64,000 bases of DNA, from positions 1 to 64,000 of the forward strand of contig JAJZAD010000006.1 of NCBI GenBank assembly GCA_021799575.1. The letters are read 5' to 3'. The notes under the pieces were generated by a model that was given only the letters and a program-made list of their open reading frames with translations, was not told the DNA's origin and searched no databases. A program made the position numbers and the translations under genes. The stretch comes from a bacterium (GTDB lineage: Bacteria > Patescibacteriota > Saccharimonadia > Saccharimonadales > UBA4665). Below, in pieces: positions 1 through 64,000 of the stretch (within the stretch, counting starts at the first letter, position 1; each line of letters begins with the position of its first letter).

Positions 1-293
1 AAGATTTCGCCAGTTTCTGCGGATAGCTAACTTTAATATCTTCTGAGCCAAGTTGAGTTATCTCTAGTTCAAGAAGTTTTCCGTCTCCTCCACTACATGC
101 TTCCTTGCTTTGAGGGGATAGTCGCCGAAAGTTTTGATTAAAGACCGTAAGAAGAGTTATAAAGTTTAAAAAGTTCCATTTTTCTCTATAAATTATTTAG
201 ATGCAATGAAAATAAAAATCTAAAGTCGCTAAAACGATTGTTTTAATGGTCAAGGTAGGTAAAACGGTTACGGCGGAGATTAAATATACATAT

Positions 294-369
294 TGGTGGC
301 GCCTCCCAGACTCGAACTGGGGACACAAGGCTCTTCAGGCCTCTGCTCTACCGACTGAGCTAAAGCGCC
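294..369 (-). tRNA. tRNA-Phe(GAA)
   Basis: Reverse complement GGCGCTTTAGCTCAGTCGGTAGAGCAGAGGCCTGAAGAGCCTTGTGTCCCCAGTTCGAGTCTGGGAGGCGCCACCA folds as a cloverleaf; anticodon loop CTGAAGA; CCA encoded. Confidence 0.95.
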
Positions 370-378
370 GTTTAACAG

Positions 379-454
379 TGGTGGAGCTAGCGAGATTCGA
401 ACTCGCGGCCTACTCAATGCCATTGAGTCGCGCTACCAACTGCGCCATAGCCCC
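379..454 (-). tRNA. tRNA-Ala(GGC)
   Basis: Cloverleaf with anticodon loop ATGGCAT, G3:U70 acceptor wobble typical of tRNA-Ala; CCA encoded. Confidence 0.95.
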
Positions 455-493
455 TTAAGATCATAACTAATAATAACAAGTTCATTCTCTTAA

Positions 494-520
494 ACAAAAA
501 CCGGCAGACAGGCCGGATTT
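494..520 (-). terminator. Rho-independent terminator
   Basis: AATCCGGCCTGTCTGCCGGTTTTTGTTT on minus strand. Confidence 0.75.
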
Positions 521-622
521 TGATTAAGGCCACGTGCGCGCCCACCCTAGGGCCCTTATTGTTTTAGCTTAATTTTTGTCTTTTTAGCGTATCGCGCTAA
601 GAGTCCCAGCGCACGTTACCTT
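494..622 (-). ncRNA. candidate structured small RNA with intrinsic terminator (unclassified; 6S-like closing-stem architecture)
   Basis: Minus strand: AAGGTAACGTGCGC (about 622-609) pairs with GCGCACGTGGCCTT (539-526) as a ~14-bp closing stem with one mismatch; internal hairpin TTAGCG-CGATA-CGCTAA; followed by terminator CCGGC-N6-GCCGG-TTTTTGTTT. Confidence 0.5.
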
Positions 623-651
623 CCAATAACTAGCATAACGATAATGTTCAT

Positions 652-3585
<2,934 letters not shown>

Positions 3586-3593
<8 letters not shown>

Positions 3594-4470
3594 GTAACTC
3601 CATGTTTTCCAAACGCTTAATCCTCTCCTCTATAGGTGGGTGAGTACTGAATAAATTGGATATGGTGTGTGCCTTCAGGGGGTTAGCAAAAAAGAAGTGT
3701 GCCGTTGCCGTACTCTGATGTTTTAGCGTACTGCCAGTCCGCTCTATCTTTTTTAAGGCTGAAGCAAGTCCTTCGGGATAACGAGTAGTTAAGGCTCCCG
3801 TAGCGTCAGCTAAATACTCTCTTTGTCTGGAAACAGCCATTTGGATCAAAAAAGCAACTAACGGGGCCAGAATGGCGGCGGCGATTCCAATAAACAAAGC
3901 TAACTGATTATTTTCGTTCTTGTCCCTTCCACCCCCGAAAAAACTCATTCTTAATAAAATGTCAGCCAGCAAAGCGATGATTGCCGATAAGGCAAAAGCA
4001 ATCATGCTGACCCGGCTGTCATAGTTTTTAACGTGTCCAAGCTCATGGGCAAATACTCCAGTAAGTTCATCGTTATTCATTATTTCCAGTAGTCCCGTGG
4101 TCGCACAAACCGCAGCGTGTTTAGGATCACGGCCTGTCGCAAAGGCGTTAGGTGCCGGGTCGTCCATAATATATACCTTGGGCATAGGTAGGCCATCAGT
4201 AATCGACAGATCCTCTATTATTTTCCATAGTCTGGGGTTATCTTTTTTCTGTATCTGATGGGCGCCATTAACTGCCAGGCTTAAGCGCATGCCCATATAG
4301 TAACTGATAAAAGTATAGATGAGGGCTCCTACAGCTACACCGATCAGGATAGCCGGGCTGCCACCGGCATAAATGTAGTCGAAAAGATCCGCCAGTCCAA
4401 CAATCAGCAAAACGAACAGGACCATGATTAGGATCGATCGGCGTTTATTCCTGGCTATTTCTGAATACAT
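3586..4470 (-). CDS. htpX: M48 family zinc metalloprotease HtpX
   Basis: 294 aa; HELGH motif (AHELGHVKNYD), N-terminal TM segments. Confidence 0.96.
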
Positions 4471-4494
4471 ACTTTTTTACAAAAACCTCTTAAG

Positions 4495-5067
4495 TTAGAA
4501 ATTCACACTAACCGGTTCTTCAACCTTCGCCTCTTCAGCTTCATCCAGCTCGAAGTATTCCTTATCTTTTGTATAGCCGGCTCTGGCGGCAAAAAACTTG
4601 GTCGGGAAAGTGCGGCGTTTGGTATTAAAATCACGGACCACCCCGTTATAAAAACGTCTTGCAGCCTGAATCTTGTCTTCGGTATCGACTAGCTCGTTTT
4701 GTAATTCTTGAAAGTTAGCTGTCGCTTTTAAGTCAGGATAGTTCTCGGCTACGGCAAACAGGCTTTTGAGTGTAGATTGAAATTGATTCTCTGCTTTGGC
4801 GGTCTCGGCAACCCCGTTAGCGGCAAGCGCCTTGGTTCTAGCGGCGGTAACGTCTTCAAATACGCTCTTTTCGTGCGCTGCATAACCCTTAACCGTGTTA
4901 ACTAAATTGGGGATCAAGTCATAGCGCCGTTTAAGTTGAACTGTGATGTCGCTCCAAGCCTCATCTGCTTGCTGATTTAGGCGCACCAAACCGTTGTATG
5001 CGTAGAAAAATAGAATTCCGAACAGTAGCACCAATATGATAATTACGACAACTAAGATAACCATCAA
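4495..5067 (-). CDS. lemA: LemA family protein
   Basis: 190 aa; N-terminal TM, NGLVRLNQQADEAWSDITVQLKRRYDLIPNLVNTVKGYA LemA signature; next to htpX. Confidence 0.95.
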   Translation of the reverse strand: MMVILVVVIIILVLLFGILFFYAYNGLVRLNQQADEAWSDITVQLKRRYDLIPNLVNTVKGYAAHEKSVFEDVTAARTKALAANGVAETAKAENQFQSTLKSLFAVAENYPDLKATANFQELQNELVDTEDKIQAARRFYNGVVRDFNTKRRTFPTKFFAARAGYTKDKEYFELDEAEEAKVEEPVSVNF

Positions 5068-5103
5068 CTACTCCTTATTTAGTCTGGTTTTAATTATACA
5101 TTA

Positions 5104-6348
5104 ATGTGTATCATAGAAAGCATGGCTAAACGTCAATCATCCAAGTTGAGGCTTTTTGCAAGCCTGTTGATTCTAGGTCTTGTTGCCCTGTATATAGGGC
5201 TTTGTTTACTGTTACCGGTAAGAGCTTTAAGGGTACAGAAACCGGCATCTTTTCTTAATATAACTACAACTCAAAGCAATCTACCCTGGCCTAACTACGG
5301 AGAGGCGGCTGTCGGTCTAATAGGCAGCGGAACCATAGCGATACACGGTGAGCAGACACCTAAACCCATAGCCAGCGTGGCTAAGCTAATAACCGCCTTG
5401 GCGGTACTAAAAAAATACCCTCTAACATTGGGGCAACAAGGTCCTAATATAACGCTGGATAGTACGGATTACTCGATATATGTAAATTATGTTAATGAAC
5501 AGGGATCGGTAGTACCGGTATATACGGGTGAAATTATGAGTGAGTACCAGATGTTGGAAGCCATGCTGGTTCCTTCGGGCAATAACATAGCCGATGCCTT
5601 AGCGCGTTGGGCATACGGTTCTATTTCCGCCTATGATGCCTTTGCCAACAGCTTCGTTAAACAACTCGGCATGAATGATACTACTGTGGGCGGAGATGCA
5701 AGCGGCTTTTCGCCGCTCACGACTTCAACTGCCAACGACCTTATAATCTTAGCCGAACACGTCATGGCAAATCCGGTATTGGCTCAGATCGTTAAAATGA
5801 AGTCCGTCAATGTACCTAATGTAGGCATAATGACTAATTACGACAGTAGTATTTTGGGAGTTGATAACATTGTAGGTATTAAAACGGGGAATTCTAGTCA
5901 AGCTGGCGGGGTATTCCTGGGAGCAGCCGCTATAAACGTTAATTCCAAACCGGTTACTGTCCTTACGGCAATTATGGGTGCGCCGCAACTAAGCAATGCT
6001 ATAAGTGATACCGTACCGCTTATCATTTCACTGGAAAACGATTTTTCCCAGACGGTACTGCTAAGTAAAGGTGAGGTTCTGGGTGAGTTTAAACAACCTT
6101 GGGGAGGTAGCGTACAAATTACGGTTGCAAAAGATTTGACCAACTATTTACTTCAAGGTCAATCTACTAAGGTAGAGTTAAACCTCTATTCTCTAAAAAT
6201 ACCTTCTAGGGCAGGAACAATTATCGGGAGCGTCAACGCGGAAGCTAACCAATTATCCCCTCAGACAAGCGAACCGCTTATAACCGTCAACACGACAACG
6301 GAACCATCTAACATTTTTCGCCTGACACATCCTTGGATTATTTTGTAG
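5104..6348 (+). CDS. D-alanyl-D-alanine carboxypeptidase (peptidase S11 / low-MW PBP)
   Basis: 414 aa; SVAKLI (SxxK), SGNN (SxN), KTG motifs. Confidence 0.92.
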   Translation: MCIIESMAKRQSSKLRLFASLLILGLVALYIGLCLLLPVRALRVQKPASFLNITTTQSNLPWPNYGEAAVGLIGSGTIAIHGEQTPKPIASVAKLITALAVLKKYPLTLGQQGPNITLDSTDYSIYVNYVNEQGSVVPVYTGEIMSEYQMLEAMLVPSGNNIADALARWAYGSISAYDAFANSFVKQLGMNDTTVGGDASGFSPLTTSTANDLIILAEHVMANPVLAQIVKMKSVNVPNVGIMTNYDSSILGVDNIVGIKTGNSSQAGGVFLGAAAINVNSKPVTVLTAIMGAPQLSNAISDTVPLIISLENDFSQTVLLSKGEVLGEFKQPWGGSVQITVAKDLTNYLLQGQSTKVELNLYSLKIPSRAGTIIGSVNAEANQLSPQTSEPLITVNTTTEPSNIFRLTHPWIIL

Positions 6349-6515
6349 TAAATTGAGATTTAACAAGGGTGGGAAGCTTAATTAGCTTTAGAAAAACTAA
6401 AAGATCCTAGATTGATTGCGTAATTAAACTGTCCGCGTTATATAAACAGATCTTTATTATGTTTTAATAGTTATAGCCCCCAGGGCGCAAGGAAGTATTT
6501 AAGACAACGTATATT

Positions 6516-7019
6516 ATGAAAGCTAATGCAGATCAAGGTTACCGGTCAAGCTCGTACATCGAGGGCGACGAGATTGCACTCGATCCTGAACATAATCTTG
6601 CAGTGCTCAGGCTGTTAAAAGTTCATCCTCTCGAAGCTGACTTTTATTCCAGAATCAAGTGGCGGCAAATCAGTGAAATAAGCGTCGGATTGGGGATTTT
6701 GGTAACATCCAGGACAGTTCAACCGCTACCGCATATTAGACTGCATAACCCGTTCGGAAAAAACGGGACAAATGAATACGGACGCAATAGATCATATAAG
6801 GATTTTGCGCTTTATGTTAATAGCGTTCTTGGCTCGGGTAGATTTCAATATGAAGCTTCTACTCTGCTAGGCAGTGAGAATCAGCACGCACTATTGCCTC
6901 CGGACATCAACGAAATAGTGAACGACAGTATAGTTGAATCGCTTGGCAGTATACCTACACGGTCTCTCTTTACGGCCTATGACTTATCGGGACTGGATAA
7001 GAGACAGCTTCAATTGTAA
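6516..7019 (+). CDS. hypothetical protein
   Basis: 167 aa ORF with ATG in an otherwise non-coding plus-strand stretch; no family recognised. Confidence 0.6.
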   Translation: MKANADQGYRSSSYIEGDEIALDPEHNLAVLRLLKVHPLEADFYSRIKWRQISEISVGLGILVTSRTVQPLPHIRLHNPFGKNGTNEYGRNRSYKDFALYVNSVLGSGRFQYEASTLLGSENQHALLPPDINEIVNDSIVESLGSIPTRSLFTAYDLSGLDKRQLQL

Positions 7020-7055
7020 GACCCTTACTTGTTTAATGTCCCGGTGGGCCAATCT

Positions 7056-7132
7056 TGGTGGGTTGTGAGGGACTCGAACCCCCGACCTCCTGAGTGTAAA
7101 TCAGGCGCTCTAGCCAGCTGAGCTAACAACCC
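7056..7132 (-). tRNA. tRNA-Val(TAC)
   Basis: GGGTTGTTAGCTCAGCTGGCTAGAGCGCCTGATTTACACTCAGGAGGTCGGGGGTTCGAGTCCCTCACAACCCACCA; anticodon loop TTTACAC. Confidence 0.95.
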
Positions 7133-7477
7133 GATGCGGTAATGTTACAGTTCCGGTTGGTACAATGCAAGATATTAAATGCCGATCCGTAAAGCAACAT
7201 ATCCCGATAACCAAACATCTGGTACAAAAAATCGACTCAACTTAAGAGTAGACCAATTCCCGTTTAAGTACCTGATCTTAGTTGATATTTTAATTGCATA
7301 CATCTTAACTTAAGTAACTTGGAGTACTCCTAAATTAAAAACTGCTCCTGAATTGATAAGCGTTTTTTCCTAAGCTTACAAAATCATGTTTGATAGTGTT
7401 TTTAAATGCCAAGATTTATTAAAATGGGTTAAGACAGTTAAAGGAATATTTATTCGGAACCATCATAATAAAGATAA

Positions 7478-7933
7478 ATGCGAGCAATTAATCATGCAGC
7501 TACCGGAGCAATTATCGGGTTAATCATAACCAACCCGGTTGCACTGCCTTTGGCTTTTATGTCGCATTATGCACTTGATGCCTTGCCCCATCACGGGTTT
7601 AAAGAGTCACCTTCCAGTTTTAAATTCTTTAAAGCGTTTTTACTAATAGACACTATTCTTTGTTTGGCTTTGGTAATAGTGATTAGTCTGCGTCATCCGG
7701 CTTATTGGTGGCTTGCAGTAGTATGTGCATTTATAGCCGCCAGTCCAGACTTTATGTGGATCGGAGATTTTAAACGGCAACTTGAGAATAAACCGGCTAT
7801 CAAAATGGAAGGCAGAAGAGCACTGACACGTTGGCACTCATATATCCAGTGGTTCCAGCGACCGATCGGTTTGGTTACTGAAATCGTATGGATGATAGCT
7901 TCAGCAATAATTTTAGCCGCATTACTGGCATGA
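7478..7933 (+). CDS. membrane protein, metal-dependent hydrolase-like (YdjM-type)
   Basis: 151 aa; N-terminal MRAINHAATGAIIG..SHYALDALPHHG histidine-rich pattern with several TM segments. Confidence 0.65.
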   Translation: MRAINHAATGAIIGLIITNPVALPLAFMSHYALDALPHHGFKESPSSFKFFKAFLLIDTILCLALVIVISLRHPAYWWLAVVCAFIAASPDFMWIGDFKRQLENKPAIKMEGRRALTRWHSYIQWFQRPIGLVTEIVWMIASAIILAALLA

Positions 7934-8209
7934 AAGATCATTGGGATAATAGTCAATGATTATTCAAAAAAGTAGTACCACTAAAGATATAAATCTTGAT
8001 CTGCTTAACGGTCTGCTGATTGGTTTATTAACAATCAGGGTCTTAAATCCGGTTACAACAAGCTTGCGGAAGCTAGAGCGATCCCCTTATGCAAGTCTAC
8101 CACTATTAATTCAGTAGTTTTTAGTCCTGTTATTAGTATTGCAAGACGTAGCTTGAAATCTATTCTACATAATGCAGCAACTTTGCATTCTGCAACTGCA
8201 CATAATAGA

Positions 8210-8288
8210 GGCTTGTTTGGAAACCGGTGTACTCGTGAGGTCGTGAGCCTCGTACCACCCTACCTGTTCGGAGGTTATAAAACAAACC
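8210..8288. ncRNA. candidate structured RNA, strand undetermined
   Basis: Nested inverted repeats: GGCTTGTTT/AAACAAACC outer stem, GGTGTAC/GTACCACC middle stem with a bulge, GAGG/CCTC inner stem; no ORF. Confidence 0.4.
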
Positions 8289-8552
8289 AACACTCACATA
8301 AGCACAGCATAAAAACGTTTGTCTAGCACTAAAAGAATTAATTTCTCTGTGGAAGTAGAGTTTAGAGTGCCTAAAAAATAAAACTGCAGACGGGACAGAT
8401 GGTAAATGCCTATTGGTTGAACTGATAGACCTACTTCAAAAAATAAACTAACACGGGGGTTGTTAGCCAAGTTAAACGAAACGTCCAAAGCGGACAATAA
8501 TAGAGCGTTTATATAGCCTGAACTATTATGCCCTACCTAACGGATTGGATGC

Positions 8553-9557
8553 TTAGTTTACATATATTCTGGCCGTGTATAGCAGCCAGTTGCCTTTAAC
8601 CAGCACGAGCTGGATGACTAGGTATTTAGCTCCCTGTGTAGTTTGTACGGGATATGCAAACTGAGCTTCATTACTGGCAGGATAAGTTGCCTGACTAGTT
8701 GTTGGCTTAGGTGAGCCTACAATAAGATGTTTCATCTGTTGTAAGCCAGATGATAACTGTGCTTTGGTTTGAGCTTGCTCTAATGCGGGTGAAGCGAGCC
8801 GGTAAATATCTTGGATATTGTCGCTAACTACATCATTAAAAACTCGATCACTGACCATCTTGGCGGCCTGTTGCTGTGAAGAGGCAACAGAACCTCTCGT
8901 ATTATTGGTTGAAGTAACACTCGTGGCAGATTTGGAAGCGGGCACAAAGATGATTACCAGAACACCCGCTATTACCAGTATTACCAAGCTGAGCCACGCT
9001 TTGGTTGACGCTGGCTTTAGCTTACCCGTTCTAGCGACTACTGTGTGTGCCGCCTGATCACCTAGACGCTGTTTCCTATCGTTCGTTGACGCAACGATAA
9101 AGCCCAATAGGTTAGGAATAATGTAAGGTAACCCGTCAACAATCCGTAGGATATTACGAACCAATGATTGTACAAATGACGGCTTATTACCCTGCTCATC
9201 TGTTACCCGTATACCAACTGCCAACTTACCCAATGTACCTCCAGCAAGATATTCAAACAGCACAAAATAAGTTATAAAACCTAGCAAAAACACCAGGAAT
9301 GGTGTGCCGGTTAGGTTGAAGTTAATCTTAGCACTGCTAACACTGTAAGTACCTAAGTGTTGCGAAGCGATAATAAATATAGGTATCCAAAGGACAACGT
9401 CAAGCACAAATGCCGATACCCGCCTGCCCATATCGTAGTAAAAACCAGTCTTAGACATATCCCGTTTGGCAGCTGAATGAGCAGGTGAGCTGACCGTAAC
9501 GGGATTTTGGTAGGCAGATTGTTGGTTTTCAGGTTTATACATATTTTCGTTTTGCAT
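8553..9557 (-). CDS. RDD family membrane protein
   Basis: 334 aa; RRVSAFVLDVVLWIP and GGTLGKLAVGIRVTDEQG RDD pattern; C-terminal extracytoplasmic domain. Confidence 0.88.
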   Translation of the reverse strand: MQNENMYKPENQQSAYQNPVTVSSPAHSAAKRDMSKTGFYYDMGRRVSAFVLDVVLWIPIFIIASQHLGTYSVSSAKINFNLTGTPFLVFLLGFITYFVLFEYLAGGTLGKLAVGIRVTDEQGNKPSFVQSLVRNILRIVDGLPYIIPNLLGFIVASTNDRKQRLGDQAAHTVVARTGKLKPASTKAWLSLVILVIAGVLVIIFVPASKSATSVTSTNNTRGSVASSQQQAAKMVSDRVFNDVVSDNIQDIYRLASPALEQAQTKAQLSSGLQQMKHLIVGSPKPTTSQATYPASNEAQFAYPVQTTQGAKYLVIQLVLVKGNWLLYTARIYVN

Positions 9558-10011
9558 AATTATTCTTTAATTCAGGTTAATAATATGAGTTCGTAGGATA
9601 AAAGGCAACATGTGCCTTGAACCGGTTTTAGTTTATAGGCAGATTTGGTCTAATGTGTAATATAGTAAGGGGTACGTGTCAGGCTACCAATATACTCGAT
9701 ATGTCCTACATTTAGTTAGGCGTAATAACCAGATAAGGAGCAATAAATATACGGCTAATGGTATACTCCATGATCTTAAAATTCGTAATGAAGTAATGAT
9801 GGCAGTAAAGTCCCGGTATGAGCCAAATTAAAGTCAGCAAAGGGGAGTTCTTGAACACCTTCAAATTAGTTCCTGATAAGATACAAGCAAGAATAGCAGT
9901 GGAAAAGGACACTATGTTGTTCTTGAAGCTACGAGTTGATAACGAAAAAGTGACTAGCTCCCTCCGGCATGAGCCGTTCATAGGTCAAGTCACTTTCATT
10001 GAAAGCTCTGC

Positions 10012-10098
10012 TGGTGCGCGAGAGAGGACTTGAACCTCCACGTCCAAACGGACACCAGCACCTCAAGCTGGCCTGTCTACCGATTCCAGCACTCGCGC
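10012..10098 (-). tRNA. tRNA-Leu(GAG)
   Basis: 87-nt cloverleaf with long variable arm; anticodon loop TTGAGGT; CCA encoded. Confidence 0.94.
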
Positions 10099-10158
10099 AA
10101 ACAAGGTTTAGTAAAATACTTTAATAGCATAACTGATACGCTATTAACGAATCAACGT

Positions 10159-11796
10159 TTAAGACAGAGGTAAATGATCATAGACATGATCCAGGCTATA
10201 CCGGCTTCTAAGCAGCGGCTTTATCTCATCCAGGCTTACGTTGATTTTAACTCCCGGATTTAGCGTACCATAGGGGTCAAATATCTTTTTAACTTTAGAA
10301 AACAGCTCATAAACGTCATCTGGAAACAGTTTACTTAAATATGGCCCTCTTAGTCTTCCCTCGTTATAGCGTCCGGTTGTGGAGCCTCCTAGGCGTTTGA
10401 GTGTTGAGTTGTATTCTTCCATTACCCTGAACGCTTTTTGACGGTCACCGACTTGATCCAAGTTCAAGTAGGGTTGAAGATGAAGGTTGGCATCACCACC
10501 ATGTCCCCATACGGATACTTCCAAATGCTCCCGGGAGAATTGATCATATATCGCATTGAGCAGATCACCCAATTTGTCAACCGGTACGACACCGTCATCT
10601 ATTAAAGGCAGAGGATTTGTTTTACCCGAATTGTGGCTGCTAAATAAAGCACTGGCATCTCTTATTTTCCAGATTAACTTCTGTTTTTCTGGATCTTCTT
10701 CAATAAAAACGCTTTGACTGTGCTTGCCTAGAACCTTGAGCGCCTTTTTGGCCGCATGACGCTTTTTATGATTGTTTGTATCATTAAATTCAGTTAACAA
10801 GACAAATTTAGGGTATGGCGGGGGAATAACATCTTTAAGATAGTTTGCGTTTTCGGTAGCGACACTCGTTAATAGGTTATCGTCCACGAATTCGATAGCG
10901 CAAGGTATGTCATCGAGTTCAATCAGATCGACCACCGCTGCCTGTAACTCTTCAGGGTTGTCCAGATAGGTCGTAATTAACGTCATATCAGGATTATATT
11001 GCTCGCTATTTAGGGTAATTTCGGTTATTAAACCCAGACTGCCCTGGCTACCAACTAATAACGGAGTTAGATCAAACGACCCGTCCTTTTGGATAATATC
11101 AGCCAGATCGTATCCGGCATTATTACGGCGCGTATTTAGAATGCTTTTGTTGACTAACTCTTTGTTCTCTTCCAGGAGCGTATCCAGTGAACGGTAAATC
11201 TCTCCTTCGAATGTTGCCAAACCCAGTTTACGGTTAAGTTCGCGTTTGCTGAGCCGACCGGTTTCAATTATTTCTCCGTTAGCCAACACTACCCTTAGCC
11301 CCTTGACAAACGCTCGCATATCTCCGTACTTGAAGGACTGTCTGCCGGCTGCATTATTAGCTACGGCTCCGCCAACCGTAGAATATTCAAGACTTTGGGG
11401 AGCTGCCGGAATAAAACGGCCATATGACACTAACAATTGCTGCAGTTTGCCGAAATTCACACCCGCCTCAACCGTAACTTCGCCTTTTTTAGAGTCTAAA
11501 AATAAAACCTGGTTTAAATGAGATGGGTAAACCAGCATAATTCCCGCACCTAGCGCCGCGCCAGTCAAATCGGTACCGCTACCTCTGGGAGTAATGGGAA
11601 TGATTCGCCCGCGTTCGGCAAGTTGCCAGACGAAACGAGCGGTCTTTCGCACGTCATTTTCGTTTTTAGGATAAACAATTACGCTCGGAGTTAAATTAAA
11701 AATGCTGTTATCGGTTGAAAAATAACTACGGGCATCACTACTGGTCATTACTTCACCTGCAACATGTTCCTGTAGATAATGCGCAACTTTATTCAT
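10159..11796 (-). CDS. FAD-linked oxidase / D-lactate dehydrogenase-like (GlcD family)
   Basis: 545 aa; PCMH-type FAD-binding domain (ITPRGSGTDLTGAALG..NNAAG) and C-terminal FAD-oxidase domain (VWGHGGDANLHLQPYLNLD). Confidence 0.92.
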   Translation of the reverse strand: MNKVAHYLQEHVAGEVMTSSDARSYFSTDNSIFNLTPSVIVYPKNENDVRKTARFVWQLAERGRIIPITPRGSGTDLTGAALGAGIMLVYPSHLNQVLFLDSKKGEVTVEAGVNFGKLQQLLVSYGRFIPAAPQSLEYSTVGGAVANNAAGRQSFKYGDMRAFVKGLRVVLANGEIIETGRLSKRELNRKLGLATFEGEIYRSLDTLLEENKELVNKSILNTRRNNAGYDLADIIQKDGSFDLTPLLVGSQGSLGLITEITLNSEQYNPDMTLITTYLDNPEELQAAVVDLIELDDIPCAIEFVDDNLLTSVATENANYLKDVIPPPYPKFVLLTEFNDTNNHKKRHAAKKALKVLGKHSQSVFIEEDPEKQKLIWKIRDASALFSSHNSGKTNPLPLIDDGVVPVDKLGDLLNAIYDQFSREHLEVSVWGHGGDANLHLQPYLNLDQVGDRQKAFRVMEEYNSTLKRLGGSTTGRYNEGRLRGPYLSKLFPDDVYELFSKVKKIFDPYGTLNPGVKINVSLDEIKPLLRSRYSLDHVYDHLPLS

Positions 11797-11955
11797 GCTT
11801 TTTGATTTATCCCCCCATAGCTCCGATCTTTAAGATAATACCATAGTAACAAATAAAACGCTCGGAGGCGGTATCAATGTGGTTTAAAAGCCTATACTAC
11901 CGAGGAGCTAACAACTGTTTAATCTGCGGAGGATGGCATAGTAAATCCGCTCCGG

Positions 11956-12042
11956 TGGTGCGGATGAGAGGATTTGAACCTCCACAGGCATAAAGCCTAC
12001 TAGCTCCTGAAGCTAGCGCGTCTACCATTCCGCCACATCCGC
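11956..12042 (-). tRNA. tRNA-Leu(CAG)
   Basis: 87-nt cloverleaf with long variable arm; anticodon loop TTCAGGA; CCA encoded. Confidence 0.94.
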
Positions 12043-12090
12043 TTAAAAGTCGCTTCAACATCGTTATCTTAAAGAGTTTTGGTGTAAAAC

Positions 12091-13869
12091 TCAAGGCTTG
12101 GAAGGGTCGGTTACACCTTCAGTGACGATTTCCCAGTTTTCCACGCCGTTAAAACGGTCCGCCGGTGAGTTTATTTGCTTACCGGTTAAACCGTATACGG
12201 TACTTTTTGTAATGTATATCACCCGTGGTTGATATAGCCCCAGTGCCGGTGCATCCTGTTGCCAGGCTTCTAAGAACGGTTGGTATTTGATAACTCTTAA
12301 AGCGGGGTTTAATCTAGTGCGGCCCTGCTCTAAAGCCGAATCCACTGTCGGATTATCGTATTCGGATAAATTGAGTCCACTGGAGCGTGGGTCATACTGA
12401 GAGCTGTCCCAGTATACAAAAACGTCCGGATCGGTGCCGATCGATATTCCTTCTAAGGTAGAGTCGTAGTTATGATCTTGGAGAGTAGCCTGATAAGTGA
12501 CCGGCGACTCAAAAATTGGCTCCAGATTAACACCTATGGCACGCCACTGTTTTTGCAGTATTCCAACCACCAGCTGATTTTCCGGCGTGTCGGTAGTCAC
12601 CAGATTAAATACTAACGCCTGGTGGTTTTTATAACGCCAGCCGTTTTTGGCCATCACCCACCCGTCTTTAGTGAGTAGGTTATCGGCTTGAACAGGCTGA
12701 TCGGTAACCTGGGCATAACGATGGTTATAGGCTAATTGTCCTACCAGCAATGGTTCGTTAACCGGTATAGTGTCATATCCTAAACGGTCAATAATAATAT
12801 TCGGGTCAGATCCTAAGACTAGTGCCTTACGAATAGCCTGATCGCTTAATATATTATTTTGCGTCTTAAAGAAAACGTAAACTCCGGCGGTTAGTATCAG
12901 GCTGTGGATTTCTACTCCTGACATTTTACTGATCTGTAACGGAACGCTGTCTATGCCGGTCACTGCAGTCAGTTGACCGGCAGTAAAGGCGTCAACTAAT
13001 TGACTCTGGCTGGCATATGCGTCGACAATAAACTCAGATAGTTTTGGCTTACCTAAAACATAATCGGAAAAAGGTATTAGTGCAATCCGTTCACTGGCAT
13101 TTTGCGGCGTATTACCGGACACGGCAATTCCGTGCCACATAAACGGTCCCGCTCCGATCGGACTTAAGGTGTTAAAATTGGCCGCTCGTAAATCGCTCGG
13201 AGGTATATTACCTAGTATATGTTTAGGGATTATTCCTACTGTTAAATTGTACGGAAAGGAAGCTAAGGGATTGGGCAAAGTAAACTGAACTGTAGTAGAA
13301 TTGACAGCCTTAATGCTAATGCCCTGCCAGCTGGAATAAAGCGGTGAATCGGCATCGGCATTTTGAATGGTATCAAAGGTAAACACTACGTCGGCTGCGG
13401 TTAACGGTTTACCGTCCTGCCAAGTCAGGCCAGGTTTAAGTTTGACTGTATAAACGGTACCGGCACTATCCACGCTCCAGCTGCTTGCCAGACAGTCGAC
13501 CAGTTGATCTTGGCTGTTATATCTCAGCAGTCCGGCGAAGATCAAGTGCGACAAACTGGTATCAACTTCACTGGTAGCGTAAATCGGATTTACGTTAGTC
13601 AACGTGCCTAAAATTCCTTCGTTATAGATCCCGCCGGGAACCGGTTGTATGGTCTGAAAGTAACCGCTTAGAGAGGCAAGCTGCCACACTGTGACCATAG
13701 CTAAAAGCAACCAGAATAATAGCCAGGTACTTACGAACCTGCGCACACCTAAAAGGCGATCAAACCTTCCGATAAAATTCTTTTCAAGATTATAAGAAGC
13801 CTGTTTAGACAGGTCAATTGCCGATTTCCGTCGCTTTAAAAAAACCTTGCGTACTGTCTGGTAACGCAT
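12091..13869 (-). CDS. membrane-anchored ABC-type peptide substrate-binding protein (SBP family 5)
   Basis: 592 aa; N-terminal TM then SBP_bac_5 pattern (LTWQDGKPLTAADVVFTFDTI, SPIGAGPFMW). Confidence 0.92.
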   Translation of the reverse strand: MRYQTVRKVFLKRRKSAIDLSKQASYNLEKNFIGRFDRLLGVRRFVSTWLLFWLLLAMVTVWQLASLSGYFQTIQPVPGGIYNEGILGTLTNVNPIYATSEVDTSLSHLIFAGLLRYNSQDQLVDCLASSWSVDSAGTVYTVKLKPGLTWQDGKPLTAADVVFTFDTIQNADADSPLYSSWQGISIKAVNSTTVQFTLPNPLASFPYNLTVGIIPKHILGNIPPSDLRAANFNTLSPIGAGPFMWHGIAVSGNTPQNASERIALIPFSDYVLGKPKLSEFIVDAYASQSQLVDAFTAGQLTAVTGIDSVPLQISKMSGVEIHSLILTAGVYVFFKTQNNILSDQAIRKALVLGSDPNIIIDRLGYDTIPVNEPLLVGQLAYNHRYAQVTDQPVQADNLLTKDGWVMAKNGWRYKNHQALVFNLVTTDTPENQLVVGILQKQWRAIGVNLEPIFESPVTYQATLQDHNYDSTLEGISIGTDPDVFVYWDSSQYDPRSSGLNLSEYDNPTVDSALEQGRTRLNPALRVIKYQPFLEAWQQDAPALGLYQPRVIYITKSTVYGLTGKQINSPADRFNGVENWEIVTEGVTDPSKP

Positions 13870-13878
13870 GGATTGAAT

Positions 13879-14091
13879 TTAACCGATGGCGCTAAACAAC
13901 AACGCCAATGAAAAAATCAAGGCACTGACGATAGTCAGTTGAAAGATGGTCTTTTCCGTACCGCGCCGTGTGGTATTGACTTCACCCGCACCGCCCAAAC
14001 CTGCTCCTAAAGAAGCCCCGCGAGTTTGTATTAGTATCAGCAACACCATGATGAGCATGGAGCCGAATGCGATATAGTCGTATATATTCAT
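13879..14091 (-). CDS. secG: preprotein translocase subunit SecG
   Basis: 70 aa, two TM, LIQTRGASLGAGLGGAGEVNTTRRGTEKTIFQLT. Confidence 0.92.
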   Translation of the reverse strand: MNIYDYIAFGSMLIMVLLILIQTRGASLGAGLGGAGEVNTTRRGTEKTIFQLTIVSALIFSLALLFSAIG

Positions 14092-14198
14092 TATTGCTGC
14101 TTAGAGGCCTTTAAAATCACATCCTTCTTTTGTGTGGTTAATTATAATTTTAGCAGGATAGTAAACGCTCTATCAACTGTTACTCTATAGACATGGTT

Positions 14199-15431
14199 TT
14201 AGTCCAGTTTGGCGGGTAAAGCCGAACTTAGTACTTTAATACCTTCTTTAGTAATTAGGATGTCGTCTTCTATTCTAACCCCTGTATTCTCTTCAGGTAT
14301 ATATATGCCAGGCTCCACCGTCAGTACGCTACCTGGCAGTAACGGTTTGGTGTAATCCCCGACGTCGTGTACGTTAAGCCCCAAAAAATGCGACGTTGCG
14401 TGCGGATAGTAGCGTCTAATTGTCTCGGGTTTTAGATTAGTGATCACTTTTAATTCTTTAAGCTTTGATCCGATAAACTTAACCACCTGGTTTTCATAGG
14501 TCTTCAAACGTACTCCCGGACCTAATAAACTGAATGCGTATGCCTGGGTATCTTTTACGGCTTTGAAAATATCTTTTTGGCGTTTGGTCGGTTTACCGGT
14601 AGCCATAACCCGTGTTATGTCCGCCGCGTAACCCGATACGTTTGCTCCGACATCTATTACGACTAACTCGTTAGGACCAAGCCGTTTTTCATTTATGACA
14701 TTGTGCAAAGTACAGGCCTGTTTACCCGATGCGACAATCGGTTCAAACGCATGGCCCAAGCTGCCTCGGAATCGGAACCCGCGAGAAATATCCGCCTCGA
14801 TCTGGAATTCATAAGCATAGTAGCCATGAGGTTTGTTCATTACCTCTTTAAGCGTAGCCAAAGTAATATCGATAGCCTGTTGCATAACCTTAAGTTCAAG
14901 CGGTTGTTTAATCATCCTGATCGCCGCCAGGTCTGGACGAATGTCTACGATCTCCAAATCCTGAGTATGGCGTTTTAGACGTTCAATAAACCGCGAGCGG
15001 CTGGGATTGGCGTACATACCGTACTGTTCAATAAACGAGGGAGCAGGAGCTAAAGTGGCTATATTTTTAGTATTTAGTATCAGCGCATCTATCCGTTTCC
15101 AACCGTTAGGTTCGTTCACGATATCGTTAATACCGGAGATGGCACTGAGTCGTTGCGGATCAACCTGGCCGTCAAATACCGTTCGTTCGCGTTCCCTGGC
15201 CGGCACAATTAAAAATTCGCGTCTGCTATCCATAACTAAAATAATGTCAGGTTCATCGATTCCGGTAAGATAAAAAAAATTGGCATCTTGGGTAAAGTGA
15301 TAAGCGCTATCCGCCCCCCGTTGAAGCATGCCGTTAGCGGTAACCGCAACCACTAAACCCTCCGGTAAACGATCCATCAGCCGGCGTCGATTAGCGGTAA
15401 AAAATTCTCGAGTAAGACTAGACAAACGCAT
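14199..15431 (-). CDS. Xaa-Pro aminopeptidase (M24B)
   Basis: 410 aa; aminopeptidase P N-domain plus M24 fold (VIDVGANVSGYAADITR, HATSHFLGLNVHDVGDY, LTVEPGIYIPE). Confidence 0.94.
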   Translation of the reverse strand: MRLSSLTREFFTANRRRLMDRLPEGLVVAVTANGMLQRGADSAYHFTQDANFFYLTGIDEPDIILVMDSRREFLIVPARERERTVFDGQVDPQRLSAISGINDIVNEPNGWKRIDALILNTKNIATLAPAPSFIEQYGMYANPSRSRFIERLKRHTQDLEIVDIRPDLAAIRMIKQPLELKVMQQAIDITLATLKEVMNKPHGYYAYEFQIEADISRGFRFRGSLGHAFEPIVASGKQACTLHNVINEKRLGPNELVVIDVGANVSGYAADITRVMATGKPTKRQKDIFKAVKDTQAYAFSLLGPGVRLKTYENQVVKFIGSKLKELKVITNLKPETIRRYYPHATSHFLGLNVHDVGDYTKPLLPGSVLTVEPGIYIPEENTGVRIEDDILITKEGIKVLSSALPAKLD

Positions 15432-15449
15432 GTATTCTAGCTTAGCAGA

Positions 15450-16952
15450 TTAAGCTTTAAGACGGGCACGAATCATCTTCGCCTTAGCAGCTCCTACAGA
15501 TGAGGCGAGTTCGGGTTCGCTGGCTTGAGCAACGGCCTTTATTGAACCGAAGCGTTTTAACAGTTTCTTGGTGGTTGCCGGTCCGATACCGGGAATAGAC
15601 GATAAGCCGGAAATCGTCATACGTTTAGTTTTAAGTGTTGAGTGATAACTGACAGCAAAGCGGTGGCTTTCATCCCTTACCCTTTGCAATAGCTTAACCA
15701 CATTACTGCTCTTTGGCAGGCTAACCAATATGAAACGATCGGATTGGACCGTGTGCCCTTTCAGTTGGCTCACTAAATCGTAGTTAAGCGTTACTTTACT
15801 GTAATCAATATCGATTACGATTTGTTCTTCCCGCTTAGCTAGCCCGATAAACGGAATGTCCGGGGCGCTTGATGCATTCCGGGCGTCAATTGCAGCGTTC
15901 AGCTGACCTTTGCCTCCATCAATCAGTACCAAGTCCGCCACTCCCCAGTCTTTTAAGTGTTTTTCGCTAAGTCGTCGGGTGATTATTTCGTGCATATTAT
16001 AGAAATCATTATTAATATCAAACCGAGTCTTAAATTTACGGTATTGCGTTTTATTACTAACCCCGTTAGTAAACACCACCATACTGGCTACAACGTTTGA
16101 GCCTTGCATGTGACTGATATCATATCCCTCTATGCGCCTAGGGTAGGCAGGTAAGTTAAGCAGCTTGGTTAATTCGTTTAAACCCTGATCCTTGCTGATG
16201 TCCAAGAACTCCTTATCGCTAAAAACGATCTGTTGACTTAGACGGCGGAGATTATCCAGTTGGTCCCGTAAATGTGCCGCCTGTTCAAACTCCTGATTAT
16301 TGGCCGCCTGTTTCATCTTCCGCTCAAGTTCTTTGGTAATTGCCACTCGCTTACCGCTGATATATGCCATCAGACGACGTAAGTTAGCTCTGTATTCGGT
16401 TAAAGTAGTGTGACCGACTTCAAGCCCCGGATCAAGACCAAGATGATAGTATAAGTTAGCCCGTTTGGACTTAGGCTCATGTTTGGTAGCGTAGGGAAAA
16501 ACACGCCTTAATAATTTTAGGGCTTGGCGGATCGCCGACATCGAAGTATACGGACCGAAATAGCGCGCACCGTCATCCAGCGGCCGACGGGTAAAGCTAA
16601 CTGTTGGATAATCGCTGTCATAATCAATCCGAATGTATGAGTAAGCCTTATCGTCTCTTAGTAAGATATTGTATCGGGGAAGATAACGTCTGATAAGTTC
16701 GGCTTCTAAAAACAAAGCATCCAGTTCGCTTTCTACTTCCATCCACTCTATATCCGCTATTTCTCTAACTAAAGCGTCGGTTTTAGGGTCGTGGTATCGA
16801 CTGCTCTGAAAATATTGCCGGACACGGTTTTTTAATACCGCGGCCTTGCCTATATAAATAATTTCACCGGTTTTATCACGGTAGAAGTAAACTCCAGGAC
16901 CCTTTGGCAAAGTCTTAAGTTTTGTTTTTAGATGATCACTAACCTCAATCAC
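15450..16952 (-). CDS. uvrC: excinuclease ABC subunit C
   Basis: 500 aa; GIY-YIG domain (GVYFYRDKTGEIIYIGKA), UVR motif, RNase H-like domain (EGYDISHMQGSN), C-terminal HhH. Confidence 0.96.
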   Translation of the reverse strand: MIEVSDHLKTKLKTLPKGPGVYFYRDKTGEIIYIGKAAVLKNRVRQYFQSSRYHDPKTDALVREIADIEWMEVESELDALFLEAELIRRYLPRYNILLRDDKAYSYIRIDYDSDYPTVSFTRRPLDDGARYFGPYTSMSAIRQALKLLRRVFPYATKHEPKSKRANLYYHLGLDPGLEVGHTTLTEYRANLRRLMAYISGKRVAITKELERKMKQAANNQEFEQAAHLRDQLDNLRRLSQQIVFSDKEFLDISKDQGLNELTKLLNLPAYPRRIEGYDISHMQGSNVVASMVVFTNGVSNKTQYRKFKTRFDINNDFYNMHEIITRRLSEKHLKDWGVADLVLIDGGKGQLNAAIDARNASSAPDIPFIGLAKREEQIVIDIDYSKVTLNYDLVSQLKGHTVQSDRFILVSLPKSSNVVKLLQRVRDESHRFAVSYHSTLKTKRMTISGLSSIPGIGPATTKKLLKRFGSIKAVAQASEPELASSVGAAKAKMIRARLKA

Positions 16953-17014
16953 AAATCTATTGTACCTTTTTAGAAAAGCCTAAATCGACCCCTCTTTTAC
17001 ATGAATCACGACAG

Positions 17015-17899
17015 TCAAACTGCTTTCGATGGCGTTTTACAGGCTGCACAGACACCTGTTTTATTCAGACAGTTATCGCAAATCAGGATCAGTTCATTAC
17101 ACGCTTGATTGGTGCAATTTACGTAATTTTCCGTCGGGCTAGAACAGTATGAACAGCAACCGATGATCTTATTGCCTGGAACCCCTATCTTTAACCTCCG
17201 GTCAAAAACGAATAGTGAACCCTCCCATAGTCCGTCATTACCGAACCGCTCAAGATAAGTGGTAATACCACCGTCAAGCTGGTACACGTCTTTGTAGCCC
17301 GCATCCAGCATCAGTTTGGATAAGATTTCGCAACGAATACCGCCGGTACAATAAGTGACAATGGTTTTATCTTTAAGGTAGTCAAGTTCAGATTTACCGA
17401 TTTCCTCGGGGAAATCACGCGTATGTCTGACGTTAAGTACTACGGCGTTTTTAAACTTGCCTATAGCTGCTTCACGCGCATTGCGTCCGTCAACAAATAT
17501 CAACCGATTGCCTTTGTTTCGTACCAGGTCGTGTAGTTGTTCCGGTTTAATCCGTTTACCGGCCCCAACTACACCGGAGGAGTCGACTTTGATTTGATCT
17601 GGGGATACACCGAAAGTTACCAGTTCCGGCCTGACTTTAACGCTTAGTTTAGGAAAGTCGTCTTTACTGCCATCACTCCATTTAAAAACCATGGGTTTAA
17701 ACTGAGGGTAGCTTCTTGTGTCTTTGATGTATTTTTTAAGATCGGTGACGTCACCTCCAAGTGTTCCATTGATACCATGCTCAGAAACTATAACCCGACC
17801 TTTAAGACTGAGGTTGAGCGTCAGAGTTTTTTGCCAATGCATTATTGCTCGCGGGTCTTTAAGCGGCGTAAAGAGATAATAAAGAATGATCTTTTGCAT
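17015..17899 (-). CDS. trhO: rhodanese-domain tRNA uridine hydroxylase family protein (TrhO/UPF0176)
   Basis: Rhodanese-type CTGGIRCE loop, C-terminal Cys cluster; the ORF-track start at 17980 overlaps the upstream CDS, start reassigned to MQKIILYYLF. Confidence 0.9.
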   Translation of the reverse strand: MQKIILYYLFTPLKDPRAIMHWQKTLTLNLSLKGRVIVSEHGINGTLGGDVTDLKKYIKDTRSYPQFKPMVFKWSDGSKDDFPKLSVKVRPELVTFGVSPDQIKVDSSGVVGAGKRIKPEQLHDLVRNKGNRLIFVDGRNAREAAIGKFKNAVVLNVRHTRDFPEEIGKSELDYLKDKTIVTYCTGGIRCEILSKLMLDAGYKDVYQLDGGITTYLERFGNDGLWEGSLFVFDRRLKIGVPGNKIIGCCSYCSSPTENYVNCTNQACNELILICDNCLNKTGVCAACKTPSKAV

Positions 17900-17910
17900 A
17901 CCAGAGTTTT

Positions 17911-19734
17911 TTACCTTACCAGAAGATATATGATTAAAACAACTAGACTTGTGATTGTAAGCGCTAGTATTGTGTCCCATGGCTTTCGTCTTGCTTGTCC
18001 AACCCGTATTCGGACGTCTGCCGTCGCGGCGGTTTGATATGTTTTGCTCGCTACAGGAGAGGTCCCGTGTTCACTTGACTTTTGAGGACTGTTCAATATT
18101 TTACCCGTAAATGTATTATCAGTATATCCCGGCCTAAATTTATCCCTGAGTATGGGATCGCGCTCAAAATCGATTTGTCTCTCAATAATCTCGCGCTTAA
18201 CTAACGGCAATAATTCTTTACCTGACAAGTGTGCTTGAACCAGACGCCTCAACGCTCCTTCACCGAACAGATGATTTTCATACATATGTCTGAGTGATGC
18301 ACCCTCAACGGTTATCTTATCACTCAACCTTAACAAGTCGGTGCGCAACATGCTTCCGGCTTGATCAGGAGTGGCAGCTAAATCCGAAGGCTTTTCCCCG
18401 GCGGTTATTTCCCGTGTCTTTCCGTTCGATACCCTCTCTTGGTCTACTAAGACTTTTCCGATTCTGCCTGCACGTTCTGGTTTAACTAGCTTTAGCCGGC
18501 TCTCCGGATTGGACGGATTAAGTGTACGTTCACTGAACTTTAAGTTGGTCGGTTTATCTACTATCTCTTCCGGCTTAGGATTCGGTTGAGCTTTAGGTAC
18601 GGTTTTAACTTCTTCCTTACCTACTAAGACTTTTCCGATTCTGCCTGCACGTTCTGGTTTAACTAGCTTTAGCCGGCTCTCCGGATTGGACGGATTAAGT
18701 GTACGTTCACTGAACTTTAAGTTGGTCGGTTTATCTACTATCTCTTCCGGCTTAGGATTCGGCTTTAAGTCGATCCTGGAATTTTTCGGTAATGCTTCCC
18801 GGCTTAGCTGCTGGAGAGTATTTTCTTGCCTAGTTAGCTGTTGCTCCATTTGGGCTACCTTTAAGGGTGTTACCTGTACCGGATTAGATGCGGTTTTTGT
18901 GCGAGCAGGTTTTTCTTTGGCTTTGGAAGATTTGCTTCGGTCCCGTCTTTCTGAGAGTGATTTTATGAGTGTTCTAGCTATTCTTGACGGTTCTTTATGA
19001 GCTGCCGTGTATGTATTGGTCTCGGTTTTGTCGGCGGTATAAATTCTTGGCTTATCCGTCACATTGGGCAAGGTTACCGGGGATGGCAGTTCAAACAGGG
19101 TCTGGTCAGCTCCTTCATTCTCAATATCTACTGCTTTTTCTTCCGAATCCGCCGGATCAGAAGAATGGTCTATGAAATATGCTTCGCTGTTATCTTCAAG
19201 CGGTGTTTCAGTTATTGCTGTGCTGCCGCCGCTCGATTCAATACTCTGGACTGCCGGTTCGCCTCCAGACTGATTGGCTTCAGCGGTAAGTTTAAAGGCT
19301 TCGTCAGGATCGACTCCTTCGACGACTCTTCCTAAAAACTCGTTCACCGAAGAACTGGGTTGTCCTTCGACTACGGGGTTTACAAGGTGTTCTTCGGCTA
19401 TTTCCCGGTTAATGGCCGTTTCTTCCTTATAAGTCAGTTCTACTTGATCGGTTTCTGGCACGCTGTCCGATTCTGATATTAAATCCGGGATTTTGTCTTC
19501 CTTACGGTCTTGATTTAATGCTGTATCTTCGCTAGCTTCGTCTTTACCGGTCCTGCCTAACACTGAACGGACAATAGCCTCGGCAGTGCTGTATTTAGGT
19601 TTATCCGGTTGTTGCTCGGCCGATTGAAGAGAATTTATCAGTTTAGAGAACGATGGTAATTTACGCTCGGATTTGTTGTCCTTGGCATCATCATTATCGT
19701 CTTCTGGTGTTGGGAATAGCGGGCTTTCTTCCAT
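17911..19734 (-). CDS. hypothetical low-complexity, tail-anchored protein with internal duplicated segment
   Basis: 607 aa, acidic/charged low-complexity, C-terminal TM (TILALTITSLVVLIIYLLV); two identical 47-aa segments. Confidence 0.8.
   Translation of the reverse strand: MEESPLFPTPEDDNDDAKDNKSERKLPSFSKLINSLQSAEQQPDKPKYSTAEAIVRSVLGRTGKDEASEDTALNQDRKEDKIPDLISESDSVPETDQVELTYKEETAINREIAEEHLVNPVVEGQPSSSVNEFLGRVVEGVDPDEAFKLTAEANQSGGEPAVQSIESSGGSTAITETPLEDNSEAYFIDHSSDPADSEEKAVDIENEGADQTLFELPSPVTLPNVTDKPRIYTADKTETNTYTAAHKEPSRIARTLIKSLSERRDRSKSSKAKEKPARTKTASNPVQVTPLKVAQMEQQLTRQENTLQQLSREALPKNSRIDLKPNPKPEEIVDKPTNLKFSERTLNPSNPESRLKLVKPERAGRIGKVLVGKEEVKTVPKAQPNPKPEEIVDKPTNLKFSERTLNPSNPESRLKLVKPERAGRIGKVLVDQERVSNGKTREITAGEKPSDLAATPDQAGSMLRTDLLRLSDKITVEGASLRHMYENHLFGEGALRRLVQAHLSGKELLPLVKREIIERQIDFERDPILRDKFRPGYTDNTFTGKILNSPQKSSEHGTSPVASKTYQTAATADVRIRVGQARRKPWDTILALTITSLVVLIIYLLVR
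18444..18762. repeat. two copies of an exact 142-bp direct repeat, 177-bp period
   Basis: ctactaagacttttccg...ggcttaggattcgg at 18444-18585 and 18621-18762, identical on reading. Confidence 0.95.
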
Positions 19735-19826
19735 AAGTTTAAAATCTAATTACCGGTACCCAATTGAGTATAGATTGTATAAACTCACTCTAGCAAATTA
19801 CTAAGCGGTCTGAACTGACTAAGAGA

Positions 19827-20531
19827 TTACTGCTTTGAGGTCGTACCCTGTTCCAATTCGGTCTTGTCGCCTTCGGGCTGTGTTTCTTCAGCGGATTCTT
19901 CTTCGGACGGGACCTCTTCTTGAACCTCACCGCCGGCAGATTCGTTCTTGGCGGCTAAGGCGCTGGGTTCATATACGGTAGCAATAGCGTGTGTAGGCTC
20001 GGTCTTAATGGTAACGTTCGCAGGCACAATTAAATCGGCAACTGAAACCTGATCTCCGATCTCGACAAGTTTCTCGGCATCATAAAAAATCACGTCGGGC
20101 AAATCTTTAGGTAATGCTTCGACTTCAACCGACTCAAGATTGGTGAGCACGATTAGTCCGGATCTTTCGGCCGGAGACGCAGCGTTGTCTGCTTGGTATT
20201 TAGGCTCTACCGGCACTTCCGCTTCAACCACTTGATCGGCAGCTACCGCATTAAACACGACGTGGCTTATATGGTGCATATGCGGATCGTACTCGACATT
20301 CTTGATTAGAGCGGTATAGCTTTTACCTCCGGCATCGAGGTTCAATGGGTGGTGTTTACCAGCCTGTTGGTAAACACGCTGCATATTGAGCGAATCTACC
20401 TCGACAATAATCGAGGGCCGTCCATGGTCATGAATTACGGCCGGGATTTTTCCCGACTTACGCAAGCGTTTTACCGCTTTTCCGGTTATGGTACGCGGTT
20501 CCAGTGTCAAATTAATTGTATCTTGGGCCAT
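19827..20531 (-). CDS. rplY: 50S ribosomal protein L25 / general stress protein Ctc
   Basis: 234 aa; L25 N-domain (GKAVKRLRKSGKIPAVIH) plus TL5 C-domain and acidic tail. Confidence 0.93.
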   Translation of the reverse strand: MAQDTINLTLEPRTITGKAVKRLRKSGKIPAVIHDHGRPSIIVEVDSLNMQRVYQQAGKHHPLNLDAGGKSYTALIKNVEYDPHMHHISHVVFNAVAADQVVEAEVPVEPKYQADNAASPAERSGLIVLTNLESVEVEALPKDLPDVIFYDAEKLVEIGDQVSVADLIVPANVTIKTEPTHAIATVYEPSALAAKNESAGGEVQEEVPSEEESAEETQPEGDKTELEQGTTSKQ

Positions 20532-20588
20532 GGCTCAAAATTTCCTTTAAAAAGTTAAAACTCAACTTGTTGAATATATTTTAGCAGA

Positions 20589-23402
20589 TTATCTTAACAT
20601 GTGCTTTAAAAATTGGCCGGTGTAGCTTTTATTGTTTTCAGCCACTTCTTCGGGAGTTCCACTGGCTACCACTGTCCCGCCCGCGTCCCCTCCTTCCGGT
20701 CCCATGTCGATGATGTAGTCGGCGTTCTTAATCACATCAAGATTGTGTTCGATTACGATCATGCTGTTGCCGGCATTAACTAAAGCATGCAGCATATTTA
20801 GCAGCTTATCGACATCCGCCATATGCAATCCTGTGGTTGGTTCGTCAAGAATATATAAGGTGCGTCCGGTGGCACGGCGGCTCAATTCATGTGCAAGTTT
20901 AATCCTTTGGGCCTCACCGCCGCTTAAAGTTGTAGCCGGTTGGCCTAGAGTTATGTAACCTAATCCGACGTCAACTAAAGTTTGCAGTTTACGGCTAATA
21001 AGGGGTTGGTTAGCGAAAAAACTTAACGCCTGGTCGCATGTCATGGCCAGTACTTCGCTTATATCTTTGCCTTTGTAGTGAACTTCCAGAGCTTCCCTAT
21101 TGTAACGTTTACCCTTGCAGACTTCACAAGGTACATATACGTCCGGCAAAAAGTGCATTTCGATTTTAATAATTCCATCACCATGGCAATTTTCGCAACG
21201 TCCTCCCTTGACGTTAAAACTGAACCTTCCGGCGCTGTAACCCAAAACCCTAGCCTCAGGCAAAGAGGCAAAAAGTTCCCGGATCGGGGTAAATAATCCA
21301 GTATACGTAGCCGGGTTGGATCGCGGTGTCCGGCCTATCGGACTCTGATCGATAATTACCGCCTTATCTAAATTCTTAACTCCCTCTATATCGTCGTGAA
21401 GGCCCACGGACGTATTGGCACGGTTTAACCTTGCTAACAATTCTTGGGCTAGAATATCGTTAATTAAAGAAGATTTACCGGAACCGCTAACACCGGTTAT
21501 TACCACTAATCCGCCCAGAGGAATCGATACGTCGATGTTTTTTAAATTATTCTCCTTCGCCCCCTTGATTACCAGAGTTTTACCATTGCCCCGACGTCTG
21601 GTTTTAGGAACCGGAATTTGCTTTTTGTGAGCTAAATAATCTGCGGTTATACCCTTTCCTTGCTTTTCGACCTGATCCGGAGTTCCTTCGGCAATCACTT
21701 CTCCCCCGTGTATACCGGCCCCTGGACCGATATCCAACAGCCAATCAGCGCTGCGGATTGTTTCTTCGTCGTGCTCAACTACAATCACCGAATTACCCAA
21801 ACTTCTAAGCCTCTTAAGGGTTTCAATTAATCGAGCGTTATCCCGTTGGTGCAAGCCGATGCTGGGTTCGTCGAGTACGTACAGCACTCCCATCAGTCCG
21901 GAACCGATTTGGGTCGCTAGGCGGATACGCTGCGCTTCTCCTCCGCTAAGCGTAGTGGCGCTCCTAAGTAAAGTCAAATAGTCCAGTCCTACGTCAACCA
22001 GAAACTGCAAGCGGGCGGAAATTTCTTTTAAGATCATCTTCGCTATATACGCTTCGGTAGGATTCAGCTGAAGCTTATTTACCCAAGCATAGGCTTCGTT
22101 GATAGAGAGCTGGCATACGTCCATAATTGAAGCGCCGTTTACAGTTATAGCTAGAACTTCTGGTTTAAGCCGCAAGCCGTTACATTTATAGCAAGGTCGT
22201 TCCTGCATAAACCTTTCAATATCACGCCGAATAAAATCACTTTCGGTTTCTCTGTAACGACGTTCAAGGTTCGGTATAACACCCTCGTAAGTGGTTTCGA
22301 AGCTATGTCCGGAAGATAAACGTATTCTATAGGTCTCATCTCCGGTTCCGTAGAGAATCAGCTTCAATTGCTGGTCTGACAACTCTCCGGTCGGAACGTG
22401 CAAAGAAAAATGGTGTCTTAGAGCGACGGCCTCAAGTTTTTTCATGTACCAGTTATCTACATTAATCCGGTTATAGGGTCTAATAGCGCCTTCAGCAATA
22501 GTCAGATTACCGTTAGGAATTACTAGCTTGGGATCTACTTCCATTCTCGACCCAATGCCGGTACATACCGGACAGGCACCATGGGGAGCGTTAAAGCTAA
22601 AGGTCCTCGGTTCCAGTTCCGGTATAACAATCTCCGGATGATTCGGACAGGCATACCGCAAGCTATAAGATGTGACCTGGTTGCTATCGGCATTTAAGAC
22701 GTATACATCGCCATCGGTCAAGTCCAATGCCTGCTCTACACTTTGCACCAGCCGGTTATGGCTGTCAGCATCGTTTACCAACCTGTCGACGACAATCTCT
22801 ATATTGTGCCTGAGATTTTTGTCCAGTGAAGGAAACTCATCCAATGCGTAGATAACACCGTCAACTCTGACCCGGGCAAATCCGGCGCGTATATACTTTT
22901 CAGATATATGTTCAAACGCCCCCTTTTTATCAGTGACGATCGGTGCCAGAATAACAATCCTTTGATCCTTAAAGAATTGGGTTATTTGGCCTAATATACC
23001 TTCTATACTACGTCTCTCTACTACTACACCGTCAACCGGACAGTGAGGTATGCCAATCCGGGCAAATAATAAGCGAAGATAATCGTAGATCTCGGTTACC
23101 GTTGCCACCGTAGATCGCGGGTTACGGCTGGTAGATTTCTGATCTATAGATATAGCCGGGCTTAAACCGTCAATTTGATCTACATCCGGTTTTTCCATCA
23201 AACCCAAAAACTGACGTGCATAAGCGCTAAGGCTTTCAACATACCGGCGCTGCCCTTCAGCATAAATGGTGTCAAAAGCCAGAGATGATTTCCCCGACCC
23301 GGACAATCCCGTAATAACCACCAGTTTGTTTCTGGGTATTACTACGTCGATGTTTTTTAAATTGTGCTCGCGCGCGCCTTGCACCCTAATAAAGTCGGCC
23401 AC
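20589..23402 (-). CDS. uvrA: excinuclease ABC subunit A
   Basis: 937 aa; two ABC ATPase cores ([27 protein letters not shown]), zinc fingers, LSGGEAQRI. Confidence 0.98.
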
Positions 23403-23681
23403 TTAATTCCAAGTTCCCTTTTTAAATTCAAAGCTTGGCTATTATACGCCAAAGTCGTATCTTTTACCACTGTTTAAACAGTGCTTTTTTAGTTTAGCTG
23501 TCGGAAGTCGGGTGACTGGCCTTTGGCAGTATAAGCCTAGGCTTTTAGGGAGCTGCCAGCTCCGGCGTATAAATGACCCGAATAATTAACGTGTTAATAT
23601 GAAGATGGTATATCAGCTCAGGCACAACGGAGTTAACGGATTTAGAATTAATCAGCTTGTAGGTCTGGCTATAAATTATTT

Positions 23682-24305
23682 ATGACTGAACAATCTACAC
23701 AACACAATGTTGAACCATTCTCCGGTTCGGCTTCCGAACTTAAAAGCCGTCTGACAGACCGGGCAAGTGAGGCGGCATATATAGGAATGGTGTTGCTGGA
23801 ATTATCTCCGGCTAACTATGCCGCCGGTGTTGCTGTTCAGGGAGCATTCGGCGATCCGGTATTAAGCGTGGCTGCTTTTACAGGAGCTACTTTAATAAGT
23901 GAGGTCGCAGGTGCAATCGGTTCCGTGCCGGTATTGAAATCCGATTTGGCCCACCGACCAATAGCTTGGTCGAGGCGCAAGTTGGACAAGCTTGGCGGTG
24001 ATACTATTAAAACCGGAGCGTTAACCGATTTGCTGATTGGTTTGGCGGCCGGAACTGTGGCCTTAAACGTTGCAAAAGAAATCCAGGATCCTAATCGTCA
24101 GCAAAAACCGAGTATTGTTTACGGAGTAAGAATGGCGTTAGGCATAACCGCCGTTTCCGGTATTGGCAGCTGGTTTGCCGCGGAAGGTCTTTACCACCCA
24201 ACTACCGAGAACGAACTATTGGCCGGTGGTGTTTTAAGCGCCGTATTCGGCCTGAAAGTACTCACAAAACGGCTCTTGGGCAAGATTAAGCCGAGTACCG
24301 ATTAG
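23682..24305 (+). CDS. hypothetical membrane protein
   Basis: 207 aa ORF with hydrophobic helices; no family recognised. Confidence 0.65.
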   Translation: MTEQSTQHNVEPFSGSASELKSRLTDRASEAAYIGMVLLELSPANYAAGVAVQGAFGDPVLSVAAFTGATLISEVAGAIGSVPVLKSDLAHRPIAWSRRKLDKLGGDTIKTGALTDLLIGLAAGTVALNVAKEIQDPNRQQKPSIVYGVRMALGITAVSGIGSWFAAEGLYHPTTENELLAGGVLSAVFGLKVLTKRLLGKIKPSTD

Positions 24306-24785
24306 TAAATGTCCTAAAAAAAGTGATTTTTAAGGTTTTAGTTGATTTACAGCAGATAAAAAGTCGGCGTCTTAAGAAGTTTGGTCCGCTTGTGCCAATG
24401 ATCCTGCGGTTAATAATCCTAACTTTTCCGATTTTCCCAGTTTCGACAATATTAAGGTGTTTACCAAATTGATGAGCCTGCCTAAAGAACCAGCCGGGAG
24501 TTGTGCGGTTGAAACCTTATTAAGTCACTCATCCCTAACAAATGTTTAATAACAACGATCTCATTTTTTTGAATGTTATTCTGTTAGCAAACAAGCCAGT
24601 GTTGAAACCATAGGTTTTTACGTCACTGCTATCTAGTGCAGCCTTCAAATATTACCGGCTAAAGCCGATTTGATACTGCTTATATGCCGGCAACATAAGC
24701 ATTATATATCTTATTATTGACTGTTTCACAATTTAGTTGTATATTTTTGTTAAATTTCTCCGGGTTTTTTGAAACGGTTAAAATT

Positions 24786-25103
24786 ATGAATTATCTGATT
24801 AATTTAGGTCTGAGTATTGGTATTGAAATGGGGTTCGCACTTTGGTGCACCATGCTTTTTGTTGTCCTTTTAATTTTTATCTTGTTGTACGTTCCTAAAA
24901 GCAGAACCTTTTTATTGAGTCTTATCAGGTCAGCTGCTAAAGACTTCGAACCTAGAAGTAGAAAACTGTACCTGTTAGTCCAGAACGTAACTAGCGGGAA
25001 TCAAGGACTCCCCGTACAACTTGAGATCTTCCAGCAAAACTTGATCGTGCGCGCTCGTATGCGTTGCCGCGAGTTGTTCAATACGTTTAAAATACATCGC
25101 TAG
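24786..25103 (+). CDS. hypothetical small membrane protein
   Basis: ORF track 24717..25103; likely start MNYLINLG; single N-terminal hydrophobic region; 3' end overlaps sbcB antisense. Confidence 0.4.
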   Translation: MNYLINLGLSIGIEMGFALWCTMLFVVLLIFILLYVPKSRTFLLSLIRSAAKDFEPRSRKLYLLVQNVTSGNQGLPVQLEIFQQNLIVRARMRCRELFNTFKIHR

Positions 25104-26438
25104 ACGGGATTTATCTCCACCGTTAAATAAGCGCTTGGTCAAATAATCTTCCCACCCTTTACGCTCAGAATCGGTAAGCTGGGATTTAAAATTACGCGCC
25201 AGAAACAGACTGCAGAGGCTTTTAAGCCTGGAATCGTGAAACCGGTTCCTAAATTGGCGGATTTGTTCCGGATTTTCATTGGTGTGTAATTCGGTAATCA
25301 GTTTCTTATCCTCTCTAGTATAAAAGCTGCTGTATAACTGCGTGTCCGTAGTCGATGCGCGTTTGGTTTGTTTCGTTTGATATTCTTGATCTAGTATTTC
25401 AACAACTCTAAGCAGTCTGACGCCAAATTGCTGGCCGGCTTGGCTTTTGATTAGTCGATAGTGTTGTTCAACCTTAGCCATATCTAACTTTAATCTATCG
25501 GCGTCGGTTTTAAGTTTCATAACCTTTAACGGCGCTATTGCTGGACAACGGTTGAACTTTAAGGTTTTTATCGGCAGAGGCGGATCGTCTTCGCTGCGGT
25601 CTTCAATGAAGCGCCATGCGTTAGTCAGCTCGGAGACGTTTTTACCGAGCCAGGGAAGAGGATCGTATCTTAGATCGTAAACCAGGGATGCATCGGTTAC
25701 CGGATGGCTTACTAAATTGACTACCACTGTGGTATGTAACATGGACGACGGGTAATGCGCTGAGGTATAGATAAACGGTTTATCGGCATTCACTAGTTTT
25801 GCCACCTGTTCTTTTGTGCGCAGCTTGAATAGATAGTCGTACAGTTTAGGCTGGGTTTTTTTAACTAACTTGGCCAGAGCGATGGACGCCATAACGTCGG
25901 AATATGCATCGTGAGCAGAAACATGCACTAAGTTATTAGCAGCCGCCAGGTCTTCTAGCCGATTAATAACCTTACCGGTTCGTGTGTTAAACGGCCAGCT
26001 AATGCCCTCGGGCCTCAAAGCACGCGTCATTCTGACGACGTCTAATAGGTCCCAGCGCGAATTATTATGTTCCCAGCTCCAAGCGAACGGATCATACAAA
26101 TTTCGATAATTTAGGTAGCGCATAAATTCATCGTCAAAACGTACATTATTAAATCCTACGAAGGTCGTATCGGGTAAAGCCACGCGAGCATAAAATTCAC
26201 GTAGGAATTCTGCCTCGCTTAGCCCTTCAAGAATCGTTTGTTGGGGGGTAATACCGTGAATGAGAATCGCGTCAGGATCAGGTAGTACGTCTTCGCTGAG
26301 TCGGATAAGATAATTAACGGGTTCTTCGATCGGATTAAGTTCGTAATCGGTACGCTGGCCGGCAAATTGCATTATCCGAGCTGAATCGGGGCGTAAGCCT
26401 GAAGTTTCAAGATCATAGAAAAATAGCGTGGGACCCAT
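24975..26438 (-). CDS. sbcB: exodeoxyribonuclease I
   Basis: 487 aa; DEDD exonuclease motifs (FFYDLETSGLRP, FVGFNNVRFDDEFMR, HDAYSDVMAS) with ExoI C-terminal region. Confidence 0.93.
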   Translation of the reverse strand: MGPTLFFYDLETSGLRPDSARIMQFAGQRTDYELNPIEEPVNYLIRLSEDVLPDPDAILIHGITPQQTILEGLSEAEFLREFYARVALPDTTFVGFNNVRFDDEFMRYLNYRNLYDPFAWSWEHNNSRWDLLDVVRMTRALRPEGISWPFNTRTGKVINRLEDLAAANNLVHVSAHDAYSDVMASIALAKLVKKTQPKLYDYLFKLRTKEQVAKLVNADKPFIYTSAHYPSSMLHTTVVVNLVSHPVTDASLVYDLRYDPLPWLGKNVSELTNAWRFIEDRSEDDPPLPIKTLKFNRCPAIAPLKVMKLKTDADRLKLDMAKVEQHYRLIKSQAGQQFGVRLLRVVEILDQEYQTKQTKRASTTDTQLYSSFYTREDKKLITELHTNENPEQIRQFRNRFHDSRLKSLCSLFLARNFKSQLTDSERKGWEDYLTKRLFNGGDKSRLAMYFKRIEQLAATHTSAHDQVLLEDLKLYGESLIPASYVLD

Positions 26439-26441
26439 AAG

Positions 26442-27719
26442 CTAAAAGATAATCGTGCCTTCGCCGGCAACGTCTATCTTATCCCCCGGTTTTATGCCCA
26501 GTTTAATCAAGTTATTAACTATTCCTTTCTTCTTCAGAATGTCCAGCATCCGTTCGACGGCCTCATTGTTATTAAAATCGGTGCGCAGGGCAAACCTTTT
26601 GATTGACTGTCCCTCGACCGTAAAATGATCGCCTTGTTTTTTAACTGTCCAAGAAGATGAATCTGCCGGTAAACTGAATTCGAACAACTCAGCTTCTTTA
26701 GAACGGTTACGTACAAAATCCGACTTATCCTTGGCGGTTTTAGCACACCTTACCAGGGCTTGAAGCCCAAGACCGCTTTTGGCGGAAATGAGTAGAATCT
26801 TAGTCGATTTGGGTTTTACTACCTGTCTTAAGGAGAATAATAGACTGGAGGATTGTTCTCCGTCTATGCCTTCGGCTTTGTTGATAACCACTACTTCGGG
26901 ACGTTTAGACAACTCTTTGCTATAGGCTGACAATTCATTCCTGATGGTCAGATAGGCTGCAGCAATATCCGGAACATAAGCGTCGATAACATGCACTATT
27001 ACGGAAGTCCGTTCGATATGCCGCAGAAAATCGTGACCCAGGCCTTTACCTTTAGCCGCACCTTCAATCAAGCCGGGTATATCCGCAAACAACAGGCTGT
27101 TTTGGCTATCGATATCGACAACGCCGACCGAAGGATGAAGTGTGGTGAACGGATAGTCCGCGACTTTGGGGCGAGCATTACTTAACGCTCCGAGCAAAGT
27201 GGACTTACCGGCATTAGGTAGTCCAACTAATCCTACGTCGGCCAGCAGTTTAAGTTCAAGACTTAAGGTCATCTGCTCACCGGGCTCGCCTTTTTCGGCG
27301 AAATTAGGGGCTTGCCTGGTCGAACTGACGAAATGCGCGTTACCATATCCCCCTCTGCCACCTAAGGCCACGACTGCTCTTTGACCGGTTTTGACTAAGT
27401 CGGCTACAACTTTGCCTGAACTGCTGTTTTTAGCTTCCGTTCCAACCGGCACGTCAATAATAAGATCATGTCCGTTTTTACCGTGTTTCTTCTTGTTAGC
27501 CCCGGGCATACCTGATTCGGCTTTAAGTACTTTGCTATGACGGAACGCTGCCAGGCTGTTTTGATTACTACTGGCCAGTAGAATAACATCTCCGCCTTTA
27601 CCGCCGTTACCCCCGTCAGGACCGCCCTTGGCTATAAATTTCTCACGCCGAAAACTTAAACAGCCGTCACCGCCCTTACCAGCCCGAATACTTATTTCTG
27701 CTTGATCGATAAAGTTCAT
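26442..27719 (-). CDS. obgE: GTPase Obg/CgtA
   Basis: 425 aa; glycine-rich Obg N-domain, G domain (GLPNAGKSTLL), OCT C-terminal domain. Confidence 0.97.
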   Translation of the reverse strand: MNFIDQAEISIRAGKGGDGCLSFRREKFIAKGGPDGGNGGKGGDVILLASSNQNSLAAFRHSKVLKAESGMPGANKKKHGKNGHDLIIDVPVGTEAKNSSSGKVVADLVKTGQRAVVALGGRGGYGNAHFVSSTRQAPNFAEKGEPGEQMTLSLELKLLADVGLVGLPNAGKSTLLGALSNARPKVADYPFTTLHPSVGVVDIDSQNSLLFADIPGLIEGAAKGKGLGHDFLRHIERTSVIVHVIDAYVPDIAAAYLTIRNELSAYSKELSKRPEVVVINKAEGIDGEQSSSLLFSLRQVVKPKSTKILLISAKSGLGLQALVRCAKTAKDKSDFVRNRSKEAELFEFSLPADSSSWTVKKQGDHFTVEGQSIKRFALRTDFNNNEAVERMLDILKKKGIVNNLIKLGIKPGDKIDVAGEGTIIF

Positions 27720-27800
27720 GTTTTTATGCTCTCATATTAAATTGCTTAAGTAACGAAGGAGGCGCTTAACGAAACTGGGCAACCGTAATAGTTACAGGCA

Positions 27801-28916
27801 TCAATAAATATATACTAGACCGGCACTAGGAACTACCCTAGTGTCTACTATGTCCCAGCCGATATAGTTCATTTCGCTGATTGTGATTGTGCCATTAGCG
27901 TGGACAGCTGTAACATATGCAACGTGGCCGTAACCGACCGTGGACATTACTACCGCCGCTCCTACCGCGGGAGTTGTTCCTACCGGAAGACCGAAAGCTT
28001 CAGCCCTTATTCCCCAGGTGGCAGCATTGCCTAAATCCGTAGGCAGAGGATGACCCGCCTGAGCCCTTAGTTCGGCTACCCAATATGTACATTCACCGTA
28101 GTCGTATCCGTTGTAACCGTATAGCGGCACTGATCCCCAGACGTAGTCGGAGGCATAGGCAGAAGCCGGAGATACTTCCGTACCTCCGGGTATGATAATC
28201 CGCTCGCCAGGATATATACCTTTAATTTCAGCATCGTTATACGCTACGATCAGGGATTCGTTGGCACTGAATTTGCTAGCCAAAGATGCCGGAGTATCTC
28301 CGGGTTTCACCGTATATACAATGCCGTTAATGGGCGGGATTAGTAGTTTTACGCCAGGAGCAATATAGTTACCGACGATATTATTCGACCACATAATACT
28401 ATTGGGGGAAAGGTTAAATTTTTGCGCGATTGAATTCACACTATCACCCGGTTGAACGATATATGTTTTTATGTCTTTATTGGACACGTAATCGGTCGCT
28501 ACCACTTGCGGTTTGGAAATAACGCTGTTATTAGAAGGAGCAACCGATAATAACGCGATTTCGCTATCCGCCTGGTTTGCTATGGCCGTAGTTTCGGGCA
28601 GGTTATCCAGCCGGGCAACGGTAAGAGCAATCGAGGCGGAAGCAAGTTGATCGAGAGGGTTTATGATGCCAGACGGGTTGTTCGTATTCTGGTCGCTACC
28701 GAGCTTGGGTATCGCAGTGCCACTACCGGATGCGTTAGTAATAAAAACAATAACTAAAATAAGCAGAATAATGTCACCTGCTATAATCGCTGTCTTAATT
28801 AGGCGACGTCTGGTTAAGTGCAGACTACGTGCTAAAAACGACAGCTCTTTAGCCGAATCATCATCAAAAGGCGAAGTGTTTAAACTGAGACTACGGGAAG
28901 AAATAGTTTTATTTAT
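27801..28916 (-). CDS. membrane-anchored LysM-CHAP peptidoglycan hydrolase
   Basis: ORF track starts at GTG 28505 (234 aa: two LysM, C-terminal CHAP with GECTYWVAE and GHVAYV); frame stays open upstream to TAG at 28925-28923 and encodes a TM segment; AAGGAG at 28931-28926 sits 9 nt before an in-frame ATA at 28916. Confidence 0.75.
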   Translation of the reverse strand: MNKTISSRSLSLNTSPFDDDSAKELSFLARSLHLTRRRLIKTAIIAGDIILLILVIVFITNASGSGTAIPKLGSDQNTNNPSGIINPLDQLASASIALTVARLDNLPETTAIANQADSEIALLSVAPSNNSVISKPQVVATDYVSNKDIKTYIVQPGDSVNSIAQKFNLSPNSIMWSNNIVGNYIAPGVKLLIPPINGIVYTVKPGDTPASLASKFSANESLIVAYNDAEIKGIYPGERIIIPGGTEVSPASAYASDYVWGSVPLYGYNGYDYGECTYWVAELRAQAGHPLPTDLGNAATWGIRAEAFGLPVGTTPAVGAAVVMSTVGYGHVAYVTAVHANGTITISEMNYIGWDIVDTRVVPSAGLVYIY

Positions 28917-29092
28917 AGCTAACTACTCCTTAAAAGTCGCATCAATCGAGATTATGTAATATGCTTTGTAGCGACAAGCTAATTTTAGCAAAAGCCGCTA
29001 ATTCGATCTAGTTTGTTGTTAAGACGTATAGGTCCCTAAATCTATCAAGCAACGTTTTATTACGTTCTTAACCGACTGATAGGCAGCTTTAA

Positions 29093-30145
29093 TTATGGTT
29101 CTTGGCAAAGTTTATGGCAATATGCCGCCACATCAGCGTTATGTTGAGCTAAAGTTTGCTCAAAGTATGTTACTCCGTTGTCTCCGGTGACAAAGTATAA
29201 CCATTGGGTATGAGCCGGATTGGCCACCGCGTTTAATGCCGCCTGACTGACAGTACCTATAGGAGTAGGCGGCAATCCGGTATGGATCAGGGTGTTATAT
29301 GGCGAGTCATAGCTAAGGGATGGCGCGTGACCGGCTGCGATTGCACCATAATTAGCCGTTACATCCGAGCCTAAGGGAGTACCCGAAGCTAAGCGGGTTA
29401 AAAATACCTGGGCGGCTTGAGACATATCCGTAGGTTTGTTGACTTCTTGCTGAATAATTGATGCCAGCGTTATTGCCTGATAAACACTTAATCCTTCCTT
29501 GGCAAAAGCGGCTTGAAACGACGGTGTTATGTTCTGTCCCATTTCCGTTAATGATTCCCGGATAATTTGGCTGGGTTGAGTGGTCGATGTCTTGTCGAAC
29601 GTATCGGGATAGAGCAGTCCCTCAAGGGTATTAACGCTGGAGGGTTTATCTGCAATAATCGGTAGATTTGCATAATTGGCGGGGTTTAGGGCGGCACTTA
29701 CTGCTTGAGGCTTAAATCCGTCGTTAATTAACGAATCTTGGATTTGGGCGATAGTCTTGCCTGGCAGAATCGTAACTTGCCCTTCAGCTACATGCCCGGA
29801 GGCAATAATTGACGCGATCTGTTGCAAACTGTAACTTGGCGATAAAGCAAACGTTCCTGCTTCAAGTTTAGTATTAAGCCCAGCGCTATGCACATACCAT
29901 TCGAAAACCCATGGCGAACTGATAAGGCCGTAGGAGCTCAGCATATTTCCTATTTGCGAAACGGTAGCTCCGTTCGGGACCGTAAAGATAACCGTTTTCG
30001 GATTATTGCTGGCCGGCTTCAGGTTGGCGAAATAATATTGTCTGACACCTATGACCGCTCCGACTAACAACAACAAGGAAACAATAGCTATAATCCATAA
30101 CTTACGCGGTATTCTGTGCACACCATGTGTCATAGCACTACTCAA
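29093..30145 (-). CDS. mltG: endolytic murein transglycosylase MltG
   Basis: 350 aa; N-terminal TM, YceG-like domain, ASIIQQEVN and PYNTLIHTGLPPTPIGTVS. Confidence 0.95.
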   Translation of the reverse strand: MSSAMTHGVHRIPRKLWIIAIVSLLLLVGAVIGVRQYYFANLKPASNNPKTVIFTVPNGATVSQIGNMLSSYGLISSPWVFEWYVHSAGLNTKLEAGTFALSPSYSLQQIASIIASGHVAEGQVTILPGKTIAQIQDSLINDGFKPQAVSAALNPANYANLPIIADKPSSVNTLEGLLYPDTFDKTSTTQPSQIIRESLTEMGQNITPSFQAAFAKEGLSVYQAITLASIIQQEVNKPTDMSQAAQVFLTRLASGTPLGSDVTANYGAIAAGHAPSLSYDSPYNTLIHTGLPPTPIGTVSQAALNAVANPAHTQWLYFVTGDNGVTYFEQTLAQHNADVAAYCHKLCQEP

Positions 30146-30566
30146 TCATTCCTCCGTTTTTTCGTTCGGTGAGAAAATCTTCCAAGATGTACACCGCACT
30201 TAAGGCATCAACATCTTTTTTTGTGAACATCTTTTTTTTAGCCTCCAGTTCGGCTTTCGCCTTAAGTGAGGTAGCTGCTTCGTCCTGCAAATATATTTTG
30301 ATACCCAGTTTATTTTCAAGATCCTTGACAGACTGACTGGTGAAAAGCGTTTGCTTAGTACTGTTCCCGTTAAGCGATCTGGGCCTTCCGGCTACAATAA
30401 ACTTAACGTTTTCGGTTTCAATAATGTCTTTCAAACCGTCGCTAAGTTTAGGATCGTTAGCCAGAGTCGTAAGCGGTGCGGGTATACCGTCCGGCCAGAT
30501 AGCTATAGCAACACCGACCCTAACCGTTCCTATATCCAGTCCTAATACGGACGAGCTTTCGTTCAT
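30138..30566 (-). CDS. ruvX: Holliday junction resolvase-like RuvX/YqgF
   Basis: 142 aa; VLGLDIGTVRVGVAIA, VAGRPRSLNG, DEAATSLKA. Confidence 0.94.
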   Translation of the reverse strand: MNESSSVLGLDIGTVRVGVAIAIWPDGIPAPLTTLANDPKLSDGLKDIIETENVKFIVAGRPRSLNGNSTKQTLFTSQSVKDLENKLGIKIYLQDEAATSLKAKAELEAKKKMFTKKDVDALSAVYILEDFLTERKNGGMIE

Positions 30567-30578
30567 AAAGCTTAATTG

Positions 30579-32306
30579 TTAGGCAGAGCCGTTAGGCTTG
30601 GCTATCTTAACCGTTATCTTAGATGCGGAATCGGGAACTGAATTTACCCAGAATGGACTTAAACGGATGGTAACGCTGGTTACGTCTGGATTTTGTTTGA
30701 TGGCCGAAATGGCTGAAGCGGGCGATTTCCCGGTAATTTCTTTCTTAATCTCATTAACGGAAATATTGGGACCTACTTCCGCCAGTACTGACAGCGATAC
30801 CTGATCAGTTACAGCGTTGGTATTACCGAGTTTAAACGCTTGCTGGTTAATTCCGGTGCTGATGATATTCTGGTTTTTGTCGGCTTGGGCATGAATCGCC
30901 GCGTCAACTACGCTGTTAAGATCCGCTCTGCTGACTCCTAGCATGGTGTAATTTATGGTTTCAGTGACGGTTACCGCGTTAGCCGGATCGCCTACATTAG
31001 GACTGGTAGTAATTTGGGGAGTACCTTTTGAGAAGGTAACGTCAACCGGGTAAAGCCCTTGTCCTTTGAGCTGGTTAATTAAATTCTGTTCCGCTCCAGA
31101 GCTGTTTTGCTGGGAATCAATCTTTGACGTAGCGGTACTGATATCTGTCTGGGAAACAACCTGGATAATATTATCGGTCCCCCCGCTGGCCGAACCGTTG
31201 GCATTAATCCCGGGATAATTTGAAACCGTAGCATTATTAATTTGGGCGTTATAGCCTGAACCCGGACTCTGGGCACTAATATCCGTAGGACCGTTTGAAA
31301 CGATATTCAAACAATTGTTCGAGCTTAACGGATGAATCGGATCTACAGTCATCTGGGTATCGTTCTGGGTTATATATGTCAGGTTGTTATATGAAATTCC
31401 GGTTCCCGCAGGTATGGTATAAGGCCCGTTATAGGCGTTGATATTACACTGAGTTCCGGATAAGGTAACTTGACCGGTGGCAGTATTGCCTTCGTTTTTC
31501 TGGCCGGTAGTATTTACGGTTTGAGTAAATGTCTTCTGCTCGCTTACCTGGGTTGCCGGGATGTCCTGATTCGCCAAGTCCAATGATTTGGTCGAGGTGT
31601 CAAGGGTCAAATTCAACTCCGCATTGACACTAGAAGCATTGGTTTTAATCGCGATTGTGGCATGGGGCCAGACCGTTAACGCCAAAACCAATAGTGTTGC
31701 TATAGCCGCTATGACAACAACGGCTAGCACCAGTATTAATCTAAAACGATTGAAATTAGGTACCTTCAAATGCTTATCCGGTTTCTGAAGCTTTGCCTTT
31801 TTAGTCACGGTATTATCTTCTTCGGAGGGTAACTCAAGAGTTTCCACCCCGGGCGGCACCATCTTAGAGTTATGCTTGACAGCAGCCTCGCTAAGCGTTC
31901 CGACCGTAGTCGAATTAGGGTTTACCTGTTCGGTCAAATCCGGTTTATCTTCCTCTTCAGCATCCAGTCCCAGATTCATATCTTCTTCGATGGTATCGGA
32001 GTCGGTTACGATCTGAGGGGGAGGGGGTATTTCCGGGGCTGAAGACAGAGTTTTAGCCACATGCAACCTGACCGCACCGGCCAGCGGCAATAAACCGGCT
32101 TCGGAAGTTACCAGCACCAGGTTCTTTCTTTCATTATCCGCGCTGCGTTTCAGCAGCTTCATATTCACGATCGACTGCAGCATTGAAGCCCTTTTAGGGA
32201 GTACGAGAGCGATAACCTTGGCGTTTGACGCTTTAACCTTATCGATAATAGCGGTTATTTCGTCGTCGATGTCGATGTAAATAGTATCCTTAGTATTGTT
32301 GGCCAT
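30579..32306 (-). CDS. hypothetical membrane protein (Rossmann-like N-terminal region, TM, large extracytoplasmic domain)
   Basis: 575 aa; cytosolic N-terminus, TM (FRLILVLAVVVIAAIATLLVLAL), C-terminal repetitive-fold region; follows FtsA-like gene. Confidence 0.8.
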   Translation of the reverse strand: MANNTKDTIYIDIDDEITAIIDKVKASNAKVIALVLPKRASMLQSIVNMKLLKRSADNERKNLVLVTSEAGLLPLAGAVRLHVAKTLSSAPEIPPPPQIVTDSDTIEEDMNLGLDAEEEDKPDLTEQVNPNSTTVGTLSEAAVKHNSKMVPPGVETLELPSEEDNTVTKKAKLQKPDKHLKVPNFNRFRLILVLAVVVIAAIATLLVLALTVWPHATIAIKTNASSVNAELNLTLDTSTKSLDLANQDIPATQVSEQKTFTQTVNTTGQKNEGNTATGQVTLSGTQCNINAYNGPYTIPAGTGISYNNLTYITQNDTQMTVDPIHPLSSNNCLNIVSNGPTDISAQSPGSGYNAQINNATVSNYPGINANGSASGGTDNIIQVVSQTDISTATSKIDSQQNSSGAEQNLINQLKGQGLYPVDVTFSKGTPQITTSPNVGDPANAVTVTETINYTMLGVSRADLNSVVDAAIHAQADKNQNIISTGINQQAFKLGNTNAVTDQVSLSVLAEVGPNISVNEIKKEITGKSPASAISAIKQNPDVTSVTIRLSPFWVNSVPDSASKITVKIAKPNGSA

Positions 32307-32311
32307 ATTCT

Positions 32312-33655
32312 TTATACGCTTAGCATCCTGTCCAGTTTCTCACGAATACCTCTGCTTTCGCCACTGCCGAGTTGCAGAGTGTCCAGTCCTACCCTCAGTA
32401 GGCCCATCGCGGTAATCATGGTGTGGTCATTAACCTTACCGGTGGTATCTTTGATCCCGACTACTTGTGAAGGGCGAATCAGATTCACGATCGGCCGTCG
32501 TGTAAACGGTAAGCTTTTAAACCAACTGTCTTCTTCCAGTCGGGATAATAGCATATCCAAACTGGCACCTCCGCCGCAAAGGAACATGCGGTTTGGCAAA
32601 TGATCGAGTTTAGGAAATTCGCCCAGTGCCAACTCAATGCCACTAATCCAAACGTCGGCTGTTTTATCTAATGAGGCTTCAACTGCCGGCCGCTTTTGCG
32701 GTGGCAGCTGATTGGTACCGTAAGCCAGTTTAAGGGTTTCAGCCTGGTCGAAACTTATACCCAGATCACGTTCGATGGCGTGAGTGTAAGCACGCCCGCC
32801 GATACCGAACATCTTGGTCCCCTGAACCCCACCGTCATCTATAACTGCTATATCCGTCGTCCCTCCGCCGACATCCATTAAGATAGCACTCAAGTTCTGG
32901 TTCTGCCGATCACCTATGACCGCTCTGGCAACTGCGAACGGTTCGGCGGCTACGGCAATCAGATCAAGATCCAACTCTTCAGCCGTCTTCTCAAGTGCGC
33001 CGATATGAATCAAAGGAGCAAAGGCCGTATACAGTTGGATTACCACGTCTTTCCCTTGAAAACCGATCGGATTAGTTACTGGATAACCATCAATTTCTAT
33101 ACCGACCAGGGCACTGTTAACCAACCTAATGGCTACTTCTTTCCCTCCCATCTCCCAGGATAATTCTGACTTGGCCCGTTGTTCCGCTTTCTGCTGGACG
33201 AGACGGATAATACGTTCCATCTCACTTAAATCAATAGGCGTATCAACCGTACTTCTTGCGACTTTAACCGTGGTTGTCGTACCTTTGACTAACTCACCTG
33301 CTATACCGATTACCGCCGGTCTGGAACTCAATCCAGCCTGAGTCTCAGCCTCAGTTAATGCCGCGTCGCAATTTTCTACAACCCCGGCAATATCGGCAAT
33401 AGCTCCGGCTTGCATATCGGTTAAGGCCTGGTGTCGTCTGCCTACTCCTACTATATCTATGCTCCCGTCTTCCTGGTTAACCTTGCCGATTAAAGCTTTA
33501 ACGAACTCAGTGCCGATATCTAAAGCCACCAGATAATCACTCCCGTCAGGCTTTTTACCCGATCGGAGGCGAAGTTGGTTAAATTTGGATTTTGAGCCGG
33601 ACAGCGCCTTACTGGCAGCCGCTTTACCCACCGATTTCAACTTTGTACTAAGCAT
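32312..33655 (-). CDS. FtsA/actin-like cell division ATPase
   Basis: 447 aa; YLVALDIGTEFVKALIGKV, LMDVGGGTTDIAVIDDGG, FLCGGGASLDML actin-fold motifs, SHS2-like insertion. Confidence 0.9.
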   Translation of the reverse strand: MLSTKLKSVGKAAASKALSGSKSKFNQLRLRSGKKPDGSDYLVALDIGTEFVKALIGKVNQEDGSIDIVGVGRRHQALTDMQAGAIADIAGVVENCDAALTEAETQAGLSSRPAVIGIAGELVKGTTTTVKVARSTVDTPIDLSEMERIIRLVQQKAEQRAKSELSWEMGGKEVAIRLVNSALVGIEIDGYPVTNPIGFQGKDVVIQLYTAFAPLIHIGALEKTAEELDLDLIAVAAEPFAVARAVIGDRQNQNLSAILMDVGGGTTDIAVIDDGGVQGTKMFGIGGRAYTHAIERDLGISFDQAETLKLAYGTNQLPPQKRPAVEASLDKTADVWISGIELALGEFPKLDHLPNRMFLCGGGASLDMLLSRLEEDSWFKSLPFTRRPIVNLIRPSQVVGIKDTTGKVNDHTMITAMGLLRVGLDTLQLGSGESRGIREKLDRMLSV

Positions 33656-33716
33656 AGTTTACGCAATTAAGTATAGCACCAGAGGGGCATCTTGATATTA
33701 CACCCCTGAAGTTTCT

Positions 33717-35603
33717 CTAAACCAAGACTGCTTTAATCCTCCTTATGCCGGCCGACGATGACTCTTCTTTAATTATTTTAAATTTCTTTCCCCCTTCGGC
33801 CAATTCTCCCGTGTGTTCCACATGCGGACCACCGCAAACTTCTAAACTATACGGTTTATCGCTGTCTTTTGGAGTCATAGCGTAAACTTTAACTTTGTCG
33901 CCGTAACGGTCACCGAATGCGCCGAGCGCTCCTAATTCTTTGAGCGCATAATCGGTCGGATATTCCGCCCATGACACGACAAGATCACGTTTAATCTGGG
34001 CATTAACGCTATCTTCTAAGCCTTTAATTTGCTCAGGAGTAAGCTTGCTGGGATAGCTAAAATCGAACCTCAGCCTTTCTTCTGTAATGTTACTGCCGTG
34101 CTGAATTACTTGATCGCCCAGCTGTTCACGTAACGCCTTATATAACAGGTGGGTTGCCGTATGGTATTTACGGTGGATAACGCTGTGGCCTCCCAGCCCA
34201 CCTTTAAACGCTCCCTTAGCGGCCGTGTGCGACCTTGCACGTTGTTCTTCCATCCGCTTTGCAAACGTTTTCCGCCAATCCGACTCTACAGCCAAATCGC
34301 GTTTGAAAGCCTCTTCGACACTCAGCTCCGCGGGAAAACCGAAAGTGTCGTAAAGCACAAAGATGTCGTCACCGCTTAAACGGCCTTGGATAGACAGCTG
34401 ATCGAGTTTTCTGATACCTTTCCTAAGAGTTTGTCTAAAAACCTTCTCTTCTTTAGTCAAAGTAGCTATTACTTGATGCCGCCTATCGGACACTTCGGTA
34501 AAATCCGGGGCGTAAAGATCGGCTACGGCATTGGTAACTTCTTCTATAAAATTTTGTTCTATACCTAAATCAAATGCAAAACGAACCGCTCGGCGGATCA
34601 GCCGCCGCATTACGTATCCTTGTTCCTTATTGCTAGGCACTACTCCGTCTATACCTAAAAACGTAGCAGCCCGTAAGTGATCGGTTATTACCCGCATGGC
34701 AGTATGGTTGCTGTCGTATGTGCGTCCGGAAAGACGTTCCAGGGTCGAGATAATCGGTCGCATTAGACTGATTTCGTAAACGTCCGGGTCGTCTATAGCC
34801 GCAGCGGCAATCCTTTCCAGCCCGCCACCGTAATCTACGTTGCGCTTAGGCAGTTTAATGAAACCGTCTTTACTCTTGAGATACTCCATAAATACGCAGT
34901 TGCCGAGTTCGATGTAGCGTCCGCAATCGCAGTTGATATGGCATAACCGGCCGTATTTGGGATCATGCTTGACTTGCGGATACAAATAAAACAACTCGCT
35001 GTCGGGGCCTCCGGGTTCACCTACCGGCATATCCTTAGGACTACCGGCGCGGGACCACCAGTTCTTATCTTCATAAAAAAAGATCCGACCGCCTTGCTCG
35101 CCTAGACGGTATCCGTTCTCCTGACTTCCGATGTCAACTCGTTTAGCAGATAAGCCTGATTTGGAAAAGATTCCCGCCCAAATATCCGCGCTCTCTTCAT
35201 CTTTTGGAATACCCAACTTTTGATTACCGCTGTAACAACTAACAAAAATCCGGTTTTTATCCAGCCCGACGGTTTGAGTCAAAAACTCCCACACCCAAGC
35301 CAACTGTTCCTGTTTGAAATAATCTCCGAGACTCCAATTACCAAGCATTTCAAAAAAAGTGGTATGACGGTTATCCCCAACTTCTTCAATATCTTGCGCC
35401 CTTAAACAGGTTTGGCTATCGACTATGCGTTTACCTTCGGGATGATCCTGACCTAACAGATAAGGCAAAAGCGGCTGCATACCGCTGCCGGTAAACAAAG
35501 TTGAAGGATCTCCTTCCGGCACTAGAAGCGCCCTGGGAATAATACTGTGTCCCCTGTCTTTAAAGAAGTTAAGATAGGCCTGGCGGATTTCTTGGGCTGT
35601 CAT
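33717..35603 (-). CDS. alaS: alanyl-tRNA synthetase (no C-Ala/DHHA1 region)
   Basis: ORF track 33717..35633; catalytic, tRNA-recognition and SAD editing domain (HTATHLLYKALRE, CGGPHVEHTGEL); likely start MTAQEIRQAYLNFF. Confidence 0.96.
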   Translation of the reverse strand: MTAQEIRQAYLNFFKDRGHSIIPRALLVPEGDPSTLFTGSGMQPLLPYLLGQDHPEGKRIVDSQTCLRAQDIEEVGDNRHTTFFEMLGNWSLGDYFKQEQLAWVWEFLTQTVGLDKNRIFVSCYSGNQKLGIPKDEESADIWAGIFSKSGLSAKRVDIGSQENGYRLGEQGGRIFFYEDKNWWSRAGSPKDMPVGEPGGPDSELFYLYPQVKHDPKYGRLCHINCDCGRYIELGNCVFMEYLKSKDGFIKLPKRNVDYGGGLERIAAAAIDDPDVYEISLMRPIISTLERLSGRTYDSNHTAMRVITDHLRAATFLGIDGVVPSNKEQGYVMRRLIRRAVRFAFDLGIEQNFIEEVTNAVADLYAPDFTEVSDRRHQVIATLTKEEKVFRQTLRKGIRKLDQLSIQGRLSGDDIFVLYDTFGFPAELSVEEAFKRDLAVESDWRKTFAKRMEEQRARSHTAAKGAFKGGLGGHSVIHRKYHTATHLLYKALREQLGDQVIQHGSNITEERLRFDFSYPSKLTPEQIKGLEDSVNAQIKRDLVVSWAEYPTDYALKELGALGAFGDRYGDKVKVYAMTPKDSDKPYSLEVCGGPHVEHTGELAEGGKKFKIIKEESSSAGIRRIKAVLV

Positions 35604-35622
35604 CTTTGCTATTCTACCAGTC

Positions 35623-36675
35623 TTAGACGGCACTTTGTATAATTCCCCCTCCCAAACAGATATCCTGATCGTAAATTACCGCAGATTGGCCTGGAGTGAC
35701 GGCCCTGACTTCTTCGTAGAGTTCCAGTTCGGCGGTATCGGATTTGATACGTACTCGACATTTGTTAGGTGCGGAACGGTAGCGGCACTTCACCAGATAG
35801 TCGGCATTCGGTTTCGGGGGATCATTGATCCAATGAGTAAGCGTCAGCTTTATGTGTTTGCTCCACAGCTTAGGATCATTCAGATCGGTAGTGACATAAA
35901 CCCGGTTATGTTTCATGTCTTTATGGGTGACATAAAAGGGCAGCCCGCCACCGACATTCAAACCGTGTCGCTGTCCTACAGTATAGAAAATAGCCCCGTC
36001 ATGAGATCCAACTTTCTGGCCGTTCTGATCGATAATATCTCCAGCTGGCTGCGGACCCAGTTCACTTAAGATAAACTGCTTGATGCCTACCTCACCGACA
36101 AAACAAATTCCTTGGCTGTCCGGTTTATTAGCGGTCGCTAAACCTAGTTTGTCCGCCTCAATTCTGACCTGGGTCTTTTTCATCCCGCCTAGAGGAAACA
36201 AAGTGCTTTTTAAGGCCGTATTGCTGATCCGGTAAAGAAAATAACTCTGATCCTTGCTTTCGTCGGATGCGGTCAGTAATTGAGCATTTGTAACCCTTGC
36301 ATAATGTCCTGTGGCTATAAGGTCGGCACCCATGCTTAAGGAGGTGTCTAGGAATAACTTAAACTTTACCTCCTGGTTGCACATAATATCCGGATTAGGC
36401 GTCAGTCCCCGTTTGTAGCCTTCGAGCATGTAGTCGACAACCTTGGATCTATACTGCCTTTCAAAGTCCAGGGTAAGTAAAGGAATATCCAGTTGTACGG
36501 CAACGGTTTTAGCGTCTTTATAATCCGTTTCCCAACCACAGACAAAACCCGGCAAATCGCGGGTCCAATTTTTCATGAATACACCGGTAACATCATATCC
36601 TTGCCGCTTAAGCAGGGCAGCGGCAAGTGAACTATCTACCCCGCCGGACATCCCGACAAATATTTTTTGACTCAT
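35623..36675 (-). CDS. mnmA: tRNA-specific 2-thiouridylase MnmA
   Basis: 350 aa; GMSGGVDSSLAAALLKRQGYDVTGVFMKNW, PDSQGICFVGEV, GQRHGLNVGG. Confidence 0.97.
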   Translation of the reverse strand: MSQKIFVGMSGGVDSSLAAALLKRQGYDVTGVFMKNWTRDLPGFVCGWETDYKDAKTVAVQLDIPLLTLDFERQYRSKVVDYMLEGYKRGLTPNPDIMCNQEVKFKLFLDTSLSMGADLIATGHYARVTNAQLLTASDESKDQSYFLYRISNTALKSTLFPLGGMKKTQVRIEADKLGLATANKPDSQGICFVGEVGIKQFILSELGPQPAGDIIDQNGQKVGSHDGAIFYTVGQRHGLNVGGGLPFYVTHKDMKHNRVYVTTDLNDPKLWSKHIKLTLTHWINDPPKPNADYLVKCRYRSAPNKCRVRIKSDTAELELYEEVRAVTPGQSAVIYDQDICLGGGIIQSAV

Positions 36676-36912
36676 GGCTTGCTATCTCTCCCAAGTATAC
36701 CTCCTTATAGTAGGACAATATGACCTCTTTTAGTCTATCCATATTCTCGATCGACAACTAAAAACGTTAATAAAGAATGCCTAAGGAGTTTTATGACAAT
36801 ATTACTTATCCCTTCCGCGCGAATCAAACGTGGGTGAAAAAGCACTAAAACTACCGAGGCTTTTTTTCAGACCAATTCAATTAGGGCTTACCGGATTAAT
36901 CCTTCAAGGAGT

Positions 36913-37181
36913 CTAAACATCCAAGAAAACCGCTGCCGAGTCCGCACGTACATGCATCAGCCCGCCGTTGATGCGAATTTTTTGCTCGTCGACTCTAGTT
37001 CTGATTACCAGTTCACACGGTTCAAGTAAGGTAATAAAGTTATGGTGTCCTGGTAGTATGTCAAACGGTCCGGTTTTATTAACTCCGGATATGCTTAATG
37101 CCGGCTCATCGTAGTAGACAACATACGGCGATGCGACCTTAACTTTAAGTATCCGCTTTTTGTCCTCATCACGATCAAACA

Positions 37182-37182
<1 letters not shown>
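36913..37182 (-). CDS. atpC: ATP synthase epsilon subunit, N-terminal domain only
   Basis: 89 aa; GPFDILPGHHNFITLLEPCELVIRT..NGGLMHVR; follows atpD. Confidence 0.88.
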
Positions 37183-39336
<2,154 letters not shown>

Positions 39337-39340
<4 letters not shown>

Positions 39341-40764
39341 TTTTTCAACTCCACCTGGCTTTGATTGATCAAATCGGTCTTAGCTTTTTCGTAATCTTCC
39401 TTGGATGCAACATTTTTGGCCGTTTCGTTAATTAGCATCTTAAGTTTGGTTATGTCCAACGGTTTATCCAGCGGGGAATGCAGGACAATATCCATCGCTA
39501 AAGTCTGAGCCATTACCGAATAGTGTTCACCGATAGGTTGATTCATAAGTTGGAACAGCATTTTGCCCCTGGTTAAAGCGCTTTGGGTTTCGAGAGCCAA
39601 CTCCGAACCGAAATGAGAAAATTCCTTGGCTTCCTCGTAGTCGGCTAGCAGTTTCTGAGCCTCGCCGGTTAATGTTTTCTGGAGTTGGGTGTGCCCTACG
39701 CCTGATACTCTGGACACACTTAAACCGACATTGACAGCGGGACGCATAGTATCTTTAAACACCTTCATATCCAATATCCACTGGCCATCAGTAATTGACA
39801 TGATGTTGGTAGGCAGATATGCGGCGATATCACCGCCGTCAACTAAAACTAAAGGTAGCGCCGTGAAAGTCTTATGGTTGGCCTTCAACTTCCCCGCCCT
39901 TTCTAAAAGTGACGAATGGGCATAAAACATGTCACCGGGATAAGAATCGCGCCCGGGACTGACTCGTGACAACAAAGACACTTCACGATAAATATGCGCG
40001 TGATTTGTTAAGTCGTCATAGATGACACATACATCCCGGTCGCACTTCTGCCAAAGGTATTCTGCCAGCGCGCATCCTACGTAGGGAGCAAGGTAACTTG
40101 ATATTAAAGAGTCAAAAATAGTTGATACTACGACAATACAGTTTTTAATGACGTCGGCTTGTTCCAGTTTGGACAGTAGATTGGCAATATCTGTTTTGCG
40201 TTTGGCGATCATGACATACACTACTATCTCTTCACTTCCTGATTGATTGGTCGCAATTTGGGTTGCTAAAGATGATTTACCCGACTTGCTGTCGCCTAAA
40301 ACCGCCAGTCGCTGGCCTTTGATTAAGGGAAGCATCGAGTCGATTACAATCACGCCCGTAGGCAATAAATCGCTCAAACCCTCACGTTCATAGAGCGGCG
40401 GGGCATCGTTGAATACCGGCCATATTCCATCCGCCGCAATTGGCCCCTTACCATCTAAAGGTTCACCGAAAACGTTAATAACCCTACCTATAAAATCTTT
40501 GCCTACCTTAGTAACCAGTTCGTCATGTTGTACTACCGCTTTCGTACCCACATTAAGTTTTCCGTCTCCCAAATGGAGAACGCTGGTATAGTTTTCTCTC
40601 ACTTCCGTCACGTAGCCTTTGCTGCCGTCTTCAAACATAACCAGTGACCGGTTATTAACCGGCTGCATACCGTGAATTTTAACCAAAAAATCGGTCACTG
40701 CAACTACATCGCCAATCGGGTGGCCTGCGGTTACCAAATGATCGAAATGCTTATTATCACTCAT
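39337..40764 (-). CDS. atpA: ATP synthase alpha subunit
   Basis: 475 aa; GDSKSGKSSLATQI, VCVIYDDLTNHA, VGLSVSRVSG. Confidence 0.97.
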
Positions 40765-41273
40765 GTCGTTTCAGGCGTATGGTCATTGCCTTTAATACTC
40801 TTCATCAAGAGGACCTTGCGGTTTAGAAAATGCTCTCTCAGGCTGAAATCGTGATATTTATTGTCGGTTTGCAGCGTAAAACCAGCAGCTATAGAGGGCT
40901 CAAGTCCGACATTTATTAGCACATAAGGGTCAATATTGTCCCGAAACCACTTGTCGATCTTACGCATAAAGGCATTGGTTGGCTCGCTGGCAAAACTAAT
41001 ATGCACGAGAGGTGCATGTTCGATTAGCCGGTTTAAGAAGTCGATGCCGGCTGTTCTGTCTTTGTCAATATGCCATTTTAAATGGTTGGCAGAACTTAGC
41101 TCATTAAGCGATGAAGACGTTTTAGGTAAATTATGGGGTTCGATTGCCGTGTCGGCTTGACGCATTTTCAGCTGCTCAACATATTCATCCAAAGCAACCA
41201 ACTCCCGTTTAAGTTTTAAGACATCGCCTTTTCCTACAATCTGTAGAGGAAGGACATATGTTTCATGCTCCAT
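40761..41273 (-). CDS. atpH: ATP synthase delta subunit (divergent)
   Basis: 170 aa; C-terminal VGLEPSIAAGFTLQTDNKYHDFSLREHF typical of delta; syntenic position. Confidence 0.75.
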   Translation of the reverse strand: MEHETYVLPLQIVGKGDVLKLKRELVALDEYVEQLKMRQADTAIEPHNLPKTSSSLNELSSANHLKWHIDKDRTAGIDFLNRLIEHAPLVHISFASEPTNAFMRKIDKWFRDNIDPYVLINVGLEPSIAAGFTLQTDNKYHDFSLREHFLNRKVLLMKSIKGNDHTPETT

Positions 41274-41886
41274 GATTGATATCCTCCTTAATCGCCTGTT
41301 TGTTGGCCTCTAATTCGGATAGGATATACTCCAGTTGGTCGTTTAAGTCGATTTGCTTGCCAATGGCTTCAAGTACATAGTGATTGATAATATCGGCCAT
41401 GTTCTGTTCAAATCTTTCGATTAGGCGTTGTTTCTCGGCAGCCACTTCTTTGGTCAGTTGTTCGCTTAAAAGTGAACGTTGCTCCTCTATTGTCTGCTTG
41501 GTCTTCTCGATAGAGTCAATAGCCAGTTGTTTGGCGTCGGTAATCGATTCCTCATACTTGCTAAATTCCTGGCGTAGGGTTGAACTGAGTTCCTGCTTCA
41601 TGTACTCGTTAAGTTGAGATGTGGTTAGCCTCAAATCCTGCTGGAGAAACATGGCGTTCTCGCCGATGATCTTCTCAAAATGCAACCGGCCGCGGTTACG
41701 TAATTCTTCCCTGAAGTCCTCGTTAAAAATATGCTCAACATCGCTGTTTACCGCATCAAGCAGCCGCTCAACTCCTTGTTTCGGTTCGGCTTGATGCAGT
41801 TGACTAAGTTTGGCAATTAGCCACACGAACGCGATACCTATTGCGCCTAGAGTTACTAATATGACGATCAGCCACCAAATTGTCAT
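41263..41886 (-). CDS. atpF: ATP synthase b subunit-like
   Basis: 207 aa; single N-terminal TM followed by long coiled coil; first gene of the F1 cluster. Confidence 0.75.
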   Translation of the reverse strand: MTIWWLIVILVTLGAIGIAFVWLIAKLSQLHQAEPKQGVERLLDAVNSDVEHIFNEDFREELRNRGRLHFEKIIGENAMFLQQDLRLTTSQLNEYMKQELSSTLRQEFSKYEESITDAKQLAIDSIEKTKQTIEEQRSLLSEQLTKEVAAEKQRLIERFEQNMADIINHYVLEAIGKQIDLNDQLEYILSELEANKQAIKEDINHGA

Positions 41887-41961
41887 TTTTGTTGTCCCAC
41901 CGTAATGATTAAGCTTAATGCTCCAGCTTTAAGCTTAATATACTCTAATCGGTTATTAACC

Positions 41962-43107
41962 TCAACTAATGATCCGTTTAAGGGCATCGATTGTCCTATC
42001 GATGTCGCTTTTGGTTGTCGATCTGCCTAGCGACAGACGCAAGGACGATCTAGCATCACCATCGGATATTCCCATTGCCCTAAGTACATGCGAAGGCTCT
42101 TGCTTGGCGGCACTACAGGCCGAACCGGCGGCAGCCATAATTCCCAGTTGGTCAAGTTTGATTAGCAGTCTTTCATTATCTTGATCAGGGAAGGTGACGT
42201 GCAGGTTGTTAGGTATACGGAACTTGATAGACCCGTTGATAACCGCCCGCGGAAAATCGATGTTCAATCTGGATATGAAATAATCTCTTAAGTTTCTTAG
42301 GCGCTCGGCTTCGGCAGTACGCATTGTCTGAGCTTTGCTTAAGCTAATAGAAAAACCGATGGCTCCGGCTACATTTTCCGTACCCGAACGCAGCCCCATC
42401 TCCTGACCCCCTCCGTCAATTTGCGGTTTCAACCTGACTCCCGAACGCACGTATAACGCCCCGCTTTGTTTAGGACCGTATATCTTTCCGCCGTTCAGGC
42501 TCATTAAGTCCACCCCCAGCCGTGCAGTATGAAGATCGAGATAATTGGCTGCCTGACAGGCATCACTATGCAATATTAGCGGCAGCGGTTTTTGCTTATT
42601 CAGACGCTCTGTTCTGATATCTTTAATTATCGCAGCAGCCTCTTTTAACGGCTCGACGGTGCCGACTTCGTTATTAACGTACATGATACTAACTAAAACT
42701 ACGTCATCGGTCAGTTTACGTTTAAGATCATCAAGGTCGATTCTACCCTCGTGGTCAACTCTTACGGATTGACAGTTATAACCGGACGCCGGTGCCAAAA
42801 CCGATTGATGCTCAACGGCAGATATTAAACATCTAGCTTTCGGGTACTGTTCCATGACACCCTTAATAGCCAGATTATTGGCTTCAGTAGCTCCGGCGGT
42901 AAAAACAATTTCTCCTGCTTTCGCTCCCAACAGATAAGCTACGTCACTCCTTGCCGCCTCAAACCGTTGCTTTACTGTTCGCGCAAGAGAATAATCCGCT
43001 GAGGGATTGTAAAATGCGCCATTGAAGTACGGTAGCATGACCTCAAGTACTTCTTTATCGAGCGGCGTGGCAGCCGCATAATCCAAATAGACCGTATCTT
43101 TATGCAT
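41962..43107 (-). CDS. cysteine desulfurase (IscS/NifS family)
   Basis: 381 aa; YLDYAAATPLD, LHSDACQAANYL, LNGGKIYGPKQSGALYVR (PLP Lys), GSACSAAK. Confidence 0.95.
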   Translation of the reverse strand: MHKDTVYLDYAAATPLDKEVLEVMLPYFNGAFYNPSADYSLARTVKQRFEAARSDVAYLLGAKAGEIVFTAGATEANNLAIKGVMEQYPKARCLISAVEHQSVLAPASGYNCQSVRVDHEGRIDLDDLKRKLTDDVVLVSIMYVNNEVGTVEPLKEAAAIIKDIRTERLNKQKPLPLILHSDACQAANYLDLHTARLGVDLMSLNGGKIYGPKQSGALYVRSGVRLKPQIDGGGQEMGLRSGTENVAGAIGFSISLSKAQTMRTAEAERLRNLRDYFISRLNIDFPRAVINGSIKFRIPNNLHVTFPDQDNERLLIKLDQLGIMAAAGSACSAAKQEPSHVLRAMGISDGDARSSLRLSLGRSTTKSDIDRTIDALKRIIS

Positions 43108-43118
43108 GAGCGTGAATA

Positions 43119-43481
43119 TCAGGTTTGGCCGGCCAGGTGCTCAAGTTCGGGCATAACTTTCTGGTAATACAGTTTTGCGGCCTGATAAAGATTCTCCTGC
43201 TCTTCGCTTCGGATCCTATAGTAAACCCCTCCGCCCATGGTTTTATACACTCCGTTAGGACGAACGTCGTAACGGGTAGTTATACTTTTACGGTTTCGGC
43301 CTGTCTTATCGGGCCACTCTTCATGCCACACCCATGTATGTTCGTCTAAACAAAAGAATTCTCGGCGATGTTTGTCTGGCACCGGACCGAATAATTGACC
43401 CCCGATTTTAGCCTCATAGCGAATCAGGTCATTGACATCGTTGGTCGGGACACTAAGTACCCGTTTGATAGCATCTAACAT
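43119..43481 (-). CDS. hypothetical protein
   Basis: ORF track 43119..43556; internal start MLDAIKRVLSVPTND avoids overlap with upstream ORF. Confidence 0.65.
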   Translation of the reverse strand: MLDAIKRVLSVPTNDVNDLIRYEAKIGGQLFGPVPDKHRREFFCLDEHTWVWHEEWPDKTGRNRKSITTRYDVRPNGVYKTMGGGVYYRIRSEEQENLYQAAKLYYQKVMPELEHLAGQT

Positions 43482-43482
43482 A

Positions 43483-43947
43483 TCAGGCAGCCTCCTCTTC
43501 CGGTTTCCCGGAATCGTCAGCGGACAATGAACTTGGTTCGGTAGCCGAACGGGCAAGATTAAAGGCTAATATGGTTTTCTGTCGAATTTCTTCTTGGCTG
43601 AAAGTTCCGGGTTTAGACTTTACGGTTTGGTTGAAAGCCGGACTTTCGACCGGTTGATCCGGTCTCGAAATCAGTTCGGGTTGTGAGTTAATGTCACTAC
43701 CCGTCTCTACTGAACTTATGTCAGGAACTTGGTTTTGGAGGTCATTAGCTGCAGCTTGCTGCCTATCCTCCCCTTCGGCGCGTAAGAGACGCTCTATTTC
43801 TTCCGGGGTTATTTCTTTACCCAGTTCTAATTGCAAAAGATTCGAGGTAGCCTGTCTCAAAGTACTGATTCGTGACTTGGCAATATCTGCCAATCGTTCA
43901 GCACTTCTACTGTATTTTAATCGCTCCCTTGAATAATCTGAATTCAT
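43483..43947 (-). CDS. hypothetical charged protein
   Basis: 154 aa ORF, predicted helical/charged. Confidence 0.65.
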   Translation of the reverse strand: MNSDYSRERLKYSRSAERLADIAKSRISTLRQATSNLLQLELGKEITPEEIERLLRAEGEDRQQAAANDLQNQVPDISSVETGSDINSQPELISRPDQPVESPAFNQTVKSKPGTFSQEEIRQKTILAFNLARSATEPSSLSADDSGKPEEEAA

Positions 43948-43962
43948 AACGCCAAAATTATA

Positions 43963-44769
43963 TTATATCCCAAATAGCAAGTGCGCATTATTAGTCGACT
44001 GAACCGCTAACCGGTTAGGATCTTCTTCCATAAGCTCGGATAAGTATTCACAGATTGTCCTAATGAATTTAGGTTCATTTATATTACCACGATATGGGGT
44101 AGGAGTCAAATAAGGAGCATCGGTTTCAAGCAGTATGCGCTCAAGCGGGATATGCCTGTACATGTCACGGGCTTTAGGATCCTTATTAAACGTAACGATC
44201 CCGTTAACACCAATGAATAAACCTCTTTCAACGGCTTTATTAAGATTTAGCTGACTGTCCGTAAAACTGTGCAGAACCCCTCTAAGCCGCCCCTGGTAGT
44301 TATCGAATATCGTCCAAAAATCCGAAAATGCTTCACGCACATGCAATATCAGCGGTAAGTCATGCTTAAGTGCCATATCCAGCTGAAGCTTTAAGAGCCG
44401 TATTTGCGCTTGCTTCCCCGAATGATGGTAAAAATAATCCAGACCGCATTCACCTATAGCTACTACTTTCGGTTTTTTTAGTAACGATTCAAAGTCGTCA
44501 CAAGTTGAAGAGTCGTTAACATAACGGTCCGTTTCATGAGGATGAATACCGACAGAAGCAAAACAAACCCGGTTTTTGCCGGCTAAGGCTACGCTTAAGC
44601 GGCTATCGTCAATATCCGTTCCGACACAGATAAGTTTATTTATCCCCTCCAGGCGGGCACGATCAATTATTTCTTCGGTACTAATACCTAGCTTAGACCA
44701 TAGCTGTGCCGTATGGTCGTCTTTAGCGGAGGTTGAGTGAATATGGCAGTGGGTATCAACAAGATTCAT
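43963..44769 (-). CDS. tatD: TatD family metal-dependent hydrolase
   Basis: 268 aa; VDTHCHIH, IGECGLDYFYH, LPLILHVREA, LLETDAPYLTP. Confidence 0.95.
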   Translation of the reverse strand: MNLVDTHCHIHSTSAKDDHTAQLWSKLGISTEEIIDRARLEGINKLICVGTDIDDSRLSVALAGKNRVCFASVGIHPHETDRYVNDSSTCDDFESLLKKPKVVAIGECGLDYFYHHSGKQAQIRLLKLQLDMALKHDLPLILHVREAFSDFWTIFDNYQGRLRGVLHSFTDSQLNLNKAVERGLFIGVNGIVTFNKDPKARDMYRHIPLERILLETDAPYLTPTPYRGNINEPKFIRTICEYLSELMEEDPNRLAVQSTNNAHLLFGI

Positions 44770-46217
44770 TCAGTTACCGTAATTGATTCCTGTTTTGGAA
44801 ACAGAGTAGAGGAAGCGGGTTTCAATTGCTCGGCGGCAAATAGTTCTTTAATTTTCTCACTGGTTTCCGGTAAAAAGGGCAATAATAAGTCGGCAATTTC
44901 TCTAATGCTACTGATAAGATAGGCCAGTATCTCGTTTAAGTGTTCCTTATCGTTAGCTTTAGCAATCTGCCAGGGCTTTTCTTCATCGATATACTGATTT
45001 AAGCCCCTTATTTGGTCCCATACCGTATCAATTGCCTTATCAAAGCGGCATTGATTCATTGCTTCCTCATAACTAGAGGTGTCATGCTCAGCGGGTGGTA
45101 TATTCTTAACCTTGCCGTCTAAAAACCTAATCGACATGGTTAATGTGCGTTGGATTAAATTGCCCAGTTCATTTGCCAGTTCATCGTTATAAGCACGGGT
45201 CAAACGCTCCCAGTTGAAATCGCCGTCGTCCCAGCTAGGGATATGTCTGAGCATATAGTAGCGAAAGGCATCCACTCCATGGGCATCAATGGCATCAAAC
45301 GGACTGACCACGTTGCCTAAACTCTTACTGATTTTTTTGCCGTCTACAGTTACAAAACCGTGAACGTAAAGCTTTTCCGGTAACGGCAAACCCAGAGAAA
45401 GTAACATGGCGGGCCAAATAGCCGCATGAAAACGGATAATATCCTTGCCGATAATCTGGACGTTAGCTGGCCAGTATTGCTTAAAGTCACTATGTTCCGG
45501 ATAACCTAACACGGTCAAGTAGTTCATTAAAGCCTCAAACCAGACATAGATGACTTGGGTGGCGTCTCCAGGAACCGGTATGCCCCAGGATATTTTGTCC
45601 TTCGGTCTACTGACGGATATATCCTCCAGCCCTTGATCAATTACTGCTAATATCTCGTTGCGGCGGCTATCGGGTATAATCTCGAATGAGTTGTTTTCAA
45701 TCGCTTGTTTAATAACTGCTGAGTAGTTGCTAAGACGGAAAAAGTAATTCTCTTCTTTTAGCTTTTCGTACGGCCGGTTATGGGCCGGACAGATACCGCC
45801 ATTGTCTTTCACTTCAACCTCTGTAAAAAAAGCCTCATCTCCGGTACAATACCAACCTTCATATTCACTTTTATAAATATCCTTTTTCAGATTTTTCCAG
45901 ATAAGTTGAGCCCGTTCTATATGGCCCTCATCGGTAGTACGGATAAAACGATTGTTGCTGATAAGCAGCGCTTTGGTCAATTCCCGGAATTTGGCGGACA
46001 CCGTGTCGGTGTATGCTTGCTCACTTTGGCGCTTGGCTTCGGCTTTTTCCGCTACCTTGCCTCCATGTTCGTCAGTACCGGTTGAAAAAATCACTTCGTC
46101 GCCGGATAGTCTGGCGTAACGGGCTAAAGCGTCGGCACATAAAAGTTCCAGCGCATAACCCACGTGCGGATCGGCATTAACATAAGGTATAGATGTAGTT
46201 ATATAGTACTTTCCCAT
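44766..46217 (-). CDS. metG: methionyl-tRNA synthetase
   Basis: 483 aa; YVNADPHVGYALE (HIGH region), KISKSLGN (KMSKS). Confidence 0.97.
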   Translation of the reverse strand: MGKYYITTSIPYVNADPHVGYALELLCADALARYARLSGDEVIFSTGTDEHGGKVAEKAEAKRQSEQAYTDTVSAKFRELTKALLISNNRFIRTTDEGHIERAQLIWKNLKKDIYKSEYEGWYCTGDEAFFTEVEVKDNGGICPAHNRPYEKLKEENYFFRLSNYSAVIKQAIENNSFEIIPDSRRNEILAVIDQGLEDISVSRPKDKISWGIPVPGDATQVIYVWFEALMNYLTVLGYPEHSDFKQYWPANVQIIGKDIIRFHAAIWPAMLLSLGLPLPEKLYVHGFVTVDGKKISKSLGNVVSPFDAIDAHGVDAFRYYMLRHIPSWDDGDFNWERLTRAYNDELANELGNLIQRTLTMSIRFLDGKVKNIPPAEHDTSSYEEAMNQCRFDKAIDTVWDQIRGLNQYIDEEKPWQIAKANDKEHLNEILAYLISSIREIADLLLPFLPETSEKIKELFAAEQLKPASSTLFPKQESITVTE

Positions 46218-46244
46218 ATTTTTTCCTTGCAGATTATTTTAGCA

Positions 46245-46718
46245 TCAATGGTCTTTCAGGGCGTGTTCCAGCCGGGTTATAAAGCCCTGCTGCTTGGGAA
46301 ACAGCTTATTTTTAGCTGAGTCGGCGTCGAACCAAGCGATACGGTCAATCTCGACAAAAGTTTGCATTATCCCTGATTGCGGCGGCCATTCCATATCGAA
46401 AGTGTTGGATGTGAATCTATTTAAGTCCGGATCTCCTTCAACGGCAAAAATATGGTTTATTTTCATATTCGATTGCGGCAATTCACCCAGATCGATAAAC
46501 TTAGTATTTTTTATAGGCGGTCTTAGTCCGGTTTCTTCACTAAATTCGCGTTTCGCCGTAGCGAATACGTCGTTATCATCCGAGCTATCCGGTTCTCCTT
46601 TAGGTATAGTCCAGAGATCCTTACTCTCCCAAAACGGTCCTCCGGGATGAGCCAGCAAGACGTAGAACTTACCATTCTTTTGCTTATACAGTAAGATACC
46701 GTAACTGGTTTTAATCAT
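46245..46718 (-). CDS. NUDIX hydrolase
   Basis: 157 aa; GEPDSSDDNDVFATAKREFSEETGL Nudix box. Confidence 0.93.
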   Translation of the reverse strand: MIKTSYGILLYKQKNGKFYVLLAHPGGPFWESKDLWTIPKGEPDSSDDNDVFATAKREFSEETGLRPPIKNTKFIDLGELPQSNMKINHIFAVEGDPDLNRFTSNTFDMEWPPQSGIMQTFVEIDRIAWFDADSAKNKLFPKQQGFITRLEHALKDH

Positions 46719-47160
46719 CAGCTAATAGTTTAACAAAGTCTGTCTCTTCGTCAGGGTCGAGCTCGGTAAATAAGTCGGTTTCGAATTGTTCGGACACCTG
46801 ATACAAATAATCCTTGTTATACCTGGGATAAACATGGAAATGGATATGGTTGATCTTTAAACGGCTTTGCGGCATGAACGGTCGAAAATTTTGTCGGATA
46901 TCCGCTCCTTGGCCGAGTTTATTGACCAACCGCTGTTCGATAAAAAAAATAAGTTCAAAGATATCCAACAACTCGTCTTTGGTTAACTCCCAGGGTTTTT
47001 CAATATGACGTTTGGACGTGACAAGAAAATGGCCCGGAACTTTTCTGGGATTACTTAAAAAGGCCTGGGCCAGATTATTACTCTTTAGTATTCGCTCACC
47101 CAAATTGCAAAATGGACATTGGACCGGATCGGATTTTTTACCGTTCGTTTTGTTAGTCAT
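46711..47160 (-). CDS. HIT domain protein
   Basis: 149 aa; CPFC..., HFLVTSKRHIEKPWEL, NHIHFHVYPRY (HxHxH). Confidence 0.9.
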   Translation of the reverse strand: MTNKTNGKKSDPVQCPFCNLGERILKSNNLAQAFLSNPRKVPGHFLVTSKRHIEKPWELTKDELLDIFELIFFIEQRLVNKLGQGADIRQNFRPFMPQSRLKINHIHFHVYPRYNKDYLYQVSEQFETDLFTELDPDEETDFVKLLADD

Positions 47161-47181
47161 TTTTACCTCCGGTTATTGTTC

Positions 47182-47258
47182 TGGTGGGGCTACATGGACT
47201 CGAACCATGGGCCTCAGCAATGTGAATGCTGCGCTCTAGCCGACTGAGCTATAGCCCC
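47182..47258 (-). tRNA. tRNA-Val(CAC)
   Basis: GGGGCTATAGCTCAGTCGGCTAGAGCGCAGCATTCACATTGCTGAGGCCCATGGTTCGAGTCCATGTAGCCCCACCA; anticodon loop TTCACAT. Confidence 0.95.
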
Positions 47259-47283
47259 CATTGATCTTTTTGCTAATTATATA

Positions 47284-48549
47284 TTACTCGTTCCGGTCGA
47301 TATAATCCTGGCAAAATCGTTCGAAGACGGCATTAGTCCAGCCGAAACCGGTTTGTGACGGATATAAACCCCTCATAGGCGGTTTATCCGGAGAAACCAC
47401 GTTATACTTTTCTAAAAATACGCCGTGGTGGTTAAACCATACTAGGTTGCACGACAGCCATCTGTTAACAATCCGTTTTGCCTCGCGATGATAGCCGTAA
47501 CGCTCGAGTGCCTGAACCACTATAAAGTGTAAAGGCGCCCAGCCGTTAGGGTAAGCCCATTGGGTTGGAACGGACATAAATTGCAGCCCGGACGAATGTT
47601 CGGTAGTGGCTAAACCGCCTTTATTTTCAAATCTTTTCAGTGAATCGACCAATCTTGCGGCTTGTTCTTCCGAAGCCATTCCAGCCCACATCGGGAAATA
47701 TGCCGCCAGTGAAGCTATTGTGCCGCGTCGGGCCTTAGTATAATCGTAGTCGAAGTATAACCCCCTGAACTTGTCCCACATCAATTCATTCATTACTGCT
47801 TTACGCTGTTCTTGTGCAGTTTCCCATTTAGCAGCTTCCTCCCACGAACCGTTGATTTTAGCTACCCGGGCAAAATCCGACTCATACTTATATAACAGCG
47901 CATTTAAATCTACGGGTAAAAAGTTTAATGTTTTGCGCTGAAAGCGCGTAGTCATATCCCAGCCGCTTTCGGTTTCGGCAATGTCGTTTAAGTAGTTGCT
48001 GTCATAATAGCGGCTCAGCCCCCTGTATACCAGCCGCGCATTGGGTTTGCGCTGGCCCATCCAGACACCTTGATATTCTTCTTTAGCTATAGCCATCCGT
48101 TCGTTAACCCAATCTTGCCCCATGTCGTAGTGTTTATCTATGTCCATGATTAATGAGGTTAAAAACGGGGGTTGCGAGCGACCGGTCATAAAGTATTGTG
48201 AAGAGTTAGGAATTATCCTGAAGCGTTTAAATAGGAAAAGTAAATCTTCCAGAATGCCGGTAATAAGCTCCTTATTATCCTCCTGCCAAAGCCCCTGTAC
48301 CATAAAATAACTGTCCCAATAAAACAGTTCGTCAAAGTCAAACTCGCGTCCTTCGGCGTATGATGGTACCAAATAAGGATATGGCAGACCGATTAAGCTG
48401 CCTTCGTCTTTGGGGTGAAACTTGATCAGGTTACGCCAATAATTGTTAATGTAAGATCTGGCACCTGCCACGGCTTCAACTGTCAGTTGAGGTTCTTTTT
48501 TGGTAAATACGCTAGCAGTATAGATTTTGGCTTTTTCTAAAGTTTTCAT
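47284..48549 (-). CDS. trehalase-like glycoside hydrolase (GH37 type)
   Basis: 421 aa; FDFDELFYWDSYFMVQGL, FMTGRSQPPFL, QWAYPNGWAPLHF trehalase signatures. Confidence 0.85.
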   Translation of the reverse strand: MKTLEKAKIYTASVFTKKEPQLTVEAVAGARSYINNYWRNLIKFHPKDEGSLIGLPYPYLVPSYAEGREFDFDELFYWDSYFMVQGLWQEDNKELITGILEDLLFLFKRFRIIPNSSQYFMTGRSQPPFLTSLIMDIDKHYDMGQDWVNERMAIAKEEYQGVWMGQRKPNARLVYRGLSRYYDSNYLNDIAETESGWDMTTRFQRKTLNFLPVDLNALLYKYESDFARVAKINGSWEEAAKWETAQEQRKAVMNELMWDKFRGLYFDYDYTKARRGTIASLAAYFPMWAGMASEEQAARLVDSLKRFENKGGLATTEHSSGLQFMSVPTQWAYPNGWAPLHFIVVQALERYGYHREAKRIVNRWLSCNLVWFNHHGVFLEKYNVVSPDKPPMRGLYPSQTGFGWTNAVFERFCQDYIDRNE

Positions 48550-48628
48550 ACTTCTACTAGTAAGCCTAGTCTCGTGTTGCTATACGGTCAAGCCATCGTT
48601 TTGTTTATTACAAAAGTCTAACCAAAGC

Positions 48629-49342
48629 TCAGTTGTTGATCACTACTCCGTTACGTTTTTTATTGGTTTGCTTGTCTTTTGCCATTGCTTTGCTCGCTCG
48701 ATTGATTACATCGTCAGGAGAATCTCCGGGTTTAAACATTGCCGAACCGACTGAAAAGCCCACATAACCTATATCTTCTCCACTGGCTAAACGATCCTGT
48801 TTCCACTGATCAAGCCCCGCGTTAACTTGTGACTTAAATCTCTGCTTGATTATTTTAACCCGCTCTTCGGGAGAGATAGATGGTGATTGAGAGTCTTCGT
48901 CCCTGGGAGCAAGACTGAACATTCCCCAGATTTCATCCCCTCCCGGTCTGCCTAAGATAACGTCGGTATCGCGAAAGTGATTTCTAAGAATTTCTCCAGT
49001 GGTTGCTATTAACTCGTCTCCTCTGTCATGTCCGAATCGATCATTTATCTGTTTGAGACCATCAAGATCTCCAAAGATTAACGCAAAAGGGTTACCTTCG
49101 TTGACTAAACTTTCCAAAGTCTTTCTGGCGATACTGGCACAAAGCAAACCGGTCAGCTTGTCATACGTCAAGTTATCTATTTCCGCGCGTAAATTGTTTA
49201 TTTCTGCCTGCAAAATAACGTTTTTACTTTCCAGTACAGCGATCTTACCAATTAAAATACTAATATGTATACCGGTATCGATATCCGTACCAACCGATAC
49301 ATACAATTCCGAGGGTGATTTAAAATTATCCGATTCGTGCAT
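48629..49342 (-). CDS. GGDEF domain protein (putative diguanylate cyclase)
   Basis: 237 aa; DKLTGLL, FGDLDGLKQINDRFGHDRGDELI, RPGGDEIWGMF, FSVGSA. Confidence 0.88.
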   Translation of the reverse strand: MHESDNFKSPSELYVSVGTDIDTGIHISILIGKIAVLESKNVILQAEINNLRAEIDNLTYDKLTGLLCASIARKTLESLVNEGNPFALIFGDLDGLKQINDRFGHDRGDELIATTGEILRNHFRDTDVILGRPGGDEIWGMFSLAPRDEDSQSPSISPEERVKIIKQRFKSQVNAGLDQWKQDRLASGEDIGYVGFSVGSAMFKPGDSPDDVINRASKAMAKDKQTNKKRNGVVINN

Positions 49343-49582
49343 AAGATATTAATTATTATATCATAATTTTTTGTATTTAAGTATTTACTGTTATAAATAA
49401 TAATCCTGGCATACCTGGATTCTCTTTACCGGCAATGAACGGTTTTGAATCTTTTTTATGCATCTTCGGCACAAGAATCACCAGATAGAAATAATATAAC
49501 CTGCACTATGAGCAAATTTAGCCCTACGTAAAACCGTATTTGTTTGTTCGGATATCCAATTTTATCTAAGAGGTTATAAACT

Positions 49583-50164
49583 TCAATATGTGATTTTTGT
49601 TTGTTTTGTATCTCTCGGGTCATGGACTATGTAGGGAAGCTCGGTTTCATCAGCCATTATTCCTGTTAATAACGTGCCTACCGCATATGTAAGATGGGTC
49701 ATACGTTCAACCAATTCCTTATGAGACAATCCGTGTTCTCTTTGAATTTCGAAACTATATGTAGACGGCTCATCCTTGGTAAAACGTACCCTGACTAATC
49801 CTCTGTCGATAACCCCGTTGTCCTGATCCTCGACCTGAGCGGTTAAACCGAAGCTGTCGTCCCCGTACCGGTCAAAACCTTGGAATGCCGGGATCTTTAT
49901 GTCCGGATGAATAATAACGATTTTACTTTTCTGTTCTGTGCCGACTTGCTGCATTCTGACATCGGGTACGGTAGGAGCGCTTATTTCCCAGTCGGAAGAC
50001 AATCTCATGGCAATAAACGAAGCCGCATCAACGAGCGTTGCAGCCCTTGCATTAACTGCCTGTATTTCTGATACCTCTTTTATACTTATCTCACCGATTC
50101 CACCTTTATTTATCCTATCAGACCATTTGAAATGCGAAGAAGGTGCTTGTTGAGATAACTCCAT
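49583..50164 (-). CDS. hypothetical protein
   Basis: 193 aa ORF; no family recognised. Confidence 0.65.
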   Translation of the reverse strand: MELSQQAPSSHFKWSDRINKGGIGEISIKEVSEIQAVNARAATLVDAASFIAMRLSSDWEISAPTVPDVRMQQVGTEQKSKIVIIHPDIKIPAFQGFDRYGDDSFGLTAQVEDQDNGVIDRGLVRVRFTKDEPSTYSFEIQREHGLSHKELVERMTHLTYAVGTLLTGIMADETELPYIVHDPRDTKQTKITY

Positions 50165-50290
50165 AGTTTCTCCTTGTTAACAAATGAACTATTGCACTGC
50201 ACCAGTAATAATGCAAGCTAAAGCAGAATTACGCGGATATTTTATGTTTTCCTGAGTGAGTGCCTAAAAGATAGAGAAGGTCTAAACAAA

Positions 50291-50314
50291 TTTTTGGCCT
50301 GAAAAGGCCTTTTA
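50291..50314. terminator. hairpin GGCCT-GAAA-AGGCC with flanking T/A runs (possible bidirectional terminator)
   Basis: TTTTTGGCCTGAAAAGGCCTTTTA between tmRNA and 49583..50164. Confidence 0.45.
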
Positions 50315-50345
50315 CAGCTATATCTTTTTTACGCCTTGGAACCAA

Positions 50346-50371
50346 ACAAAAAACCTTCGGTTTAGCCGAAG
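50346..50371 (-). terminator. Rho-independent terminator of tmRNA
   Basis: Minus strand CTTCGG-CTAAA-CCGAAG-GTTTTTTG just after the encoded CCA. Confidence 0.85.
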
Positions 50372-50379
50372 ATCCCTTA

Positions 50380-50781
50380 TGGTGGAGCTGCCGGTTATTG
50401 CAACCGGGTCCGTTAGTTTACCTTGGTTAGTTTTCTACAGGCTTAGGTCGTTTTAATACTTGGCGGCAGCTTCTAAACGATCAAACTTTCAGCCGTTGCA
50501 ATTCGCTAAAGTCTTAAACAAACGCTGCGAATAAACGATTGTTGCATCCAGAAAAATATGAAGCGCTCTATTAGTTATCTGGCATCACTCTTAGGCACCG
50601 TCTTAGATTAAGCTAAGGCTAAAGCATAGTTTGATGGCATGAAGAGACTTTTTACGTTCCCTAGAAAGCCAGCAGCTACGCGATTAAATGCTTTTGCATT
50701 TAGAATGTGTTTGCCTATTACGCTGACAAGCGACCTGCTTATGCTAATCTGTAAATCCAACGTCGAGCTAAATTCAGCCCC
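50380..50781 (-). ncRNA. ssrA: transfer-messenger RNA (tmRNA)
   Basis: 5' GGGGCTGAATTTAGCTCGACG pairs with 3' ACCGGCAGCTCCACCA (tRNA-like ends); T-arm CCGGT-TGCAATA-ACCGG; internal tag frame ends ...MPSNYALALA-TAA at 50610-50608; followed by terminator. Confidence 0.92.
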
Positions 50782-50834
50782 GTTTAGTTTCCTGCCAACA
50801 ACACCATAACTGTTTTTGGCACAGCTATATTATA

Positions 50835-51638
50835 TCATTTAAGGTGCCGTTTTTGCACTATCGCGGCCAGGTTAAGCCACTGTTCGATGCTTAGCTGCTG
50901 CGGTCGGATAGATTCATTAAGACCGGACGTATTAAGAAAGCCGCCGACTTCGGTTTTATTCAGACGGAGCCCCGAACTTAAACTGTTTACTAGCGTCTTG
51001 CGTTTTTGGTTAAAGCTAATTTTGAGTATCTGGAACAACGTCCTCTTTAAGTCGTTATTAACAAGCTGGTTCTGCTTGCGGGTCAATTTAACGATTTGCG
51101 AGTCAACTTTAGGCGGTGGAATAAATAATTCAGCCGGGATAATACTACCGAGTTCAATATCCCAATAAAGCTGAGCCGTTACCCCTAATAAAGACAACTT
51201 ACCGGGTGGTGCCGATAGACGCAGAGCCACCTCGCGCTGGACCAGTAGAACCGCAACTTCAGGCGGATTTACTGCCTGACTTAAGAGGCGTATCAGGTAA
51301 CTTGTAAGGTAGTACGGTATATTAGCTACTACTTTATATCCTAAAGGCAAGTTTCCTAAATCGTATTTACGGATATCCTGATACACAATTCTAAGCTTCG
51401 GTTCGTTACCAAAACGCTTATTGATTTCACCGCCAAGCGATCGGTCTAATTCGACTGCAATCACTGACTTTGCGTGTTTTATTAGTATTTCCGTCAAGCT
51501 ACCTAGTCCCGGTCCGATTTCCAGCACCGTATCGGAAGAACTTATGTCGGCCATATCGGTTATTTTATTTAGGGCTTCGGGATCACGTAGCCAGTGTTGA
51601 CCCAGAATTTTCTTCGCTATAGATAAATCTTCTTGCAT
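50835..51638 (-). CDS. rsmA: 16S rRNA dimethyladenosine transferase RsmA/KsgA
   Basis: 267 aa; KKILGQHWLRD, VLEIGPGLGSLTEIL, VANIPYYLTSYLI. Confidence 0.95.
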   Translation of the reverse strand: MQEDLSIAKKILGQHWLRDPEALNKITDMADISSSDTVLEIGPGLGSLTEILIKHAKSVIAVELDRSLGGEINKRFGNEPKLRIVYQDIRKYDLGNLPLGYKVVANIPYYLTSYLIRLLSQAVNPPEVAVLLVQREVALRLSAPPGKLSLLGVTAQLYWDIELGSIIPAELFIPPPKVDSQIVKLTRKQNQLVNNDLKRTLFQILKISFNQKRKTLVNSLSSGLRLNKTEVGGFLNTSGLNESIRPQQLSIEQWLNLAAIVQKRHLK

Positions 51639-51640
51639 GT

Positions 51641-52927
51641 CTACCAGTTATGATTTGCCGTCCAATATACATAGGCTTCATACCAACCGCCATACCTAGT
51701 ATCGGCATACCAGTTACACCATTCTAGTTGGGTTATGGGATTAGTTTGCCAATCTGAACCAAAAGCGGCCATTTTATCCGGAGGAGTGGACTGGCATAAG
51801 CCATAACCGACGTAAGCATCATTGGCATATTGCTGAACAAAAGTTGCAGGACAATATCCTATGTCTCCCTGCCATTTGGTAGGACACCAACCTGATTCGT
51901 TGCTGATAATGTAATCGGCATACTGATAGTCTCCAGGAGGGATTCCGGCTAATGCCATGTCGCCCTTAATACCGGATAGGTTGGTTCCTTCCAGGATAAT
52001 TTCGGTTACCGGAGGCACGGTTATTACCGTTTGGATTGGCGTGGAACTGACCATCACTCCGTTTTGGGTATTTTCTTGATAGGTAATGACTTCCTGCCCT
52101 GCAGATCCTTGTTGTTGGATCGCATTAGTACCGTATGACAGGGAACTATCATAGACAGTATCTATCGGCATAGGTATGGTCTGGGTTACAGCGGTAACTT
52201 TAATTCCGTTCCTGACGATTGCAACCTGCATATCCGGAGTGATCGGCGTATCTAAGGCAGGTATGATCTGATCGTTTGGAGCCAGATGAATGTTATCGAG
52301 CTTAATTAAATCCGCCACGGTAGTTGCATGGGTATAAGTAACCAGCGGTATGCCATAAACGTTAAGATTGACAGGAGTTGCCGGATCGATTACTACTTGT
52401 TCTCCGATCGCCCGTTGGCTTAAAAAATTAGACGTCGGTATTGTAGAAACATAGTCAGCGGGGTTAATCTTGATGCCCGCCTGCTCGGCAATAGCCCGAG
52501 GCGTGGCGGCAGCTGAAAAAGTAAAAATATCTTGTGAGTTATCTACTATCTCAACGGGTACGGCTCGATAGATATTAATTCTAAAATCATCCTGGTTAAT
52601 GGGAGTGTTCAAGCTGGGTTCGACAACATCACCGGGATGTAAAGATATATTCAGTTTGCTTAGTAGTTTGCCGACAGTCGGTTCGATAGAGGGTACTACC
52701 TGCTGAATATGATCATGGCTAATAATAACCACCTTCGGAATCGGTACCTTTGCCGCAGAGGGCGAAGACTTTAAAACCAGAAAGCCGAGTACGGTAATAA
52801 TTAGCAGTCCTATAAAAACAAAAATCGGAACTGCAAACGGATGTCTGCTAGCCCGTTTTGCGGTCCGTAAGTGGCGTCTTTTAGCCAAAGTAAAGCGCCG
52901 TTTATACAAATTGAACTTCTTATGCAT
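51641..52927 (-). CDS. secreted/anchored Rpf/YabE-like protein: ubiquitin-like DUF348 repeats, G5 domain, C-terminal lysozyme-like domain
   Basis: 428 aa; N-terminal TM; repeats (KLLSKLNISLHPGDVVEPSLNTPI; IAEQAGIKINPADYV; DLIKLDNIHLAPNDQIIPALDTPI), G5-like YQENTQNGVMVSSTPIQTVITVPPVTEIILEGT, C-terminal YIISNESGWCPTKWQGDIGYCP...YGLCQSTP. Confidence 0.85.
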   Translation of the reverse strand: MHKKFNLYKRRFTLAKRRHLRTAKRASRHPFAVPIFVFIGLLIITVLGFLVLKSSPSAAKVPIPKVVIISHDHIQQVVPSIEPTVGKLLSKLNISLHPGDVVEPSLNTPINQDDFRINIYRAVPVEIVDNSQDIFTFSAAATPRAIAEQAGIKINPADYVSTIPTSNFLSQRAIGEQVVIDPATPVNLNVYGIPLVTYTHATTVADLIKLDNIHLAPNDQIIPALDTPITPDMQVAIVRNGIKVTAVTQTIPMPIDTVYDSSLSYGTNAIQQQGSAGQEVITYQENTQNGVMVSSTPIQTVITVPPVTEIILEGTNLSGIKGDMALAGIPPGDYQYADYIISNESGWCPTKWQGDIGYCPATFVQQYANDAYVGYGLCQSTPPDKMAAFGSDWQTNPITQLEWCNWYADTRYGGWYEAYVYWTANHNW

Positions 52928-52999
52928 AAGAACAAAGCAGTTTTAGTTAGATGCCGACACTCGCAACAACAGCATATCACTCTATTGTAGCAAATGGTG

Positions 53000-55165
53000 T
53001 TAGAGCTTAGTGAGCGGCGCAAAACCTATATCTAACTTGCGCGTACCTTTTCCCTTAAAGTAAATGGTTGCAACGTCGCCATCCAGACCGAGTACGGTTC
53101 CGACCCCGAACAATTGATGCCGTACACTGTCTCCCTCACTTAAGTCCGGTATGTAACGCGGTTCGGCAACGGCGTTTGAGTTCAATGCGCCCTGTATCCG
53201 TCCGACCGGAGGTGACGACCAATCCGAAGTGACAACCGCATCGATTTCACTTAAAAACCGGCTGGGAGGGTTATGTGACACACTGCCAAATAGCATCCTC
53301 GAACTGGCTGCGCTGAGATACAGTTCCTGTTTGGCTCTGGTAATACCAACATATGCCAACCGTCTTTCTTCTTCCATTTGTCCGGAGTCGTAGATGGCTG
53401 CGGAGTGAGGGAAAACAGATTCTTCCATTCCGGTAATAAACACTACCGGGAACTCCAATCCCTTAGCCGCGTGCAGTGTCATCAAAGTCACACTGTCGCT
53501 GTTTAAATCCAGACTGTCGATGTCGCTGATTAGGCTTACCTCTTCTAAGAAATCTGCGAGACTTAAATCCTGATATCTATTGGCTGAACTTAGTAATTCC
53601 TTTACATTTTCCACCCTGGCTTCACCTTGAGGGGTACCATCATTCAAATAATCCAGATAGCCGATCCGATTAATCAAAGCTTCGATTAACTCCATCGGGC
53701 TAAGAACGGTTAGCTGTTTTTGAAAACTTAGTAAAATATCTGCCAGTTCGAGAAAAGAATTGACTGCTTTAGGAGTCAGTCCCGGACAGTCTTTGTTGGT
53801 AGCTAAAGCTTCGAGTAAAGGAAGCCGGTATCCGGATTGAAATTCAAAAAACCGGGCAAGGCTTTTGGAGCCGATACCGCGCGGAGGTATATTGACTATC
53901 CTTGTGAAACTGATCCTATCCTCGGGCTGGAAGATAAGTCGCAAATAAGCAATGACATCTTTAATTTCTTTGCGGTCATAGAACCTGACCCCGCCAACTA
54001 CTTTATAAGGCAAACCGAAACGGACAAAAGCTTCCTCTAGGGGTCGGCTTTGGGCATTGGTACGATATAGCAGCGCGAAATCGCGGTAATGGCGCCTGCC
54101 TTCAGCCACCATGGCATGGATTCGTAAAACAATTGCTTCGGCTTCGGCACGTTCATCTCTTACCTGCAAAACCTGTACCGGCAGCCCCTCACCTATGTCC
54201 GTCCATAATCTTTTATCGCTTCTTTCGCTGACTTTAGAAATAATTGCCTGGCCGGCTCTTAGGATATTACCGGTTGATCGATAATTTTGTTCCAGTTTGA
54301 TTACGTTACACTGCGGATAATCCCGTTCGAAGTTTAAGATGTTCCTAAAGTCCGAACCGCGGAAGGCGTAAACGTTTTGCCAGTCGTCCCCAACTACCGC
54401 TAAATTGTGATCCGCATTGGTAAGCAACTTGATCAATCGATATTGTCCGGTATTGGTATCCTGATATTCGTCTACCATAATGTATTTAAATTGTCCGTTT
54501 AGACGAGCGCGCACTTCTTTGTCGGTTTGCAACAGTTTAAGTGTTTCGTTAATCAAATCGTCAAAGTCCAGACCGCCGGCATTTCTCAGTTCTGACTGAT
54601 ATATAGGATACACTTTGGCAGCAGCCTGTGACGTGGGGTTATTAGCTAACCCGGCATATGTTTCAGGATCGATAAGCTCGTTCTTGGCTCCGGTAATAAG
54701 TGCGGCCAAAGTTCTGGGCGGAAATATCTTTTCATCCAGCGCAAGTTGCCTTATAGCTCTTTTGATCACCGCTACTTTATCCGATTCATCAAAAATAACA
54801 AAGGATTTGGGCAGACCGATACGATCGGCATCGTTTCTGAGCAAACGCACGCAAATCGAATGAAAGGTTCCCATGAACGGCATAAACGACCGGTTAAGCG
54901 GATTGGCGCCTATAAGCTGTGCTACCCGCATCCGCATTTCCTGGGCCGCTTTATTAGTAAAAGTCAGCGCCAGGATTTCGTTCGGTTTAGCCCTTTGGGT
55001 TAATAAAATATAGGCTATCCGATGTGTTAGCGTCTTGGTTTTTCCGCTACCGGCACCTGCTTGGATCAATAGAGGCCCTTCGGTAGTTAATACCGCCCTT
55101 CTTTGTTCATTATTCAGTCCCTCGACTAATTTTATTGTCGCCGGAGTTAAGTCCTGATCCATCAC
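53000..55165 (-). CDS. UvrD/PcrA-family ATP-dependent DNA helicase
   Basis: 721 aa; LIQAGAGSGKTKTLTHR, VDEYQDTNTGQYRLI, LMTLHAAKGLEFPVVFITGMEE, RRLAYVGITRAK. Confidence 0.96.
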   Translation of the reverse strand: MMDQDLTPATIKLVEGLNNEQRRAVLTTEGPLLIQAGAGSGKTKTLTHRIAYILLTQRAKPNEILALTFTNKAAQEMRMRVAQLIGANPLNRSFMPFMGTFHSICVRLLRNDADRIGLPKSFVIFDESDKVAVIKRAIRQLALDEKIFPPRTLAALITGAKNELIDPETYAGLANNPTSQAAAKVYPIYQSELRNAGGLDFDDLINETLKLLQTDKEVRARLNGQFKYIMVDEYQDTNTGQYRLIKLLTNADHNLAVVGDDWQNVYAFRGSDFRNILNFERDYPQCNVIKLEQNYRSTGNILRAGQAIISKVSERSDKRLWTDIGEGLPVQVLQVRDERAEAEAIVLRIHAMVAEGRRHYRDFALLYRTNAQSRPLEEAFVRFGLPYKVVGGVRFYDRKEIKDVIAYLRLIFQPEDRISFTRIVNIPPRGIGSKSLARFFEFQSGYRLPLLEALATNKDCPGLTPKAVNSFLELADILLSFQKQLTVLSPMELIEALINRIGYLDYLNDGTPQGEARVENVKELLSSANRYQDLSLADFLEEVSLISDIDSLDLNSDSVTLMTLHAAKGLEFPVVFITGMEESVFPHSAAIYDSGQMEEERRLAYVGITRAKQELYLSAASSRMLFGSVSHNPPSRFLSEIDAVVTSDWSSPPVGRIQGALNSNAVAEPRYIPDLSEGDSVRHQLFGVGTVLGLDGDVATIYFKGKGTRKLDIGFAPLTKL

Positions 55166-55183
55166 AATCTAATTGTAAAATGT

Positions 55184-55885
55184 TTAGGACTTTACGGTAA
55201 AGAAATGAGTATGCGGTAAATTGAGACTGTTATGGATTATCCCGGCATCCAATGCCACATCGAACCAAACAATAACCAGTAAAATAGCAACTATTATTCC
55301 TAAGGCAACTATTTTTTTGTTCCGCCTTTTTTCTTTCATATTTATCGGCAGAAAGAGTTTTTTGCTCATCACTAACTCGGCAATTTTAGCTACGTGAGTT
55401 GCTGCTTCGTCATCTTTGGCCTGCTGCTGCTTTGATTTTTCACCAGTAGAGTGTTCTTCCTCCGTAGAAGTATTTTCTTGATCCGGCTGTTTGCCGTCTG
55501 CTTTATCGGTTATGGAGCTGGACTCACTCGAATCCGTCTTTCGGCTAATTGGAGTCAGATCAGTTTCTGACTGGCTGGTTCCCGTCTGTGACTTGGGTAC
55601 TTCGGGCTTGCTCTCTTCTTGAGCACCTGATTGTTCTTTAACGGGTGTCGTTGGTTCGTCGTCCGGTTTTACCTCGCTTTGCTCCGGTGGCTCTAGTTTT
55701 AGCTCTCTATTCACTTTAACGGCCAGTTTGTCATCAATATCGTCATGGGTTTTTACCGCTTGATCCTCAACTATGGTCGGGTCGTGCATGATCGGGTTAT
55801 GGCTGATGATTATCGAACGTGACGTAGGTTCGGCTTTCGGCTTACGGGTTATGTCGAATATTTTCGGTTTCTTCGTTTGGGCCAT
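55184..55885 (-). CDS. hypothetical low-complexity protein with C-terminal TM
   Basis: 233 aa; acidic/Ser/Glu-rich N-terminal, TM KKIVALGIIVAILLVIVWFDVALDAG. Confidence 0.7.
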   Translation of the reverse strand: MAQTKKPKIFDITRKPKAEPTSRSIIISHNPIMHDPTIVEDQAVKTHDDIDDKLAVKVNRELKLEPPEQSEVKPDDEPTTPVKEQSGAQEESKPEVPKSQTGTSQSETDLTPISRKTDSSESSSITDKADGKQPDQENTSTEEEHSTGEKSKQQQAKDDEAATHVAKIAELVMSKKLFLPINMKEKRRNKKIVALGIIVAILLVIVWFDVALDAGIIHNSLNLPHTHFFTVKS

Positions 55886-55912
55886 ATCTATTCTTAAAAA
55901 GTTTTAGATTTA

Positions 55913-56689
55913 CTATTCATTCGACAGTCCTGACAAATGAACGCCGGTTATAATATCGCTGAATTCTTCAAAATTCAAACTAGCTCTGCCGACTAACAAC
56001 CCGTTGATTCCGGGAATTTCCATAATGCCTGCTACGTATTCAGGCTCATCGCTGCCTCCGTAAAGCACACGAATGGAAGATTCGGCCTTCTGACCGTACA
56101 GTTCCCGTACCTGGTACCTTATCCAGTCCACGGCTTTATCGATAGTGTCCGGTTTGGCCGGTTCATCGGCACCTATCGCCCATACCGGCTCGTATGCCAG
56201 GACCAGGTTCTCAATGTCTTCACTGGTAAGATCGCTTAAGGCCGTAACTATCTGATCGTGTAGAACCTGCTTGGTTTCGTTTTGGGTTCGCTCCTGTTTA
56301 GTTTCGCCAACACAAAGAATAGGGGTTATGCCGTTTCGAACACAGGCGGATAGCTTATCTCTGATTTCATCCAGGCTCTCGCCAAAATAACGTCTACGCT
56401 CCGAGTGCCCGATAATGGCATAATTAACCAGCTCACGCAATTGGCTGAAAGATATAGCCCCAGTGTATGCTCCTTCGTCCTTAAAATATCCATCCTGGGC
56501 GGCCAGCCGAAACTTGCGGTGATCGATTTCCATGCTAACCGGCTGCAAGCTCAGGTAACTCGGTGCCAGTACCACCTCCACGTTTCTATAAAGCGGCACC
56601 TTTTTATTCAGACGGTTTACCAGCACGCTGGTATCGTGAATGTTCAAATACATCTTCCAGTTAGCAACTACAAGTTGAGGTTTTTTCAT
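55913..56689 (-). CDS. tpiA: triosephosphate isomerase
   Basis: 258 aa; VVANWKMYLN, IIGHSERRRYFGE, VLAYEPVWAIGA, VLYGGSDEPE. Confidence 0.97.
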   Translation of the reverse strand: MKKPQLVVANWKMYLNIHDTSVLVNRLNKKVPLYRNVEVVLAPSYLSLQPVSMEIDHRKFRLAAQDGYFKDEGAYTGAISFSQLRELVNYAIIGHSERRRYFGESLDEIRDKLSACVRNGITPILCVGETKQERTQNETKQVLHDQIVTALSDLTSEDIENLVLAYEPVWAIGADEPAKPDTIDKAVDWIRYQVRELYGQKAESSIRVLYGGSDEPEYVAGIMEIPGINGLLVGRASLNFEEFSDIITGVHLSGLSNE

Positions 56690-56709
56690 AACGCTTATCC
56701 TATTGTACT

Positions 56710-57996
56710 CTACTTATCCTCCAAAGCTTCCACTCCCGGTAACTTGCGTCCGGCCATCAGTTCCAAACTCGCACCGCCTCCGGTAGAAACGTGATTAAAT
56801 TGCTCTACTAAGCCGCGGCTTTCAATGTAACCTACGGTATCTCCTCCGCCGATCAGACTAAACGGGCGATGCCCGAATAGACCGAGCAAAGCGTCGATTA
56901 CCAGTTCCGTACCATGGGCAAACGGACCGGTGGAGCCGAGCAGTGAAGCGGTTTCGGTAACCCCTAACGTACCGTTCCAGACGACGGTATTGGCTAGTTG
57001 CATACATCCGGCAATAAATGATCCGCTGAACGGTCCTATATCCAGGATCTTTTCATTCTTAGCGACATTAAGTGATGCCATAGGGGCATGCTTGGGATAG
57101 TTTTCGATCTCGGCAATCACATGCGCTCCCCAATCAACAATCCGGGTTTTGGCATTCGGTTCGGTGCTGTCCGCTACAACTCCGTCCCGGGGCAAAGCAA
57201 AAATAAATCTACGTTTAGATGCCTCTTCGTCGGCCAGTCGGACTATATCTCTAGCCAGGGGCAGATCATCCTTATCGATTAAGCTGCTGCCGATAGGCAC
57301 TCCTTGGGCCCCTACGAATGTGTTACCCATTGCGCCGCCGATAGCTACGATATCCGCCAGCTCAATGAAGCGTTTTATAAGATCGAGCTTGTCGGCAATC
57401 TTGGCTCCGCCGATAATTGCCATTAGCGGACGATTGGGTTCGGCCATGACGGTTGTGATTGTATCCACTTCGTTTTTTAACAGCAGGCCTGCGACGCTGG
57501 GTAAATACTTGGTAACGGCATCTGTCGAAGCATGAGCTCTATGCACTACCCCAAAGCCATCCTGGACGAAAAGTTCAGCCGGTTTAGCTAAAGCTTTAGC
57601 AAAGTCCGCAGAATCCTGTTCTTCTTCAGGGTGGAAACGGAGATTTTCGCACAATACAACCTCCTTGGTACCACTTTTGGATAAAGCCTGCTCAACCGGC
57701 TTGCCCACGCAATCTTTTGCAAAGTGGACTTTGACCCCCAGCAATTTTTGTAAAACCTCTACCGTAGGTCTTAGCGAATACTTCAGGTCAACTTTACCGT
57801 CCGGCCTGCCGAGATGTGAAATCAGAATAATTTTAGCGGCTTCATGATCCATTAAGTAGTTAAGTGTCGGAAGAGCTTGCTGGATACGGTAAGTATCCAT
57901 GACTTTATTGTCTTTTAGCGGTACGTTAAAATCCACTCTTACCAGTACGGTTTTGCCCTTAATATCTACATCTTCGATGGTTTTTTTACTAAACAT
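56710..57996 (-). CDS. pgk: phosphoglycerate kinase
   Basis: 428 aa; VLVRVDFNVPLKD, LISHLGRPDG, LIGGGDTVGYIE. Confidence 0.97.
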   Translation of the reverse strand: MFSKKTIEDVDIKGKTVLVRVDFNVPLKDNKVMDTYRIQQALPTLNYLMDHEAAKIILISHLGRPDGKVDLKYSLRPTVEVLQKLLGVKVHFAKDCVGKPVEQALSKSGTKEVVLCENLRFHPEEEQDSADFAKALAKPAELFVQDGFGVVHRAHASTDAVTKYLPSVAGLLLKNEVDTITTVMAEPNRPLMAIIGGAKIADKLDLIKRFIELADIVAIGGAMGNTFVGAQGVPIGSSLIDKDDLPLARDIVRLADEEASKRRFIFALPRDGVVADSTEPNAKTRIVDWGAHVIAEIENYPKHAPMASLNVAKNEKILDIGPFSGSFIAGCMQLANTVVWNGTLGVTETASLLGSTGPFAHGTELVIDALLGLFGHRPFSLIGGGDTVGYIESRGLVEQFNHVSTGGGASLELMAGRKLPGVEALEDK

Positions 57997-59432
57997 TAGT
58001 CTAACATCCTTACTTTTATGGTGTCGGTCGTACCCACTACTCCAGGGTGTTTTCCTGATACGGTTACGATAATATCTCCCTTATTAAAAATATGTTGTTT
58101 GTTCAACAGGTCGGTCAATTTAATGGCCGCATTGGCACTCACCGGCCGGACAAACGATTCGACCCCGAATACGATTGCTAATTGACGGGCGGTTAATAAT
58201 AAATCCGTGACGGCAAGAATAGGTATATTGATTCTCCTAGAGGAGATGCTGATTGCGGTAGCCCCGGTTTTAGTCTCAGCTATGATCGCTTCAGCTTTGA
58301 TGGTTTGCGCCAGCTTGATAATCGCCTCGGAAATTGCCGCTTGCATGCTATGATCTTCATCGTTTTTAAATGTGACCGACAATGGTGAATTGTTTTCGGT
58401 ATATTCAATAATGCGCCTCATGGTTTTAACCGCTTCAATCGGATAACTGCCACAAGCAGTCTCATCACTGAGCATCAAACAGTCGGCACCTACCAACACG
58501 GCCGTAGCAACATCATTAACCTCGGCTCTTGAAGGCTCTAGCTCTTCTGTCATACTGATCAACATTTGCGTGGCCACGATCGTGGGAGTAGCATATCGTC
58601 TACCCAACCCGATTATTTTTCGCTGGATAATCGGTACGCTCTCCGCAACCGTTTCCACGGCTAAATCACCCCTAGCAATCATGACTACGTCGGATTCTTT
58701 GATAATCTCTTCCAGGTTATCCATGGCAGCTCTGGTTTCTAGTTTAGCGATAATTTTAGCCTTGTAATTCATCGTGCTTAGAAGCAATCTTAAGGCTTTT
58801 ACGTCCTCGGGCGACTGGACGAAGCTGAGCGCAACGTAATCAATACCCTGATTGGCACCCCATACTAAGTCGGCCCTGTCCTTAGCGGTTATTACGTCAC
58901 CGCCAAAATCCGTATCGGGTACGTTAATACCTTTACGTTTAATTACGGTGCCGCTGTTTAGTGCTTCGACATAGACCACACCGTCCTTTATCGCACTGAC
59001 TTCCGTGCGTATGCGTCCGTCAAACAACAATACCCGCTCCCCTCTTTTAACCTTGGTGCTTAGATCATACTGGGTAGGAATATGACCGCTGGAACCATAA
59101 TCCGTATTAAGTTCAAGCGCTAAAGTCTGACCTCTTCTAACTTCTATCACTCCCTCAAAATCGCCTAATCGGATCTTTGGGCCCTGCAAATCTTGCACAA
59201 TAGCCACTTGACAACCCAGCGCGTCAGCCGCTTTACGTACCCAACGAATTTGCCGCTCCTTTTCGGCAAATGTTCCATGAGAAAAATTAAGCCTGATACC
59301 GTTCGCACCGGCTTTAATCAAATCGTAAACCGATTCGTAGCTATCCGTAGCGGGTCCGATAGTTGCAAGTATCTTGGTCCCTCTGTGATTGCTTATTGTC
59401 TGCTTTAATTTCGTTTGTTTGTTGCCCACCAT
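57996..59432 (-). CDS. pyk: pyruvate kinase
   Basis: 478 aa; ILATIGPATDS, GIRLNFSHGT, VMIARGDLAVE, MLSDETACGSYP. Confidence 0.97.
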   Translation of the reverse strand: MVGNKQTKLKQTISNHRGTKILATIGPATDSYESVYDLIKAGANGIRLNFSHGTFAEKERQIRWVRKAADALGCQVAIVQDLQGPKIRLGDFEGVIEVRRGQTLALELNTDYGSSGHIPTQYDLSTKVKRGERVLLFDGRIRTEVSAIKDGVVYVEALNSGTVIKRKGINVPDTDFGGDVITAKDRADLVWGANQGIDYVALSFVQSPEDVKALRLLLSTMNYKAKIIAKLETRAAMDNLEEIIKESDVVMIARGDLAVETVAESVPIIQRKIIGLGRRYATPTIVATQMLISMTEELEPSRAEVNDVATAVLVGADCLMLSDETACGSYPIEAVKTMRRIIEYTENNSPLSVTFKNDEDHSMQAAISEAIIKLAQTIKAEAIIAETKTGATAISISSRRINIPILAVTDLLLTARQLAIVFGVESFVRPVSANAAIKLTDLLNKQHIFNKGDIIVTVSGKHPGVVGTTDTIKVRMLD

Positions 59433-59641
59433 TTATGCTTTTAGTATATGGATAGATGGATAAAAATTAAAGCTTTAACCTCTAGGAGCAGATCAGCAAT
59501 TCCGGAATAGGGATCGGTCAAGGGTGCTGTTTTAAAGCAAGTAACAAGCATGCAACCCGGTATGGAGGTTTAAAAACTGATTTCATCAATAAGATCATGC
59601 TCAAAATATATGCACGTTTCGAACTGGTTAAGGATTAATTC

Positions 59642-60151
59642 CTAAGTTGACGGCTGTTGTCCGGCGTTTAGCACTACGGGATTATGGATAAAGTTGTACC
59701 TAGCTGCTGCCGATTCGGGCAGAGTCCGTTGATCCACCTCGTCCCAGCCTACACGGTTCATTTCAGAAATTGTCCATGCGCCGGTTACGGGATTGACACT
59801 TTCAACAAAGGCGACATGTCCGAGTCCGCCAAGAGCCGATGAATCTTGCGCGATCGCCCCGAAACTGGGTGTATGATCGACAAGGTATCCGTCAGCTTCA
59901 GCTCTCACTGCCCAAGTGATAGCATTACCCCACGTATTCGGAATTGGCTCCCCTATTTGCAGCCGACGCAGTGCCGCCCAGTAAGTACATTGTCCGTAAT
60001 CGTATCTATCTGAAGCGGACTGGGGAGCAGTAAAAAGACTAACGGCTGCTTGTGCTAATGCGCCGATATTGGTCAAACTGACCAGAGCGATGACCGGTAA
60101 GCTTAAAATTAGACTCACTCCAAGTAGGGCAATAAGCGTAATTCTTTTCAC
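59642..60151 (-). CDS. secreted CHAP-domain peptidoglycan hydrolase (T4SS-operon associated)
   Basis: 169 aa, GTG start in GTGA overlap with VirB4 stop; signal-peptide-like N-terminus; YDYGQCTYWAALRR...GHVAFVESV CHAP motifs. Confidence 0.88.
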   Translation of the reverse strand: MKRITLIALLGVSLILSLPVIALVSLTNIGALAQAAVSLFTAPQSASDRYDYGQCTYWAALRRLQIGEPIPNTWGNAITWAVRAEADGYLVDHTPSFGAIAQDSSALGGLGHVAFVESVNPVTGAWTISEMNRVGWDEVDQRTLPESAAARYNFIHNPVVLNAGQQPST

Positions 60152-61860
60152 GCGTATAGTTCTTTCGGATCGGTGGTAATTAGCGGGTGTTCAGTTTCCG
60201 AGGCCACAAAACTCAATGCTACGTGGTTCAGGTCGGCTATGATAAGACCGTCGCCACGCTCCGAAGAAAGCAAATAGCTCTGCTCGTACTCGCTCAATTT
60301 AAAAGCTTCGGCAACGTTGGCAATGGACGTGCTGTCCTGGCGCATCAAGATCCGAAGCGCGCTTTGGCTGGCGATGGTTTTGCCGTGTTCGTTAGTTAAA
60401 AAATCATTTGCCTGTTGGGAAATCATCGAAACGCCTAAATAATATTTACGGGCACGACGGGTTAGCGAGGAAATGAAGCGCGCACTTTGTTCGTGTTGCA
60501 GAAGCAGCCATCCTTCATCGATCACCAAAAGCCGTTTTTTGGGTTCGTTTTTAACTTTCGACCAAACGTAGTTTGCAATAATCACCATCATGATTTGACG
60601 AATACTTTCAGGCAGGTTTTTAATGTCGAAAATTACTAAGCGGTTGTTTAAGTCTATGTCCGTTTGGTGGTTAAAAACCTGACTGAGTGATCCGTTAACG
60701 TATTTATCAAGCCTCTCGGCAAGTCTAAGTTCGCCCAGATCTATCAGTCGCTGGTAAAAATCCTGCAAAGTAGGGGTATCGTCCTTTTTTGTGATAGATC
60801 TTAGTGTTGCCAATATGGACTTGTCGATAACGGCTGCTTCACGCGCATTAAGTCCTCCGAGCATTAAAGAAACGATCTCGGTAAGATCTTGAATTTGATC
60901 CGTTGACTTAGTCTGCAAAGCCGTATTGAATCCTAAATCAAACGGATTAATATGTTGTTTGGAGTCCGTAGACAGCTCAATGAGGGTTCCGTTTACCGAC
61001 TCGGCGAGTTTTACATATTCACGTTCGGGGTCGATTACGATTACGTCTGTTCCAAGCATTAGCTGCCTTAGGATTTCGACTTTACTGGCATAACTCTTGC
61101 CGCTGCCCGATTGAGCAAAGGTAATCGAATTGGCATTGTTCAGGCTAAACCGATCAAGCATCACCAGTGAATTATTGCTCTTGTTGACGCCGTACAGAAT
61201 ACCGCTTTCTTGTACTAGTTCAGATGAAATAAAAGGAAAGCTAAGAGCCGCGGAGCTGCTGTCTAGATTACGTTTTTGGCGTAACCGGTCTTCACCGCGC
61301 GGTAAAACCGACTGTAAAGCTTCAAGTTGTTGGTAACGGGCACATTTTATAAAGAAAAGGTGTGATGTCAGTGCGGTTTCCACCAGCTTGGTCACTCTAT
61401 TTAAGTCCGGCAGGGAATCGGCGCGTAAACAGACGCAAATCGACACTTGAAACAATCTCTCCTGTCCTCTCTGGATTTTATTTCTAAGCTCCAAGGCCGA
61501 TTCAAGAGGATCGGTAATATCCGAGCTGATAACGCGTCCGGATTTTATCATGGCGCGTTTAGTCGATTCCAACTCGGTAATTTTGCGTTGCAATTTGGGT
61601 AGAGCAATAATAGAATCAACATCCTCAATATGGAAAGATATATCGGCATTACGGTTAAAGTTAATCAAGCTGCTCAACCAACCGCAGTAGGCAACATAAG
61701 GGTAGCCTGAAACATATAGCACGCGCATATATTGCCCGTCTATCAGCAAATAATCGGGTTGTTCTTCAAGTCCTGAATAACCGATAAGGTCGAATTGATC
61801 TTGTTCTCCCAAGCAAATCTGGTGCGACTCATTGGGACGTTTAGGAAACCTTATTTTCAT
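60148..61860 (-). CDS. VirB4-like type IV secretion ATPase
   Basis: 570 aa; Walker A FAQSGSGKSYASKVE, Walker B KRLLVIDEGWLLL, CagE/TrbE/VirB N-terminal region. Confidence 0.92.
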   Translation of the reverse strand: MKIRFPKRPNESHQICLGEQDQFDLIGYSGLEEQPDYLLIDGQYMRVLYVSGYPYVAYCGWLSSLINFNRNADISFHIEDVDSIIALPKLQRKITELESTKRAMIKSGRVISSDITDPLESALELRNKIQRGQERLFQVSICVCLRADSLPDLNRVTKLVETALTSHLFFIKCARYQQLEALQSVLPRGEDRLRQKRNLDSSSAALSFPFISSELVQESGILYGVNKSNNSLVMLDRFSLNNANSITFAQSGSGKSYASKVEILRQLMLGTDVIVIDPEREYVKLAESVNGTLIELSTDSKQHINPFDLGFNTALQTKSTDQIQDLTEIVSLMLGGLNAREAAVIDKSILATLRSITKKDDTPTLQDFYQRLIDLGELRLAERLDKYVNGSLSQVFNHQTDIDLNNRLVIFDIKNLPESIRQIMMVIIANYVWSKVKNEPKKRLLVIDEGWLLLQHEQSARFISSLTRRARKYYLGVSMISQQANDFLTNEHGKTIASQSALRILMRQDSTSIANVAEAFKLSEYEQSYLLSSERGDGLIIADLNHVALSFVASETEHPLITTDPKELYA

Positions 61861-62480
61861 TTGCCTGCCCCTATAAAAACGGTGTGCATCTTATTAAGTA
61901 TTACTTCGTTAATCGGCTGGGTTTTGGCCTGGACGGGGTTGTAAAAACTATAGAACAAATTTAGAAGTTCGACTCCGCTTAACAATCTGGCGTGCATACC
62001 CATTCTCTGAAGTCCTTTGGTAACAATTTCGATCCTCAGGGCTAACTGTTCGCGAGCCGTTTCAAAATCGTGTTTAGATACGATGTCGATGGGTACAACC
62101 AGATAGAAGTTACGGCTCAAAATCCTGTTGACACTAACCAACGAGCGGATAAATTCACAGTAACCTCGAGCCTGCCTTTTATAGATTTCCGACTTTTCCA
62201 GTCTGGTAGTCGATTCGATATTGTTAAGATAGTCATCCAAATCCACCTCGCGTATTCGCACGATAATCTGTAGGGGACAGCCTAAGCCGTTAAGAAAGCT
62301 TTGGTAGGTCTCAATCAACGCATCTTGTTCCGCTTCGCTTTTAAGCTCAAAATTTACCGAAGAGGTTTCAATAACGCTTCGGTAATGACCGGTTTTTAAG
62401 ACCAAAGTCTCGTTTATGACGCTGTTAATATCTATCTGTTCTTTAGCCGAACCCCGTTTACTTGACCTCAATAATTGCAC
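61857..62480 (-). CDS. hypothetical T4SS-associated protein
   Basis: 207 aa; GTG start, ATGA overlap with virB4-like gene. Confidence 0.75.
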   Translation of the reverse strand: MQLLRSSKRGSAKEQIDINSVINETLVLKTGHYRSVIETSSVNFELKSEAEQDALIETYQSFLNGLGCPLQIIVRIREVDLDDYLNNIESTTRLEKSEIYKRQARGYCEFIRSLVSVNRILSRNFYLVVPIDIVSKHDFETAREQLALRIEIVTKGLQRMGMHARLLSGVELLNLFYSFYNPVQAKTQPINEVILNKMHTVFIGAGK

Positions 62481-62952
62481 TGAAGAGTCCTTTCTTTCCC
62501 CTGATAAACTTAATTTGCTTGCCGCTTAAAAAGTCATTGATCTCAATATTCTGCTGGGGCAATAACTGATGCGTTCGAAGCGTCTTAACCGCCGTATCGG
62601 TATTTGGCTTAGGAGTTGTAACGATGGTTTTTTCAACCAAGCAAGTACATTTACCACTCCTCTGGCTTAAAAGATAAACCCTCGGTCTTATTTGATACGC
62701 CAAAAGCACCGCCAGCCATTTAAGTACCAATTGGCCCCGAATTCGGATAGCCAGCGTCGCCTCGGGTAAGCTAAGCAGTATTAAAACAACTAGTTTATAC
62801 GGTTTTAGATGCATGACCGGAGGCAGGCCGGCAAATACAAAAACGGCCATAAAGACAGGAACGATTAGTAGGATGATCTGGGTCAAGGAAAGATTGGCAA
62901 CGATTAAGTCTTCGATTGAAGTAACCTGCGCCGGGACAATTGCGGTTTTCAT
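62458..62952 (-). CDS. PrgI-family-like membrane protein
   Basis: 164 aa; two adjacent TM segments near N-terminus, soluble C-terminal; position upstream of VirB4. Confidence 0.7.
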   Translation of the reverse strand: MKTAIVPAQVTSIEDLIVANLSLTQIILLIVPVFMAVFVFAGLPPVMHLKPYKLVVLILLSLPEATLAIRIRGQLVLKWLAVLLAYQIRPRVYLLSQRSGKCTCLVEKTIVTTPKPNTDTAVKTLRTHQLLPQQNIEINDFLSGKQIKFIRGKKGLFSAIIEVK

Positions 62953-63986
62953 GCTTTGTCCTTCTTATCCGGAGTTTTATTTGTTCCGTGATATATCTGC
63001 GGTTTGGCTGCCGGGATCAGGTTTCTTACACTTTCACCAACGGCATTCACTGCCGGGCTTATGGTATGCGTATAAGAATAGCGGGCACTTAAGGCAAAAT
63101 AACTTATACCGTTTATAAAACTGCCGCTTAAGCGTCTGGCTCCGCGTAAGCCCAGACTGGCATAGTTAAGCTGCATTAATACGCCCTGGGTTTTAATTAA
63201 AGCAATTAGCGCGGCCAGCCCCAGCAGCAAAGACATTATCGGATCCGGAGTACCATTACCGCCTTTGACTATGCCGGCAAACAAAGAGCCGGCAAGGCTT
63301 AATATAATGACATGAACAAAGAGGACAAATACCGTAGCCAGATAGGTTTTTAAAGTGTTTTCGGCAAAATCTCTGAACCCTGGCAGCAGCCACATTACGA
63401 TAATTAAGGGTGATAATATGGCTCCCAGATATAACGCTATTATCCTGCCGATATAGTAAATCAACAGGATAACACTAAACGCCAGGAAGATTACGAAAAC
63501 AATCAATGCCGCCAGACTATAACCCGACACGCTGGATACGACGTTCAGCAATGCATTCCACGGTGTAACGTTGCCCATGCCGGCCCTGACGGCGGAGATC
63601 ATAACATTAGACAGTTCTATAACCCCGTCGAGCAAGTAAATCGAAGTGTTGATCAATACCACTGCAAGTAATAGCTGGGGTAAAAACTGTCTTAAGCTGA
63701 TATCTTTCAAGCCGAAATATTCTCCGCTCATAATATGGAAACCTACTAAGGAAATTACCAATGCTAAAAGACTATCGGCGATGCCCGTGCAAACGACCCA
63801 AAGATGTACCACGCTTGAGTTGTGAGTAAGCAGCGGTGTTGATTTGGTAAAGTAGCCGAGGGCGGAAATAAACGGTTTACCAACGGTTTCCGCTATATCC
63901 TTAAGCATCCCAGTAATGGCACTGATCAGTACTCCCACCAAACCGCCGCCGGATTTAACCGGTTTGACAGCCGTTAGAAACGGCAA
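62949..63986 (-). CDS. VirB6/TrbL-like multi-pass membrane protein (5' end possibly beyond window)
   Basis: 345 aa from TTG start; 6-7 TM segments; gene start lies at window edge. Confidence 0.72.
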   Translation of the reverse strand: MPFLTAVKPVKSGGGLVGVLISAITGMLKDIAETVGKPFISALGYFTKSTPLLTHNSSVVHLWVVCTGIADSLLALVISLVGFHIMSGEYFGLKDISLRQFLPQLLLAVVLINTSIYLLDGVIELSNVMISAVRAGMGNVTPWNALLNVVSSVSGYSLAALIVFVIFLAFSVILLIYYIGRIIALYLGAILSPLIIVMWLLPGFRDFAENTLKTYLATVFVLFVHVIILSLAGSLFAGIVKGGNGTPDPIMSLLLGLAALIALIKTQGVLMQLNYASLGLRGARRLSGSFINGISYFALSARYSYTHTISPAVNAVGESVRNLIPAAKPQIYHGTNKTPDKKDKA

Positions 63987-64000
63987 TTTTGGAGTTGAAC

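Follow-up and report, generated by a model that had tools for sequence, protein, structure and literature searches.

The 64,000-nucleotide stretch of DNA analysed here (the window) ends in an operon which, judged from sequence, encodes a compact type IV secretion system (T4SS) of the MPF_FATA type, composed of VirB2, a pilin-fused VirB6, VirB3/PrgI, TrsD plus VirB4, and a CHAP hydrolase. T4SSs are already known in Saccharibacteria, which are tiny epibiotic bacteria, and one has been reported as essential (PMC12102498, PMC10633639). The window's genome also holds a canonical T4SS next to dnaA (on C2), and the apparent novelty is that the compact system looks to be a second T4SS beside it. The module seems to have once been a conjugation apparatus and to persist as an ordinary chromosomal gene set; it was probably domesticated from conjugation into a second chromosomal translocation system, with its VirD4 kept at another fixed locus. 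The T4SS-type operon and its coupled CHAP wall hydrolase, as proposed in the earlier note, are borne out; the presence of a canonical counterpart, which makes this compact system the second in the genome, was invisible from the window, and it is the contrast between the two systems that is of interest.

Gene content of the operon

The five minus-strand ORFs first described were all found (Table 1), as were their overlaps of 4 b between the VirB4 and CHAP genes (60148-60151), 4 b between the 207-aa and VirB4 genes (61857-61860) and 23 b between the PrgI and 207-aa genes (62458-62480); the VirB6 and PrgI genes also overlap by 4 b (62949-62952). The five genes are real, but the window edge cuts VirB6 and a VirB2-type pilin gene lies beyond it, so that the operon comprises six genes once the pilin is counted. 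In the 69,078-b contig VirB6 begins at an ATG at window-equivalent 64253, and its apparent TTG start at 63986 is an artefact of the truncation. The same overlaps recur across relatives (VirB6-PrgI in 42/46 loci, PrgI-TrsD in 44/45, TrsD-VirB4 in 54/59, and VirB4-hydrolase in 48/54), and as dozens of loci share the gene order too, the arrangement, overlaps included, is not due to chance. A promoter and terminator scan gave no more hits than shuffled sequence.

Table 1. Positions of the compact T4SS genes, the adjoining pyk and the unlinked VirD4, in window coordinates unless another locus is named.
Feature	Position	Strand	Evidence or remark
pyk (pyruvate kinase), leading gene of pyk-pgk-tpi, downstream of the operon	57996..59432	-	marks fixed chromosomal site
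VirB1-like CHAP hydrolase, 169 aa, N-terminal signal/anchor helix	59642..60151	-	PF05257, E=2e-15
VirB4 ATPase, 570 aa, motor half without N-terminal domain	60148..61860	-	NF045971, PF19044 P-loop_TraG
TrsD, 207 aa, N-terminal domain of VirB4 encoded as a gene of its own	61857..62480	-	profile matches, fold match, natural fusion
PrgI/VirB3-like membrane protein, 164 aa	62458..62952	-	PF12666, E=1.3e-6; two hydrophobic segments
VirB6/TrbL, 434 aa, N-terminal T4SS pilin domain	62949..64000 in window, to window-equivalent 64253 (L006:4950-6254)	-	
VirB2-like pilin, 113 aa, wholly outside window	window-equivalent 64258-64599 (L006:6259-6600)		PF18895, 6e-12; PF04956, 1e-8
VirD4, 736 aa, intact, unlinked	G000:C1:35987-38197		

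Pfam backs the identities first proposed for PrgI (PF12666 at 29.3 bits, only slightly above the cut-off of 27), TrbL/VirB6, the VirB4/TraG P-loop and CHAP. The VirB4 matches the CD1110-family VirB4 model NF045971 at 386.8 bits (E=2e-115; cut-off, 325) and has both Walker A (249-256) and Walker B (444-451), while the pilin gene has an above-cut-off match to NF045849. The CHAP hydrolase has a hydrophobic segment at residues 6-24, its catalytic residues C55, H112, E130 and N132 are invariant in 22/22 homologues, and in some relatives it is replaced by M23. Together with an unlinked VirD4 (see below), the genome has the parts of an MPF_FATA system: VirB4, its VirB3/PrgI and VirB6 partners, and a VirB1-like hydrolase. 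Profile matches recognised no VirB8-like protein among the operon genes, a subunit rarely found in Patescibacteria (PMC12102498).

The 207-aa protein, earlier suggested to be an undescribed subunit, is TrsD, which corresponds to the N-terminal part of VirB4 and is already described and common in Patescibacteria. A new subunit is ruled out by profile matches, a fold match and a natural fusion, and it is on these jointly that the family membership rests. TrsD matches the TrsD/TraD model NF041427 (1e-9; 38 bits, below the curated cut-off of 200), the N-terminal parts of NF045975 and NF045971, and PF11130 (2e-6, just under cut-off); the best structural match of its AF2 model (pLDDT 77.8) is TrwK/VirB4 of R388 (E=7e-5), and a TrsD-VirB4 fusion of 729 aa occurs in the related locus L057. 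A sequence search against the PDB returned nothing useful. TrsD and VirB4 are one ATPase encoded by two overlapping genes.

VirB6 carries a pilin match at its N-terminus (PF18895 at residues 8-68, 1.6e-6), followed by marginal VirB6 matches to PF19597 (residues 107-366; 27.3 against a cut-off of 27) and PF04610 (at cut-off). The pilin HMM match is present in the VirB6 of all 54 full-length relatives and absent from the canonical VirB6. The AF2 model has a two-helix hairpin at residues 2-79, a disordered linker at about 81-107 and a helical body thereafter; a fold search gave no significant match, with R388 VirB6 a weak hit (7o3v_F: probability 0.89, E=1.0). VirB6 is a pentamer in known systems. 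A literature search for a VirB6-pilin fusion found no paper with the terms used. The role of VirB6 as a pilus platform is set out, as untested, in a review (PMC12857230), a question on which the fusion bears directly, and the six-gene module offers a tractable setting for asking how VirB6 starts a pilus.

Chromosomal setting and the unlinked VirD4

Three kinds of site are known for the compact module. It can be linked to VirD4 amid variable neighbours, which is the mobile-like form (31/71 tree rows); it can lie next to dnaA; and in the genus of the window it lies immediately upstream of pyk-pgk-tpi. At this last site, in a comparison of metagenome-assembled genomes (MAGs), pyk follows the hydrolase directly and on the same strand in every genome of the genus that could be resolved (16/16), and the gap between them is 27-209 b as a rule, two genomes with -4 and 455 b being the exceptions. 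Conservation in relatives, on which the earlier note had staked its reading, is thus complete among the resolvable genomes, and the pyk-site systems form one VirB4 clade (100/100).

The earlier remark that no VirD4 is seen holds for the window, but the VirD4 of the system exists elsewhere in the genome. Its loss is ruled out by a gene search that found an unlinked copy (Table 1), for which the reported internal stops are located past the end of the intact ORF. An unlinked VirD4 is present in 18/19 genomes of the genus (VirD4 clade support, 100/100), and at the dnaA and pyk sites alike VirD4 is almost always unlinked yet kept elsewhere. Phylogenetically, the genome's VirD4 groups with linked VirD4s in a clade of its own (support 100/99). 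Compact VirB4 and compact VirD4 occurred together in 22 cases, VirB4 only in two, VirD4 only in four and neither in 33 (Fisher p=1.5e-10, and p=4e-5 for genomes outside the genus), counts that also reflect shared ancestry. Within the genus, the hydropathy of VirD4 showed no consistent sign that its membrane anchor had been lost.

L057, which branches off first in the compact clade, has a linked VirD4 and an unsplit VirB4, and this one long-branched basal row, together with parsimony, suggests a direction from mobile to fixed. A search for an integrase or tRNA site shared by the VirD4-linked form found no integrase, and a tRNA-Cys/tRNA-Leu pair at three loci (L072, L086 and L095) is not a general site. 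The VirD4-linked, mobile-like relatives and the second, smaller system may represent natural steps on a path that leads from conjugation to domesticated secretion, of relevance as the essential Saccharibacterial T4SS is still without a known substrate.

Proposed working and alternative explanations

The ancestor would have been a conjugation module, linked in relatives to its own VirD4, which in the window's genus became fixed upstream of pyk-pgk-tpi and lost any linked mobilisation genes. In the proposed working, the CHAP protein would open the peptidoglycan locally, and TrsD-VirB4, anchored by VirB3, would energise assembly. VirB6 would act as the platform, its fused pilin hairpins possibly forming or mimicking the first pilin layer for VirB2 stacking, and substrate fed in by VirD4 would pass down the channel to a neighbouring or host cell in contact. 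As the system comes without a relaxase, export of protein is the preferred reading, and the current hypothesis for systems of this kind is export directed at the host (PMC10633639, PMC12102498). A more far-reaching reading, offered tentatively, is that of a second T4SS lineage in which the built-in pilin of VirB6 seeds the pilus, with a mobile conjugation form and, their VirD4 having been relocated, independently domesticated forms beside pyk and dnaA that serve host interaction as a second secretion machine alongside the essential one.

The module could still be a conjugation machine, used in trans by relaxases on other elements to move mobilisable elements or chromosomal DNA. The retained and co-inherited VirD4 is consistent with this, as are related modules that sit with defence genes (BREX, restriction-modification and CBASS-like SMODS), a PLD-family nuclease in 16/32 VirD4 loci, and another element in the genome with a recombinase-like protein and a Replic_Relax match on C16. 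That match is weak, however, and winged-helix regulators score with the same model too; neither the window's genome nor any of the 13 mapped pyk loci has the PLD nuclease. The window holds no visible relaxase, VirD4 or transposase, as had been observed, no relaxase was found in the remaining 5 kb of the contig past position 64000, and a genome-wide search for one relaxase family, PF03432, found no member of it. Nor is the module a recognisable ICE, in agreement with the earlier view: no integrase was seen near it, and in place of a variable insertion site its position upstream of pyk is fixed in all resolvable genomes of the genus. Continued conjugation is on this evidence unlikely.

Still less probable is an apparatus for DNA import or attachment (like archaeal Ced/Ted, or a pilus only) in place of an exporter. 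The core of VirB2, B3, B4 and B6 is very small, as in the reduced Ced/Ted (PMC12102498), one pilin and a pilin-fused VirB6 point to a pilus, and Patescibacteria need external nucleotides, but the retained VirD4-type coupling protein and wall hydrolase better fit export and the VirB4 belongs with MPF_FATA conjugation.

It is very improbable that the module is an extra copy of the known essential T4SS with nothing distinct. It shares the VirB3/TrsD/VirB4/VirB6/VirB2 toolkit with the canonical locus on C2, but the two VirB4s are only 38% identical, and that of the window falls outside the canonical clade, within a separate compact clade (support 100/100; tree with 71 rows), which refutes the copy unless the tree is overturned; the single pilin, the shorter, pilin-fused VirB6, the distinct genomic sites and the distinct VirD4 clade also argue against it. 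That the module is what remains of an integrated conjugative element in decay would explain the missing relaxase, integrase and linked VirD4 but scarcely merits belief, and is largely refuted by dN/dS (0.03-0.23 for operon genes, similar to pyk/pgk/tpi); all six genes are intact, every comparison with unsaturated dS points to purifying selection, and the catalytic residues are invariant.

Comparison with known systems

Compared by description (PMC12102498, general knowledge), archaeal Ced/Ted has a likewise reduced pilin, VirB6-like and VirB4-like set, while the system here is bacterial and has a wall hydrolase, a split-off TrsD and VirD4. The MPF_FATA systems of the pGO1/pSK41 type (TrsD/TrsE; e.g., Lactococcus pUC08B) likewise encode a separate TrsD just before the VirB4 motor, with CHAP nearby, but have a MobQ relaxase, no recognised pilin-fused VirB6 and very little sequence in common with the compact system (VirB4 identity, 26%). 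For the CD1110/Mbov_0397-family elements (Firmicutes, mycoplasma ICEs and a Pontibacillus plasmid) VirB4 identity is 37%, and the compact VirB4 scores above the CD1110 cut-off. They also have a pilin-like Mbov_0395 protein, an ORF of ~275 aa overlapping VirB4 and a peptidase adjoining VirB4, but their VirB6 is 779 aa with no Pfam pilin match.

Replacement of the canonical system by the compact one in some species was considered and rejected: the eight genomes of the genus without a canonical VirB4 match are the same eight without a dnaA match, a search with no positive control among them, so the origin region, the site of the canonical locus, is probably missing from those MAGs. The canonical T4SS (SEML1_0006-0019 in Southlakia epibionticum; PMC10633639, PMC12102498) shares VirB2-like pilins, PrgI/VirB3, TrsD, VirB4, VirB6 and a peptidoglycan hydrolase with the compact system, and both are chromosomal without a linked relaxase or VirD4. 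The canonical locus, beside dnaA, encodes six divergent pilins, a 285-aa TrsD, a 642-aa VirB4 and a 1034-aa VirB6 without a pilin domain, whereas the compact locus, beside pyk, encodes one pilin, a 207-aa TrsD, a 570-aa VirB4 and a pilin-fused VirB6 of 434 aa.

Composition of the compact module

The window spans bases 1–64,000 of contig C15 (69,078 bases) of the UBA4665 genome (805 kb, 92% complete), and its five overlapping minus-strand ORFs are as the earlier note described them. The VirB6 ORF is cut by the window edge, and extension past base 64,000, as that note proposed, recovers its start and a gene for a VirB2-like pilin directly upstream, with no VirD4 on C15. Genes between the pilin gene and the contig end (VIT1-family, secreted-repeat, SHOCT, and YdjM proteins) are unrelated, and no relaxase, VirD4, or integrase was found in that interval.

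Pfam supports the PrgI, TrbL/VirB6, and CHAP assignments, and residues C55, H112, E130, and N132 of the CHAP protein are invariant across 22 homologues. VirB4 exceeds the curated profile cut-off of the CD1110 family (conjugal VirB4 ATPases) and has intact Walker motifs. The 207-aa protein, previously suggested to be an undescribed subunit, is TrsD, the VirB4 N-terminal domain produced as its own polypeptide, based on profile matches to the TrsD family and to the N-terminal portions of two VirB4 families, an AlphaFold2 model (pLDDT 77.8) with TrwK/VirB4 of R388 as its top PDB matches, and a divergent relative (L057) in which TrsD and VirB4 form a single 729-aa protein whose residues 1–168 align to the TrsD profile (probability 99.1). 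TrsD in Patescibacteria is already published and not new, being the commonest T4SS component in an HMM survey of the group (PMC12102498).

VirB6 carries a match to the T4SS pilin family PF18895 at residues 8–68. A profile built from the stand-alone compact pilins matches the N-terminus of all full-length compact VirB6 proteins (54/54) and has no match to the canonical VirB6 of the same genome; in the predicted structure of the window's VirB6, a disordered linker joins a two-helix hairpin to a helical body. A narrow search of open-access literature found no earlier report of such a fusion. Because VirB6 in known systems is a pentamer and a proposed platform for VirB2 stacking (PMC12857230), the fused pilin could provide the first layer of the pilus.

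Coordinates of the module and of other features in the window, its genome, and related loci
Feature	Location	Strand	Description
CHAP	window 59642..60151	minus	
VirB4	window 60148..61860	minus	
TrsD	window 61857..62480	minus	207 aa
PrgI	window 62458..62952	minus	
VirB6	from window 62949, ATG at 64253 of C15	minus	434 aa
Pilin	C15, beyond window		113 aa
ORF pair	L006:10225-10746 (window's own locus), contig end upstream of operon		adjoining 87-aa and 85-aa ORFs, read like RelE/ParE-type toxin and antitoxin
VirD4	C1:35987-38197		intact 736-aa ORF
Canonical T4SS	C2		six pilins, PrgI (313 aa), TrsD (285 aa), VirB4 (642 aa), VirB6-like (1034 aa), CHAP protein
C16 element	C16:29000-40751 (L168:2087-11498)		586-aa large-serine-recombinase-like protein; 264-aa ORF with weak Replic_Relax match; two methylase-like ORFs, then restriction-like ORF
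PLDc_2 and ~72-aa proteins	L073:12792-13564	opposite T4SS	
Repeat protein	window 17911-19734		607 aa, two tandem near-identical ~50-residue copies (PNPKPEEIVDKPTNLKFSERTLNPSNPESRLKLVKPERAGRIGKVLV)
LysM-CHAP protein	window 27801-28505		further wall-active protein
DUF348/G5 protein	window 51641-52927		wall-active, resembles resuscitation-promoting factors

Genomic settings and selection

Mapped at 61 and a further 20 loci, all in MAGs, the module occurs in three settings. The comparison of synteny across Saccharibacteria called for in the earlier note places it immediately upstream of pyk-pgk-tpi, and in the same orientation, in all 16 genomes of the genus with a readable downstream side, and the VirB4 proteins of this setting form one clade (100/100). 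In several other genomes the module adjoins dnaA. In the third setting, seen in many Saccharibacteria, the next gene encodes a VirD4-type coupling protein (about 860 aa), a PLD-family nuclease is often encoded on the opposite strand (16/32 VirD4 loci vs 0/13 pyk loci), and the variable neighbours include BREX, restriction-modification, SMODS, and reverse transcriptase genes; we term this setting mobile-like, and no integrase was found in its loci. The PLDc_2 protein is accompanied in 13 of the 32 VirD4 loci (e.g., L069, L073, L075, L090) by a ~72-aa protein of no known family, possibly as a DNA-processing or toxin pair. The same tRNA-Cys(gca)/tRNA-Leu(taa) pair, a possible insertion hotspot, lies near the PLD gene in three genomes (L072, L086, L095). 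Outside the Saccharibacteria, the module is present in Daviesbacteria (VirB4 about 62% identical to that of the window). A VirB4 in a nominal Roizmanbacteria MAG, 98.8% identical to a Saccharibacterial one, may reflect transfer or mis-binning.

Amongst genus pairs with unsaturated dS, dN/dS is 0.03–0.08 for the pilin, VirB6, TrsD, and VirB4, the same range as pyk, pgk, tpi, and uvrD, with 0.08–0.10 for CHAP and 0.13–0.23 for PrgI, all figures being approximate as dS exceeds 1 in some pairs. The VirB6 pair L044/L045 (0.12 at dS 2.5) is too saturated to weigh. The low dN/dS values largely rule out a remnant.

An unlinked coupling protein

With the linked VirD4 as query, each genome of the genus yielded a homologue, and the gene is thus not lost. 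The closer type is present in 18/19 genomes at a separate locus and, where full length, is 42–53% identical to the copy in the window's genome. All genus copies group in a single clade (100/100) and, together with the linked VirD4s, stand apart from two general T4CPs of the window's genome (100/99). The presence of compact VirB4 goes strongly with that of compact VirD4: of 61 genomes, 22 have both, 2 have VirB4 without VirD4, 4 have VirD4 without VirB4, and 33 have neither (Fisher p = 1.5e-10; p = 4e-5 outside the genus), with presence thresholds set by eye and a statistic that ignores kinship. VirD4 distances correlate with those of VirB4 (r = 0.88) and equally with those of pgk (r = 0.88), which shows vertical co-inheritance and not specific co-evolution.

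A genome-wide search covering PF03432 and PF13814 found no PF03432 relaxase in the window's genome; a weak Replic_Relax match sits on another element, on C16, where no T4SS genes were found. The simplest account is that a former conjugation module would have become a translocation system at a fixed position and kept its coupling protein, a mobile-to-fixed direction that we infer from one basal lineage and parsimony.

Relation to the canonical T4SS

By our own tally of matches with at least 58% identity, the compact type is present in ~30 of 295 class genomes from an even draw, in two main families. Canonical VirB4 and dnaA are both without a match in eight genus genomes (G004, G008, G010, G011, G013–G016), two of them rated 94–97% complete; the origin region seems absent from these MAGs, and the missing canonical match there is no evidence of loss. 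MAGs of this kind are a trap for presence/absence claims on the canonical T4SS.

The window's genome also encodes the canonical system, adjoining dnaA/dnaN/recF. By analogy with the canonical Saccharibacterial T4SS, reported to be essential (PMC10633639), the favoured putative use of the compact system is contact-dependent export to a neighbouring or host cell. A phylogeny of 71 VirB4 proteins places the window type in its own clade (100/100) apart from the canonical one, and the two VirB4s of this genome share 38% identity.
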